From positions 806,001 through 870,000 of the forward strand of contig NC_083398.1 of NCBI RefSeq assembly GCF_030864355.1: 64,000 nt of DNA. The letters are read 5' to 3'. The stretch comes from Cutaneotrichosporon cavernicola. Lineage: Eukaryota > Basidiomycota > Tremellomycetes > Trichosporonales > Trichosporonaceae. The notes under the pieces were generated by a model, which saw only the letters and a list, made by a program, of their open reading frames with translations, ran no database searches and was not told the origin of the DNA. The position numbers and the translations under genes are program-made. Shown here piece after piece: positions 1-64,000 of the stretch. Positions within the stretch are counted from its first letter, which is position 1; each line of letters opens with the position of its first letter.

Positions 1-1049
1 TCAGCCTCGACTACAAGCGCACATCTCTCGACGTAATGCGTCGCGCCAGCGTTGACCACTACCGTCGCCCAAGTCTCGACCACCACCCGACGCTCGATAA
101 CCTGCTCGAAACGCCGCGCGCGACCGGCTCTGCTGTCACACCGCGCAAGGTGCCGATGAAAACAGTGGACGGGAGTCCGAGCAAGCTGACTCCGCGGCGG
201 CGCGCCAGCAGTCCGGCACGCACCGACGATGCGCAGAGCGAAGTCATGAGTGTTATGTCGTTCGCGTTCCGCGGCGAGGCGCGACCCCTGGCCCGTGGGA
301 GCATAGGCCGCGCCCGCGGCGGAGCCACGATGGGCGGGCCATCGCAGCGCACGACGAAGCTGGCTGAGCGCAGGGCCAGCGGGAACATGAGCAGCTCGGC
401 AGCGGCGAACGCCAAGTTTGCACACCGACTGCGCTCGAGCGAGGAGCTTTCGCAGTCTGCTCCGACTATCCGCCCGGCGTCGCGGGTGCGCCGCTCCCTT
501 CCGCCTGCGATGGCGCTCACGCCTGCCGGCGGACGGCGGACCACCACGCCCGCCTCTCAGCGCCCACCGTGGAACAACAGCATGCGGCCGATCAGCGCGC
601 GTGAGGAGCGCGAGCTCGAGCAGGACAAGGAGCGCCGTCCTCCGTCGGCCACAAAGGTGCGCCCAAAGCGGCCCGAAAGCGCGGCGGCACGCTCCCGCTC
701 CAGTGCGAGTGAGCGCGAGCCCTTCGGCGATGCGGCGAATGGCAAGGACAAGATGAGCGATGCGAGTAGCGCGAGCAGTCGCGCGGCCAATGCCACCATT
801 AGGGGGCCGCCGATTGCCAAGGCCAATGGTGGAGTGAAGGCGAAGGGCCGTGGGAGTGACATTGAGAATGTCCCCCAGGAAGAGGAGGTGCCGCTCGAGC
901 AGCAGAAGGGCTCAACCGCCGTCTCGGTGAGCAAGACGAATGTCGAGGTTGTGGTCGACAAGGCGGACAAGCCCGCGGCCAAGACGCTTACTGGGGTCGC
1001 GGCACGCATTGCCGCGCTCGAGGGACGCAACCGCGGTCGGCACATATAA
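1..1049 (+). CDS. 3' part of an unrecognised low-complexity basic protein
   Basis: The frame is open from base 3 to a TAA at 1047-1049, so the 5' end lies outside the window. About 348 residues are visible and no folded domain is recognised. The segment is rich in Ser, Arg, Ala and Pro. It opens with several R/K-R-x-S-[LV]-D motifs (KRTSLD, RRASVD, RRPSLD), which look like basophilic-kinase sites, followed by TPRK and SPSK motifs. It ends in a short helix-like segment (GVAARIAALEGR). Such tails are common in cytoskeletal and cell-cycle proteins, but I cannot name this one. The opposite strand is also open over long stretches because the composition is GC-rich and repetitive. The plus frame is preferred for its length and its clean stop. 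Confidence 0.6.
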   Translation, partial: SLDYKRTSLDVMRRASVDHYRRPSLDHHPTLDNLLETPRATGSAVTPRKVPMKTVDGSPSKLTPRRRASSPARTDDAQSEVMSVMSFAFRGEARPLARGSIGRARGGATMGGPSQRTTKLAERRASGNMSSSAAANAKFAHRLRSSEELSQSAPTIRPASRVRRSLPPAMALTPAGGRRTTTPASQRPPWNNSMRPISAREERELEQDKERRPPSATKVRPKRPESAAARSRSSASEREPFGDAANGKDKMSDASSASSRAANATIRGPPIAKANGGVKAKGRGSDIENVPQEEEVPLEQQKGSTAVSVSKTNVEVVVDKADKPAAKTLTGVAARIAALEGRNRGRHI

Positions 1050-1796
1050 TGGACGGACCTGTTGTACATACTAGCTGCCACTCTGTAGCTCGTCTGATAC
1101 GCTGTCACGTCGGACGAGGCCCGAGCCGAGTGAGGCTGTGACAAGAGTGGCGACTGACGCTTGGTGGATGTGGCTACGTGTTGACGGCGTTTTGCGAGGA
1201 ATGAATGATGCGGCGTACAAATTCAAATGCACTTTTCTACATTGCTCATCACCCTTGAACCTCATCTGTGCGGCCACGCTCTGACCCTCACCCTCGGCAC
1301 AAAGACCAACCAACAACTGACAACTGACGACTGACTGGGTCTAGCAGGTCGCAGGCCGCAACCTGTAGCTCGACAGGACAAATTGGCATTCACATGTCCA
1401 GTATCCTTGTTACAGTACCAGGCTTCCGAGATCTGCATGGCGACCTCACAACCAGTCGATCCGTGATCAACACGGACCGTGCATTGCGCAACGGGTGGAG
1501 GAAGCGGCCGCCCGATCCGCTCGCGCCGCTGGCTGGGGACGCCTGAACGCCTCGACCCCGATACCATCAAGCTCAAACGGATACAGTAACATGTTTCCAT
1601 TCCCTCTTGATCCTCCACGTCTATCTTTCTCCTCCTCTCCCTCTCCATCCACTCTGTCCACACCACCACACCACACCGCTCAATCAGTCCGCGCTGTACA
1701 TCCTGTACACTCTGTACAGTCCTCCTCCTCCGAGTAAAGCCCTTGGACACCACACCTGCTACTTTCAACTAGCGGCAAGGCCTGTTTCTGTCGGCC
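1050..1796. other. intergenic region, no gene seen
   Basis: Presumed 3' UTR of the preceding gene and promoter/leader of the next. Short CTGTACA-type repeats lie near 1693-1720. Only short ORFs are present, and none resembles a known protein. Confidence 0.5.
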
Positions 1797-3257
1797 ATGA
1801 CTCCTCAGCCGCCCTTATCCCCCCTAACTATACCAACCCACCCCGTCTCAGCCCCCTCCAGTGCTGTCGACGTCCATGACCAGCTGCCTCTTCATCGCCC
1901 AACTGCACGCCGCCACTCGCAGCCCCTAAGCCCGTCTCCCACCCCAGTTAGGGCGCCCTCTCCAATCCGTCGCCCATCTCACCCCTCGCCAGACGGTAGA
2001 AGCCGATTGGATATGCGTTCCCTCCATGACGCCCTCAACGCAAATGCCAACACCGACGAGCGCCCCAGTTGTGCGGGCGGGCCCACTCCTCCGCACACGC
2101 CCCGCTCCCGCTCCCAACCCCCATTCGGGGACTATGGCCGTCGCGGCTCTCTTCCACTGGCGACCCCACGCGCCGAACCAACCCAGCAACATGTGGAAAA
2201 TGGCCCAACCCTGCCCCTAGACACGCTACGCATACTGGCCGCCTCGGGAGCGGACTTTACCCATTTCCCGACCGTGTCATTCCACCCTACTGGTGGAGGG
2301 GGAAAGCATACGGTCATCCACCGCACCGTCCCAGGCGGCCTATTCGGACCCGACCTCGCCTCTAGGCTGGTATCCCACCTCGTCGCCGAACCGCTCCTCT
2401 CTCCGTGGTTGAGCCCACGCACCTCGCCCTCTCTTCTTCCGCTAGCCTTTCCCGACAAAGTTACGCCAAGTCGCTCTCGCCCCCATTCACGCGCAAATTC
2501 AATCTCGGGGATCCCAAAGACGCCCATTACCCAGACCCAGACCCAATCCCAGACCCAGACCCTGACCCAGACCCAGGCCGGGTCACTCCCAACCACCACG
2601 CCCCGCCGTATGCCTGAAGCGTGGTGGGCCGGCGCGCCGTCCGTGCGCGCAGCAGCCTGGGCCGCTCTGCTCGATGACGACGTGGACGTTCCCTCCGCTC
2701 CGGTCTTGTGGATTCCAGGAGGGTTTGGAATCGCGCGCGACTCTTCCACGCCCCGGAACTTGGACTGGAGCAACGAACCAAAGGGAATGCACACATTCGC
2801 CTTTCTTCCCCCTTTTGATGAGGACGAGACGGAAACTCTGCGCGCCCTCATGGAGCCTAGCCCGCGGTCCGGTCGGTCGGGGGCCCCATCGCCAGAGAAT
2901 ATAACCCCGATCCCCTCCAGTCCGGCAGTTAGCGAACTCTGTCTCGAGCCACGGTCTGTTCCCCCTTCGCCTCTCCCCAGAGTGGACCCGCCGGCGCAGT
3001 TCGCCCCGCCGACTCCAGTGTCCTTGCCACAGGCCAAAGCCCAGCCCGTCTCCGTCCCCGTCCCCGTCCCTGCCGCCAAGCCCTCCCAACCTAGACCCCA
3101 GCTCCATGTCCAGACTCAGCCCCATGTCCAGACTCAGCCCCAAGCCCAGACCCAGTCCAAGCCGCCTACGCCGCTAGGCCTCGCGAGTCCGCCGACCCAG
3201 ACGCGCCGTAATACGCTGAGCCTGTTTGGTCTTAGTCCGCGCAAGGCGCGCAAGTAA
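1797..3257 (+). CDS. hypothetical proline/serine-rich protein, 486 aa, no introns
   Basis: One uninterrupted frame from ATG (context GGCCATGA) to TAA. Composition is dominated by Pro, Ser, Thr and Gln, with many SP and TP dipeptides that could be phosphorylated. The only part that looks folded is residues ~140-360, with motifs such as FPTVSFHPTGGG, AAWAALLDDDVD and a WIPGGFGI segment. Residues ~245-262 are an alternating Thr-Gln tract encoded by a 6-bp DNA repeat, and a second Q-T repeat lies near the C-terminus. The protein ends with a basic motif (LSLFGLSPRKARK). A 315-codon antisense ORF over 2132-3079 is judged a compositional shadow. Function unknown; probably a lineage-restricted, mostly disordered protein. 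Confidence 0.55.
   Translation: MTPQPPLSPLTIPTHPVSAPSSAVDVHDQLPLHRPTARRHSQPLSPSPTPVRAPSPIRRPSHPSPDGRSRLDMRSLHDALNANANTDERPSCAGGPTPPHTPRSRSQPPFGDYGRRGSLPLATPRAEPTQQHVENGPTLPLDTLRILAASGADFTHFPTVSFHPTGGGGKHTVIHRTVPGGLFGPDLASRLVSHLVAEPLLSPWLSPRTSPSLLPLAFPDKVTPSRSRPHSRANSISGIPKTPITQTQTQSQTQTLTQTQAGSLPTTTPRRMPEAWWAGAPSVRAAAWAALLDDDVDVPSAPVLWIPGGFGIARDSSTPRNLDWSNEPKGMHTFAFLPPFDEDETETLRALMEPSPRSGRSGAPSPENITPIPSSPAVSELCLEPRSVPPSPLPRVDPPAQFAPPTPVSLPQAKAQPVSVPVPVPAAKPSQPRPQLHVQTQPHVQTQPQAQTQSKPPTPLGLASPPTQTRRNTLSLFGLSPRKARK
2530..2577 (+). repeat. hexanucleotide repeat (CCCAGA)n inside the orphan gene
   Basis: About eight imperfect copies of CCCAGA encode the Thr-Gln tract. Because the unit is 6 bp, length changes would keep the frame. 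Confidence 0.85.
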
Positions 3258-3758
3258 CAAGTGGCAAGTGATAAGTGACAAGTCGCACTGCTGGCGGTGC
3301 ATAGAAACATTGGCCATTATTGCTGTATATTCATGACGATGACGATGAATTCATGACGACTGCCTGGTCAAAGCTTGGCAGGGAGTGAGCGACATGTGAA
3401 TACTTGTCTTCCATGTGTCCAGGAACAGTCTCAGCATTCCGCATCACATTCCACATCGCATTCCGCATCCATCATTCATTCAGTAGCAGGTGCTCTCGTC
3501 CACTACAGGTGGGCTTGGCTTGAATGGGGACTCGATGCAACCATCTGGCCGTACACGTCTGTCGCTCCGCAAGAATTTCTAGAAGACCTGAACAGTGCCG
3601 TGGCACAGGAAGTGGAATCCGTATGACGGGAATCAACAAAATTCGTTCACCAACCCCTCCTGAACAGTACTGTGAGGACGCCATTTGGATCTGTCACGGT
3701 GCTATCCAACCCACACTCTCCGGCACCATCCACATCACGCAAAAAAACTCCACCAGTG
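3258..3758. other. intergenic region upstream of the tRNA
   Basis: No convincing ORF. Short CATTCCG/CATTCCA tandem copies lie near 3435-3475. Nothing else is recognised. Confidence 0.5.
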
Positions 3759-3851
3759 TCCCTCTTAGCTCAGTGGTAGAGCGCGTCACTAGTATCTGCA
3801 GTATCTGCAAAGATCATGACGAGGTCAGTCGTTCAAGTCGGCTAGGGGGAA
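3759..3851 (+). tRNA. tRNA-Thr(AGU) with a 21-nt intron
   Basis: The cloverleaf folds fully. Acceptor strands 3759-3765 and 3844-3850 pair over 7 bp including one G-U. The D stem is GCTC/GAGC, the anticodon stem is CGTCA (3784-3788)/TGACG (3817-3821), and the T arm has the loop TTCAAGT. The anticodon AGT is at 3791-3793 (read as AGU/IGU, Thr) with T33 before it. The intron is 3795-3815, directly after position 37, the standard eukaryotic site. A TTTT Pol III terminator follows at 3870-3873. An identical gene, with identical intron and 25-nt trailer, lies on the minus strand at 29120-29212. The anticodon and intron contain a 9-nt direct repeat. Confidence 0.93.
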
Positions 3852-3956
3852 CACGAGCAAGAGCTCATCTTTTGGCTCCGTGATCGATCTTGGCATCTGG
3901 ACTACCTCACAACTTCACCTAGCCCTATCTCCTACTATTGATTTGCAACTCAGAAC

Positions 3957-4522
3957 TCAGAACTCGACATCAAGCACAGCTTCGGTCGTGCTCGAGTGAC
4001 CCTTCGGGAGCGAGTACGCCCCCTTCCCTTTAATACCCGCCAGCTCGCCTGTCCCACTACCCTCAACCACCGTCCAGGTAGTTTCGACGGAGCCCGTGTA
4101 TAGACCCGTGGCGCGGAGGGCGAAGGTGCCTTTCTTGCCGTCGATCGAGCCGTGGATCACCATTTCGCCGTCTGATCTGTCAGGCTTGCAGGAAGCAGGA
4201 GGAAAGAAACTTACCAAAAGACGCATTCCCGCTGGGGGACTTGCCGTCGTCGCTTGGAGGGCCGTAGTATGTCCTGCTGTCAGAGGGGGTAGGTAGGGGG
4301 ATAGTGGAGCCTACATAATGTACATGGCCAGCGCCTTGCCCTCGACACCACCCGAGATGGTGCGTTCGGTGCGCACGTGGGCGAGGGTTAGGTCGCCGAG
4401 GGTCTCTTTGTCCTCGACCCACGAGTCAGTCGTGAAGGAAACCTTGTCTGGGATTAGGCTGAGACGAAGGAGTGGAACGGAGGGACAGACGGGGTAATGA
4501 AGGGATACATACAGGATGGCAT
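3957..4522 (-). CDS. DUF3224-family small beta-barrel protein
   Basis: Four exons on the minus strand: 4513-4522, 4315-4447, 4215-4273 and 3957-4171, totalling 417 nt, an exact 138-codon frame plus stop. The first exon is only 10 nt (ATGCCATCCT). The product shows the DUF3224 pattern: an N-terminal strand (KVSFTTDSW), TERTISGGVEGKA, the core HGSIDGKKGTFALRATG, and the C-terminal signature SGTGELAGIKGKGAY. Members are single-domain, allene-oxide-cyclase-like barrels with no established reaction. No signal peptide is seen, so it is likely cytosolic. A related gene lies at 35211-36036. Exon 3/4 joining uses the ATCAG acceptor, not the ACAG five bases upstream, because only it keeps the frame open. 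Confidence 0.8.
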
Positions 4523-4537
4523 AGTTGAGAGAGGCGT

Positions 4538-4582
4538 TGAGTGGTCGAGTGGTTGAGTGGTTGAGTGGTTGAGTGGTTGAGT
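4538..4582. repeat. 8-bp tandem repeat (TGAGTGGT) x5.6
   Basis: Five nearly perfect copies plus a partial sixth, beginning 16 bp upstream of the start codon of the DUF3224 gene (minus strand), so in its 5' leader or proximal promoter. Confidence 0.9.
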
Positions 4583-5102
4583 TTGTAGTGAGAACCGATG
4601 AGTGGTGGATTATATGGCGTCAGGTAAGGTGAGTCAACCCCCGTAAGGAGCGGCCATCTCCAAAGGAACGAGGTCGACCGTCAAAGCCAGATAAAGAGGA
4701 ACCACGGAATGAAGATCGCCATGGGGAATGAGGCACGGTCCGGTCATCCATCGTCAACCCAACCCAACCGCCGACAAACGATTACAACACAGAAGCAAGA
4801 GCATGCTAATATTACAAGTCGCAGCTAAGATGGGAACATGTTACCATCACAGTTACGCATGCCACTGTCCGTTAGCGTATGAACAGGCCATTGTGTATGG
4901 GAGTGTGTCTCTCTGTCTTCTCGCTTCCCTCCTCGCCCACTTTCCCTTGTGTCGTGTTTCCCTCGTGCGTGACCCCACAGCGTTCACCATCCCGTCACTT
5001 CTCCTCGTCCGCGGAAGCGCCCAACTCTCCCCACAAGTCTCTCACCCGCCCTCATGCGCTTTGCCCCATGTAAATGCGCAGAGTCCCCCGCCCAACCGCT
5101 AC
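4583..5102. other. intergenic region between the DUF3224 gene and the clr4 3' end
   Basis: No gene seen. A 280-codon plus-strand ORF (4728-5570) overlaps the terminal clr4 exons antisense and has no recognisable domain. The post-SET end of clr4 could extend into this region through an unidentified exon. Confidence 0.4.
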
Positions 5103-8100
5103 TCACCACTTGCACTGTCCACCATTGGGGCGTCCCACAGCTCTGGGGTTCACATACGCCTGCACGCTCGTCTTGTTCTTGTCACGTCTGCCGCGCCGCG
5201 GCGTTTCCATGACTATCTCAGACTCGTCCGGAGTCCCTTTGTACGAGATACACATTTCTTCACCAGGGCGGATGTCGAAGCGTGCAAAGATCACCAGCAG
5301 CGGGCGCTCGGGGTGTGCGTCCTGATATCAGCGCGAGTTCGCTGGACTGGAGCTCACCGTGACATACGCCTGAGAGGTAACAAGGTTTGGATTGCACGAG
5401 TGGTTAATATATCGGGTGAACTGGCATTAATTAGATTCAGGAGATCGAAACTCACATTCTGGGCACGGAAAAATGATGAAAGGGGTCAGCTCTGTCAAAA
5501 TAATCGCAGAAGGTGCGATTCTGCAACACAAGTTCTTATAGCTTACCCCCAAGTGAAACGCATCGACTGATGTTAGTTGTGCTTAACCAGACCCTGGGAC
5601 TCACCTGAGTATGCCGAATAGGAGAAGTCGCAGTCATTATCGTCAATGCCGACCGCCTCGGACGGGTCCGAGATTGTGCCCAACTCCATCAACTCCTTGG
5701 CCTTCCATTTCTGCGCACGGTCCTTGACGGTCATGGCGAGCTCGTAAGCTCGTGGATCGATGTCTTCAAGGCCGTCCGGAGGGTGTGAAATGTGGTAGCC
5801 GTCGAGGTCGAAGAGGTACGTCCGGCCAACTTTCTCGTAGACACGACCGCGCACCTCCGTCTCAGCCTCAGTCACGAACTCGCCAGAGTAAATCCCGATG
5901 AAAGTGCCCCTCTTGATGAAACTTTTAGCCCGCACACCTGGGGGTTAGTAACCATCCGCGTCCAGATCCTATTAGCTCAAATTCACCCCAGCCCTTCTGC
6001 CGAGTCTTGAAGATTTCGACAACCGTATCCTTACTGCGCCCGCGCTGGATCACGCGGTTCATGCATTCGGGCGGGCAGCCGCAGTTGGGGCCGCACTCCC
6101 AGATGGGACACTCGTGGTTTTTGACAGTACCGTCCCTGGCGTCAGCTTCAAATCTAAGCAGGATGAAATTACTCGTTGTATTGGAATCCATGGTAACCTT
6201 CAAGGTTGTAAAAGTACAGCTGTTGACGCTTGACGCAAAGACACGTCGTTGACAGCGGATCGCACGGCCCCTCACAGCCACAGCCCTGGCCGAGCTCGGG
6301 TTCTGGAACCTCTGTGCTGTACAGCATCTGATTGCTGTATTGGAATTCAAAGTTTGGCGGGACCCCGTCGATGTGGTTTACGACCTTGATGGCCGGGGCG
6401 TTCGGTTCGTCGACGGCCGTGAACATGGACATGTACATCTCAAAAACCTCGCGATGAATCGCTGGGTTCAGAAATGAGCCTTTGCTGATCAGCTTGTGGT
6501 ACTGATCGATTATGTGCATGTCGAGGTGGCGGTTCACCTTCACAGCCATGCCAGCAGGTGCGAGTTCGCGCGCAGTCACAGACTCTTTTCTTTTGAATAG
6601 CCCATCGCCGTCCGACAGGCGCTGGGCGCTATCAATGAGGCGCTCCCACTCCCGGCGACTGATGCGAGCCGGGACCTCGAGCACCTCGACCTCCTCATCA
6701 GTAATCTCCATCGGGGCCGCGAGCCCATGCGACGGGGGTGTTAGGACCGCGTCATCAATCGGCGACGCTTCAGTGTGCGAGTCGTGCATTTTAGCGAGTC
6801 TCGAGTTATCGGTGGTTGTGGTTGGGGCGGTAGAAGGTGCCCGTGCTCTCGGTGAGTTTTCAAGATCTTCAGTAGCTCGCTCCGCGACAGCTGTAGAGGT
6901 AGGCTCCTCAGCCGGGCCAGTTGCGTCACCAGGGGCCACAATTTCCTCGATTTCGGCATCGTCGAAAACACTGATGACGTCCTCATCAATCTCGAAAGAG
7001 GGACCGTCGTCAATTGCGGAGTGAGGCGCGGGTGTCAGACTCCCTTCGGGAAGGGGAGGTATCAGGTCCTCGTCGTCGTCGATGTCGGCCATGCCAACGC
7101 TGTCACGCGGCGCATCATCGAGCACCATCGCCTCGGCCGAGGGACTCACGGCCGCGCCGGATAGGGAAGGAAACGGAGACGTCCTGGTCACCACCGTGGA
7201 TAATGCCGGCTGAGGAGGAGACGAGGCAGACTTGGGTTCGGGTGCAGAGGCTAGGGGCTGGGACATCGAGGGGCTGGCCTCGGGCGTGGCAAGTGGCTGG
7301 GAGGCGGGGCGTGAGACAGGACGTGAAGACGGGCGCGAGGACGAGCGCGAAAGAGGACGTGGCGGTGGCTGCTCAGGCGACGCGTTGTCGGTCGCCCACA
7401 ATGGACCCATGCGTTTCTTCACTGGCGCAGGCAACTCTGCCTCCGGCGGTGGGAACGTGAACAGCGGCGTAGCGGATGCGCGTGGTAGCGGAGGCCCGGG
7501 TGCGTCTCCTTCAGCGACAGGCGTGGCGGTCGGTGCCTTGGCTCCTCCCAGTGTGCCGCGGGGCGCCTTGCCTCCGGTCGACTTGCGTGCCATCATACCA
7601 TGATGCTTTACGGTGCGTGAGGGAGATCTTTCACGCAGGCGGACGCGGTGTGGCGTGATCTGAGCCTGCGACGGAGGCTGGCCCAGGACGTTTAAAGGCT
7701 CAAAGTTACCCCACTCGCCGAGCTTGGGGCCCAGCGAGCTCGGCGCCTTGTTGGCCTTTGGCCGCTGGCCTTCGGGCCGGCCTTCGACAACAAGCTTCTC
7801 GAAGTTACCCCATGACCCCAGGTGCGTGCCCTCATGGAAGCCGTCCGTGCGGCGCTTCTTCTTCCGCTGGGAGGGAGGAAGGTTGGCCTTCCGCTTGGTC
7901 GTCTTGGTCTCATCATCCGAGTCAATGACAACAATCTGACGAGACGGTCCTGCCTCGGCATTGTCGGAGAAGTAGTCGCGCAGAGGTCGCTGTGTCGCGA
8001 CAGGCGATGTAACTTCGCCCCGCTTGCCTTTGCCCTTATAATTCGAACCGTTCTCGCGGTTGGACACGGACGAGCCATTCATGCGCTGGGACGAACTGGG

Positions 8101-8435
8101 CGTCGCGATAACTGGAGGTTGGGCTAATGCACTTGGGCCTGGTGTAAGCAGTCGCTTGAGTGGCTACACACCAGCGGCACCGCGCTTCTCGCGTTCGCGC
8201 AGCTTATTGAGTTGTGCGTTGAGGTCACTCTCGTCCGGGTCGGAATCAGGCTGGCGTACCAGACCTTGCGCCCGTACGCGGCTGCGCCGCGGTGTTCTGA
8301 GCTGTTGGTGCTGCGACGAGTGTTGTGGTTGCTTGTCGTCGCTGTCATCATCAAAGACGAAAGGGTCTTCTTGGGCTATGCATTAGCGTTATGTGTGTTG
8401 GTGGAGGTACGCATCGCCGATTGTGGTGGCGTCAT
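5103..8435 (-). CDS. clr4: histone H3K9 methyltransferase, Clr4/SUV39 (KMT1) type
   Basis: Heterochromatin enzyme that methylates H3 lysine 9. Exons: 8411-8435, 8172-8375, 6173-8138, 5987-6135, 5605-5937, 5547-5566, 5456-5458, 5358-5420 and 5103-5321 (about 993 aa); the phases agree throughout. The N-terminal ~600 residues are largely disordered and show no chromodomain. They hold two copies of a WGNFE motif. The pre-SET cysteine cluster follows (GCGCEGPCDP, CPIWECGPNCGCPPECMNR). The SET domain has KGWGVRA, GTFIGIYSGE, RYINHSCNPN (cofactor/catalytic core) and the F-D-I-R-P-G-E-E motif. The 3-nt exon at 5456-5458 encodes the Asn before FTRYINHSC. The last exon reads QCKW-stop. The full post-SET cysteine motif was not found, so the 3' end is uncertain: a donor at 5106 may join an exon I could not place. 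Confidence 0.9.
5456..5458 (-). other. clr4: putative 3-nt micro-exon (AAT, Asn) in clr4
   Basis: Read on the minus strand, the three bases AAT are flanked by CCAG on the 5' side and GTGAGT on the 3' side, both good splice sites. The upstream exon ends after VDAFHLG (5547) and the downstream exon starts with FTRYINHSC (5420). SUV39 proteins have ten residues between VDA and NHSC with Asn after Gly; this is obtained only if AAT is included. Confidence 0.7.
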
Positions 8436-8898
8436 GCATCACAACGGCGCGGTATTCACGATGACGGTTTGTTCGGCGTGGGTTGGAGCGGATTGGTGGA
8501 GGGAAGGTTGAGTGCCTCAGTGGACTGTGCACAGTGGTAATACCCCAAACACCTATTTACACCAAAGTGACGCTCTGGGCCCAAATATACACTCCCAGAG
8601 GCTCAAAGTAGTTATATAGCCTCCAGATGGTCCGGGGACTCACTTCCGAGACTTTGACGAGGCCCAGCCATGCTGGAAAACAAGTTGTGGGAAATGGGTG
8701 TGGAGAATGGTATAGCAAGGTGCTGGGAGGACACTCATCTGCATCTGCATCAGCTTCACCTAAAGGTAGGGGCTTATATAGGGTGCCTGAGTGTCAATAT
8801 AAAAGGATTCCAGAGTTCCAGAATGCAACAACAAATATCAGACCCCAGACTCTCCACTAACAGCCATCCAGTCATCCAAGCACCAACCTTTTGCAACC
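8436..8898. other. divergent promoter region between clr4 and the Rpr2-like gene
   Basis: No gene seen. The region serves as promoter for both flanking genes. A TATATAG-like stretch at 8613-8619 and TTATATAGG near 8771 are possible core-promoter elements, unproven. Confidence 0.45.
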
Positions 8899-9894
8899 AT
8901 GGTCCGCAAACCGCAGAAGGGCCCGGCCCTAATCAACCGTGACCACCTCGAGCGCGCGCATTTCGCTCTCCAGGCCAGCGTGTTTCTTCAGGAGCTCGCT
9001 GCTTCCGCTTCTTCCGACTCCCTTCCCGCTCCGGACACGAAAGGGAAAGGGACAGGCCGCGAGACAGTGGCGGACTTTGCCCGCCTCGCGCAGAACAACA
9101 TGCGGTCTTTCCGCCGGTGGACGGTGCACAACCTTGTCAAGCTGTGAGTGATACTGCAGCTACTCACTTCAACTGGTTGAATTGCAGCTGTATCATTCCA
9201 CTAGTTGAATCCCAGTTACCGCTTCGATGTCGAGCTGGCTGACCCCAGCGACCCCTCCGTCAAGCATGCGCTGTGCGCTTGCAACACCGTCCTCGTCCCC
9301 GGCCTCACCGCGAGTGTCCGCGTACGCCCAAGCGCGGCACACGGGAACATTGTCCACACGACATGCGGATGTGGGCGCAGAGTCGGGGTGCCTGCGGCGC
9401 CATGTGGACCTAGCACAGACGGGGCACAGGCAAGAGAAGGCGGAGGGTCACTTGATGGGCCGGTACGAGGTGCTCGTCGGGCGCGCCTCGCTCGCAAGGT
9501 TCCATTCCACCGGAGAGAACGGGTTGGTGTCGACGACGACGTGGAGGAGCCGACGAAGAAGAAAAAGGCCAAGGTGGCGGGACCTCTACGAGAGGGACAC
9601 GTACTCTGGGCCGGAGGGGATCGGGTGAGCGGGTGGGGAGTGACGTCCGATGAGCCCCAAACCGCACCACTCGAGGAGGCGGACAGTTCACAGCCCGAGG
9701 CCCTGGCACAAGCGAAGCCCGCACCCCAACCGAAGCAACCACCCCAACCGAAGCAACCCAAACAGAAGAAGCAGAAGCAACAACCACAACAGCAGAAGCA
9801 GGCAGACCGAGGCCAGAAAAAGAAGGAGGAAAAGGAGAAGCAGGAGAAAGCCCTCACACCCGAAGAGCTCGAGGAGCTCGCGAACAACGGCTAG
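8899..9894 (+). CDS. RPR2: RNase P / RNase MRP subunit, Rpr2/Rpp21/Snm1 family
   Basis: Protein subunit of the ribonucleoprotein that matures tRNA 5' ends. Two exons, 8899-9143 and 9216-9894 (924 nt, 307 aa). The N-terminal helices carry the family motif NNMRSFRRWTVHNLVKL. The zinc-ribbon region follows (LCACNTVLVPGLTASVRVRP ... GNIVHTTCGCGRR), then the C-terminal piece LREGHVLWAGGDRVSGWG. After residue ~230 there is a Gln/Lys/Pro-rich tail with PKQ repeats and a charged KKKEEKEKQEKA end, unlike the compact human Rpp21. Both cysteine pairs are spaced C-x-C rather than the usual C-x-x-C. The stop is 21 bp from the stop of the convergent kexin gene. Confidence 0.85.
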
Positions 9895-9915
9895 TCTATG
9901 CATACATTGTCAATG

Positions 9916-12702
9916 CTATGGGCGGTCATCCACCGCGTCCTGCCAGCTCGAGCTGCTAATGTTGCTGGGCTCTACAAGTGGCGAAGTAGCCCTGGGTGAC
10001 CCAGTGCTGCTACGCGCAGGTGACTTGCCCTCGATGGCCTCCTCCTTGTCAGCCTCGTCGGCGTCAAAGAACGCCGCCTTCTCCGGATCGCCCGCATGCT
10101 CGTGATGCCCCGACCCCGAGCCGCTCGCCTCCGGTTCGTGTTCGTCGTCGTCCTCCAGGAAACGTTCGTGGTATCGGAGCGCAGTTGTCTCGTCCGCTTC
10201 ATCGTCGCTCGGCCCGTCCCCGAACGCATCGTACAGTTCTTTGCTCTCCTCTGCGCGACGCTTCCGGCGACCAACGAGGTTGAGCGGCACGTCGTCCGTG
10301 ACGGGAGCGTATGCACCACGGCTGCCGTCGGCAAGGCCCAGGGCAGCCGCACGCTTGCGACTACGGTACAGGAAGTAACCGCCACCGGCGAGAGCTGCAA
10401 GGAGAACGATGAGGAACGCGCCGCCGAGCCATGCCGAGTGCTTGCGCAGCGCGTCGATGCCGTCGAAGACGCCCACGGAAGCTGCGCCAGCAGACTCTGG
10501 ATCCACGTCCCCCCCGCTAGTGGGAGCGGGGTTGGGTTTAGCAGTAGGACCTGCCTCGCCGTGGTCGCCGGGGAGGAGGGCAGTCGGCTTGGGCTTCTGC
10601 GGGATGCTGTTGCCAGGCGCGTAATCGGCCGAGCCAGTCATCTCCTCGTCCATCTCACCAAACTCGGCCGGCATCCACTTCGTCGCCTTGGCCGCGTCGA
10701 TGGATGAACCCCACAGCTGCAGGCTCCACTGATTGAATCGCCCGGTGAAATCGGTTGAGCCTTGGTCGCGCACGTTGATCGTCCAGTTACCCACGGGGTC
10801 CTCGCCCCAGTGCTTGAGGCTCATAAACTTCCACCCCGCAAAGCCCCCCTCGTCCTCGTCGCGGTTGCGCGTCAATGCTAGCGTCGACGTGTGTCCTCCA
10901 GGTGAGGTAATCCCGACCTCGACGTGTCCGCGTCGCTGGTGCTCGATCCACACGCGCACCGTAACGTGCTCGAGCTTTTCAAAGTTCTCGTTATCGAGCA
11001 TTTCGCGGGTCACCTCGAATGAGGAGTAGACGCCCTCGTGTGTGAGGAAGCTGCCGTGGTGCGGCTCGGGGATGTCAACCCCAGGTTCGGGGATTCCCTC
11101 CGGCTCCGTCTCGCTCACTTCGCCGCGGATCACGTTCGAGTCGCCGTTCGGGGGGTCGGCTGACGGGAGTGTCGGGCGCAAGGGCGCCTCAGTATACGGC
11201 ACGTTGATGACGGGTGAGTCGAGCCACGCCTGCGGTTTGACGAGCTCCCAGGTCCGCGCGGCTTCGACGAACAGTCCCGCGTCCAGCTTGCCGTACCCAT
11301 ACTTGTACGAGTAGTTGCGCCCTGCCGCGGTGACCTCCCAGTCCTCGTCGTCCGCGTTGAGCATGACGGCGTTCTCGATTGCGAGATGTTGCACGTCGCG
11401 CCACGTGAGGTCAGGTCGCACCTGGAGGGCGAGCGCGAACACGCCAGCCGCCAGCGGCGCGGCGGCACTTGTGCCACCATGGCTGTGCGCACACTTGCCG
11501 TGCACATCGGTGGTGTGGATGAACTCGCTGCTTCCAGAAGAGGGTGCGACGATCATCATCGCCGAGCACATCTCTGAGTAATACGGGTGGTTGCCGAGGT
11601 GGTCGTACGCACCGACAGTGACGCTGAAGATGCTGTTAGTGTAACCGTCAAAGTTGCACTGGTCGCCTTTATGGGCGCCGTTGCCAGCCGCGAACACAAA
11701 GATCGAGCCCTTGCCTCCGCGGCCCTTGTTGACGCCGTTCACGATAGCCTTGAGAATCACATTGTTCGGCGCCTCCATGCTCTTGCCATCGTCAGGTGGT
11801 CCCCACGAGCAAGAGAAGATTTCGTTTTCCTGGTACTTGTAGTTGAGGGCGGCGGCTTCGTCTGCGTCCGTGATTGGGTCACTCAGAATGCGCAGGCCGG
11901 CAATCTTGGCCTTGTACGCGACGCCGACACCACATGCGTCGTTCGCACCCGCTGCGATCTCGCCACTACACCGCGTACCGTGCTGGTCGTCGGCCAGGCG
12001 GGGGCGTGGGTCGTCGTCCTGGTTGTTAAAGTTCCACGACCCCTCGGCATTGTAGTTCTCCTTCAGGTCCGGGTGTTCATAATCGATTCCGTCGTCGACG
12101 ACAGCGACCTTGACGCCCTCGCCGGTCACGCCCGCCGCCCAGAGTTTAGTGACGTTGAGTTCCCAGCGCGAGTCGCGCTTGTTCGCAAAGTGCCACTGCA
12201 TGTGGAGCTCGGGATCCTTGAGTCCCAGTTCGTTCTGTAAGAACAAGAGTTCGGTGTTGTCGAGCGTGATACCCTGCGCGTCGTCCTGCCGCTCATTCCA
12301 GCGCTTAAAGCTGTGCTGCGACCGCGACTGGTATTTTGGGGGCACGCGCTTGACCCGCTGCCGCTGCTCGAGGCGGGCCACGTCGCGGATACCTGTAGAG
12401 GAGCGACGACGATCTGATGACAATTGCCCCCAGCGCGCGAGGACGGGATCGCTTTCGCCGACTGCTGAACGTGCGCTCACCCCATGCGCCCGCCGCACAA
12501 CCCAGTAGCCTGCCAGCTCGCCTAGTGGCTCGACGATCTCGGCACCGAGCACCGCAGCAGACGACGCGGCCTCCTCGGGCGTGGCGGCATCGGGAAGCTG
12601 GAGGGTGTAGTAGGCGTGTGTGTCGTAGTTCTTGGGGACGGGGCCGGATGCGAGCGCCGATAAGGAGAGTAGGAGCGGCACAAAGGCCGAGAGAAGAAGC
12701 AT
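9916..12702 (-). CDS. KEX2: kexin, furin-like subtilisin protease of the late Golgi
   Basis: Calcium-dependent endoprotease that cuts secretory proproteins after dibasic sites. A single 928-codon exon. ATG at 12702 is chosen because the nine in-frame codons before it contain no ATG. Residues 1-19 form a signal peptide. The propeptide ends near RVKR (116-119), a self-cleavage site. The peptidase S8 domain holds catalytic Asp203 (AVVDDGID), His241 (DQHGTRC), oxyanion Asn341 (FAAGNG) and Ser412 (HGGTSAAAP). The P/Homo B domain follows, with VRVWIEHQRRGHVEVGITSP. A Pro-rich stalk leads to one membrane segment at ~756-778 (LGGAFLIVLLAALAGGGYFL) and an acidic cytosolic tail, as in Kex2 with its Golgi retrieval signals. 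No introns. Confidence 0.95.
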   Translation of the reverse strand: MLLLSAFVPLLLSLSALASGPVPKNYDTHAYYTLQLPDAATPEEAASSAAVLGAEIVEPLGELAGYWVVRRAHGVSARSAVGESDPVLARWGQLSSDRRRSSTGIRDVARLEQRQRVKRVPPKYQSRSQHSFKRWNERQDDAQGITLDNTELLFLQNELGLKDPELHMQWHFANKRDSRWELNVTKLWAAGVTGEGVKVAVVDDGIDYEHPDLKENYNAEGSWNFNNQDDDPRPRLADDQHGTRCSGEIAAGANDACGVGVAYKAKIAGLRILSDPITDADEAAALNYKYQENEIFSCSWGPPDDGKSMEAPNNVILKAIVNGVNKGRGGKGSIFVFAAGNGAHKGDQCNFDGYTNSIFSVTVGAYDHLGNHPYYSEMCSAMMIVAPSSGSSEFIHTTDVHGKCAHSHGGTSAAAPLAAGVFALALQVRPDLTWRDVQHLAIENAVMLNADDEDWEVTAAGRNYSYKYGYGKLDAGLFVEAARTWELVKPQAWLDSPVINVPYTEAPLRPTLPSADPPNGDSNVIRGEVSETEPEGIPEPGVDIPEPHHGSFLTHEGVYSSFEVTREMLDNENFEKLEHVTVRVWIEHQRRGHVEVGITSPGGHTSTLALTRNRDEDEGGFAGWKFMSLKHWGEDPVGNWTINVRDQGSTDFTGRFNQWSLQLWGSSIDAAKATKWMPAEFGEMDEEMTGSADYAPGNSIPQKPKPTALLPGDHGEAGPTAKPNPAPTSGGDVDPESAGAASVGVFDGIDALRKHSAWLGGAFLIVLLAALAGGGYFLYRSRKRAAALGLADGSRGAYAPVTDDVPLNLVGRRKRRAEESKELYDAFGDGPSDDEADETTALRYHERFLEDDDEHEPEASGSGSGHHEHAGDPEKAAFFDADEADKEEAIEGKSPARSSTGSPRATSPLVEPSNISSSSWQDAVDDRP

Positions 12703-13493
12703 GGTGCGCCCACCGTCCGATCCGATCAAGCTGAGAGGGGTATAAACGATGACTGGTCAAGTTGGAGAGGGTTTACAGAGGAGATAAATGGGAAAAGTGT
12801 GATGTACAAGATCCAATGTGTACGTGGACTGTTGTACTTTGGAAGTGGCTGTGAGAGTTCCAGGGCCAGCCAAGTATGAGATCGCCACCCGGATGAGACG
12901 GGACCAGACCTTAGTGCATCCATCCCTTTTTCTCTCCCCCTGTATCTTCTACCATTTCTGCCGCACCAAGCGATGGTCATGTAAAGTGCATGTGCGAGTT
13001 AGAATTACCTAACTGCCCACTCTCGGTTGCATCCCGTTGATGGGTAAACGCCAGTTCGAAGTTGAAGAAGTGGGTGGCGGCAAAGCCAAAGTGCTGAACG
13101 CGTAGCGTGTGCCACGCCACTGCCGGGTCGCCGCGGGGCTGGAATCAGGGTATCACGGGTCTCGCCGCAGTGGAATCTCGCTGCTGTTGCTGCAAACGTT
13201 CAGGCCACCTGAATTGTAGCTGTGCATGCATACGCAGTACCACTCTGCATGCGCGTGCGTCTCCAGTGTCTCTCTTAAACGTCTCCTATGTCATGCACAG
13301 GTACCGAATCCTTTGTCGCTACATTGCACAGTTTATGCACGGATTAGATTTGGCCCCCAGCAGATGAATGGGGTTGAAAGGGGAAGAGGTGCCACACAAG
13401 CTAATGCCGCAATCACCGAAGGATCAGTCAGTCGCCACCTAGAATGTTCAAGTGGAGCATCATCACAATCTCGAGTCACTTACAACAAACGTC
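12703..13493. other. divergent promoter region between KEX2 and the SNW1 homologue
   Basis: No gene seen. CT-rich stretches lie near 12928-12960. Only short ORFs without similarity to known proteins. Confidence 0.5.
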
Positions 13494-15358
13494 ATGGCTG
13501 CCCTTGCTCGGTGAGTACCACAGCTTGTAACCCCAGCGTCGCTGACGCCAGTGCTCTCCCGCGCCCTGTACATGCGAGCGTCGAGGAGGAGGAGGCGCCG
13601 GTGCTCAAGACGCTCCCCAAGGCTAACATTCCTGTGTACGGCAAGCGCAAGGGATGGAAGCCGAGCAGCGAGGCCGACTTTGGCGGTGGCGGCGCGTACC
13701 CGGAGGTGAGTAGCTTGTGAACGCCGGCCTAGCTAACCCCAGTGCCATGTCGCGCAGTACCCGCTCGAGATGGGCCGCAAGAAGACGGCACCCGGGTCGA
13801 CAGTCGCCCTGCAGGTCGACGCAGACGGGACTGTGCGGTACGACGCGATTGCGCAGCAGGGCCGCGGATCTGGACAGCGCGTGCAGTCGAGCTTCAAAGG
13901 TGAGCTTTCATATGATGTAAGGAAGCTGACGTCAGACCTTGTTCCCTATGCTAACCGCACCGATGTGTCTGAGGACGACCGGGCCATGCTCCGTCCCGAC
14001 GAGGAATCGGTGAACGACACGACTGAGAGGACACGGCTGGCACTCGAGAAGATCACGCACGGCAAGATCAAGGCGGCGCAGCCCAAGCATGTGCCAAAGG
14101 CCAACGGCGACGCGACGTACATCCGCTACACCCCAGCTAACCAAGGCGCAGACAAGAGCAAACAGCGCATTATCAAGATGACTGAGGTGCAGGAGGACCC
14201 GCTGGAGCCGGCGCGCTTCAAGCACAAGAAGATCCCGCGAGGGCCAGGCTCGCCACCACCGCCCGTGATGCACTCGCCACCGCGCGCAATTACCAAGCAG
14301 GACCAGGCGGACTGGGACATCCCACCGTGCATCTCCAACTGGAAGAACAACAAGGGTTTCACGGTCCCGTTAGACAAGCGCCTGGCAGCCGACGGACGCG
14401 GGTTGCAGGACGTCGGGATCAACGACAACTTTGCCAAGTTTGCTGAGTCGCTGTTCGTGGCCGACCGTCATGCACGAGAGGAGGTGCGCGCTCGAGCGCA
14501 GATGCAGCAGCTCCTTGCGCAGAAGGAGAAAACGCAGAAGGAGGACAATCTGCGCCTCCTGGCCCAGAAGGCGCGCGAGGAACGGAGTGGGGGTGCTACT
14601 GGGTCTGGGGCACCGCGCGAGATCGCGGCACCGTCCCTGGGCGTCGGGCTCGGCGGGTACGCGAGCTCGGACGACGAGTCTGGGAGTGGCAGCGACGAGG
14701 AGTCTGATGATGAGGCGGCGGTTCGCGAGCGCGAGGCTGTGCGTGAGGAGAAGCGCCGGGAGCGCGAGAAGGAGCTACGCATGTCCAATATGGGCAACGA
14801 GCAGCGGGCCAAGATTCTCGCACGTGAGCAGAACCGCGACATCTCGGAGAAGATTGCTCTGGGCCTCGCCAAGCCCTCCGCGTCCAAGGAGACGCTGCTC
14901 GACTCGCGTCTGTTCAACCGCGAGTCTTTGGCAACTGGCTTTGGGGCGGACGACTCCAACAACCTGTACGACAAGCCGTTGTTTGCGGGTTCGACAGCGG
15001 CTGCGGCGATCTACCGGCCGCGCGGGAACGCGGGCAACGACGAAAGCTTCGGCGGCGGCACAGAGGAAGGCATCCGTGCCGAGTTGGAGAAGGACAGGTT
15101 CGCGCTTGGCAAGGCGACACGCGGCTTTGACGGTGCGGACAGCAGCGAGGTCCGCGATGGGCCTGTCCAGTTCGAGAAGGAGATCAGCCTGGACGGCACG
15201 GCTGACCCGTTCGGTGTCGAGCAGTTCCTTGACGCAGCTAAGCGTGGAGGCAAGCGTGCAGCAGCTGACGACGACCGGTGAGTGATGAGCGTGTATGCCA
15301 CAACTGAATCTCCGCTGACACCAGTGACGACGCGCGCAAGCGCCATCGCGAAGATTAG
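13494..15358 (+). CDS. PRP45: SNW-domain splicing factor (Prp45/SKIP/SNW1)
   Basis: Component of the activated spliceosome that bridges the Prp19 complex and transcription. Five exons: 13494-13510, 13552-13705, 13743-13899, 13936-15277 and 15325-15358 (1704 nt, 567 aa). The first exon is 17 nt. Key motifs are PYGKRKGW-like IPVYGKRKGWKPSSE, AQYPLEMGRKK, and the SNW core with GPGSPPPPVMHSPPR, PPCISNWKNNKGFTVPLDKR and NDNFAKFAESLFVADR. A charged helix, an acidic serine stretch (~residues 290-320) and the C-terminal FAL-GKATRGFDGADSSE region follow, then a basic end (DDARKRHRED). The intron 13900-13935 is 36 nt, a multiple of three, so the unspliced frame also reads through. It is treated as an intron because its removal restores SSFKDLVP as in the family. 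Confidence 0.95.
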
Positions 15359-18300
15359 TGATGGGAATGTGGCGAGTGACGAGATCTGCTGCCGGGGTGG
15401 TGCAGGAACATGTCGGCGGCGCGTCGCGCGTTCCTGCGATCCTGCGCGCCCTCGGACGCGGCGTGACTTTCTCCACGTGTTCGAGAGCTTGTCTTCCCGC
15501 CGTATGCCGTGACGTCTTGATCTCTGTGGTCAATTCGGTGATCAGGTGACCTTGTTTCGCCTCTTTTCCTCGCTTGTCTCTCCGCAAACGTCAGCACGTT
15601 ACATCGATGGCGTAAGTTTGATATTCTGGCCCCAGTAGCATAGTTGCATGTATTTGTATACGATAACTATACGACTGTAAACTCTAGCCTTGTATGCTTG
15701 TAACAACGAGCTCCGAGGGGCAAGGCACGGTCGCGGTCAGTCTGAAAGCCTCCCTTATCGGCTCAGGTCCGCGTTCCCCCGAGGTACAAACGATGCCAGA
15801 TACAGCCGTCATGTTCTTAAGCGGGGTGGGGGGAGTGGGGAGTGGGGAGTGGGGTGTGGGGTGTGGTGTGAGCAAACTCACAAGGGAGTGCTTCAGTATC
15901 AGAGAGGAGAGAATGTATCCGATGGAACTGACATGGCATCGACTCGGGCTCAACCCCATCTCTTCCCCGCCCCCAACATCTTGATTCCCCGCCTACCCGT
16001 TGCAGCTATGCACTATCGATCGTTTGCGTTTTCTTTTGCGTTGCGCTTGTGCTAGCATCTGAACCCTCGCGCACACTCTCGCAATATTCTCGTCACTCTT
16101 TGAGCTAGCGCTTGAAGAACAATGGCAGTTCAATAGTTTCAGGCACGGCAGATCAGCGGATGGGATCAGCGTTCAGGATCAGGATCGTTGGATCAGGCAA
16201 AGGTGTGAGGGCCGAGGCGCGAGGGCCGAGGGGCGATGGTGCGCGGCTTGGATTTGGGCTGGGGCTGGGGCTATTCAAATGATCAACTAAGATGCGGTGC
16301 ATGTGATTTCTCCCCGCACCCGAGGCCAGTTGAGATGCCTCCCGCATGTTCGCTTGGTACCTGCCGAGCTGCCCGAGTACTCGGAGAGCGCCCTTGTTGG
16401 CGTTTGTTAACTCGCCGAGCCGACTTCCGCACAGACACGAGACAGGGGGCCGCAGGTGGGAACGGCAAGCGCGGCAGGGGAGGCGGCACGGGCCCACGTT
16501 TCGTGTGCCTCGCTGCTCTGCTCTGTTAACAGCATCCAGCATGGTTATACTGATGGCTATGGACTTTCCGAATCCAACCCACTTACCCGGTGGTAGAGTG
16601 GGGGGGGCGAGAGGGAGAAGCAGCTGACGCTACGCTACAGCGCTCAGAGTGCAGAGCACGTACGTCCAGTCGCGCAGTCGCACGCTACCAGGGACGAAGC
16701 CAGGCACGATAGTTGTAGCCAATGAGTTGTTTGAACTGCAATGTAACTGCATGGGTCTACATGTCATGCATGGGACGAGAATGTAGAAAGCGTCCCGGTT
16801 ACCGTTAGTCGTCACAATGTGCCGATATGTGCGTGTCCTGTCAAAACGATAACATACCCTTTGTCCGTGCACTCAGGCACCACAACGTCGAGTTTGAGGC
16901 TCTCTCTTTACTCTCTCATGCTCAGAGCTCTCAGTCGCATTCTTACCCAATGGAATTAACACCTACGCAACCATGGTGCTCCACAAGCTCAAGGTGGGGC
17001 GTGCACAATTCACAAGGGAGAGCCGATAAGCAGAACCGTGCCTGCACGTCTCGGCCTTCATCGTCGTCTCCCTCTTTGCTTTGCATACTCTCTCACCTCC
17101 CATACCTCCCCCCGCCACCAACCCACGCCATCACGGCAGACGTCGTCCGTCCACTGGATGCGTCTACAACTGGTATTTGCGGTGCGGTGCGTTGCGTTGC
17201 TTTTCGTTGCGTTACTGGGTCAAACTCGTCGCGCGGTGGCGGGGTGGTGAGGCTGGCTTGGGTCTGGCCAGGCCTCGGGTTCCTTGAGAACCCTGCGGCC
17301 AAGGGTCGGCATCTTGAAGGCTCAGGCTGACCTACTGTGTTGAACGAGTTTGACGAGTTTCAGTCTATAATACATGCGTTGGAGAACGGGATTGGATTAT
17401 GTAACTGGCGTTACAGTACGAGTATTACGAGTTTGTTGTGCTTGCGTGATGGGTAGAGACGTGGCGAGCAAGAGCTACCAAAGGTTATTCGGCAGAGCAA
17501 GGTGCCAATGTTGATGTGGGAAGTGAGGATAACGAGTTGAGAGGGATGAAACAGGGCAGAGAACTCCTTCCAGTTCAAAGGGGTTCAAGAAAAGAGGGAA
17601 GGGGGGGGGAGAGAGGCAAGGGGCCGACCGACTGTGTGTGTTATCCCAATTCAGGCACATTCAGCCATATCAGCATGGCAAACTGTGAAAATTGCTTTAT
17701 TCAGCAATTGGTCGTCAAAGAGTATTCTCAGAGGCTTGAGGGGTAAAGTTGAATCAAGGGCAATATCCATGACTCAGTAGTCCCTGGATTCAGAGTGGGA
17801 GAGGATGACGACCTGTGCCTGAGAATGTTAGCCTGGTCAGACTGAATTAATATGATTGGTTGTTTTGCCAATCCTGGACCCCTTTGATCGCCCTGAGAAT
17901 CAGCGCCATCTACCCATCCTATTCAGGGGCATCTCCCTATTACCCCCCGCAACCCCCGCCTATATCCCCCGCCTCGCTGTTTTAGCTCCGACTTTGACTC
18001 AATCATTGCTTTGAGATGATTTAGTAGTCGTCTGATGCCTCTGATCCTTTGATCATGCTGTTGGTCGGCGGTCGCGTCACTCTTGGGCTCCCACGACCAT
18101 CCAGACCATTCAGACAACAGACAACAGACCAGATGACCTCGGTCCAACACGGGCTCTACCCCGCTCCGCTGACCTCTGTCGGGTGGATGAATTTCTCCCA
18201 CAAGGCCAGAGGGCTACAAGTCCACAGGGTTGGGTATCACACGCCATGTCGTCTCGCAGGCCCAGCTCACAGCTGTCAGACGCTCTCTACGCCCGACTGA

Positions 18301-18660
18301 GCAGGTGTCTTGCTGTTCCGTCTCACACTCACACAATCGCGCGCTCCCCCGACCTCTGGTCATTTGCCTATTACTGACCGGGGCGGGTGACATTGGACTT
18401 GGGAGTTTGGTTTCGGCCACTTGACAGGTATCGCCAGGTCGCCAGGTAACCCAAGGTGGTTGAGGTTGAGAGGTCAAGTCTACCCTGGTCGCCCCTGGAG
18501 GTTGAGAGTTTTGACTTTGGTCCTCTGTCCTCTTACCTCTAGTACCTGTAGTACCTGTAATACGTGAGGACTCTATCATCCCATCATCAACATACTTGTA
18601 CAGTACATGGTATCCTTTGTACAGTGTAGATTGATACAATCCCTTGTCACTTGACTTGTA
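15359..18660. other. gene-poor region, no supported gene
   Basis: About 3.3 kb holding only short ORFs with no recognisable domains. A guanine-rich tandem (GGGGAGT/GGGGTGT) occupies 15826-15870. GTTGCGTTGC-type repeats lie near 17185-17220, and Ctr/Ct-rich and TACCTGTAGTACC-like short repeats near 18540-18560. No tRNA, 5S rRNA or transposase reading frame was found by eye. Confidence 0.45.
15826..15870 (+). repeat. G-rich tandem repeat (GGGGAGT/GGGGTGT)
   Basis: Runs of four or more G at regular 7-bp spacing on the plus strand, which in principle could form a G-quadruplex. No gene context. Confidence 0.75.
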
Positions 18661-20878
18661 CAATACTTGGTCACTTTGATCAACATCCCATTCATCTCAA
18701 CTCGTCTTGTTGATTTTCATTAACTCATCAACACTCGGATTCAACAAACATACAAGCATACACACTAGACACATACACAAACCCCCCAAACTTGTCGATC
18801 TTACAAACGCACTAGTTCAAGTCGACATTACCCATTTCCCTTTAGTCGCCTAGTCACCTAGCCCTCTAAGCCCCCTTATAGTCTTCGCCACTTTCCAACC
18901 TCAAAACCCTTTTGGTCACAGCCCAACGACCTCTGTTACATTGCCTTGCCTTGCCTGGCCTTGCATTCATTCATCCACCTCAACCTTTCACCCTCGACGC
19001 CTCACGGTTCTCATTCACCGATCACCGATACACCTGGCATAGAACAGCTTGGCCACCTTGGTGTTACCCCGCGTCCCCCACAACCTACTCCAGTTCTACC
19101 ACGGCCTTTCCGGTTTGCCCTTTAACCTCCGTTAGGCCGACTGTCCGAAACGACAACCTTCTCAACCCCAACCCACATTCACACCCCCCATCCCTCCCCC
19201 CCCCCCCCCCCCACCCCACCCCCTAGTCACCCACCTTGAATCTAGACTCCCACCAAACTCGCCTATCAACCTCAACATTGACTAATCCCACATCCACTTC
19301 TTACTCTTACATCAAGAGTCTTATCTCAGACTCGCTCGGCCTCATCCATTGCTGCGCTGGCGTTGCATCCATTCCCATCGGCCAGCTCAAAACAAGGAGA
19401 ACGCACGCACCGTTATACGCCAATCAACCCCGTGGAACCGCGCACCTTCAAACGGTACCTGGTCAGTCTCTATCTCTCCCTGTCTTGCCCACGGACCTGG
19501 ACCTGGGACCTGTCCTTGATCCCCTCTTTCCATCCATATCCCATCACCTTGATCATCCCCACCCCACTCCACCCCACTCCACTCCACCACTCTCGCTTTC
19601 CTTCATGATCATTGTGATCGTGGCACATCTCACTCGAGTTTTCACCGCTCGGATGGATCAAGGGCATGTGGTGCGTTGCGGTCACGTCCTGGATGGGAAT
19701 GTCCCAACGCCCCCACTGTGGGATGGATGGATGCGATGGCAGATCCATGCATGGTTGAACGACGGCCCTCCTCCTCGCTCCGTTCTTTCTCTCACTCCAC
19801 TCACCTTCTCCTTTCCCATCCACTTGTCCTTTCAACCAGGTCCCGCAGATAGGCCAGCAGTCCTCCCGCACGGCTTTTTGGTTGCTGACATGACGCAGAA
19901 CGAACAAGGTTCCTCTAGCGCCCATAGCGACAGTGCAAAAGCGTCTGAGCGCGAACAGGGTAAGTGTTCGCATGATTCCCAACATTCCCCATTGCCGCAG
20001 AGAGAGCTACAGACTGTGTGTGTCTGAGAGAGAGAGAGGAAAACGCATAGGGAGCGCATTGTGGGGTCGAATCTGTGATTTCCAAGGCTTGCAGAGGAAG
20101 GCCGGCCATTTGGCGTCGCTGTCATGAAGGTGCGCCCGACTGCGGATGAGCGAACATCCACACAAATGTCAAGCTCTTGTCACTGCACAATCATCCATCC
20201 ACCTAGCCCAAGCCGCATCCAACCTATTCCATCCTTCACTGTCGCAACGCTTTCATTCTGCATTCCCGATCTCGCAAACCCCTTCACACGGTGCTCCGCT
20301 ATACGCCGCGTTTCTATCAAGGTGTGAGCAGAGGCACTCATCGCCCCATTTTCGTGCTTCAAAAGCAAGTGGTCACGAGGTTTCTGATGGCGGAACCCTT
20401 CATGGGCACTCTTGCTCCCTTACCCACGTCCTTCTGGGCCGCTATGACCTCCACGCTCGCACCTCGTTGTGCCGTTGTGCCGACCAGTGCTTGGACGTCG
20501 ACCTTGCACCGCCGCATTAGCCCTCTCGTCCCCGCGCGGGTCAGTGCACCTCTAGGTTTTGGGTGTTGGGCAAGCCAGCCAACAGCCAAAGCGCATGTTG
20601 GCCAGAAGCGGGCCGCCGCCCTGGCCACTGTCCGGATGGCCGATGATCACATCGGCGCTGGGCTGGAGCACGTTCCCTCGCGTGCCCTTTACTCCCTCCC
20701 CGCCTTGCTTCTCCCTACGTCTTACCTCTTTACCATTCCTTCATTCTCATCTTCTGTATCCTCTTATGCTGACCTCGCAGCGAACACTGTTCAGACGACA
20801 ACACTCTCTCCAGCAGTTTTCGCCCCCATACGCTCATAAGCGAACGTCAAGCCCTTCCAACACCCCATCTGACGCTTC
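18661..20878 (+). promoter_or_regulatory. probable long, spliced 5' leader/promoter of the zinc-finger gene
   Basis: Pyrimidine-rich DNA of the kind seen upstream of highly regulated fungal genes. It contains a 17-C run at 19196-19212 and several short ORFs. A uORF starts at ATG 19890. A donor (CAGG|GTAAGT) at 19960 and an acceptor (CTCGCAG) ending at 20780 would splice it into a 42-codon frame that stops at 20839, 39 nt before the main ATG. The 263-codon ORF at 19236-20027 has no protein-like features. Transcription start is unknown. Confidence 0.4.
19196..19212 (+). repeat. C17 homopolymer tract
   Basis: Seventeen consecutive C followed by ACCCCACCCCC, within the proposed leader of the zinc-finger gene. 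Confidence 0.9.
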
Positions 20879-22930
20879 ATGTCACTCACGACAACTGCGC
20901 CGCTGAGCTACTCCGACCGCCCCCCTGCCTCGCACCTGTCCTACCCTCCGACGGACAACCGCCCATTCCAAAACCACAACGCTCGCCCCGGCTCCGCGCA
21001 CGGCGTGCCTCCCTTTGACGTGTCGTCTCCCGAGCGTCTTCACTCTTCCGGCGCCGGCGCCAACGTCATTCCAAGAGTCCCCCTACACGACATGGGCCCA
21101 GCCCCAGGCTCATCTCACGGCTACCCTTCCCAGCCTGTACCCCAGATGGGTGCTGCCCCTTACCCACCCCAGCCTGCCGCTGGTCAACAATACTACGGCA
21201 TGCCCCCTCAGCCCGCAGACACCACGCCGCCGACCTCGGCCGGCAATGGCAGGGCACCTGCTGGCAGCTTCACAACCGACGGTGCCCCTATTGTCCCTGT
21301 GGGCATTAGCGGTGGCAAGATGTTCCGTTGCCGCGGCTTTGGCGAATGTGACAAGGTGTTCACACGCTCCGAGCATCTTGCTCGTCATGTCCGGTGAGTC
21401 AATTTATGCTTTCCGACCTACAGCTTACCCAGCAGCAAGCACACCGGAGAGCGTCCCTTCCCTTGCCATTGTGGAAAGGCCTTTTCGCGTCTCGACAACC
21501 TGCGCCAACATGCTGCCACCGTCCACGCGGACCAGACGTCGCTGAACGAGGCCATGCTGGCGTCGCTAGCTTCGGTTCATGCTGCTTTGTCGCAGCGGGC
21601 AAACCGTGAGCAGAGGCGCCGCGGCGAGGTTGTCGAGGTTCCGAAGAATGCCGTCGAGAGGCCGCGTGGTGAGCGCAACAAGGCTGGTCAGCAGCAAGTT
21701 CCAGGTGTAGCTCCTGGCGGGGTCCCTCCTCCGGGTTACCCTCCGGGAGCCGTCTACCACCAGCCTCCACACGGCCAGTGGGCTCCCCCTCCGCCTCATC
21801 ACGACGGCCGCCCGCACACTGCAGGCGGCGGCCCAGCTCCAGGCTGGGGTATGGAGTACCCTGGCTACCCCGGCCAGCCTCCAGTAGGTGACGGCCGCCC
21901 TCCGACTGCCGGTTCGGCCACCTTTGGCGACGACGCAGGACCAAGTCGGCGTCCTCCATCGTCAGCTGGTTACCCTCCCCACGGCGACTACTACCCGGGC
22001 GGGCCGCCTGGCTCGTCTCACGGCCGTCCCCCAACCGCGGACGCTCCTCCTGGCACGGCCGGCTCTGGCGACTCGAACGCTGCTGCCGGATACCAATACC
22101 GTCCGGTCTCATCGAACGGGCCTCCTGGCCACTACGCTGACTCGGAACCACCCACCTCGTCCCACGGTCCTCCTCCGCACTCGCCCATGTATCCCCACCC
22201 TGGAGCAGCAGGCGTCGCGCCCGGCGGCAATTGGGCATCCCCCTCGACATCTCACTCCGCCTACCCGTCGGGTGACCCTAGCATGTACCCCCAGAACCCC
22301 GCCTTGGTCGGCCAGGAAGGTGCTCACCCGTACCCGCCGGGCGCTCCGCAAGACGGACAGTACGGCCCGCCGCCTCCTGGCTCGTCTGGTGGCTACCACT
22401 ACCCCGCTCAACAGGGCTACCCGTACTACGGCCAGCAGTCCCCTGCCCAGCAGCAGGCTGCTCAGTTCGCCAATGCTTCTCTTCCCCCGGGGTCAGGACC
22501 TGTGCAGCCTGGTGCGTATCCCCCCGGCGCTCCCAACGAGTCGCCCTTCCAATACAATGCTCCAGGAACCTACCCTTACGGGCCAGGGCACGATGGCCGC
22601 AAGCGGCGCGCCGATGAAGACGCAGGCGGCGAGCGCAAGCAGCTTCGCAGCAGCAACGGGCCAAATACTGGCGACCAGCGGCCTGCTACGGCGGGTAGTC
22701 AATCAGGTGAGACCCCAATGTGGCTTCCGCCAACCACCGAGCGTCGCCAATCTCTCTCAATAAACGCCCTGGTGGAATCGCATGATGGCCGCGCGTCCCG
22801 TCCGCAGACGGGTGACGCTGCCCACCCTGGCGCGTTCTCGTATCCGTATCCCGGAGCGCCAGGGCCGGCGACCGACGCGACCGGCGCGCGTCCACCCACC
22901 AACGACAAGAAGGCCGTTCCCGCCGAATAA
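20879..22930 (+). CDS. C2H2 zinc-finger transcription factor (Usv1/Rgm1-like)
   Basis: Nuclear DNA-binding regulator. Two exons, 20879-21393 and 21436-22930 (2010 nt, 669 aa); the intron splits the first finger from the linker. The start is fixed by an in-frame TGA two codons upstream. Residues ~145-205 hold two C2H2 fingers: [20 protein letters not shown] with HVRKH, the linker HTGERPF, then [17 protein letters not shown]. This resembles the yeast Usv1/Nsf1 and Rgm1 class; Cryptococcus Usv101 may be an orthologue, but I could not test this. Both flanks are disordered. The C-terminal half is Pro/Gly/Tyr/Gln-rich ([19 protein letters not shown]), typical of an activation or phase-separating domain. 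RRQSLSI near the C-terminus matches a PKA consensus. Confidence 0.85.
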
Positions 22931-23644
22931 GGCGATCGAACTCGACACCACCCACCAACCACGATACAATACCACCTCGCTACCTATCAGCTACCGGAAC
23001 AATCTGCATCTTTTCCTCCATCCTCTCCCCCTCATCATCGTGATTCTAGTCTCTCTCAGCATCAGTCCCGTGGACGGCGCTGGCGCTGGGCGCTATGAAG
23101 TGTTTCGTTTCAGTCTGTGATCCTTCTCCCATCTATACTTCCCCCTCCATAATCGCATGAGAGCCTCTGGGCCGCGTAGCGAAAATGTCCGTAGTTTCTC
23201 CGTAGTTGATAGTCTTTTTGCTTGATGCGCGCTGGGTGCGTTATTATGGATCTGGATTTTTGTATGCAGTGGTCAAGAAAGCATGGCTGGCCAGAGCAAG
23301 GGCACGTTTGTCTGGGCCACAACTGACAGCTTCTGGGCTGTCACTTTGTTTACACGACTTGGTGTTGGACAATCTGTAACTCGGTTCCGACATCAGCCTG
23401 GCGGGCTGACCTGATGTTGTTGGATCGGGCACGTGCATGCCAACGACGATCATGGCGGAACGGAACGGGACGATCGGGAAGCGGAATGTGATCGTGTGCG
23501 CAGTCGCCGAACCAACCCCGGGGAATAACACGGTGTGGGATAAGGTGCGGAGCAAGGTGCGGCGAATGAAGTCGAGTGTTGCTGGTATCTGTATCGGTCG
23601 ACAAATGTCTTAGCGAGAGTGTATCATTATGACGGTTGGCGAGC

Positions 23645-24029
23645 GGCGTCTAGGTCTGAGCCGAGGTGCCGGTGTCTGCGAACTGTGCAAGCAAGCGGCG
23701 CCTGGCAACAGTCTCTGCCTCTGCGACCGTGTCGGGAATTATGAATCGTTGTGAGCATTTACAACCATGTCGGGGAGTCTGCGATCGTCGGAACCGGCGT
23801 CTGCATAGAGCACGCGAATGGTCAGCAAGTCTCAAGATCTCGAGCGGGGTCTGGTCTGTCTTCGGCTCGGCATCTGTGAGTTACAGTTGTACAGTTGTCC
23901 TGGGATCCGGTGAGGTCAGTGAGCGGCGTCTGCTAGCTCGCTGAGCTCTCTGCGACTCTGCCAGCCAAGCTCTAGCGCCAGATATCGGCGTCTGACACGC
24001 GTCGTACGAGCCAGCGTTGTCGGCGTCCT
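23645..24029 (+). repeat. dispersed GGCGTCTG motif cluster
   Basis: GGCGTCT occurs at 23645, 23796, 23925 and 23987, with GGCGTCC at 24022, all in the same orientation. Confidence 0.55.
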
Positions 24030-24295
24030 CACAACGTCACATCAAATGTGCGGGGCCGCAGAGGTACCAGGCTTAGACTGGTTTGTGGAGTGACAAGGTT
24101 GGGTTTGTCGTACGATGGAGCCTCGCCCAGGACAGGCACCAGCCACTAGCGCTATCTGATAGCCCTGGTCTGGAGCGGACGTGCCTCCTTGCTGCTGAAG
24201 AGCTCACGTGCAACATGTCCACAAACTGGATCAAACTGGATCGAGGTACGGGGCTGGTGGACGGGTTGAGTGGGCCAGAGATATTCAGTTTCTAC

Positions 24296-24356
24296 CCAGT
24301 CTCTTAGAGATTCAGTCTCATCCAGTCTCTATCCAGTCTCTAACCAGTCTCTATCC
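24296..24356 (+). repeat. 11-12 bp tandem repeat (CCAGTCTCTAT)
   Basis: Four to five imperfect copies of (A/T)CCAGTCTCTA in tandem, with no coding context. Confidence 0.8.
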
Positions 24357-24618
24357 AACTCGCCAAGGTCGAAGTTGCGATGACAAGAAGCGAACAAGCC
24401 ATGATCGCGATGTTGGACAACATTCAATAGTCCAGATCTGGCAAATGGGTTGTCCTGGCGATCAATGCAGCGATCCGTGCATGACCATGCGACCAGCTGT
24501 CAATGTCGCGCACTGTCCTCCATCCTTGCTTCCCTTGACCCAAACATTAATCCTTCCTCATTCACGCCACTGACATCCAACTTGACTCTTTCTACCAACA
24601 GGCAAGACACGAGACACA

Positions 24619-26641
24619 ATGTCAGCTCCGCCGCGCATGCTGCTCCTCTGCCTCTGGGGCACGGAGCAGTTCTGCGCTCTCCCTCCGTCCTATGATGTGG
24701 GTTGTGGGTTGTGGATCGGGGAGCTGGATCTCTACGGCGTCGGCCACCCCCCGGCAAGTCTAACTTGCTGACAGCAGAAAGCCCTCGCGCTCGCAACGGA
24801 AAAGTTCCAGGTGCCCGCCACCCACATGGTGCGCCTGAGCTGTCCAGTCCGGGAACTGCCTCATTACATTGCGGGATACACCAACAACACCGACTTGTTC
24901 ATGTGCGCCGACCATAGGATGGGGTTGAGCTGACTCCAGCATGGACAATGACTCGTACCACTACGCGTGTGCGAACAAGCACGTTGTGCGGCTCGACGTC
25001 AACATTCACGAGAAGGTTGTGCGTAAATAGCCACCTGGGCATGTCGGCATGTACCAGTGCAGATGCTGACCGGCAGGGCAAAGCTGGTGGCGGCGGAGGA
25101 GGTAGTGGAGGAGGTGGCGGGGACAAGGGAGGTGGTGACAAGGGCGGAAGCGACAAGGGCGGAGGCGACAAGAGCGGTGCGGGCAAGGGCAAGGGCGGCG
25201 ATAAGAAGGAGGGCGGTGATCAGAAGGGTGGCTCGCCTGCTTGTGAGCTGTTACGCGTGGCACTATAGCTCACACCAGCCAAGAGTGCGCCACAGACGCT
25301 GAGCGTCAATACGACGGCGGGCAAGAACGTCTCGCTTACAACTACTGTGACGGGGTACGTAGAGCCTGGCTAGAACATCTGCCAAGTTGGCCGCTGACAG
25401 CAGAGACCTGCCCAAGGGCCCGCCTGCCGGACGTCAGTCACCTGAAGGGCTTGCTGATTCTCAGAGTATCTCGGCACTCTGACGGTGGAAGTGAGTTTCT
25501 CTCGTGCGGACCCACTCACGCCAGAGCGGCACGTTTGCTCAGAACTTCCAGGGCCAACAGCTTGGCCCCAACGAGGTGCTCACAAAGTGTGCGTCGCCCC
25601 GTGAATCAACTCACTCAGTCTACGTGCAAGAAAAAGACACGGTGCGGCTCCTCTTCCGGCCCCGTAGCGTTCGGCCGCAGATTGACGTCCTCTTCCCTGA
25701 AGAGTCGAGTGTATGTCTCCCACTGGTGACGCTCACGCAAGCTCGAGGTCAACGTCGCACTCAAGGGCTGGATGGTGACGACTGCGTACCCCGAGGTCGT
25801 CCTGCGCCCGGACGCCGGCTTTACGCGCCTCCGCTGGTTCCTGCGGGTCAAGAAGGGTGGCGTAGTCGAGGACCTGCTGACCGGCACCGAGTCCCACGGC
25901 CTGTTCATGGAGTTGCTGTCAGCCCACATTTGTATTCGCTGACAACAGGCCGGAAGCCGGACCGCGCCCAAAAATCGACACTAGGCCCACCGCCCCTCTG
26001 AATCCCGGTATGTTGGATGAGGTCGGCTGACACCAGCGTACCCCGACGTTCGGCCGGTCAACGCGTGGGTCTTGCAGCAGTCCTTGTTCCTGCAACATAT
26101 TGACCGCGTGCTCAACACCCTTGGTCTGCCACCACAGAGCCGGTCCGCACTAATCACGGCGTGGCTTCCCGGCATCACGCGGCACAAGAACATTGTGAGT
26201 GTGCAGACCAGCCAAAACTGATGACAGGCTTATCGGTGAGCCCTCGTAGAGATGTACTCATTCAGCATCCTCAACAAGGAGCAGCTCGACCCGTCGTTGC
26301 GCCTCGAGCTCATCCCCGCACCACAGGTCTTGATGCGCCTCCTCATCCTCTTCCGCGGTATCCCTGATGGCGAGATGAAGGAATGGGCCGGACGTCAAGT
26401 CGGAAGTGACATGGGTGTTGACTGGCGTGAGACGTGAGTGACGCCCGAATCGAGCATGTTTTGGTGGCTTGGCATATTAGGCAACCCGGCAGGGAAAAAA
26501 GGAAAGGAAAGGCACTAAACCCTAGCGTGGGCTGGACACCACACCTCAACGACGAGGCGCTCTTCCGTGTCATCGAGTATGCGGCGATGTGAGTGAGAAC
26601 ATGTGGAGGAGGCTGACCACAGGGAGGTGTTTGACAACTAG
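24619..26641 (+). CDS. multi-exon protein with a Gly-rich linker and a bacterial-like C-terminal domain
   Basis: Function unknown. Many small exons are joined by GT-AG introns from ATG 24619 to TAG 26641. The N-terminal part (KALALATEKFQVPATHMVRL ... CANKHVVRLDVNIHEK) is unrecognised. A low-complexity linker of GGGGGS and DKGGG/DKGGS units follows (25087-25235). Next is a beta-rich part (APQTLSVNTTAGKNVSL, YLGTLTVE, GTFAQNFQGQQLGPNEVL, DTVRLLFRP). The C-terminal region (PQIDVLFPEESSLEVNVALK, WMVTTAYPEV, LGLPPQSRSALITAWLPGI, LELIPAPQVLMRLLILFRGI, DEALFRVIEYAAMEVFDN) resembles a family of uncharacterised bacterial proteins with KPVIYLYPE, YWLP and PKPDTxIRVFM motifs. This is from memory of family patterns. 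Some junctions (near 25600, 25720 and 26210-26250) are unresolved, so a frameshift or damaged copy is possible. Confidence 0.6.
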
Positions 26642-26898
26642 TGTCAGGCAGCAAGCAACATCGTCATCGATTAGAAAATGTAATGTGCAGTGACTTTTTA
26701 GTCAGGCACAAGCAGACGCGATGGGATGGATGGTTTCAAAGGGATCGGCAGAAATTGATGGGATGTGATCAGATCCAAACTCGAGGGCCCAGGCAGTGTT
26801 GACCGCAGTCGGTGCCTAGAAATACCCCAGTATCAACACTCCCTAAATACTACGCGTTTCCTCTGTCTTCATCTCCACTCGTCTTCCTTCACCATCCA

Positions 26899-28933
26899 AT
26901 GCTCACACTTCTAGCCCTCCCCCTCGTTGCGGGACAACTTGTCCCCTCACAGACCTATGACCCCCCCGGCGCAGCGGCGGGCAACACCCCTTCGACTGGC
27001 TCGCCAAACACCCAGTGGTCGGCGGTTCTCGGCAACTCGCTGTGGTTCTACGACGCTCAGCGTTCGGGACGCCTCGATGCCGGAGCGTATCCTAACCGCG
27101 TAGCGTGGCGGCAGGACTCGGCGGTCAATGATGGCGAGGTCGTCGGCCTGGATCTCAGTGGAGGGTGGTATGATGCTGGTGACGTGAGTTAAGCGGTGAG
27201 CGGCGAGAGGCGGGACAGATGCGTATGGGAAGATCCGAGGTCTGTGGAAAGGGACGGATCTTTGTCAGACATGACGAAATGGAGGTGTCGGAACCGGGGA
27301 GGGCGATGCCAAGCGCGCTATTCTCGGATCGCGGCTTGTGCGCGTCCTTTCCTGCCTCTATTATCATTCCACAACGAGCATGACATGATGCTTCGTTGCA
27401 CGCTTGGACACTTGGCACGCTTCGCATGCTTTGCGTGCTCCGCAGCTCGCACTGACACCAGTGGATCAAAGCCACCTACCCCCTCGGCTTGACGATGTGG
27501 GCTCTCTCATGGTCGGCCATGTCCTACGGACCCGGCTTCGAGGCCGCAAACCAGACCGCCTACATGGACAGCACCTTGCGTTGGGGCTACGACTGGCTAA
27601 TGAAAGCCCATCCCACCGACGACACGCTGTTCGTCCAAGTCGGCGCCTCGGCCCACGACGGCGGCAACGCCTACTGGGGTCCAGACAGTGGCCTGGCCGG
27701 CAACCGCTCATGCTACGCCATCAACGCCAGTTATCCAGGTACAGACGCGTGGGCGTCAACCGCCGGCGCTTTCGCCATGGGATCACTAGCGTACCAGGGC
27801 ACGCAGTGGAACACGTCCACTTCGGCTTGGGGGCCAGCACCCCTCGCCAATGCCAGCTACTCTGCCCAGTTACTGAAACATGGCGAGACGCTTTACCGCG
27901 TCGCAAAGGAGAACGATAAGAAGAGTTTCATCGACTCAATCAAGGACATTGGTCCGGCCTATGTTCCCAACTCGTTCGGAGACGACCTGTGTACTGCTGC
28001 TTTGGCCCTTGCTGCCGCTACCAACAATAGCGCATACTACGCCGAAGCGTATAACCACTACACCAACTATAGCCTGTCCCGCTCTGGCGCCGTGTGGAAC
28101 TGGGACTCGCGCGTTCCCGCAGCCTACGTGCTGTTTGCGGAGCTCGCCACTGCCCGCCCAGGCTTGGCGGCCGGTGCGGGCCTCGACGCCAACCTGACAG
28201 GCTGGCAGACCGAGGTTGAGGGCTGGATCGAGCGCTCGATTGCCGGCGACTCCGGAAGAACCTACATCTCCCACGCGGGATTGCTCTTCTGGGCTGGCGA
28301 CAGCGACGAAGCGTCTCTCAACCCCGCCATGGCATTTGCCGCCCTCCTCCTCCGCTACGCCCCGCTGGCCAGTAGCACGGATAAGGCGACACAATACCGC
28401 GACTTTGCCGCCACCCAGATCGACTACCTGATGGGCAAGAACCCTATGAACGGTGAGTAGCTGTGCGACCTGTGCAGAGCTAGGTGCTAACCCCAGTCCC
28501 ATACATTGTAGGCATGCACCCCAACTCGCCCGCCGCACCACACGTCGTCCGTGGCTCTGGCCTCACCGACCAAAGCAACCTCCGCGATCCCCCAACGAAC
28601 AAGGACACGCTGTACGGCGCCGTTCCAGGCGGCCCCCGCCCCAACGACCTGTGGTGGCCGTGGCGTGACGACTGGGTCCAAAATGAGATCGCACTCGACT
28701 ACAACGCCAACCTCCCCGCCCTCGCGGCATACCAGCTCGCAACGGGTGCGGGAGACCCATACTACGTCGGCGTGACGGCCGGATACACCGTCCCGGCCGG
28801 ACAACCATGCGACGCGGCCCTGCCGTGCAAGAACGGCCTGAGTGGCGGCGCGATCGCCGGTATCGTCATTGGATGCCTGGCGGCCATCGTACTCGCCGGC
28901 CTGGCGATTTGGCTGTACCGTCGGAGACGGTAG
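26899..28933 (+). CDS. glycoside hydrolase family 9 endoglucanase, membrane-anchored
   Basis: Hydrolyses internal beta-1,4-glucan bonds by an inverting mechanism. Three exons: 26899-27183, 27462-28452 and 28497-28933 (1713 nt, 570 aa). ATG 26899 gives a short signal peptide (MLTLLALPLVAG). The catalytic Asp residues lie in GGWYDAGD, interrupted by a 278-nt intron just after this motif. KATYPLGLTMWALSWS and DGGNAYWGP follow, then the late family motif YIVGMHPNSPAAPH. The proton donor Glu is in QNEIALDYNANLPALAAY. After the catalytic domain there is a short Cys-containing segment and a hydrophobic helix (AGIVIGCLAAIVLAGLAIWL) followed by YRRRR. This suggests a type I membrane anchor rather than free secretion. 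Several N-x-S/T glycosylation sites are visible. Confidence 0.93.
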
Positions 28934-29019
28934 GACAATGGACAGTTATAGAAATGGACTCTTTTCGATAGAACAGGCAAGACATTGCCCCTCCCCTCCA
29001 TAAGCATGAACGCGACCAG

Positions 29020-29048
29020 GTGCTCGAGGTGCTCGAGGTGCTCGAGGT
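29020..29048. repeat. 9-bp tandem repeat (GTGCTCGAG) x3
   Basis: Three copies downstream of the GH9 stop codon, ending in a variant GTCCAGAG copy. Confidence 0.8.
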
Positions 29049-29119
29049 CCAGAGGCCAAGTGATAGAGAGAGGGGCGAGGCCGGCTCGATTGTGGCCAAA
29101 AGATGAGCTCTTGCTCGTG

Positions 29120-29212
29120 TTCCCCCTAGCCGACTTGAACGACTGACCTCGTCATGATCTTTGCAGATACTGCAGATACTAGTGACGCGCTCTACCACTG
29201 AGCTAAGAGGGA
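29120..29212 (-). tRNA. tRNA-Thr(AGU), second copy, identical intron
   Basis: Reverse-complement copy of the gene at 3759-3851. All 93 bases match, including the 21-nt intron. The 3' trailer is also identical for 25 nt, through the TTTT terminator (29098-29101 on the plus strand reads AAAA). The 5' flank shares only a few bases. It lies between the GH9 gene and the deubiquitinase gene. Confidence 0.93.
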
Positions 29213-29742
29213 CGCTGGAATATACCTCTTGAGATGAAAGTGGCTCTCGGGCGAGAGGAACCGGGGTTGAACAGTGCTGTGAGCTGTGAGCATGTCGTGG
29301 GCGCGACACTGCCAGCGTGGTGGATCTGTGTGAGCCAGCACGGAGATTGCTAGTTGTACACCAAACTCGCCGATGACTGACGAGGATACATCTGCCGGGC
29401 TGCGCTGCTCACCAATATGTCACATGTCACGTTGCTCCTCGTCGAGCTTCCATCAAGGCTGAGGCTGCGTGTGCCGGATCCCAGATCCCTAGGCATGCTG
29501 TCGGACAGACTACGTGATGCAGAACAGCGCTGAGGCCATTGATCGCGGCGACAGTCTTCAAACCCAAGTGCATAATCCTAATGAGCCACGGCCCAGAACA
29601 AGGGGGCAAATTACGGAACGGACGGGGATGTGAGCTACTATGCGATGCAGATAGATGATGATGAGGGTATACAATGCCGACACGGGGACATGGGCGCCCC
29701 CGTCAGAGACGCCAGAGACGCCAGGGACCTAGCGCACGCCAC
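29213..29742. other. intergenic region, no gene seen
   Basis: Upstream flank of the tRNA and 3' flank of the deubiquitinase gene. Only short ORFs, none recognisable. Confidence 0.5.
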
Positions 29743-32700
29743 CTAGCGCACGCGCTGGTAGAATAGGAGGTAGGCACAGCGCTCGCGCCCACCGATGAGA
29801 CCGGCGCGGCCGTTGCGCGCCTCGTCCTCCGACACGACGACGTCGTCGGTCGGGACGGGCTGCACGGCCTCGTCGTCAAAGTGGAGCCAGCCGGTGCCAT
29901 CAGGTCGGCTCACAGCGACCGTGTAGTGCCCGCCGGTGGCGCTGTGGCCGTGGTGATACACGACACCGAAGAGGCGGTACTTGATCGCCTGGGCCGTACG
30001 TTTTGGTGGCGAGACAATATCCTGTGGGATGACAAGCTCGGTGCCGTACGCGACGGGCTTGGCGCGCTTGACGACGTTCTGTTCTTGTGGGTCGTACACG
30101 AAGCGCTTGAGGTGCAGGATAAGAACTGGCGGCAGCGCCTCGAAGAAGACCTGCTTGGTCGCGTCGACATGAGCGTTGCGCGCCGCTACCCACACGCCAG
30201 GCACAGTCTCGGGGTCGTTCAGGTGCTTGAGCGCGTCGACGAGCGTCTGAATCTGGGCCGCCTGCACGTCGAGCTGCAGTGGCTGGTATGGTTCGAGAGT
30301 GACGCTGTCCTTCTGACCAGGGGCGTGGAGGACGGAGCGGAGCGTGCCGCCAAATATGCGAGTGATGGCTGACTCGTGGGCCTCAGCAGCGCGGACGACG
30401 TGCGTCTTCTGCTTCTTGCCTACCTCGAGCCAGTCGTCGCCGTCGTCACCAGCACCAGGAGATACTGGTCGCCCAATGGTGCGCTCCGCATGGCCGTTGG
30501 CCTGCGCGACCTTGGACACCGATGTAGGCGGCTTGGTGCGCAAGTACAAGCCGAGCAGCTCCTCGTGCAGCGTGTTGAGGAAGAAGCCAAGGTACTCCTC
30601 GGCGTCCTCCTGGTACCCGCGGCGCATCGAGTCGAAGCGCTTGTTCTCCTTCATCGCATCGTAGAGGTTCTCGGGAATGAAAGCGTCGTCGCGGCTCTTG
30701 CCCTTGGGCGTCGAGGCGCCCGACGAACCGTTGGTCGACGGGCCTGGCACAAACTCGCGGAGGAAGATGATCATGGCCTCGAGAAGAGGCGTGCGGCGTG
30801 CGAGGTCGGCCTTGAGGCGCTTGCCGAGCTCCTCGAACAGGTCCGTAAATGGCGGACAGTAGCGGAGAACCTGGAAGATCTGACGTTAGCCGACCGTCAA
30901 GCAATAGAGACTCACAGTGTTGGCAAAGCACATGTTGCCGGTGTTAATCAGGCCACGCGGAATGATGGGCTGGGCTGGGCGGACGGGACGCGCACGCAGG
31001 CCCTCGGTGAGCAGGCGAGCGAAGTCCTCGGCAGGGGAAAGAGGTGCACCGACGGCCGCCGCAGCCGCGTAGTTGAACGCCGGACGGGGTTTCGCGGGTG
31101 CTGGGCCAGTGGATGGGGGAAGAGAGGGAGCAGCAGTGGAGCGGGGGGTCTCGGGAGCCTCGGACGGGAGCGACACGTTGGTCTTGGACGGAGAAACTAG
31201 AGTGGACGAGGGACCAGCGGAGCCGACTGGAGTGGAACCAGTGCCCGGCGCACGTAGCAGCGAGGCCCAGCTGCTCGGCTTGACTTTGGCTGGAGTGGCG
31301 GCACGAGGTGCGGGGGTAGGGACAGGGGATGCTGGGGTAGGGACAGGGGATGTTGGGGTAGGGACAGGGGATGTTACGACTGGGGTAGGAGGCGCGCTGG
31401 TGACCTCGCCGAACACAATCGAGACGTGAGGAAGAGGACGGCCGCCCTTGATGCCGAACGCCAGCAGAGCCTTACCGAACGGCTTGCTGCGGCTCACGCA
31501 CGACCTCCTGCGGCACACACCGTCGACGCGCTCGACAGCGACGTTCTGAGGAATGCCCTTGGCAAGACGGTAGTTGTACGAGTTGCCGTGGTCCTCCAGC
31601 GAGGGGCGCGACGGACGAATGCGGATAGGGTCGTGGGTATACCTGCGCTGCCGCCTGGAAGGAGCAGCCTTGGGTGACGTGACGCCAGCGAGAGAAGCAC
31701 CGGTGAAGGTCAAGCCCTTGGGCCCGTCCTCCTTCTGCTCGGCCGCGTGCGTAGCCGTCTTCTCGGGCACGCTGCCCTCCTTCTTATCGACAGGTTTTGG
31801 CTCTGCGACATCGGTCTGGCCAACAGCGACGGACTCGGGTGCCTCAGACGGGGCAGTGTTCGCCTGCGCACTCGCCTTGCTTTCCGGAGCGGGCGGTGCC
31901 ACCTCCTTTGGCTCGTCGACCGGCTCCGGTGCAGTCTCCGTCACCTCAACGAGTGAAGGTTCTGGGTCTGCCGCCGGCTCAAGCGAGAGTCCTAGCGACC
32001 CTCCTGCTCCAAGTTTTTCTGGCACAGGTGCGATAATCTCGTGCGTTGCTGATGATACTGAAGGTGCATCGCCGTTCATGATGCTGCCATTCGCAACCGG
32101 CTCAGGTTTGCGGGGCTGGTATTGGAAGCCTTGAGCTGCGGGGTTGAGGCCCTTTGATGGTATGGGCATGTGTGGGTGGGGTTGGTGGGCGGGAATGAAG
32201 CCGTCTGGGCGGAAGCCGCCATACTGCATGGGGTGCTGGTACCCTACACCGCCGCCGCGGCTGTAAGGATGGTCTGCGGGCGCATTGTATTGCTGGTGAT
32301 ATGGGTTCATGTTGGGGTAGAAGTTGTCTCCGACGTCGCCATTTGGGCCCTCGCCACCGTAGCCCTGGAAGCCGTTGTTCATAAAGTAGCCGTTCTGCAT
32401 GGTGCCAGGACCGGGACCGGGGACAGGCATCTGGCCAAACGGAGGGTAGAAGTGGCTCTGGTAGCCACCAAAGTTGTTGAAAGGGTTGAAGCCGGGTTGG
32501 AAACCGCCGCCGTTAGGATGAATGGGCTGTTGGGGCCCGCCGTGTGGTTGAGGGATGTAGTAGCCGTTGTATCCCCAGTTTCCCTGTTGTGGGGGGAAAT
32601 GCTGTTGTGGGTGTGGTGGTTGTTGAGATGGTCCGGATGGGGGGTATGCAAGGGAACCGTAGGTGGGTTGTTGGCGGTCGACAAAGTTGTCTTGGTGAGG

Positions 32701-32853
32701 GTGTGGAGGGTGGGGTTGTTGAGGATGAGGATGAGGATGGGTGGGATGGGGATAGGGATGGGTATGTTGGACGGGGGCAGGTGGGGCATGAGGGGCTGGG
32801 GCCGCTGCGACGACCCCGCTCGAGGGATTGGCCCCTTCCGGGCCTGGGTTCAT
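29743..32853 (-). CDS. UBP3: ubiquitin-specific protease, Ubp3/USP10-like
   Basis: Cysteine protease that removes ubiquitin from proteins. Two exons, 30916-32853 and 29743-30879 (1024 aa). The ATG at 32853 (MNPGPEGAN) is preferred over the frame's more upstream ATG at 33171, because the intervening 106 codons look like leader sequence. Residues 1-640 are disordered. The first 300 are His/Pro/Gln/Gly/Tyr-rich, and a 21-bp repeat encodes SPVPTP copies. The Cys box GLINTGNMCFANT has Cys642 and ends exactly at the intron. Exon 2 carries the QVLRYCPPFTDLF helix, QEDAEEYLGFFLNTLHEEL, LILHLKRFVYDP, and the His box YHHGHSATGGHYTV (His codon near 29926). Family members in yeast act on Sec23 and in ribophagy with Bre5; that role is inferred only. 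Confidence 0.9.
31313..31376 (-). repeat. 21-bp coding tandem repeat (SPVPTP units) in the deubiquitinase
   Basis: Three copies of a 21-bp unit encode 7-residue T/A-SPVPTP repeats in the disordered N-terminal part. Confidence 0.8.
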
Positions 32854-33824
32854 CGTGACGACTTTATCCCTCTTGTGTGCTCTGCGTCGCTCTGGGTTGG
32901 TAAGCACGCGGCTCGAGGTTGGGTGAGAGAACAAGGACGAGTGGGCGCGGAGGGTGCAAGAGGTGTTGCGAGATGTGAGGAAGGGAGAGAGAGTTGGTGC
33001 GATGCGTGAAGAGGACAATGTGAGATGAAGATGAATGCAGAGGTCAAGGGCGAGTGTGTGTGTAATGATGATAGAGGTGTAGAGGTACTCACGCGAGTCT
33101 AAGAGAGAGGACAGAGGACAGAGAAGAGTGGAGGGGGAGTTGGGAGGTGGTAGGTGGGTAGGTAGGTGCAAGGGTCGAGGGGTAAGTGTTGAAAGGGAAC
33201 TTGAAGTATGTAAAGCAGTACGGTCTTTAGGATCGTTGGCCTTAACCCTTTTACTTCTTCCAACAAAACTTGATCAGTTTGTGACTCGAGTGATGACCGT
33301 CTTCTATCGCTTGTCGCTGTGTGAGACAGTAACTGTTTCGGTTGATTCAGGAGGGCACGGAGGAGTTTGGTGTGGTTGGCTGTGGGCTGTGGGCTAGTTA
33401 TGGATGATGGAGTTTGGGTGAGGGGTTGGATGGAATGCTCTCCTCCTTTGGTTCTCCTTGGTTCTCCTTTGGTGGCTGTGGCTTGGTGAGGAGACTGAAT
33501 CACTCGCACCGGCTACAGGCTACCAGGCTGCAGGCTACTTGTTAACGTAGCAGTTGTCTCACCCTACCCATACAAGCTATGACCAACCAGACCACAACTT
33601 CAATACACCGCGGGATCAATTACAATAGACTGAGACTGGCTTCTTTGAGTGAATAACCTTGTGATGGGCGATGATTTAATCGTCCCAAATATCTGCAAAA
33701 TATTTTCAGAGCAATTTATCCCACATCTCCGAAAATTAGGACTCAAGGCTTAGGACCTCACTCCACCTCCTCCACTCAGCACTCACACTACCCACATCCA
33801 CCCCCCCAACAAAATCTAATCAAC
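32854..33824. other. divergent promoter region between UBP3 and NOP1
   Basis: No gene seen. The UBP3-proximal part (32854-33171) stays open in frame and may be transcribed leader. Pyrimidine-rich sequence precedes the NOP1 start. Confidence 0.5.
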
Positions 33825-34863
33825 ATGGCTTTCGGCGACCGTGGAGGACGTGGCGGAGGACGCGGTGGTGGCGGCCGTGGCGGCTTTGGTGGACGCGGTG
33901 GTGGCCGCGGCGGCGCTGCGGGCGGCCGTGGCGGATTCGGTGGGCGCGGTGGCGCTGGTGGTGGCCGTGGTGGACCGGGTGGCCGTGGTGGTGAGTCTCA
34001 CCTTTACAAGCAAGACTGACCTCAGCTCGTGGTGGTGGCCGTGGTGGTCCTGGTGGCCGCGGCGGTGGCCGTGGCGGCAAGCCCGGTCTCGGCAAGGGTC
34101 CTGGTGCGGTCACTATCGAGCCCCACAAGCACGCTGGTGTCTACATCGCCAAGGGCAAGGAGCACCTGCTTGTCACCCGCAACCTGACCCCCGGCGAGAG
34201 CGTCTACGGCGAGAAGCGTATCAGCGTCGCGACTATGAACGCCGACGGCGAGGAGGAGAAGGTCGAGTATCGTGTCTGGAACCCCTTCCGCTCCAAGCTT
34301 GCTGCTGGTATTCTCGGTGGTCTTGATGCCATCCACGTGAGTCACTCCCCCCAGATAACGCTGACAGTCAGATTAAGCCCGGAGCCAAGGTTCTCTACCT
34401 CGGTGCGGCCTCTGGTTCGACCGTCTCGCACGTCGCCGACATTGTTGGCCCCGAGGGTGTCGTTTACGCTGTCGAGTTCTCTCACCGCCCGGGTCGTGAC
34501 CTGATCGGCATGGCCAAGAAGCGCACCAACGTCATCCCCATCGTCGACGACGCTCGCCACCCGCAAAAGTACCGCATGCTCCTGCAGATGGTCGACGTCA
34601 TCTTTGCCGACGTTGCCCAGCCTGACCAGGCTCGTATCATTGCGCTCAACGCGCACCACTTCCTTAAGCAGGGTGGCGCGATCGTCATTTCGATCAAGGC
34701 CAACTGTATCGACTCCACTGCCCCGGCAGCGCAGGTGTTTGCGTCCGAGGTCAACAACATGCGCAAGGAGGGCATCAAGCCCAAGGAGCAGCTCACTCTC
34801 GAGCCATACGAGCGTGACCACGCCATTGTCGTCGGCATTTACGAGCGCCACACTGGCAACTAG
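33825..34863 (+). CDS. NOP1: fibrillarin, box C/D snoRNP 2'-O-methyltransferase
   Basis: Nucleolar RNA methyltransferase that modifies pre-rRNA under box C/D snoRNA guidance. Three exons: 33825-33990, 34026-34336 and 34372-34863 (969 nt, 322 aa). Both introns are 35 nt. Residues ~5-85 are a GAR domain ([14 protein letters not shown] repeats), a substrate for arginine methylation. The methyltransferase domain shows [30 protein letters not shown], the SAM motif [50 protein letters not shown] and [10 protein letters not shown]. The C-terminal [14 protein letters not shown] is conserved. Length matches yeast Nop1 (327 aa). Confidence 0.97.
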
Positions 34864-35210
34864 GCCAGCTAGTTTGTTGCCACTTTGCAGACTATCACAG
34901 ACTATTCCACGGTTTGACCGTGGTCGCATATTGTACCTGCGCCCAGCCGGCGCCATGTATTGGGATCGAGCATAGCACAGCGAGAGTGAGGGCAAGCACG
35001 AGAGGTGCGAGGCGGAGTGACGGGGTGCGGGTGGGTCGCAGGCGCTTTGTTTGTGCCGTGTGGATGTTGAGTGGCGGCTGACTAAAGCGTCTCAGTGGGG
35101 TCGATGTAGTTAGTTCCGGGGCACGCCAAAGCCGCGCCACTGATGTATTCACATGCATCGGCTGGGCCGCTTGACAACACTGTCGATCACACTGGGCCGA
35201 ACCCCAAGCT
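34864..35210. other. intergenic region, no gene seen
   Basis: 3' flanks of the convergent NOP1 and DUF3224 genes. Nothing recognised. Confidence 0.5.
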
Positions 35211-36036
35211 CTAGAAATACTCAATCTCAAGCTCGCCCTCAGCCGTCCCGCTACTCGGATTGTCCGACGAGTACCACCCGTCGCCGTGGATGTCGCGCAG
35301 CTCCCCACTGATGTCAGTCAGTTCCTACGCGAACCCACGTCGCACTCTCTGGAATAATCTTGAGGCGCAGGTTGATGGACGCGAGACAGTTGCCAGTGAC
35401 GCGGAACACGACTGAGCCGCTCCGTCCGTCAATCTTGCCGGTGAAGACTAATTGGCCGTCTGGTGTGAGCTCCGTAGATGGCGAGTCCAGCTGGACCTTA
35501 GAGCCAGACAGCTGATAAATCCCTTTGGCGCCACCGTCGGGTCACTTCAACCACCGAACACTCACCCATCTCAGCCCCGTTCTCGAGGAACAGCATGACG
35601 TACGCCGCCCTTCCTGATCCCTCGAGACCGCCCGTGAACTCGTAATCAGTCACCACGGTGCCCATGTGCGACGGCATGTCAAGCTTGGTATCGAGATTGG
35701 TATCCTTGTGGTCGATTGTTTTGATCGTGAATCTGACTAGGGTTAGCGAGAGGGATGGGGTGGTTGGGTTGGGGGGTAGAGGGTGTGTGTTGTTTGTAGG
35801 AGGGAAGGTGCGATCTGGGTGCCGATCTGCCATCAAAAGGCGAGTAAGAGGATGTGGGAAAGAGAAGCTGTTGTCATTCAAAATGGATGTGACAGGGTTG
35901 GAGATGATGGAAGACGCGTCGCTGGAGGTGACGCACCACGCGTAAGTTCACGCGCCGACTTTGTGGTTCCGGCGGGAGCTGCAGTGGGAGTCGCCCTAGG
36001 AACTGGAGCAGGCGGGGCAGGCTTGACGGTGGACAT
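35211..36036 (-). CDS. DUF3224-family protein, second copy
   Basis: Four exons: 35937-36036, 35566-35736, 35339-35522 and 35211-35307 (552 nt, 183 aa). Compared with the gene at 3957-4522, it adds a ~33-residue Pro/Ala/Thr-rich N-terminus (VKPAPPAPVPRATPTAAPAG). The barrel then follows: FTIKTIDHKDTN, TVVTDYEFTGGLEGSGRAAY, VFTGKIDGRSGSVVFRVTG and ATGELRDIHGDG, ending LEIEYF. Exon 3 needs an AAG acceptor (CCAAAG) at 35523-35524 to keep the frame; this is unusual but not unique here. Sequence divergence between the two copies is large, so the duplication is old or they were acquired separately. Biochemical role unknown. Confidence 0.75.
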
Positions 36037-36328
36037 GGTAGAGTTGAGGTGAGTCAAGAGATGAGAGTAAATGAAGATGGAGTGATGGAGTGATGGAGTG
36101 AATCTAGAACACGTATCGATGCTGTGTCTCTCGGTCACGAGGATGCTGTGCAGGGCGGAGAGAAAGTGACACGGATCGCGTCGGGACTCGGATACATGCT
36201 TCCGTCGTGTGATGTGATGTCTCCAAGTATCCTCCGTGCCTGAACCTGGCGATGGCAGCTGGTTAGTCCTTTGTGCTTACGAGGGAACAGTATACATGGA
36301 TCATTCTATAGACTAACGAGACAAACGC

Positions 36329-37366
36329 TCACGGAGAGAACTTTTCGCCAACCATCTCCTCCGTCACGCCCCAAAGGCGCTCCGCTGCCGCCTTGTCGAC
36401 CGCATAAGGCGCGACGAAGTCGGATTCGGAGATGTTGAGATGGGGGTCTGCGCCGGTGGGCTTGACCTTCGCAATCTGGCAGTCGGTGAGATACGTTCCG
36501 CTGTGGGTTTTGAGTGCTGGGTCGAATGCCGCAACCAAAGTAGTAGACGCCCCCTGGGGGATAGATTTGAAGAACACGCCCGGCTTGGGTGTTCCGTCCT
36601 CGTTGAAAAACTGGCCTACCATACCCTTCATGTCCTCCTCGGTGAGGTGGCGGGCGAGGTTGGTGTGAATCGCGCCTGGGTGGAGCGAGATTACCGTGAG
36701 TTTGGGATATTTCTCAGCCAAAGCAACGCCGTTGAGGACCGAAGCCGTCTTGGACTGGCCGTACGACATGAACTTGTTGTACGTCTTGCCGCCCGAGAAC
36801 CCCATGTCGTCCCAAAGAATGTCGGAGACTCGGTGGCCGACCGAAGAGACTAAGACCACACGAGGAGCGGGCGAGGCGAGGAGGTTCGGAATAAGAAGGT
36901 TGTTTAGCAGCCATGGGGCCATGTAGTTTGTGCCAAACTGGGTCTCGAAACCGTCCTCGGTGGTGCCGTAGGGGCACATCATGATGGCCGCGTTGTTGAT
37001 CAGGACGTCGAGCTGGGGAGCCGCAGCCGCAATGGCCTTGGCACCGGACCGGACCGACGCAAGGCTGTTCAGGTCGAGCGTGACGAGGGCGAGGTTGGCA
37101 CTAGGCGTGTCCTTGAGGATGTCCGCTTTGGCGGCCTCAAGCTTCTTCATGTCACGGCCGGCGAGGATGAGGAGCTTGGGAGCCCTAGTCGCGATCGCGC
37201 GGGCAGTCTCGTAGCCGATACCGCCGGGCGAGGGGCCGGTGACGACGACTGATGTCAGCAAAGTAGAGATGGGAATCTCACCAGTCTTGCCCTTGATCTC
37301 GTTGGCGAAGGCGTCGACAACCTCCTGAGCGGTCGTCTCGCGGTTGTAGTTGGTGTTAGTGGCCAT
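36329..37366 (-). CDS. short-chain dehydrogenase/reductase
   Basis: NAD(P)-dependent oxidoreductase of the retinol-dehydrogenase-like SDR type; substrate not deducible. Two exons, 37282-37366 and 36329-37248 (1005 nt, 334 aa). The 33-nt intron 37249-37281 is a multiple of three, so the frame reads through it. Removing it gives the standard start of the fold, KTVVVTGPSPGGIGYETARA. Other motifs are ILAGRD, VTLDLNSLASV, VLINNAAIM (NNAG motif), VVLVSSVGH, and the active site YGQSK (Tyr-x-x-x-Lys), followed by LHPGAIHTNL. No signal or membrane segment, so cytosolic. ATG 37366 (MATNTNYN) is chosen over the upstream in-frame extension because that part is a 37-bp DNA repeat. Confidence 0.9.
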   Translation of the reverse strand: MATNTNYNRETTAQEVVDAFANEIKGKTGEIPISTLLTSVVVTGPSPGGIGYETARAIATRAPKLLILAGRDMKKLEAAKADILKDTPSANLALVTLDLNSLASVRSGAKAIAAAAPQLDVLINNAAIMMCPYGTTEDGFETQFGTNYMAPWLLNNLLIPNLLASPAPRVVLVSSVGHRVSDILWDDMGFSGGKTYNKFMSYGQSKTASVLNGVALAEKYPKLTVISLHPGAIHTNLARHLTEEDMKGMVGQFFNEDGTPKPGVFFKSIPQGASTTLVAAFDPALKTHSGTYLTDCQIAKVKPTGADPHLNISESDFVAPYAVDKAAAERLWGVTEEMVGEKFSP

Positions 37367-37372
37367 TGCTGG

Positions 37373-37446
37373 TTGCTGGTTGGGCTGGTGGGTGTTGGAG
37401 TGCGGTGGGTTGCTGGTTGGGCTGGTGGGTGTTGGAGTGCGGTGGG
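37373..37446. repeat. 37-bp perfect tandem duplication in the SDR gene leader
   Basis: 37373-37409 and 37410-37446 are identical. The repeat lies 7 bp upstream of the dehydrogenase start codon. Confidence 0.92.
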
Positions 37447-38222
37447 TGAGTTGGAGGATGTTTTGTGTGAGTATGATGGTCAGCTGTGTCCCGTCAATGA
37501 GCTTTATATCTCTTTGCAGTCCCATCTCTCTTTTGCTCTTCCCACCATCTTTTTGCTCTTCCCACTATCCGACCCTCCACTAGTGGGCCGACGGCATCCA
37601 TGACACGCAATGACGATAGGTGCGGAAGTGGTGCACTGCGAGCCGAGGCAACGAGGAACGAAGACCAGACCGTAGGCCATCAAGGAATCGGACAGGTACC
37701 GATTTAATATTGGCAAAACTGCATAATACTGCTGACCGTTCTTTCCACGTGGGGCTGTCGGCCGTCGGCCTTCAGCCTCAACCCTCCACCCTCCATCCTC
37801 CACCCTCCACCTTGCATGCCTCGAAGCGACAAGTATCCCCATGCATCCGCCCGTGCATACTAGTGATGTCACCGAAGGTACAAGAATGGCTTGAACGATG
37901 ACTGGCAGCTGCAAGTCTGCGCAGCACTGCGGAGACACTCGACAAACGAGACTCCATCTAGCACTAGGCAACCCAACGTTGTTCGGCGGATCGGCGGGAA
38001 TGCGGGGCCAGACGCCAGCCGACCTTGTCATCGCGACATTCAACCAGCCTCTGCGATAAACCAGATTTCCGAAATACCAGGCTCTGAGATCCGACAACAT
38101 CCCATGAACCCCCTTCCAAGCTGCCAATATTCATCAACTCTTCGTCATAGTACAACTACTGAAACAACCAAGATGACCTTCCGTCACGAAGGCGCTCATG
38201 CGCCAGTGTTTTGGTGCTACAA
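37447..38222. other. intergenic region, no gene seen
   Basis: Promoter side of the dehydrogenase and 3' flank of the peroxiredoxin gene. A CACCCTCCAT/CACCCTCCAC short tandem lies near 37780-37812. No ORF of note. Confidence 0.5.
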
Positions 38223-39516
38223 TTACTGGGCCTTGTCCTTCTTCGAGGGGTCCGAGGTGAAGCGGAGGTAGGGCTGGGGTCAGCTCGCGCACGCAGGACC
38301 CTATTAGCTGATAGCGCTACTCACGTAAACAACCTCGACGTCGTCGCCGAAGAGCTCCTTGACCTTCTCGCCCTGGACCGAGGGATGGACAATGACCTTC
38401 TCCGTGCCGCCGGGGGTGCGCCAGTTGGCGGGAGTGGTAATCTTGTACTTGTCACCGAGTTGGAGCGAGTCAATGACACGGAGGATCTCGGGGAAGTTGC
38501 GGCCAGTGGACGCAGGGTACGTAAGGGTGAGGCGGATCTTCTGCGCGGGGTCGATGATGAAGACCGAGCGCACGGTGAACGGCTGGCCCTTGGCGTCGAC
38601 GTTGGTCGCGTCCTGGTAGTCGAGCATGTCATAGAGGACCGAGATCTTGCGCTCCTTGTCGGCAATGATGGGGAAGTCGAGCGGGTCGGCGCCGTTGGTC
38701 AAGGCATCTACTGTGAGCTACTAGGATGACTCGGAGCTCACCGATGTCCTTGATCCAGCCGTGGTGCGACGCGACGTCGTTAGCCGAGAGACCGATGAGC
38801 TGTTATCGCGACAGGGACATGGGAGTGAAGAGATGCGAAGAACGTCACATGCCGAAGACGCACAGTGTCAGTAGGGCTTCGCAGGAACATCAGGTATGAA
38901 CTTACCTTGACTCCACGCGACTTGAAGTCCGCCGAGGAGAGCGCGACCGCCGAAAGCTCAGTAGTGCACACGGGGGCTTCCTGTCAGCAACTGCTCTCGC
39001 GTCCAAGCGATCAGCAGACATACTGTAATCGTCGGGGTGCGAGAAGAGAATGGCCCACGAGTCCTTAATGTACTCGTGGAACTTGATGGGGCCCTGCGAG
39101 GTCTCGGCCTGGGGTTAGGGTGATCCAGGATGGCTAGGAGGGATGCGTGAGGGTTGGGGAAGGAAGTGGGGCTCCTGTCACATGGAGAGGGCAGAGCACA
39201 GCGAAGCGCCATCGCCCGCCGGCAGCCTATGCGTGGCGCAAGGGACTCCGTAGCTCGGCTGCAAGCCGGATCGCTGATCGCTGAGGTTTGCGAAGCCGCC
39301 AACGCGAACAACAGTGCAAACAGCTCTCACGGCGGTGGACTCCCTGGTCCTGCCAGCTGACACACGAGCTAGCTGGCTACATCTGTGGCGGGCAGGTTAT
39401 CGTCCGGCAAGCGCCGCTAACGTCTTCCTCTCCATCTCAAGGAAGGCACTGTGGTGGTGATGGGTGTGAAGACGTACCTCGAAGTCGGGGGCGGTGTCAC
39501 CAAGACGAAGACCCAT
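38223..39516 (-). CDS. PRX1: 1-Cys peroxiredoxin (Prx1/PRDX6 type)
   Basis: Thiol peroxidase reducing hydrogen and alkyl peroxides. Six exons: 39478-39516, 39024-39108, 38906-38976, 38742-38799, 38325-38710 and 38223-38273 (690 nt, 229 aa). The N-terminus [17 protein letters not shown] and [19 protein letters not shown] contain the peroxidatic Cys in [52 protein letters not shown] and [16 protein letters not shown] follow, then the C-terminal arm [10 protein letters not shown]. No mitochondrial presequence is seen, so a cytosolic location is likely, unlike yeast Prx1. Intron 1 is long (369 nt). Exon 3 uses an AAG acceptor (GGAAG); only this choice gives YTPVCTTEL. Length matches PRDX6 (224 aa). 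Confidence 0.94.
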
Positions 39517-40741
39517 GATTGCTAGTAGTAGTGGTGGTAGTAGTGGTGGGGAAAGGTGAGAGAGAGTTGAGAAAGTAGACGATGAAGAGATGGGATGAGG
39601 TGTTGAGCCAGGTTGTTGTATTTATGGGGAAGGAGGAAGGAGGGTACAGTAGGTGATGATGACCATGTGGACCATGCTGGGCTTGGCTTACTATGTGGCT
39701 TAGGGGGTAGAGGGGTACATTTGGTTACCGAGCACACCATTGATTGTCAAGCATAGGTATCAATGTCGATTCTACTACTGCTCAAGTCGAGAACCAAATA
39801 ACCAAGCACGCCATTGATATCACCGGTCCCGAGGTTTACGGCCCTTTACGAGATCTCCGCCTTAAACCACGTTCTATCGCTCATTGTCTGCAATTGTACA
39901 ATTGTCTGGGCGTCAGGCGGCCAGGCGGCGGGTCTTGGCATTGCCACGATGCCCTTGTCCTTTCATCTTCCTCTCCCTCTTCACCCCCCTCCCCTGTTAT
40001 GGCTCCTATGGCTCGTTGAGGTGGTGAATTCCACTCCCGTCAACTGCGTATTTCTCGGTTTCGGATCCTATTTTCGGCCTACCACAACTCCTGTACCCCT
40101 CGTACTCCTCTCACCTCTGAAAGCATCCGGGATGTGTACCTGTTGTGCCTTGCTGCAAATTCTTGAACGACCCACGTGGTATATACACGTGTTATTTGAA
40201 TTTTCATTTCACGTGTATCTTGATAAGAGTGAATACAACCATCAGCATGAATCTACAGGATTAAGGAACGGTTTACTGTAAGCAAAAGTCTAGCCGCTTA
40301 TCGTCGGCACGAAAGTGGCAAACGGTCTACGTCAAGTAGCCCCAGGAAGCCCTACACTGGTAATCATTTACAACTTTTTTCGCCAAACCTATACAAGCCT
40401 CATTCTAGCCTTTCATCCTTTGTCTACTCCTACTCCCTACTCTCTCATCTCTTGACTCCTGCAAAAGAATCATTCCATCTACACCATAAGCAGGGCTCCA
40501 CTTCTCTCCTTCTACAATCCCCCCTCCACTCATCGTCATTGCTGTCACTCGTCACTCTCCTCTACGAGAATCAGCGAGGCGACATTCCAACATCCGCCGC
40601 CACCCCGCGCTTGCCCACTCCACCTGACCATTCAACAAGCCACCGCCTCGCGCCGCAATACTGTCGTAGACTAGTCACCCATTCAACCCAGCACCCAGCG
40701 CCACCTTCGCAGCCGACCGGCAACCCAAACTCTCAACAGTA
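39517..40741. other. divergent promoter region, no gene seen
   Basis: 1.2 kb between the peroxiredoxin and the CCCH gene, both transcribed outward. A GTAGTGGTGGTAGTAGTGGTG microsatellite lies at 39527-39550. TATA-like and CT-rich elements appear near the CCCH start, with no clear ORF. Confidence 0.5.
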
Positions 40742-42938
40742 ATGGACGCAGTCCGCGCGTCGGCCCGCACACAATCCCCTGCGCCTTCCCCCCACGGCGC
40801 TATCGGGGAAGCACTGGGCCACCACGCGCGCTCGTCGTCAATGGCTGCTGGTAGGCCTGCCACACCGCGGACCAACCCGCAAACGTCGTCGTCGTCGGCC
40901 GAAGGTGACGAGCTCGACCTAAACGCCCTGATGGTGCACGGCCAGCGGCAGCGCGAGCTGTCGGAGCTTGACCGCTCGCGCTTCGGACGCTTTGGTATCG
41001 CACCACCGTCGGCCAGTGCTGGGCCGACCGTGCCTCTTCGCGGCCGCACAGGCTTTGGCGTCGGTGGTGGGCTGGGCGACCGCTCCGACTCACCCTCGCG
41101 CTGGCCCAACAATGACGAGTGGCGGGAGGCGGGCTCGCGTTCCAGAGACGCGAGTATGCACCGCCAGAGCTCGGGAGCAGGCGCGGTGAATTCGGTCACC
41201 CCGACTGGCCCAAGCCTTTCGTTCATGGACCAGCCCTTTCCGTCACCCATAGGCCGCCCCCGCGGGAGCATGGGAAATATTGGGTTCGGCAACCCGGCTA
41301 CACCTAACGCGCCCGCAGAGCCCGCGCAGGCCGCGCAGCATCACCTCACGGCCCTGTCAAATATTATCGAACCCTTATGTCGCCAGAACGACGAACTCAT
41401 TCGCCTGCGTGCCGAGGTTGAGCTCTGGCGCGGCGAGTGGCAACGTCGTGACCGCGAGTGCCGCCGCCTCGAAAGCATCGTCAAGAGCGAGGACCCCGCC
41501 AAGGGCCGCCCCAAGTTTTCGGTTGCCCTCATTGACGGCGATGGCCTGATCGTAAGTCGTGCGGGGAATGTCGCGCTAACCCCCAGTTTCAGGACGAGCA
41601 CCTAGGCAAGGGGTACACTGGAGGTCAGGCTGCTGCACGCGCGCTTATTGGCGCGCTGCCGGGACTCACGGGCCGGGTGTCGCGTGACGCCGATATTATG
41701 CCGATCGAGAACACGGACACCAAGCCCCGCGACCTCGGCCAGGTTGTCGTGCAGGTCTTCCTCAACAAGGGCGGCCTCGGCCATGCCCTCGTCAAAGTGA
41801 GCTAAGCAAAATTGCTGCGCACGGACAATGCTGACATATACCAGTCTGGGTCCGTGCCGTCGTGGTCGGTCTATGACGCGTTCTGGCAGGGCTTCGCTTC
41901 GGCCCATGACCTCTTCAGTGGTGAGTACCAGGCATGCAAATCGCGCAGCACTGACGCGCAGTGGTCGATGTCGGGCACGGCAAGGAGGCGACTGACACCA
42001 AAATCCGCGAGCACCTCAAGTTGTACGCCGCCCACGCGCAATGTGGAACTGTGATCTTAGGTGCCTCGCACGACAACTCTTACGGGCCGGTGCTGGCGTC
42101 GCTCGACACGACAATGGGCCTATCCAAGGTGGTCATCCTGCAGGGCTACAGCGACCTCGCTCTCCAGCTGCAACCGTACGCGTCGCGCTGCGTCTCGATT
42201 CCCGAGCTGTTCCGCACCAGACGTATCGGTCCGGCTCCTGGCTCAGCTACCATGCAGGCGCAGGGCAAGAAGGGCCGCCGCGGTAGCCGCGCACAGCATG
42301 AAAGCGACATGCCCATTGCCTCGCCTCCGCCGCCTCCACCGTCCGCACAACCCGCGCCTCCCGCAATTGGATCGGCCCCGACAACTCCCCCACCTGCCGA
42401 GGGCGAGATCGAGATCGAGGTCGTAGAGTGGGAGGCGCTCGTGAACGGCGCTGCCAACATGCGGCTCGAAGAGCCGCGCGGTCGCCGGCAGCGCAACGGT
42501 TCGACGTCACTCGCTGACGACGACGAGAAGAAGAAGGGCCTCGGCGCCAAGAAGGGCAAGCCAGCGACGCGTGCGACCACGGTGCCAACCGTGCGTAACC
42601 TCAAGCCTCGCCCATGCCACACCTTCTACCTCTCGCCCTGGGGTTGCAAGAACGGCGATGGGTGCGAATACGCACACCATTACAAGCTCAACGAGGACCA
42701 GACCGAGGAACTGGCGCGCCTCGCCAAGGAGATTATCTGCCCGTACGTCAGAAGCAAGCGCTGCCACTTTAAGGAGGACGAGTGTGTGTATGGGCACCGG
42801 TGTCCTCGTGGCGAGCGGTGCACGTTTGGCGAGACGTGCCGCTTCAAGGACCTGCCGAACGGGCACGGCGAGGAGACGGCGGCAGCGGCAGCGGCTGCGG
42901 CTGCAGCCGCGGACGAAGACTCCCCTTCCAGCGCATAA
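40742..42938 (+). CDS. CCCH zinc-finger protein with a DUF7923-like central domain
   Basis: Likely RNA-binding protein. Four exons: 40742-41551, 41587-41796, 41845-41920 and 41962-42938 (2073 nt, 690 aa). Residues 1-190 are disordered and Ser/Arg-rich. A coiled-coil helix (~205-255, NIIEPLCRQNDELIRLRAEV, WQRRDRECRRLESIV) precedes a globular domain (FSVALIDGDGLIF ... GLGHALVK, SVYDAFWQGFASAHD, VVDVGHGKEATD, CGTVILGASHDNSYGPVL, LSKVVILQGYSD). This looks like the NYN/PIN-like domain of fungal tandem-CCCH proteins (DUF7923). Pro-rich linkers lead to CCCH fingers: CHTFYLSPWGCKNGDGCEYAH, CPYVRSKRCHFKEDECVYGH and C-P-RGERCTFGETCRF. A poly-Ala run ends the protein. The aspartates in LIDGDGL could be nuclease-type metal ligands; unproven. 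Confidence 0.88.
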
Positions 42939-43291
42939 GCGCGGACACAAAGCTACGCTGCATTCCCCATTGCCCACCACTCGACCACCATCAACCCATC
43001 AACTGTCTAGACTCTCAACCTTGCGCCAGATCATTACCACCCGGGCAATTTTAGAATCGTATCTGAACCGCTACGGCGGACACACCCGGCTAGCGGGCTG
43101 TGTATACTAAGTCGTTATGTCCGTAGTGCATGCACTAGTCAAGCGAACCTTTCGGGACCCTACTAAACTACTCGGCATGGAGGAAGCTCGTGCGAACGCG
43201 CCCTGCGCCGCCACGAGTAGCCCGCGCGAACCACAGCACGGACGTGACGGGGTCGGCGATCTTCTTCCAAATACGTGTCGGATGCGCGCCA
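42939..43291. other. intergenic region, no gene seen
   Basis: 3' flanks of the CCCH gene and the GH127 remnant. Nothing recognised. Confidence 0.5.
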
Positions 43292-45165
43292 TCAAGGCGT
43301 GCCGGTGACGTACTGCTTAAGAACGGCCGCACACCAGGTTGCGAGTGCGATGATGGAGACGCCCTCGATCTCGATCTGTTTCTCGGTAAAGCTCGCGGTG
43401 GGGTACAGGCCCACACCCTCGAAGTGGGGGTGCGCCTCGTCGAGGGCAGCGTTATCAACGCTTTCGGCAACATACACGATCGGGCCGCGGGTTACGGCAG
43501 CGTTTCCTGCCTGCCACGTTGCAAGTTGTGGTGCGACGAGGCGCACAGGCATGGTGAAGGAGAAGGCGACGTCGACCTTGCCGGGTGCGGAGGCGCGCAA
43601 GAAGCCGTCCTCAGCCTCTGCCGGGATGAAACACTTGATATCCGCGGCGTACTCTTGGCTGGGGACCTGCCCAGACAGGGTGAGGCGTGTCTCCCCTTTC
43701 CCCGGCATGCTCGTGCTCATCGTGGCAGTGGCTGTCACACCACCCACATCAATGTTCCTTGTACCGCTCAGGAAGAGGTACACGTCGAGACTGATGCGTT
43801 TGGCTTGAGCGTCAACCGGGGCGCGCCAAGGATGTCCGCCCAGCATGCCGAGCGCAGGGCTTAGGTTTGGAGAACAGCAACACACCTCGAACCAATCTTT
43901 GCGTGTCTCGGCCTCGTCCCCACTCGTCGCGAGCTTGTTGGCATACGCGAAAGCGATGCCATCCAAACTTCACTCCGTCCACCAATCACGACATTGAGGA
44001 GCGCGCGTCCCATGATATCACGTACCCCTCCGTCGGGGCGGAACTGGAGACGCTCAGCAGTCATCATAGAAGTGAAGCTAGCACACGTTTCGGCGTAGCA
44101 TCCCCCCTCGGCCGTGCTTTGCGGGAGGTGGTGGGCGTGACGACTGAAGACCTCGGTACGGGGTTCACTCCCGAACCCAGCGGGCACGTTCATCGTATCC
44201 CGGACAGTGACGTCGAATAACCGCCGCGCAGCAGACTGCAGCTCTCCGCCAGCGTCTGCCGCTCCCGTTTGGAGGTACAGGTCGCGTACGCTATGGCTGA
44301 GGATATCATCTTGCTCAACAATCGGCTTGTGGGATTGGTGGTAGCCTACGTCCCAGATCGCCTCCATTGTTTCTGGGTACACTGGGTCCTCCCGCACTCC
44401 GGCGTCGTACTCGAAATACAGGAGACCGTTTTGGTCTTCCCGAGCCTGTCCACGCGCAGAGAGAAGATAGTGAGCGAAGGCCAGATGGGCTAGATCCTGC
44501 GTCCGCTCGTACCGGCGAAGCATGGCGAGTTCGAGCTCCGGATGGCCAGGGTATCTGTGTTCCTGGTCTGGGTTTGGGCCAAGCTCGCACATGAAACACT
44601 CACGTTCTTCGGTCAGCTTGATCTCGGTCATCTTGCCTTGATCATGACGTCAAGCAGCTTGCTCGAGCTCTTGTAGGCGTGGTGCGCGAGGGCCGCCTCG
44701 ACAAGGTGGCCGGCATTATACATGACATGCATGCAGGGGAGGTTCTTGAAGCGTCCCTCGGGATCAACAACTGTAAAGTAGATAGTCTTCGTGCTGGGCT
44801 GCCGCAATCAACTCGGGTTCCGCGTTGTGAGCGCATCCTATCGCCGAGGCGAGGAAGTAACCCACAGCCGCGATCCTGTCGTCAGCCCCACCAATCGTCT
44901 TATCATTTAGTCACGTCGTTTTACCAGAACAGACTGGGCGGGATACCGTCCTGTCTCGTCCTGGCACCCTTGAGGCGTCTCACATCGTACGCCGGGTGCA
45001 ATTTGAGCTGGAAAGCGTCAGAACTCCTTTGCATGCGGAGTTGCTCGAGCTGGGTCTTGAGCACCCGGCTGGCGTAGATGTCGCGCAGGTGGCCGTAGAA
45101 TGAGACCGGCTCAATACGCGTCTGGGCGAAGGGAACAAGCTGAGAGGAAGGCCAAGACGCCTGTT
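43292..45165 (-). pseudogene. decayed glycoside hydrolase family 127 (beta-L-arabinofuranosidase-like) gene
   Basis: Family pieces appear in order on the minus strand but in different frames. The N-terminal part (45165-44935) reads QLVPFAQTRIEPVSFYGHLR ... DAFQLKLHPAYDVRRLKGAR. Next come GYFLASAIG and AAQHED (about 44880-44800), then a frame change to IYFTVVDPEGRF and YNAGHLVEAALAHH. An in-frame TGA near 44629 follows, then ELELAMLRRYERTQD, VGYHQSHKPIVEQDDILSHS and the catalytic-region Glu and Cys motifs (STAEGGCYAETCAS). Another frame change near 43970 precedes AFAYANKLATSG and FEVCCCSPNLSPALGMLGG. Stretches expected after LFW, before IAAAQHED and after HED appear deleted, and no start codon or promoter space is left next to the carrier gene. 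Frames cannot be joined by consensus introns, so I infer a pseudogene. Confidence 0.7.
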
Positions 45166-45393
45166 GGAAAGATTGGGTTCACGTGACGTCCAGAGTGAAG
45201 TGAGTGAGTACCGTTCTAGGCACGAAGAATGCAAGCTATCTAACGTCAAGCGCGTCAAGTTTACTTGTGCAACATGGACTGAGCGTTACGAGACAAATCT
45301 GCATCTCGGGAACCACCAACACCGCTATGTGGGAAGGAGGATATGGGGATGTGTAATCTACTAAACAGTCGAGTTTGGCATGCGGCCGGATAT

Positions 45394-46449
45394 TTATCCA
45401 GAGCCACCGGAGTAGACCTTGCCGAACATGAGCTCCTGCATCTTGTCGTAACTGCGCGTTAGCTTGTTGCACAAGGGGAAGAGTAGTGGGTATGGAAGAG
45501 TAAACGTACAGAGCAAGGACACCAGCACCGGCGACACCACGGAGAATGTTGGCGCCAGCACCCTTGAAGAGCGACTTGACACCCTCCTTGGCAATGATCT
45601 GGGCACCGGCGTCGAACATCGACTTGTAGTGGACAGCGCCACCCGAGGTCATCATCATACGACGACGGATGGTGTCGAGAGGGTACGAAGCAAGACCAGC
45701 CGAAGTGGTAACAACCCAGCCGAGAGCGAACGAAGCGAGGACGTTGCCCTGGAGAGGGCCAACGAGGACAACGGGCTTGATCGAGTCGTAGAGACCGAAG
45801 TAGAGACCGCGGTAAACAATGATACCAACAACCGAGGGAACGAAGCCACGGTAGAGACCGGCAATGCCGTCCGAGGCGAGGGTCTTCTTGTAGACGTCAA
45901 TGAGACCGTTGAACTGGCGAGCACCACCCTTCGAGGCCGACTTGTTGTCGTTGGCGAGACGGGTACGGGCGTAGTCGAGCGAGTAGACGAAGAGAAGAGA
46001 CGAGGCACCAGCGGCACCACCCGAGGCAATGTTACCGGCGAACCACTTCCAGTAGCCGTCCGACTTCTTGAAGCCGAAGAGCGACTTGAAGTAGTCCTTG
46101 AAGGCGAAGTTAAGGGCCTGGGTGGGGAAGTAACGAATGACGTTGGCGGTGTTGCCGCGCCAGAGGGAGGCGAAGCCCTCCTCCGAGATGACGCGCTTGA
46201 AGCAGTCACCGATGCCGGCGTAGGGCTTCGAGAGACGGCCCTGCTTGATCCTGGAGAGGGTCAGTGGATCTGTGCGAAAAAGAATATATATATATATAAA
46301 AGCACTCACATCTCGTCCTGGTTCTGGACAAGGAGCTTGACACGCTCGATGGGGGCAGCGGCCGTCTTGGAGACGGCAGCGGAGACACCGCCCATCATGA
46401 AGTCGGTGAGGAAGGCCTTGGCATCCTTTGGCTTCTTAACGTCCGCCAT
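45394..46449 (-). CDS. AAC1: mitochondrial ADP/ATP carrier
   Basis: Inner-membrane exchanger of matrix ATP for cytosolic ADP. Three exons: 46310-46449, 45510-46250 and 45394-45451 (939 nt, 312 aa). Three carrier repeats are visible. Repeat 1 begins [20 protein letters not shown] with [15 protein letters not shown]. Repeat 2 has [12 protein letters not shown]. Repeat 3 has [20 protein letters not shown], whose RRRMMM is the signature of ADP/ATP carriers. The C-terminus is [19 protein letters not shown]. Intron 1 holds a (TA)n microsatellite at 46284-46297. The length matches yeast Aac2 (318 aa). Confidence 0.97.
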
Positions 46450-49400
46450 TTTTAGTGCTGCTGTGTGAGCGACTGGTCTCGGAATGTGTGCAGGTGGGGG
46501 GAGTGCGTGAAAGTGGTGGGAACTGATCTGCCCGGGGTTGGGTTAAAAAAGTCCTGGCGCAGCCGCGAGCCAAAGGCAAGCGACGATGTCAAGAAGATCG
46601 TCGCCGCCATCGAGCGCGCAGGCTGTCGGCGCAGTAGGCGTGGTGCGCGTAGAGTGTCGAGATGTGCTCACCTTCTCGAACCGGGTGGGAAAGTGAAGCG
46701 AAAGAGAGGTGTGGTTGAAGAAAGGAAAAGCCGGGGGACGGGGATAAGTGCTTTTCTAGCCAGACGACCCAGCCGCAACTGCCACGCTCGCCGATTGTGC
46801 CCGAGCAATTTTTTCACGGGTTTGTTGGGAATATGTGCCCAAAGTGCCGGGGGCAAGAGGGGTCAAGGGGTGGGTGACGGGTGACGAGCAGCCGGGCAGC
46901 CGGGCCGAGGCAAAGCAGGACCTGCGGTGACCACCCAGGCTCAAGGTAACCTAAGGCTACAAGGCAATCCACACGGCCCACACGTTGCAACTGGCGGGCA
47001 ATGCAAGGTACGGGGTATACGGGGCGGTACGGCGGGTATTGCTGGAAAGCCCATGCGCCCAAAGAGCTGCCAACTAGCAAAAAGAACCCTGAAGTGTGCC
47101 GGGTCAAGTCGCTCTTTGATCTTGATCTTTGGAGCCTTGAATGGCATGAATGGGTCAATGCTGGTCAATCACCTACGTACCTATCACCCTGTTGGATCTC
47201 TCGGCCCTCTCTACCTCCCTCACCCTCGGCTTTTCTCCCTCCCTCTGCTCTCTCCGTCCCTTCTCTCGGCGGAATCCCCCACTCCGGACTAACCGTCGCT
47301 CACCACAATCCCCCTTCCCCCCACATCATAGCTCGGTCCTTGGCCCGCCGCGGTTATCCCCCGCATGGTCCGTGATGTTTTGCTCCAACCAGGGAACGGC
47401 CTCGAGCGCCCCGTGATCCCCGTGAGCAGAGACTGAGACCCAACTGAATCAAGGCAGCTCACCGCCAATCACGGCCTCCAAAGGCTATACCTGTGCTCAC
47501 CATCGTCTCGGTCTGCATGCATGCACACCGACGCCGCCTCAGGAATTGATCACATCTACCGCTATGTATCGTTTTTTCCTGTTTAAAGCGCGAGGATGGG
47601 CACCCCGAGTTGGCCCGACCCCAATTTTGAAGAGGTCAAGTTCCCAGGTCCCCTTTGAGGCAACAAGGTCGGAGCTACATCGGGTGAAGTGCCGCACCGT
47701 GTTGCCTCTTACCCCAAGCGTGCCTGACGTTGCTTGAACAGCACCACTCACACACTCCCTCGAATCCTTGGATCCTTGGCATCCTGGCGGCAAGCGCGAC
47801 TGAGGAAGGGTTTAGGGTAAGAAAGGCTTGGAGGGCAGAGGCGCGAGGCGCACGGATCGTCGGCTTTGAGGTTCAAACGCGCCAAAAGACGCGACAAGGC
47901 GCCAAGGTCAAACCGCATCCTAATATCACAACTACAACTAGTCTAATACGTTTACATTCTCAAACCACCAAAACGTCTGGGGTCACTGCGGTGCTCCATC
48001 TCTTTGATCCGCCGGGTTATCATTCGCTGTACCTTGCCCCGCTTCCGAACAACTATACACACCACTCATCCTTTTTCAACAACTTGTTGGCCCCACTTAT
48101 CACGACAATGGATTCTTCATACAGGTACTGTGCAACCTTGATCTGTGACGGGCATGCGGGAGTAACGTGGGACTGCAAAAGCATGCGAGAGCATGGCACC
48201 CATCGCACCCATTGCAGTCTTCTCACTCCCCTCAACCTCAACGCAGGGCCCAGCCAGGGACGATTGCGTTATCGCGTTGCATTTGACACTCGTCTGATGA
48301 ACAATCCTGACACTGGCTCCAATTAGACGAGCCCGATAATGCTTGAACCAACTTGCAAAGGCCTTGATCGAAAGGATTGATCTGCTCCCAATTCCCAACT
48401 GTTCCACTTTGCTGTGATTGTTGGATCGTCGTCTTTTTCATGCTTCTCATCTTGATATTCGTTTGTCGATATGAGTCAACTGCCGGGCGGACAGTCGGTG
48501 GTCCGTGGGCTGGCGAGCCGATCTATGCTGATCACCGCACTGAAAAGCTGTGGATGCAGGATCGCTCCAGGTGGCGCCGTTGCGTCTAACTCATCATACA
48601 ATGTTCAGGAACAGATATAATCTATTGGGTAGCCCACATATACTAATCACATTATGGTCAACATTTGCAGTCTTTGCGAATCTCTATTTACAAGTCATAC
48701 CCATGGCACTCTGGGGGACCACCGACGTCACCCCTGCTACCTTGATCTCACAAGATGAACCAGTGATCTGATCGTAGTGAGGGCCCAGTACATGTAAGCC
48801 GGTTGCTGAAAGGAGGTGGTGATTCACCATAATTCCTGAACAGGCCCCCTGTGACTACGTTGGCGTATAGCGCGTATAGGCGAAACCTCTTTACACTCTT
48901 ATGCTAAGCAGCAACTCGCTCCAGATCTACAGTCGAGTCGAGGTGGCGACTCTCGCCCCGCACCTTGTCACGGATACCAGTGCAATTTGTGCTGCCACCC
49001 CCCTCGTCCGCTCCATTCCTGCGCCACCGTCTCACACAACGGCGCAAATGGGTGGCAAAACTAGTACGGACGTGTCGCAAGCCGGGTATCGCATTATCCC
49101 CCCCCCCCCCCCCCCCCCCCCCTTTCCCTCCCTTGCCGCGTCATGTACAGGTAGAGTCGCTGTGAGGTGATGCACGATGCACGGGTACGAGGACTGGTCG
49201 GGACTGGGAGACATGGAGTGGCGTTTACGGAATGGACTTGCACCTTCGTGGTTTCGGTGGCGACGGAATCAATTTTATATGTGGGTGACGGTGTGTTGTA
49301 CCGTGCAAAGGCCTTTCGGTTCAGTCGCTCAGAGGGTCAGAGAGGGCCCACAGAGAGGGAGAGAGAGACCCATGACCAACGTCTGTAAAGCGTTGATGAT

Positions 49401-49608
49401 GACCGTCAACACAGTCGACAGTGATCACCATTCATCCACTCGCACACAAGACTAACACCTTGCCTCCATTTTTCATTCATCTCAATCCATCTCAACTTGA
49501 ACACATCCTTCCTTGGCCGATCCGGCCAACCCTCGCCCTCGATATATCTCACACCCATCATTTTCTCGTCGTCGTCTGTAATACTTCGGCGACGCTGTAC
49601 CAGCCGCC
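46450..49608. other. 3.2-kb gene-poor region
   Basis: Only short ORFs, none with protein-like features. Contents: promoter of the ADP/ATP carrier at the left end, CT-rich sequence near 47190-47300, a CGTATAG short tandem near 48866-48880, and a C25 run at 49098-49122. No RNA gene recognised. Confidence 0.45.
49098..49122 (+). repeat. C25 homopolymer tract
   Basis: Twenty-five consecutive C, followed by TTTCCCTCCC. Confidence 0.92.
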
Positions 49609-52178
49609 ATGTCGGAGGAAGCATGGAAGGACTTTGACGTGAGTTGGTGGCTATTGACCCATTAGTTCCACCCCTTGCTTCCTCAGCTCGCATGACCGTT
49701 GCTAACCACAGCACTTCATCAACTACTATGTGCCAAAGCAAACAATCCCACGTCTGCGGCAATTTGCCGCTGTCATCGAGAGACACTCGAGGATCAGGCT
49801 CGCATTAAAGAGTCAAGAAAGGAAGGCGGACCTGGTCAACAAGTACGCAACGCGAGAGATGTAGAACTGACGCGCACAGGCTCCAGGCCGCGTTCCAGAC
49901 GATGAAAAGCAACAACCAGCTTCCAATATACCAGGCAACAAGAGCGGAGTGCGAGCAGATTGGGGCGGGCCAGTTCTCTCACAACTCTCAGGTGCTTCCA
50001 CCACCAACCTTTGGCACGGTGCCAGCATCAAACTCGGCCGCTAGACTTCACAACGCCTTGAACGCTCCTGTGAACGGGTACGGGGGACCGAGTGGGAGTG
50101 GGTGGAGAGGCCCAGCTCAAGCTCATGCCTCCACCAGTGCGCGTGAGTCATCAGGACCTTGACAATCAGTGCTGACCGCAGGCGAATACCTTCTCGTTGA
50201 CTGGAAGCGTAGCCCGATGTGGAAGCCACTCAAGGCTCTCACCGGTATGGAAACTCTGCCAGGTGGGTTCGACTTGACACAACCGCTGACATTGAGACAT
50301 CATGTCCAACGAAAGCTCACATACGCGTCGCGAGAGGCGTGTCGTATTCTCCTTGCCGAACGACGTGATCGAAGCTCTGAACAAGTCCAAGTACGGGTTA
50401 TCTAGATGTAAGGCTAACATCAGATCTGATCCGCGATCTCGTCCACTACACTCTGTGCGACTCTTCTGCGCGTCGAACGACTCGTATCGACAACCAGGCA
50501 TGGCTGGACCTCCCGGCCAGCCGATTCCAAGCAACCGCCAAGTCCCCATCGAGTACCCCTCGAATCCGGATGTTCTGGTCGACGGACACACCGTGCCTTT
50601 CAAGGAGCGAGGTTTACGAGGGAAGCCAGGGAGTGCACCTCCACTGGACTTGGACAAATCTAGTCGAGGACTTGTCCGCATGGCAGGGCGGATGGCGAGC
50701 GTCTCAATGGGCCACACTGGGCCGACTGCAAGCAAGAAAAAGGAGTACTCAAAGGTGGGCGTCCAAGGAGCGGAGCTCGCTGACAACAGAAATTCTTCTT
50801 TCAGGTCGTGTACTGCGAGGTCACTACCATGGAGGACCTGCTAGGGCGGCTTGAGTCTCTGACGCCGACTGATCCCGAGGTTGAGTTGGCAAGACGTGAG
50901 TCATGGACATTGTACACCAGCTGACCATAGTGCGGCAACAAGCAGCAGAGGACGACGACATCCAGGTCGGGACATCGAGCTTGTCGCTCAAGGATCCGGT
51001 ACGTAACTCGCGTCAGCTGTTAACTGACCATGCAGCTCTCCGGCATGCGCATCACAAAGCCCGTTCGCTCTCGCAAGTGCTCGCACCTCCAATGCTTCGA
51101 TGCGAAATGGTGGCTAGAGTCGAACAAGAGTCACCCACAGTGGCTCTGTCCCCATTGCAGCAAGGAACTCGACTTTGAAGACGTCATCTGCGACGGCTAC
51201 TTTCTGAGCATTCTGCGCGCGGTTCCGGACTCGTTTGATGAGGTGACCCTCGAACCGAGCGGGGAGTGGCATACCCAGAACAACCAGTATGGGTCAACTG
51301 ACTGGCTTGCGGAGCACGGTGCAGCGCCACCTATCACTGCGAACACCATCAAGCGTGCTCGGTCGAGCAGCATGAACGGGGTGAATACGACGCAGGGTAA
51401 ACGCCGCGCCATCGAGATCCTATCAGACTCGGATGATGACGAGGACAGCGAGACGCCGGCTACGTCTGTCGCCAACGGTCACTCGAACGGGTACGCCAGC
51501 ACGAATCCTAATTCTTGCGGCGTCTCGCACTCGATGCGGTCGACTGCATCTGCGCAACCGCCGGCCATCATCGACCTGACGTTGTCGTCGGACGAGGACA
51601 CGGATGACGAGGACCAGCTGCATTTTCGCCCGCCGGGCGGAGGTTCCACGAGTCGCGCAGGCGGCGGCTCATCGGGAGCCCGTCCGGCGAGTGAAACTAG
51701 GGGCTACCCCATGTGGAGCCCGAAGCGCCTTGTGACGACATCGGCTACAAGCACAGGTCCGCCCAGCACATCTGCCCCAGCCGAGCCAGGTATCACATTA
51801 CGACTTAATCCGCCGAGCGCACCGAGTGTTCCTGCGCCCAGTGTGTATGCCACGCCGTCGAACATCCGCGGTTTGGCACATCCGCCTCCTTTCCATGGCG
51901 AAGGTTTGACCAGCGCCCAGATCTTCCAGGCCGCCGACCATTTTGGTCCTCGTGCGTCGTCCAGTCGCTCTCACGACAATGCCTCTGCCTCTGGCGGCCT
52001 CACTGCGGCTCAAATCCTAGCGGCAGCAGACCACTACAGGTCGTGGGCTCCCTCATCCTCAACCCCACCGCCGCCGCCTGGTGACAGCCCCACCGGGTCA
52101 ATGCAGCCACAGCCGAGGATCGCGAGCTCGTATCGCCCACCTCCGCGCTCATCGAACGGATACTCACACTACAGCTAG
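49609..52178 (+). CDS. SIZ1: SUMO E3 ligase, SIZ/PIAS family
   Basis: Transfers SUMO from Ubc9 to nuclear targets. Multi-exon: 49609-49638, 49712-49842, 49880-50142, 50182-50262, 50297 onward, and a large last exon from ~51034 to TAG 52178. An N-terminal helical region is followed by the PINIT domain (SPMWKPLKALTGMETLP, RRVVFSLPNDVIEALNKS, VRLFCASND, RGLRGKPGSAPPLDLDK, FQVVYCEVTTMEDLL). The SP-RING follows: LSGMRITKPVRSRKCSHLQC ... WLCPHCSKELDFEDVICDGY, with the Cys/His zinc ligands. Two acidic SUMO-interacting motifs come next (RAIEILSDSDDDED and PAIIDLTLSSDEDTDDED). The tail is Ser/Pro-rich and contains a duplicated LT-x-AQI-x-x-AADH motif. Convergent with the serine dehydratase, 160 bp apart. 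Confidence 0.92.
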
Positions 52179-52338
52179 AGCGTCATGCCGCATATTGGTG
52201 TATGTTCTCATTCATTGCAGCAATACATTTGTACATGATGACACGAGCTACCATTGTACCACACAGCACAGCATCGTCCCCTCCTTCCCATCGCGGCCAT
52301 CTCACATGCCGCATCCACTATGCACTTCTGTTGTTCAT

Positions 52339-54357
52339 CTAGCACGCGGGCGAGGCTGTGATTAGCGCAAGATGGAACAGAAACTCACAGAGCGGAATCT
52401 GGACGCTGGCGGCCAGTCCTCCAAGACTCGTCTCCTTGTAGTGGGAGTGCATGTCCATGGCGGTGGTGCGACACGCTTCGATGGCGTCGTCGAGGGAGAC
52501 GGTGTGCTCGCCGCTGGTGGCCATGGCGAGCTGCGCAGCCGTGACAGCCTTGACTGCGCCGAGCGAGTTGCGCTCGATACAGGGGATCTGCACGAGCCCA
52601 CCAAGCGGGTCGCAAGTGAGACCGAGGTTGTGCTCGATGCCGATCTCGGCGGCCTGGAGGATAGTTGCGGGTTCCGCACCGAGGATTGATGCGAGTCCGG
52701 CAGCGGCCATGGAGCAAGCGACACCTACTTCGGCCATGCACCCGCCCTCTGCGGCCGAGATGGTGGCGCCACGCTTGAAGAGCATGCCGATAGCGGACGC
52801 CGTGAGGAGAAAGTTCATAGTGTCTCTACGCGGCTGGGTCGAGATGAACTCGAGCGTGTACTTTAGCGTGGAGGGGATGACGCCCGCGGCGCCGTTGGTC
52901 CTGATTTGTCAGACTAGTTTCTACACAGATACTTACGGAGCAGTTACGACGCGGCCGCCACTGGCATTCACCTCATTGACAGCAATGGCCATACACGAAA
53001 GGTACTCGATGCCTGGGAAATGGGGGCGGGCGGTGACGGGCACAATCTCGACAGGGTGGTCAACGCGGCCGATACGTGGGGGTGGTCCACGCTTGGTGAT
53101 TGAAGTACCCGTGTCATCGGCGTTGGACACGGGCGCTGGGACGGAGGGGTAAAAGCCCTGTTGGAGGCGGCGGTAGAGGCCCGGTGCGCGGCGCTTGACG
53201 TTGAGCCCACCTGGGAGGTGCGTCTCGGTCGTAGTCACGCCGGCGCGGATGCAGCTGTCCATTGTTGCCCACACTAACATGTCAGTTCTGAGTGTTGTAT
53301 GACATGACTCACGGTGCAGCAGACCGGCCTCAATGTCCGCCTCGTTCCGGAACGCGCGCTCGTTCTCCCACATGACCTGTGCAATGGTCATGTTGTGCTC
53401 GACGCAGATGTTGTGTAGTTCCTCAGCCGTTGCAAAGAGGTACTTTGGCCGGTGGGAGAGAGCCGCCTCGGTCCCAGGCCCGTCAGTCCCCTTGTCGGTG
53501 ATAGCCACGATGGGCTCGCCTCTGCTCGTGGAAAGTCCTCGCCGGCACTCATCGGCATGTCCAGTCAGAATGTCGCGGTAGTACATGTTCTCAGCGACTT
53601 GGGTCTCGTTGTTGATGACAAAGCCGCCTCCAATGGAAAAGTACTGGTTCGTCGCCAACATGTCACCATCCTTGTCAAAGACGGTGAACGTCATTCCGTT
53701 AGGATGCGTCGGGAGGGGGTTGAGGTGCCATGTCTAGTGTCAGGTGCGAGCCAGATCTCTTGAACAAGTCGGCCCTGCGAGCGCCTGCGTGTGCCTAGCT
53801 CCCTAACTCACCAAGTCCTTGTCAAAGTCAAAGCGCACGCGGCGGTGCTCGCCCCCATCCAGTCCCAGGTCGATCTGGCCCACAGCCCGCACCTCGTCAA
53901 TCACAACGTTGAGTCGACCAACCTCGACCGTCTCGGGATCCTCGCCCATCAGGCCTAACAGCACTGCATGTGGGGTCATGTGTCCCATACCCGTAGCCGC
54001 CAGCGATCCATGCAGCGACACTTTGAGCGAGTGAATGTCGTCAAACATTGCGCGTGGGAGCGAGTGCGTAAAGATCTTGGCTGCGCGTTGCGGGCCCACC
54101 GTGTGCGACGAACTCGGTCCAATGCCCACCGAGAACAGGTCAAACGTGCTGATGACAGCATGTTTCGGGAGCTCCTTGGCCGCTCCGGGCTGCTGCGACG
54201 GCGGGAGCTGGGACGTGGGGATGTTGGAAGCCGAGAGCGCCTCGTTGATTGCTGGAAGGGACAGGTGCCGCCTCGCACTCGCAGAAAATGTAGCAAGGAG
54301 GAGAGGGGCGCGGAGGGGGGTGGCGTTGGCGGGGCGCCCAAGCGATGCGAGGGCCAT
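52339..54357 (-). CDS. L-serine dehydratase, iron-sulfur (SdaA-like) single-chain type
   Basis: Deaminates L-serine to pyruvate and ammonia using a 4Fe-4S cluster, unlike the PLP-dependent yeast Cha1. Five exons: 53812-54357, 53313-53733, 52937-53273, 52389-52900 and 52339-52355 (1833 nt, 610 aa). Residues 1-45 are Arg/Ala/Ser-rich without acids ([17 protein letters not shown]), suggesting a mitochondrial targeting peptide. The beta domain has [20 protein letters not shown] and [20 protein letters not shown]. The alpha domain has [60 protein letters not shown] and [17 protein letters not shown]. Cysteines in [12 protein letters not shown] and CIE are candidate cluster ligands, as is the C-terminal Cys of the short last exon. 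Related enzymes are mainly bacterial. Confidence 0.92.
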
Positions 54358-55052
54358 CTTGACGTCAGCGATCCGCTTTGACGCATTGATGCGACCAAAG
54401 ACCGTGCACGTACCCGCGAGCTAGCACCCAGTCGTGAACGCAACATTGTCAGCGAGTGAAAAACGAGTCCAGAGTGGATATGTACACAGGTGGGCGAGTT
54501 GTTATAGTTATGTAACCCGGTCAGCGGATTGCGGGTATGGGGTATGGCCAGATGGCCGTGGCCAACAGATGTTGTTGGAAAACATATTGGGATTGTTGGA
54601 TAGCCTGGGAGCCCCATATCCAACCCAGCACGGTTATCGCCAGGCAAGGCACAGCTCTGGTGTGGAAGCTGGGCTGTCATGCCCTGCATTCAAGGCGCGT
54701 TTACCAACCTCTCTCCCTCCACATGACGGCCATTCCGCTCATACAGCCATGATCCGGGCGGGTGCGAGGCTCAGGGCCTAGCCCGAGACGGAAATCACCG
54801 TGGTCGGTCTCATCCCACCGAGCTTATCAGTTTGGAGAGGATTGTTGGCAGCAAGCTTGCATGTCTAGGGTTGCTATGTGTGTTGCGATAGAGGGAGTGT
54901 CGGGTGATGATATCACATGAGGCTTGAGTGTTGCAGTGCAGGGTCCGAAGATGAGATGAGGCGAAGATGTCCATGATCGCGATGATGAATGAGGGATGAT
55001 AACGAGCGCAGCCGCGCAATTCACAATTCCCGGTGCGTGTCCAGTAGCTAGC
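54358..55052. other. intergenic region, no gene seen
   Basis: Promoter of the serine dehydratase and 3' flank of the GH79 gene. Nothing further recognised. Confidence 0.5.
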
Positions 55053-57377
55053 TTACACATTGGAGAGCATCCATGCCGCCGTGAGAGCCAGCAATCCCAC
55101 GCCCAGCTGGACTTCGGCGCGGGTTCCGGCACCGTACAGGTTAAAGGGGAAGTAGCCATTTCCCGTGGTCACCGCGGCCCCAAGATCTATTATCTGGGTG
55201 CCAGCCGCTCGTGTGGTCGCGAAAGTCGCCGTGGCTTGGGGGTCCGGCGTCGACTCGTACAGCGCCTCTTTGCTGAGGAAGACGATAGCAATGGCCGGAG
55301 CGGGAACAGGCACAACGCACTCGCCATTCGTGCAGGCAAACTCGTGCGTCTCGACCTCGCCATACAGCCTTCCGTCCGAGGCGAACGAGTAACCGAGTGT
55401 CTGGCCAGCCCATGTAATGTTGTACTGCTCCGAAACGGAAGGTGCTCTGAGGTAGCGTACAAAAACGCTGCTGATGCCGAGCTGTGCGCGCTTGACGGGC
55501 GGTGGTTGGGCATCACTAGCGGCAGGGTTTGGGTTCACAGCGTTAGGTTGGGGAGTGGCGGGCTCATTGTTGGGAGCCACGTTAGAGTCGGGAGTACCGG
55601 GGGAGTTGTTGGCAGCGCCGGCGTTAGGATCGGTACCAGCGTTGGGGTCAGCATCCGCAGGGGGAGTGAGGGGAGGGTCCGCGGCCTGGTTGGGGTCGGA
55701 AGCAGTGTCGTCGGGTGTACTGGGGGCAACGTCTGTGGCTGGAGGAGTAGCGGGAGGAGGCGAGGCACTACGGACCAGGTCGGAGAGAGAGATGACGGCA
55801 TTGTAGATCGACGCACCGCTGGGGTCGGAGACGTAGTTGAAGAGAACAACGCGCGATGGTGCGCCGTTCTCGTACACCACATACGTTGGATGGAACTCGT
55901 CGCCCCCGTCTGGGAGGAGATCAATGACCTGGGCCGTGGCGGTGCGTCCAAAGGCCTCGGCGACGACGAGCGTGGAGTAGTAGATGGATCCTGTGGTCCA
56001 CTGCTTGCCTATGGCATTAAAGGGTGGCGGGGTGAATGGCTGAAGGTCAGTCTAGAAGCCATTGTCTCTTTGCATCCAACCCCATTGGCTGTTCGTTGTC
56101 CTCACTCACATTGTAGTACACGTTCTGGCCACCGACGTGCATGAGGGCTGTGGAAAAGTTGGCCCACGCCAGCTGGAACGCCCAGTCTGCGACCCACATG
56201 GCCGCACCAAACGAATCACTGAGACCGGGGAAACCACCACACGACGCCGTGTTGAACTCGAGCATGAGCATCTCCTTGCCTCTAGCCTGTGCAATCGCCG
56301 AGCCCGCGAGGTAATCGGCCGTGAGGGCCTGCACGTGCGAGTGCCTGAGGAAGAGGGGGAACACCGACTGGGGATTCACAATGGCACCATTTATCTTGCA
56401 ATTATTCGTCGGATAACGCTGGACAGTCACAGCAGCGAGGTAGTCGATATTATCGGTGAGCCATGAGGTGGAGAGAACGTCGGTGACTTCGAAGCCGGGG
56501 ACGCGGCAGCACACGCTTGGGCCAATGAGACTTTGCCGGTTCGTGACGTCGGGGTTGGACATGATCATCTCGCGCGCATTGTTGAATTCGTTGACGTAGT
56601 CGCCCAAGCCCCAGTTCCCCGGACGCTTTTGGTGTCTAGTGTATCTAGTGTCAGCTTTGACGGGCTGCGGGCATACAGGTCGGGCTCGTTGCCGACCGCA
56701 AGTCCGCGGAGGTGGGGCCCTAGGATCTTTTGGGCATATCCCGCCGCTAGAGGCATGTTGATAGAACCCGCCGCGACCGCAGTCTGGTTGAATGAGAGCC
56801 CAAAGTACCACTGGGCGTCGACGAGGGATGAGACATTGGAAAGTAGGTAGAGCAGGTCGAGCGAGTACGAGATGATTGGCGTGTTGGTAGGGCTGAGGGA
56901 CAGGGCCTCCTTTATCTTCTGCAAGATGCCGCCTTCTGGCAACCCGTTGACGAACAGTGTGCTCTTCTCCTGTGTATTGCCGCCGACACGGATGACGGGA
57001 CCTGCTCCTGCACGGTTGCGGACGTTGGCCATGTAGTTGAGGAAGACTGGCTTGAGACGCGTCGGCGACACTCCCATGATGGCTGGAACTATACTGAGTT
57101 CGATGGAGAAGCCGAGAAAGTTGCCACGCTGCGTCTTGCTCAGTGGGTAGCCTTGCGTGTTCGGGCTGACCGGGATGCCGATTTTGACCTCAGTCGTAGG
57201 CGGCTGTGGGGGTGGCGGCGGTATGAGTATCAACGGGTCATATGCTGCCAAGCCGGTGTACACTGGCGGCGGAACACCGAGGGTTGCGGACACGGTGGGA
57301 AGCTGGGTCGACGTGTCTTTGCCGTTGTAGAGAGTGAGGGCAAAAGCCACGGGCACAAGGAGGACTTGGATCAACAT
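55053..57377 (-). CDS. glycoside hydrolase family 79 enzyme, probably GPI-anchored
   Basis: Retaining glycosidase of the beta-glucuronidase/heparanase-like family; exact substrate unknown. Three exons: 56677-57377, 56110-56635 and 55053-56051 (2226 nt, 741 aa). Signal peptide at residues 1-14 (MLIQVLLVPVAFAL). The (beta/alpha)8 barrel shows GFSIELSIVPAI, GPVIRVGGNTQEKS, the acid/base Glu in LAVGNEPDL and the nucleophile Glu in MLMLEFNTASCGGFPG. The 41-nt intron lies directly after NEPDL. The GH79 C-terminal beta domain (YYSTLVVAEAFG, VVLFNYVSDPS) is interrupted by a ~100-residue Pro/Asn/Asp/Ala insertion (55540-55760). The last ~20 residues are hydrophobic (VQLGVGLLALTAAWMLSNV), consistent with a GPI signal. 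Confidence 0.9.
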
Positions 57378-58582
57378 GGTCCAAGTGAGGAGATGGGGAA
57401 ACAGAGCAAGATCGAAGAGAGAAGAGAGGAGGTAGAGAGGGTGAGAGAGAAGGACGTCCTCTTCGAGGGAGGTTGTAGGTCGAGTCGGGGGGGGGGGGGG
57501 GGGGGGGGTGTAAGGAGCGAGTGGCTTAAACAGCTGCTTGAAGCAATGGCGAACGAGGCGTAGATCTCGTCAAAGATAGGAGCGGAACAGAGGGCGAATG
57601 GGGCGGATCACAGGCCGAGAACTCAAGGAAGGTTGAGGGAACTGTCAAGAAACGAGCAAAAAGTCAGACGATGGTGAATATGGTAAGTACAACATAGCGA
57701 CCACAGACATGGCCACCCTCCCCAAGAGGCCCGAGTTGGGGTCTGCGCCATGCCGGGGCTTGTTCGCGACAGTTGAGAGTTGAGATATCGTTGTTGTAGA
57801 AGACGAGGGCCGAGCTCAGGTTTTAAAGGGCATGCTGGGTGGCCTCTACGGGGTTATGGGTTAGGTAGGGGACAAGGTTGACCTGGCGGTGTTTGTGCAC
57901 GGTATGGATATGCACAGTTCGCTTACCTCTTTGATTTTAATGGTCTGCTCTCCCTCTCTCTCTCAATCTTTCATTCCGTTGGACGCGTTGAACCGAACAA
58001 GTTACGCGCTTCATCGCCCAGTCACTCCATCCACCTCATCACCCCATCGCTCCGTCACCCCGTCACCCCATCACCTCCCATCTCCTCATCCCTCATCGCT
58101 CATTGCTCATTCTGCTCGCTCTGCTCGTTTCCGGCATCTCATCCCTGATCCCATGTCCCATGTTTCATCAGAGCGCTCTGGGTCATCGGCGACCGATCAC
58201 GGCCCATTAAGCGGCGCTGGTAATCCTTAATATTCATTAGACCTAGATTCCTCTGGATCCCTTTTCCTTTGTTGAGCATTGATCGTTGACAAGACAAGAC
58301 AAGACAGGGAAGATCAGTTAGTAATGATATTACCCTGCTTGGTTGATACCCGAGTCCTCAACCTCATCGTAGGAGTGGGGCAGTAAAGGTCAGATTTAAA
58401 GGGGGATGATATATATTTATCACGTGGTCAACTCCAGATATGTTTGGGTTCTGCCTTGGGTACAGTAGGTTGGATTTGCCTCCGCTGGGTTCGACTCACT
58501 CAGGTTGACTTTTCGGGTGGCTTTGCCGGTCCACTAGTAGAGCCTTAAGTCGGTCGGACTTGATCTCTTCACCTCAACCATC
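57378..58582. other. divergent promoter region, no gene seen
   Basis: 1.2 kb between GH79 and ILV6. Contents: a G22 run (57487-57508), CATCACCCCAT-type short repeats (58030-58080), and an ACAAG pentamer repeat near 58289-58306. Confidence 0.5.
57487..57508 (+). repeat. G22 homopolymer tract
   Basis: Twenty-two consecutive G in the upstream leader of the GH79 gene; read on its own strand this is C22. Confidence 0.92.
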
Positions 58583-59892
58583 ATGCTCACCCTCCGGACC
58601 GCTCATCGGCCTCTCGGCCTCGCGCGTGCGTTTGCGACCTCGGCCGCTCGCGCCGCTGACAAGGCCCCTTCGCCTCCCACCGGGCCCAAGCCCATTGACG
58701 ACTCGACGAGCGCTCTTGACTGTGAGTTGGACAGTTACCAAGCTGCAGCGCCCTCGATCAAATCGGCAGGCCATGCCAAACCAAACCATCCGCTCTGACA
58801 GAATTGACACTAGACAAGATGCACAAGCCCTCGCGCCGCCTCGCGCACCTCGCGACGATGTCCCACCCCCGCGCCGCGTCTGCCGAGGAGGCCGTCACCA
58901 ATATCCTTTACAACACTCCTCCGCCGAGCACTGAGCCATTCAAGCGCCATCTCCTTAACTGCCTCGTGCAGAACGAGCCCGGTGTCCTGTCGCGCGTGTC
59001 TGGTATTCTTGCTGGCCGTGGTTTCAACATTGGTGAGTACCTTGTGGGGAGCACGGCCAGGCGTGCGGGGGTGGTGAGCCTTGCAGAGCTTGTGCGCAAC
59101 TTTGTTTGAGGCTTGCGGCTTGCGGCTTGTGAGATGGGTGACAGCGGTGCGCGACGCATCGTTTTCTGCCCCCACGTACCCACTGCACGCTCTCTCCCTA
59201 CGCCACGCCCCTCTTCTGCCTCTCGGTTACTCACGCCAGACTCCCTCGTTGTGTGTCAGACCGAGATCCGCGACCTTTCGCGCATGTCCATTGTCCTCAA
59301 GGGGCAGGACGCCGTCATCGAGCAGGCTCGCAAGCAGCTCGAGGACCTCGTTCCCGTCTGGGCCGTCCTCGACTACACCAACACGTCGGTCATTGAGCGC
59401 GAGTTGCTTCTCTGCAAGGTGTCCATCCTTGGCCCCGAGTTTGCCGACGCCCAGCTCAACCCCACTCGCGACGACGACCTCCAGCACCGCGAGGAGGCGC
59501 TCGTCCGCACCTTTGAGAACGCCGGCGAGAACCCTGGCGGCCTTCCCTCTGCCATTGCTGGCGATGAGCTCTACCCGAGCCGCCGGCGCGGAATCAGCGC
59601 CTCGGAGGCGCTCATCTCCAAGAACCTGCACCTCGGGGCGATCAAGACGCTCGCGGAGCAGTTTGGCGGCCGTGTTGTTGACGTTGCCGAGGAAAGTGCC
59701 ATTGTCGAGCTCACCGCCAAGAGCTCGCGCGTCGAGAGCTTCCTTGGTCTTGTTCGGCCCTTTGGCATTCTCGAGGCTGCTCGCTCCGGCGTCATGACCC
59801 TCCCCCGTACCCCTATCAACCCGTACACTGAGGACGACCTGCCCGTCTCTTCCACCGAGGAGGTTGACCTCTCCCTTCTCCCCCCTGGATAA
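58583..59892 (+). CDS. ILV6: acetolactate synthase regulatory (small) subunit
   Basis: Activates the catalytic subunit Ilv2 and gives valine feedback control of branched-chain amino-acid synthesis in mitochondria. Three exons: 58583-58721, 58814-59032 and 59240-59892 (1011 nt, 336 aa). The N-terminus is a typical presequence (LRTAHRPLGLARAFATSAAR). The ACT domain begins HLLNCLVQNEPGVLSRVSGI and LAGRGFNI, split by a 207-nt intron, then DSLVVCQTEIRDLSRMSIVL. The C-terminal domain contains WAVLDYTNTSVIERELLLCK, EQFGGRVVDVAEESAIVELT and SFLGLVRPFGILEAARSGVM. Length matches yeast Ilv6 (309 aa). Confidence 0.96.
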
Positions 59893-60124
59893 GCGCCAGG
59901 GTTGTTGTCAAAAGCATCTGGTTAGCATGCATGGGTGTTTCCGTAGAGTGTGCGGGAGGCGCGCTGAGTGATCAATGCAAGAACTGTTGGTTGTTCCATG
60001 CACCGCAGAGAGAGAGCGCTTATTCTCCCCACTTCAGTTACTAACTCTAAGAAGCGACAATCCGAGCAAGTAATCACATTGAGACCAAGATACAGCACAG
60101 GCCCGTCGCTCAACACATCGCGCT

Positions 60125-61730
60125 CTAAGCTACATCGTCGTCCACTTCCATCTCGTCATGGTCATCCTGATCCTCACCCTGGTCATCCTGGTCGTCGCCA
60201 TCCCAGTAGTCATCGTCGCCGAGTTCTTCTTCATCATACTCATCTTCCGCGTCCAATTGGGTTGCAGAATTTGACGATCCGACGCCGAAGAAATCATCAC
60301 CCAGCCCCATCCCACTGGAATGTAAGGGCCGACGGCGCGTCGCTGGTCGACCACGTCCCCGGCCACGCCCGTAACCCCGCCCGCGGCGACCGCCTCGTGA
60401 CCCTGGCCCACTGGCAGGCAGGTTGCGTAGCAGACGCTCCTCCTGCGCAGGTGTGAGCTTGGTCCCCGGGGTCCACGCTTGTCCCCTGCGGACCGCGGCT
60501 ACAGCAGCGAGCAACTCGTCGTCCGCGTTTGGTGCCACGTCCACTGCCGTCAGCTACGTCTGTCCGTTTCAACTCACGCCGGATGTTGGCTGGGCCGAGC
60601 CCGCCAGCATACGCAATGTCGGCGAGGTCGGCGAGGGACGAGACAGCGACAGCAGCGCGTACCATCCGGGGAGTGGCCGGGTCTGCTCGACGACCACGCG
60701 GCCGCCCGGGCCCTGCACGCCGCCGCACGACCCGCGTCGGCGTCGCGTCGAGCTCGTCCGCCTCGACCTCCGCTTCCTCCTCGGGTCCCTGTTCGGCGTC
60801 CTCGGCCATCTCCACATCCGCTGTGTCCGTTGCCTTCTCCTTGCCCTTGCCCCTGCCCTTGCCCTTGTTCGCGTTTTCTCCTTCCTTCTGGCCTTCCTCA
60901 ACCTCCGCCATCTCCTCGTCGTTTTCGTCTTGCTGAGGCCCGCCCGTAGTAAGGACAACACTGGGCCCGCTGGCGACCCTCCCCGGGTCCGCAGTGAGAT
61001 CGGCGACGGTCGGGGCTACTGCGCCGCGCGAGCGGCCGGAGCGGCGGAGGGGAGTGGTACCCTTCGGCTTGGCCTTGATCTTGAACTCGTCCACCTCCTT
61101 GACCCGATCCTCCTCCGGGATGCGGCGGCGTCGCGTTGGGAACATGCCACGGTCAAGGGTCCCTGTAATCTTGGGTGACTTTGGCTGTGGTACCTCGCGC
61201 TCAGCACCCCGCTCGACGAGGCTGATGCCGCGGAACTCGACGCGCTGTCGCGTCTTCAACAGCGGGCGGTAGTGGGGTCGCTGCGACTCTTCCTCTGCGC
61301 GTCAGCCATATCCCGAGGTTGACGCACGTCGCACGACATCGAACACAACTTCGTCGCCGATGAGTGGCGAGATGCGGCCCTCGAACACGTTCTCGCCGAT
61401 CTTGAGGAAGGGGATCGGGGTGTCAAGGCCCTGTTGTTAGCAACCGCCGCTGGTGGACGGCTCACGATGAGCTGGTACGTCGCCTCAGTCTGAAGTGTCC
61501 GTGTGTCTACCGATGTCCCCAAGTCCATCAAGACGTATTCCTGGATTTTAGCTTGGATGGACCTCGGGGAAGGTGCGCACCTCTTCCTCCTCGTCCTCGA
61601 ACGCGTCCTCGTTGATGTCGTCGAACGATTCGACGCATCGCCACCCTGACCCTAAGAGCGTTCTACCGTGCTCGAGCGTCCTGCGTATCCGCGCGTCATC
61701 TGAAAGCCCAGCTGTCTGTTGTGAAATCAT
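60125..61730 (-). CDS. TFC7: TFIIIC small subunit (Tfc7/GTF3C6-like) with a long charged C-terminal tail
   Basis: Probable subunit of RNA polymerase III factor TFIIIC. Five exons: 61581-61730, 61466-61540, 61328-61430, 60578-61294 and 60125-60543 (1464 nt, 487 aa), with introns of 33-40 nt. The recognisable part is short (residues ~50-125): EYVLMDLG, TYQLIGLDTPIPFLKIGENV and FEGRISPLIGDEVVFDVV, which fits the TFIIIC_sub6 beta domain. Then comes a basic, AT-hook-like region (GPGRPRGRR), acidic stretches, a Gly-Arg repeat (GRGYGRGRGRGR) and a final acidic tail. The start at 61730 is provisional; an upstream exon cannot be excluded. Assignment is by pattern only. Confidence 0.7.
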
Positions 61731-61921
61731 GTTGCGTAGGTGCAGGCTGGCCAAAACGCAAACGTTCTTGAGCTGTTTGTGTCTCTTAGGCTGGTGGAGG
61801 TGCGGGGAAATTTGGTCCCGCACCGGTCGCGTGCTCGGCCAACCCCGCAAATAAGTCAACCTTTCCGACTAGCCGACTCGTCTCGATTATCTCTACGCAG
61901 CTACACTCAACTTCAAGGACC

Positions 61922-62909
61922 ATGTCGGCAAAGGGCAAGGAGAAGGAGAAGCCAATCGCCTCGCTCATCGCCGGAGCTACGGCCGGAGGTATCGAGGCCT
62001 TTGTCACGTACCCTCTCGAGTCGCTCAAGACGCAGCTTCAATTCCATGCCGACGCCAAGGTGAGCCGTCATAACGCGCTGCACCAACTGATCCCAGACTA
62101 CGCCATGGAGCCTGCTCAAGGACACGGTTGAAAGACGCGGCATCAAGGGTCTGTATGCTGGTGTACCGGCCGTGATCGTCGGCAATGCCGTCAAGGCTGG
62201 CGTGCGCTTCACGACGTACGACCAGTTCAAGTCTATGCTCAAGGACGACGAGGTGGGCCTGCAGAACGATGGTCGCTGACCATAGGGTAATATTACTGCC
62301 CCGCGGTCTATGCTTGCTGGTCTCTGCGCGGGCATGATGGAGGCCGTCATTGCGGTCACGCCGTCTGAGACGATCAAGACCAAGATGATCGAGGACTCGA
62401 AGCGCAACGTGCCCCACTACAAGGGAACGATGGACGGTGTGCGCAAGATTGTTGCAGAGGAGGGCATCGGGGGACTGTACCGCGGGGTCGGGCCTGTCAT
62501 GCTCCGCCAGGGCGCCAACTCGGCCGTGCGCTTCTCGTCATACTCGACGATCAAGCAGCTCGCGCAGGGCTCGCTGCCACCAGGCTCGGTGCTGCCTGGG
62601 TGGATGACGTTCGGTATCGGGTCCATGGCTGGTGTCATCACGGTCTACACCACCATGCCGTTTGAGTGAGTTGTAAACTAAAGAAGAGTTGCTGACACCA
62701 GCGTCATCAAGACCCGCATGCAGACGATCGAGGCCAAGAAGGAGTACCGCAACGCAGTGCATTGCGCGTACCGCATCATCACGGAGGAGGGGGTGCTCAA
62801 GCTCTGGAAGGGTACGGTGCCCCGCCTCGGACGACTGGTGCTGTCCGGTGGCATCGTCTTCTCCGTGTACGAGAAGATCTACCCCGTCGCCGCCAGCCTC
62901 CTTCCCTAA
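61922..62909 (+). CDS. CTP1: mitochondrial tricarboxylate (citrate) carrier
   Basis: Exports citrate across the inner membrane in exchange for another carboxylate, feeding cytosolic acetyl-CoA. Four exons: 61922-62059, 62097-62252, 62286-62665 and 62702-62909 (882 nt, 293 aa). The three carrier repeats carry the signature motifs TYPLESLKTQLQF, TPSETIKTKMIED and MPFDVIKTRMQTI. Between them are the [DE]Gx-type segments GIKGLYAGVPAVIVGNAVKA and GIGGLYRGVGPVMLRQGANS. The C-terminus KLWKGTVPRLGRLVLSGGIV matches the yeast Ctp1 family. It is divergent from the TFIIIC gene with only 191 bp between start codons. Confidence 0.95.
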
Positions 62910-63117
62910 TTTTCATAGACATGCACTGTTGTTAGAGCGAGGAGTGCATCTGGATCCTGGAGCGGACCGGACAGGCTGGACAAGAACTGGGCTGGCTGTG
63001 AAGCAGAACAAGGTCGGTACCAGACGAAATTGCTTCCGAGATTACCTCCACGCAGAGTGACATGATTCCCAAGGTAACGTCAACATGTCCCTCCTTCCCT
63101 CCTAACATTTCACCACC

Positions 63118-64000
63118 ATGGCATCGGCATCATTGCTGGGCGGCGCAATCGAGGCAGACGACGACTCGCCGACACCGACTGCGACTTCCTTCCCCCGCGG
63201 CAATATTGGGGACGCCCCAAACACCGGCCCGCGGCGAAGTGAGCCTGTTGTCCTCGTCCCTGGCACCGCCGCGCAGGCAGAGGCTGGCATCGTGCGGTCT
63301 GGATTTAGGAGAAGCTAATACCAGGCGGGAATTCTCAAAGCAAGCTCGCATCCTGCAGCGCTTTTCACGCTGTACCTCTTCCGCTCGGCCGCAATTGCGG
63401 TGTACGTGCTCTGCGGGCTGTGTAAGTCACCTCAAGGTCGAGAAGCGATTCTGGCGAGCTGGCTCATCGCCTCCAATCTCTTCAACCGACCGCCTGGTTC
63501 TCTTTTCTAGCACTTCTAACCCCAGTCACGGACAACTACGTGCTTTCCATTACAGTCGTCGTCGTGCTCCTCTCCCTCGACTTCTGGAACACAAGGAATG
63601 TTGCGGGCCGTACCCTCGTCGGACTGCGGTACTGGAACGAGGTCGATGACGAGGGCGAGAGCGCGTGGGTGTTTGAGAGCCGCGACCCCAGCCAGCCTGC
63701 CAACCCCATCGACGCAAAGTGAGTTACTGTGCGAGACGCTGGCCATTCGCTTACAGCAGGATGTTCTGGATCGCCCTGTACGCGTATCCTCTCGGCTGGA
63801 TTGCGCTGCTCATCGTCTCCATCCTCAAGTTTAACATTTCGTGCGTTATCTGTCGTGGTCACCTTTCTCTCTATTTTCTCCCCCTTTCCCATGTTCTTCA
63901 CCATCTCTGACATCAGCTTCCTCCCCATTGTGCTCCTGGCACTCGTGTTCAACCTCTCCAACGTTGTCGGGTTCTCGTATGCGGACCGTGATGCGCAGAA
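63118..64000 (+). CDS. TVP23: Golgi membrane protein TVP23 (FAM18), 3' end outside the window
   Basis: Late-Golgi/TGN membrane protein. Visible exons: 63118-63291, 63325-63421, 63526-63718, 63760-63840 and 63917 to the window edge. The first intron is 33 nt with a GCTAATA branch-point-like sequence, a multiple of three. Family motifs are [98 protein letters not shown] and [11 protein letters not shown]. Four hydrophobic segments are expected. The final residues are missing because the window ends. Confidence 0.95.

Follow-up and report, generated by a model that had tools for sequence, protein, structure and literature searches.

Can an exon of three nucleotides supply a residue of a SET domain? 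The question is raised by a locus in the 64,000-nt stretch of DNA from Cutaneotrichosporon cavernicola (Tremellomycetes, Trichosporonales) that we analysed in full and call the window. A sequence-only reading of this stretch had proposed that an isolated AAT codon, lying between two introns, forms a micro-exon that provides the Asn of a Clr4-type SET domain. We examined the gene, its splice sites and its relatives, and weighed this reading against other ways of splicing the same bases.

The gene lies at about 8671-4825 on the minus strand and comprises 10 exons encoding 1006 amino acids in the model made here. Its start codon, at 8671, was taken from the deposited model P0002; start codons at 8439, after which the frame broke, and 8414 were dropped once P0002 had been compared. 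The structure search, the first protein search and the comparison of SET scores given below used the protein of the earlier model (start at 8414), whose SET part is identical. Pfam identified a Pre-SET domain in the gene model protein (58.1 bits, cut-off 29.1) and a SET domain in the 1006-residue model (78.7 bits, cut-off 22.4). Nine cysteines are the rule for Pre-SET domains, and the cysteine pattern is visible by eye in the translation; the post-SET motif, CxCxxxxC, is present as CKCGMRNC. The search returned no chromodomain at E values up to 1. An N-terminal chromodomain is found in Clr4 and SUV39H1, not in DIM-5, and is not required of all SUV39/KMT1 members. The closest solved structures are chains of H3K9 methyltransferases, including 1mvh, Cryptic loci regulator 4 (E = 1.7e-34). 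The gene at 4825..8671 is a Clr4-type SUV39/KMT1 H3K9 methyltransferase of predicted activity. Elsewhere in the window, judged by eye, a long ORF at 12756-9916 (minus strand) resembles a kexin-type subtilisin protease and has a membrane segment at its C-terminus, and another long ORF at 13737-15281 (plus strand) resembles an SNW/SKIP-type spliceosomal protein; a short tandem repeat with the unit ACTCAACC lies at about 4535-4582 on the minus strand.

In the joined exon model, the N-terminal half of the SET domain is encoded by the exon at 5605..5937, and the last exon (4825..4864) completes CKCGMRNC, which the deposited model also has, after a 242-nt intron (5106-4865). Together with four other introns in the conserved part of the gene (6172-6136, 5986-5938, 5604-5567 and 5357-5322), this intron was checked by its junction peptide, and all five peptides were found in the deposited model of C. 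cavernicola or that of HIS471. The 242-nt intron cuts the post-SET CxC motif; at the same place P0181, P0182 and P0022 end in CRW and P0187 reads CKW, so this intron looks conserved.

Between these parts lie exons of 20, 3 and 63 nt, with introns of 38, 88, 35 and 36 nt between them. The 20-nt exon (5547..5566, minus strand), aligned with relatives, encodes (S)VDAFHLG and runs from phase 1 to phase 0. It is followed by an 88-nt intron (5459..5546; GTAAGC...CTGAC...CCCAG), with a branch-point A 27 nt from its end and a tract that is 83% pyrimidine, and then by AAT (5456..5458), which encodes Asn-901 of the model and is in phase 0 on both sides. A 35-nt intron (5421..5455; GTGAGT...CTAAT...GCCAG), complete with splice sites and branch motif, separates AAT from the 63-nt exon (5358..5420), which encodes FTRYINHSCNPNLVTSQAYVT, begins FTRYINHSC and holds the NHSC motif. 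The site thus reads CCCAG-AAT-GTGAGT, with AAT at 5458-5456 on the minus strand, and offers all that we demanded of a micro-exon: a 3' splice site, an exon of at most 30 nt, a 5' splice site and branch motifs in both introns. Its flanking splice sites look strong. The coordinates that the sequence-only reading had given for the end of the VDAFHLG exon (5547), the start of the FTRYINHSC exon (5420) and the codon itself all hold, and the joined translation confirms that VDA and NHSC are separated by ten residues, Asn among them. Only with AAT included does the spacing of the SET domain and NHSC equal that of relatives outside Tremellomycetes. The exon ends flanking the micro-exon are CACTTGGGG before it and TTCACCCGA after it, and their direct join is the product of skipping; the expected transcript strings are CACTTGGGGAATTTCACCCGA if AAT is included and CACTTGGGGTTCACCCGA if it is skipped.

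We assessed how readily such an arrangement arises by chance. In the window as a whole, YAGAATGTRAGT is found a single time, where 0.02 occurrences are expected. Dinucleotide shuffles of the 126-nt stretch between the flanking exons (n = 20,000, ends kept) were searched for an AAY exon that is followed by a GTRAGN donor, has a branch-point motif on either side and divides the stretch into sub-introns no shorter than 31 nt. None of the 20,000 contained one; 5 did when the demand for branch points was lifted, and 2 contained an exon of any triplet with that demand in place. We then enumerated every way of splicing the stretch with one or two introns, allowing GT or GC donors, AG acceptors and a minimum intron length of 28 nt. 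The frame to YINHS is preserved in 19 of these solutions, and DAFHLG as well in 11 of the 19. Just one of those listed leaves a lone residue, Asn, between Gly and Phe. Scored on the protein with the earlier start, the SET domain reached 82.2 bits in Pfam with the Asn and 73.9 without it.

The introns of this genome provide a further frame of reference. In a 264-kb sample (the window and a further 200 kb), introns sought between coding flanks numbered 45 candidates, 24 of them no longer than 70 nt, none of these 24 belonging to the Clr4-type gene. With CT in place of GT the same procedure gave 21 candidates and 5 short ones, compared with 45 and 24 for real donors, and the reversed sequence gave 1. 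The 35-nt intron (5455-5421) is ordinary for this genome, since lengths of 34-37 nt form the commonest class (10 of the 24 short introns). The 88-nt intron (5546-5459) departs more from the norm, with 27 nt between its branch-point A and its end, compared with 7-30 nt in the 24 short introns (16 of them at 10 nt or less), a comparison that leans slightly, the pattern used having missed distances under about 7 nt. The idea that so small an exon strains exon definition is probably beside the point, as the downstream intron has the commonest length in the sample and fits intron definition with sequential removal.

Is the residue itself expected? When 66 of the 81 hits from the first protein search were aligned, exactly one residue proved to be missing (G-FTR or G-YTR) in 18 deposited Tremellomycete gene models from five genera: C. 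oleaginosum, 13 Kwoniella, Vanrija pseudolonga, Cryptococcus amylolentus, C. wingfieldii and Dioszegia hungarica. Five further models are damaged more widely at the same spot, those of C. cavernicola and HIS471 being without NHSC, those of C. gattii and Cryptotrichosporon argae reading G-NHSC, and that of Vanrija albida being garbled. In the same alignment Asn is present in Naematelia encephala, Tremella mesenterica and P0026, and two more searches added further rows that carry it (P0083, P0084, P0098, P0103, P0181, P0182 and P0183, the last from Mrakia frigida). Across all 199 proteins (P0002-P0200), 46 were labelled Tremellomycete and 153 other, by species name or by similarity, so that some rows with no clean match may sit in the wrong group. 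Outside Tremellomycetes 105 of the 153 rows match cleanly and every one has the residue (100 N, 2 S, 2 G and 1 T); the other 48 have no clean match. The 46 Tremellomycete-labelled rows divide into 18 that miss the residue, 10 with N (among which P0026/P0084 and P0181/P0182 are near-copy pairs) and 18 without a clean match, the latter being the five damaged models together with 13 rows that are not intact as far as the site. The Asn had been described as conserved; this stands for the position, which all 105 clean matches fill, and less so for the identity, five of them having another residue and Clr4 itself Asp.

On a tree of 37 rows, including 8 of the 13 Kwoniella, the missing state requires five changes, at least four of them forced by well-supported branches, so a genuine loss would need to have happened repeatedly at a single column. 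Two of the ten rows with N, Mrakia frigida P0183 and P0103, are placed by this tree outside its main group of Tremellomycetes. P0083 runs unbroken from pre-SET to post-SET on a contig of 1824 nt and reads GNFTRFFNHSC; it looks like a spliced transcript, because the gene of the window's species is cut by many introns. In P0084, P0181 and P0182 the Asn is contiguous with both of its neighbours. The last two lie on long genomic contigs (23,623 and 188,844 nt) and are placed, with modest support (89/57 and 87/89), between lineages that lack the residue; having the codon without flanking introns, they indicate that the micro-exon is not universal.

Other relatives preserve traces of the splice sites. 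The ORFs of P0108, P0109 and P0112 read VDAFHxG and then VS, as expected from GTG AGT, which points to a phase-0 donor after the Gly in these relatives too. Back-translation of P0109 admits YAG-AAY-GTRAGT 64 nt into the intron, as do 24 of 3,000 shuffles, and the FTRF exon expected downstream was not found in the P0109 ORF; an AAY micro-exon there is a possible hint. A scan of genome contigs with the Tremellomycete alignment returned one unrelated bacterial SET locus, a SET-domain-like match at L002:2331-2570 on a 43,989-base contig of Paraburkholderia phenoliruptrix (27% identity), and a scan of viral contigs returned nothing.

The deposited model of the window's own species, P0002 (CcaverHIS002_0603740), agrees with the 8671-4825 protein outside three mis-spliced stretches. 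One of these is the site in question, where it is without both Asn and NHSC; the other two are elsewhere. Its SET domain scores 19.8 bits, under the Pfam cut-off of 22.4, and that of P0003 (HIS471) scores 37.3. The genome paper describes the use of RNA-seq hints (PMC10568926), and that the model lacks the Asn despite such hints is a counterpoint to the micro-exon. However, since it also loses NHSC, the model is wrong at this site anyway.

These observations have to be set against three other ways of reading the site. A single 126-nt intron (5546-5421) might be removed, leaving AAT a chance triplet and the enzyme truly without the Asn. This solution is among those enumerated and keeps the frame (126 = 3 x 42), and the same gap appears in the deposited models of C. 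oleaginosum, Kwoniella, Vanrija, Cryptococcus and Dioszegia. It would nevertheless make a coincidence of an AAT with splice sites and branch motifs that no shuffle reproduced, and would leave an enzyme lacking a residue that is missing from 0 of 105 clean matches outside the group and is present as N in ten Tremellomycete-labelled rows, among them P0181 and P0182 between lacking lineages (modest support). We consider it very improbable. Hardly credible at all is a supply of the Asn by a larger exon or by other splice sites in the stretch. A second AAT does stand at 5520-5518, after TTGCAG and 26 nt past the donor, but no other solution with one or two introns of at least 28 nt leaves one residue at this place, and AAT at 5458-5456 is the sole stop-free exon between an AG and a GT whose length is divisible by three and which is removed by at least 28 nt from both ends. 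We also considered whether a hairpin of 9 bp, which the 88-nt intron can form over the TTGCAG at about 5521, masks that site, and rejected the idea, as its stability does not exceed that of shuffles (z of -0.55, with 61 of 200 shuffles as good).

The remaining alternative accepts the exon and makes it alternative: inclusion would give the active enzyme and skipping an in-frame, Asn-less form, inactive or altered, which could putatively tune heterochromatin. Skipping AAT indeed keeps the frame (1005 amino acids in translation), and retention of either or both flanking introns stops translation after 935 to 943 amino acids, so a switch is conceivable; a conditional 20-nt micro-exon switch has been described for Xlr2 of Trichoderma (PMC11121469). 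Strong-looking flanking sites speak against it, as does the conservation of the position across the whole family, which argues for constitutive inclusion, and we judge it unlikely. Its fullest form, in which the exon is ancient in Tremellomycetes, including Cryptococcus and Kwoniella, and is regulated so that skipping yields an Asn-less, crippled H3K9 methyltransferase, is a similarly doubtful proposition.

The proposal of a 3-nt exon supplying the Asn of the SET domain is therefore strongly backed by the rarity of the motif, the shuffles, the unique enumerated solution and the relatives, and the micro-exon is highly likely to exist in the window's species. We conclude that AAT at 5458-5456 is very probably a constitutive exon that annotation pipelines skip and that many Tremellomycetes share. 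It is likely that the micro-exon itself, and not merely the missing residue, is conserved among Tremellomycetes, and it is probably common to much of the class. A 3-nt exon would be too small for the spliceosome to work on both of its sides at once, and the two introns would instead be excised in turn, by intron definition. Most likely the 35-nt intron would leave first, fusing AAT to the NHSC exon, and the 88-nt intron, with its long pyrimidine tract, would follow. This sequential removal follows the logic of small exons in plants, where microexons are described as depending on signals within the introns beside them and as leaving too little room for complexes on the two introns simultaneously (PMC8831610). 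The arrangement would extend over Trichosporonales and Tremellales. Annotation pipelines that join the two larger exons across AAT would then produce 18 deposited proteins without one SET residue of the real enzymes; the gap would recur because the software joins over the tiny exon.

Annotation errors also suggest how the arrangement may have arisen. Four Agaricomycete models (P0053, P0107, P0114 and P0127) read GN-NHSC, with the five residues FTRFL (15 nt) missing, and in P0021 and P0022 (C. gattii and Cryptotrichosporon) the N and five residues (18 nt) are missing, which suggests a further 15-nt exon before NHSC in some lineages. In the simplest reading of these errors, the intron after the Asn would be old, the intron before it would have been gained in Tremellomycetes, giving rise to the 3-nt exon, and some lineages would owe the 15-nt exon to a third intron ahead of NHSC.

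Enzymes of the Clr4 type hold a central place in heterochromatin research on basidiomycete yeasts. Provided that the exon exists and relatives share it, at least 18 species have a deposited SET domain that is off by one residue, and in five more the error covers a longer stretch; expression constructs or structure models made from such entries would carry a gap six residues before NHSC. AAT would also offer a clean test of how a spliceosome used to introns of about 35 nt deals with an exon too small for both splice-site complexes. Were the regulated reading true, heterochromatin would have a one-codon switch that almost no deposited model of the class shows.

The protein resembles Clr4 (PDB 1mvh and kin) in its Pre-SET domain, SET domain and NHSC motif, and in an equal VDA-NHSC spacing once the codon is included; it differs in having Asn where Clr4 has Asp and in the lack of a detected chromodomain. 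Stwintrons, nested fungal introns that are removed in order, share with this site the successive removal of two introns from one stretch, but here three bases remain in the mRNA. We accordingly rejected a stwintron, as the solution that fits the family leaves AAT between two complete introns, and regard these as two adjacent ordinary introns.

A tiny exon is on record from Sirobasidium, itself a Tremellomycete. Among the bglA genes of basidiomycete yeasts, the shortest exon is the 5-bp exon of Sirobasidium magnum (PMC9142197); bglA resembles the present gene in having tiny exons between short introns in an intron-rich gene of a basidiomycete yeast, although an exon of 5 bp is not a single codon, and the relevant passages mention neither its conservation nor its omission by annotation. 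Exons of 6 bp upward are described for P450 genes of Phanerochaete (PMC1184071). Closer in kind are the CYP621A P450 genes of Fusarium, with a 1-nt exon for which SRA reads serve as proof (PMC12940212). There, as here, an ultra-small fungal exon lies in a conserved motif and is missed by annotation, and the evidence likewise includes conservation of length and a relative without the introns (PMC12940212). The CYP621A exon differs in being 1 nt at a phase-breaking place, whereas AAT is 3 nt in phase 0, is known here from DNA, and would on omission leave a readable, shortened protein. A '3-bp exon 2' is mentioned for gpd of Ganoderma (PMC8379801), wording that could denote either an exon of 3 bp or three bases belonging to exon 2, and given this ambiguity we do not claim the first 3-nt exon in basidiomycetes. 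RNA-seq work on Cryptococcus has been run with the aligner's microexon search switched on (PMC3990503, PMC8022950), and the relevant passages of these papers list no such exons. Among the matches listed, the titles, abstracts and selected passages contain no report of an AAT micro-exon in a Clr4-type gene.

Beyond fungi, 3-nt exons are described in mouse Ncam and Drosophila troponin T (PMC8042270) and in Drosophila homothorax (PMC7392893); like AAT, each is a single codon between two introns. Alternative splicing is described for those of troponin T and homothorax (PMC8042270, PMC7392893), while AAT is most likely constitutive and lies in an enzyme domain. In plants, conserved 1-nt exons of APC11 and VPS55 and pervasive misannotation of microexons have been shown by RNA-seq and RT-PCR (PMC8831610), a demonstration that sets them apart from AAT. 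Plant microexons share with AAT the conservation over a large clade, the misannotation, the loss of introns in some lineages and, in VPS55, the GTRAGT donor (PMC8831610). Tiny exons are thus already known in animals, plants and fungi; the comparative result, 18 gene models short by the same single residue, is new.
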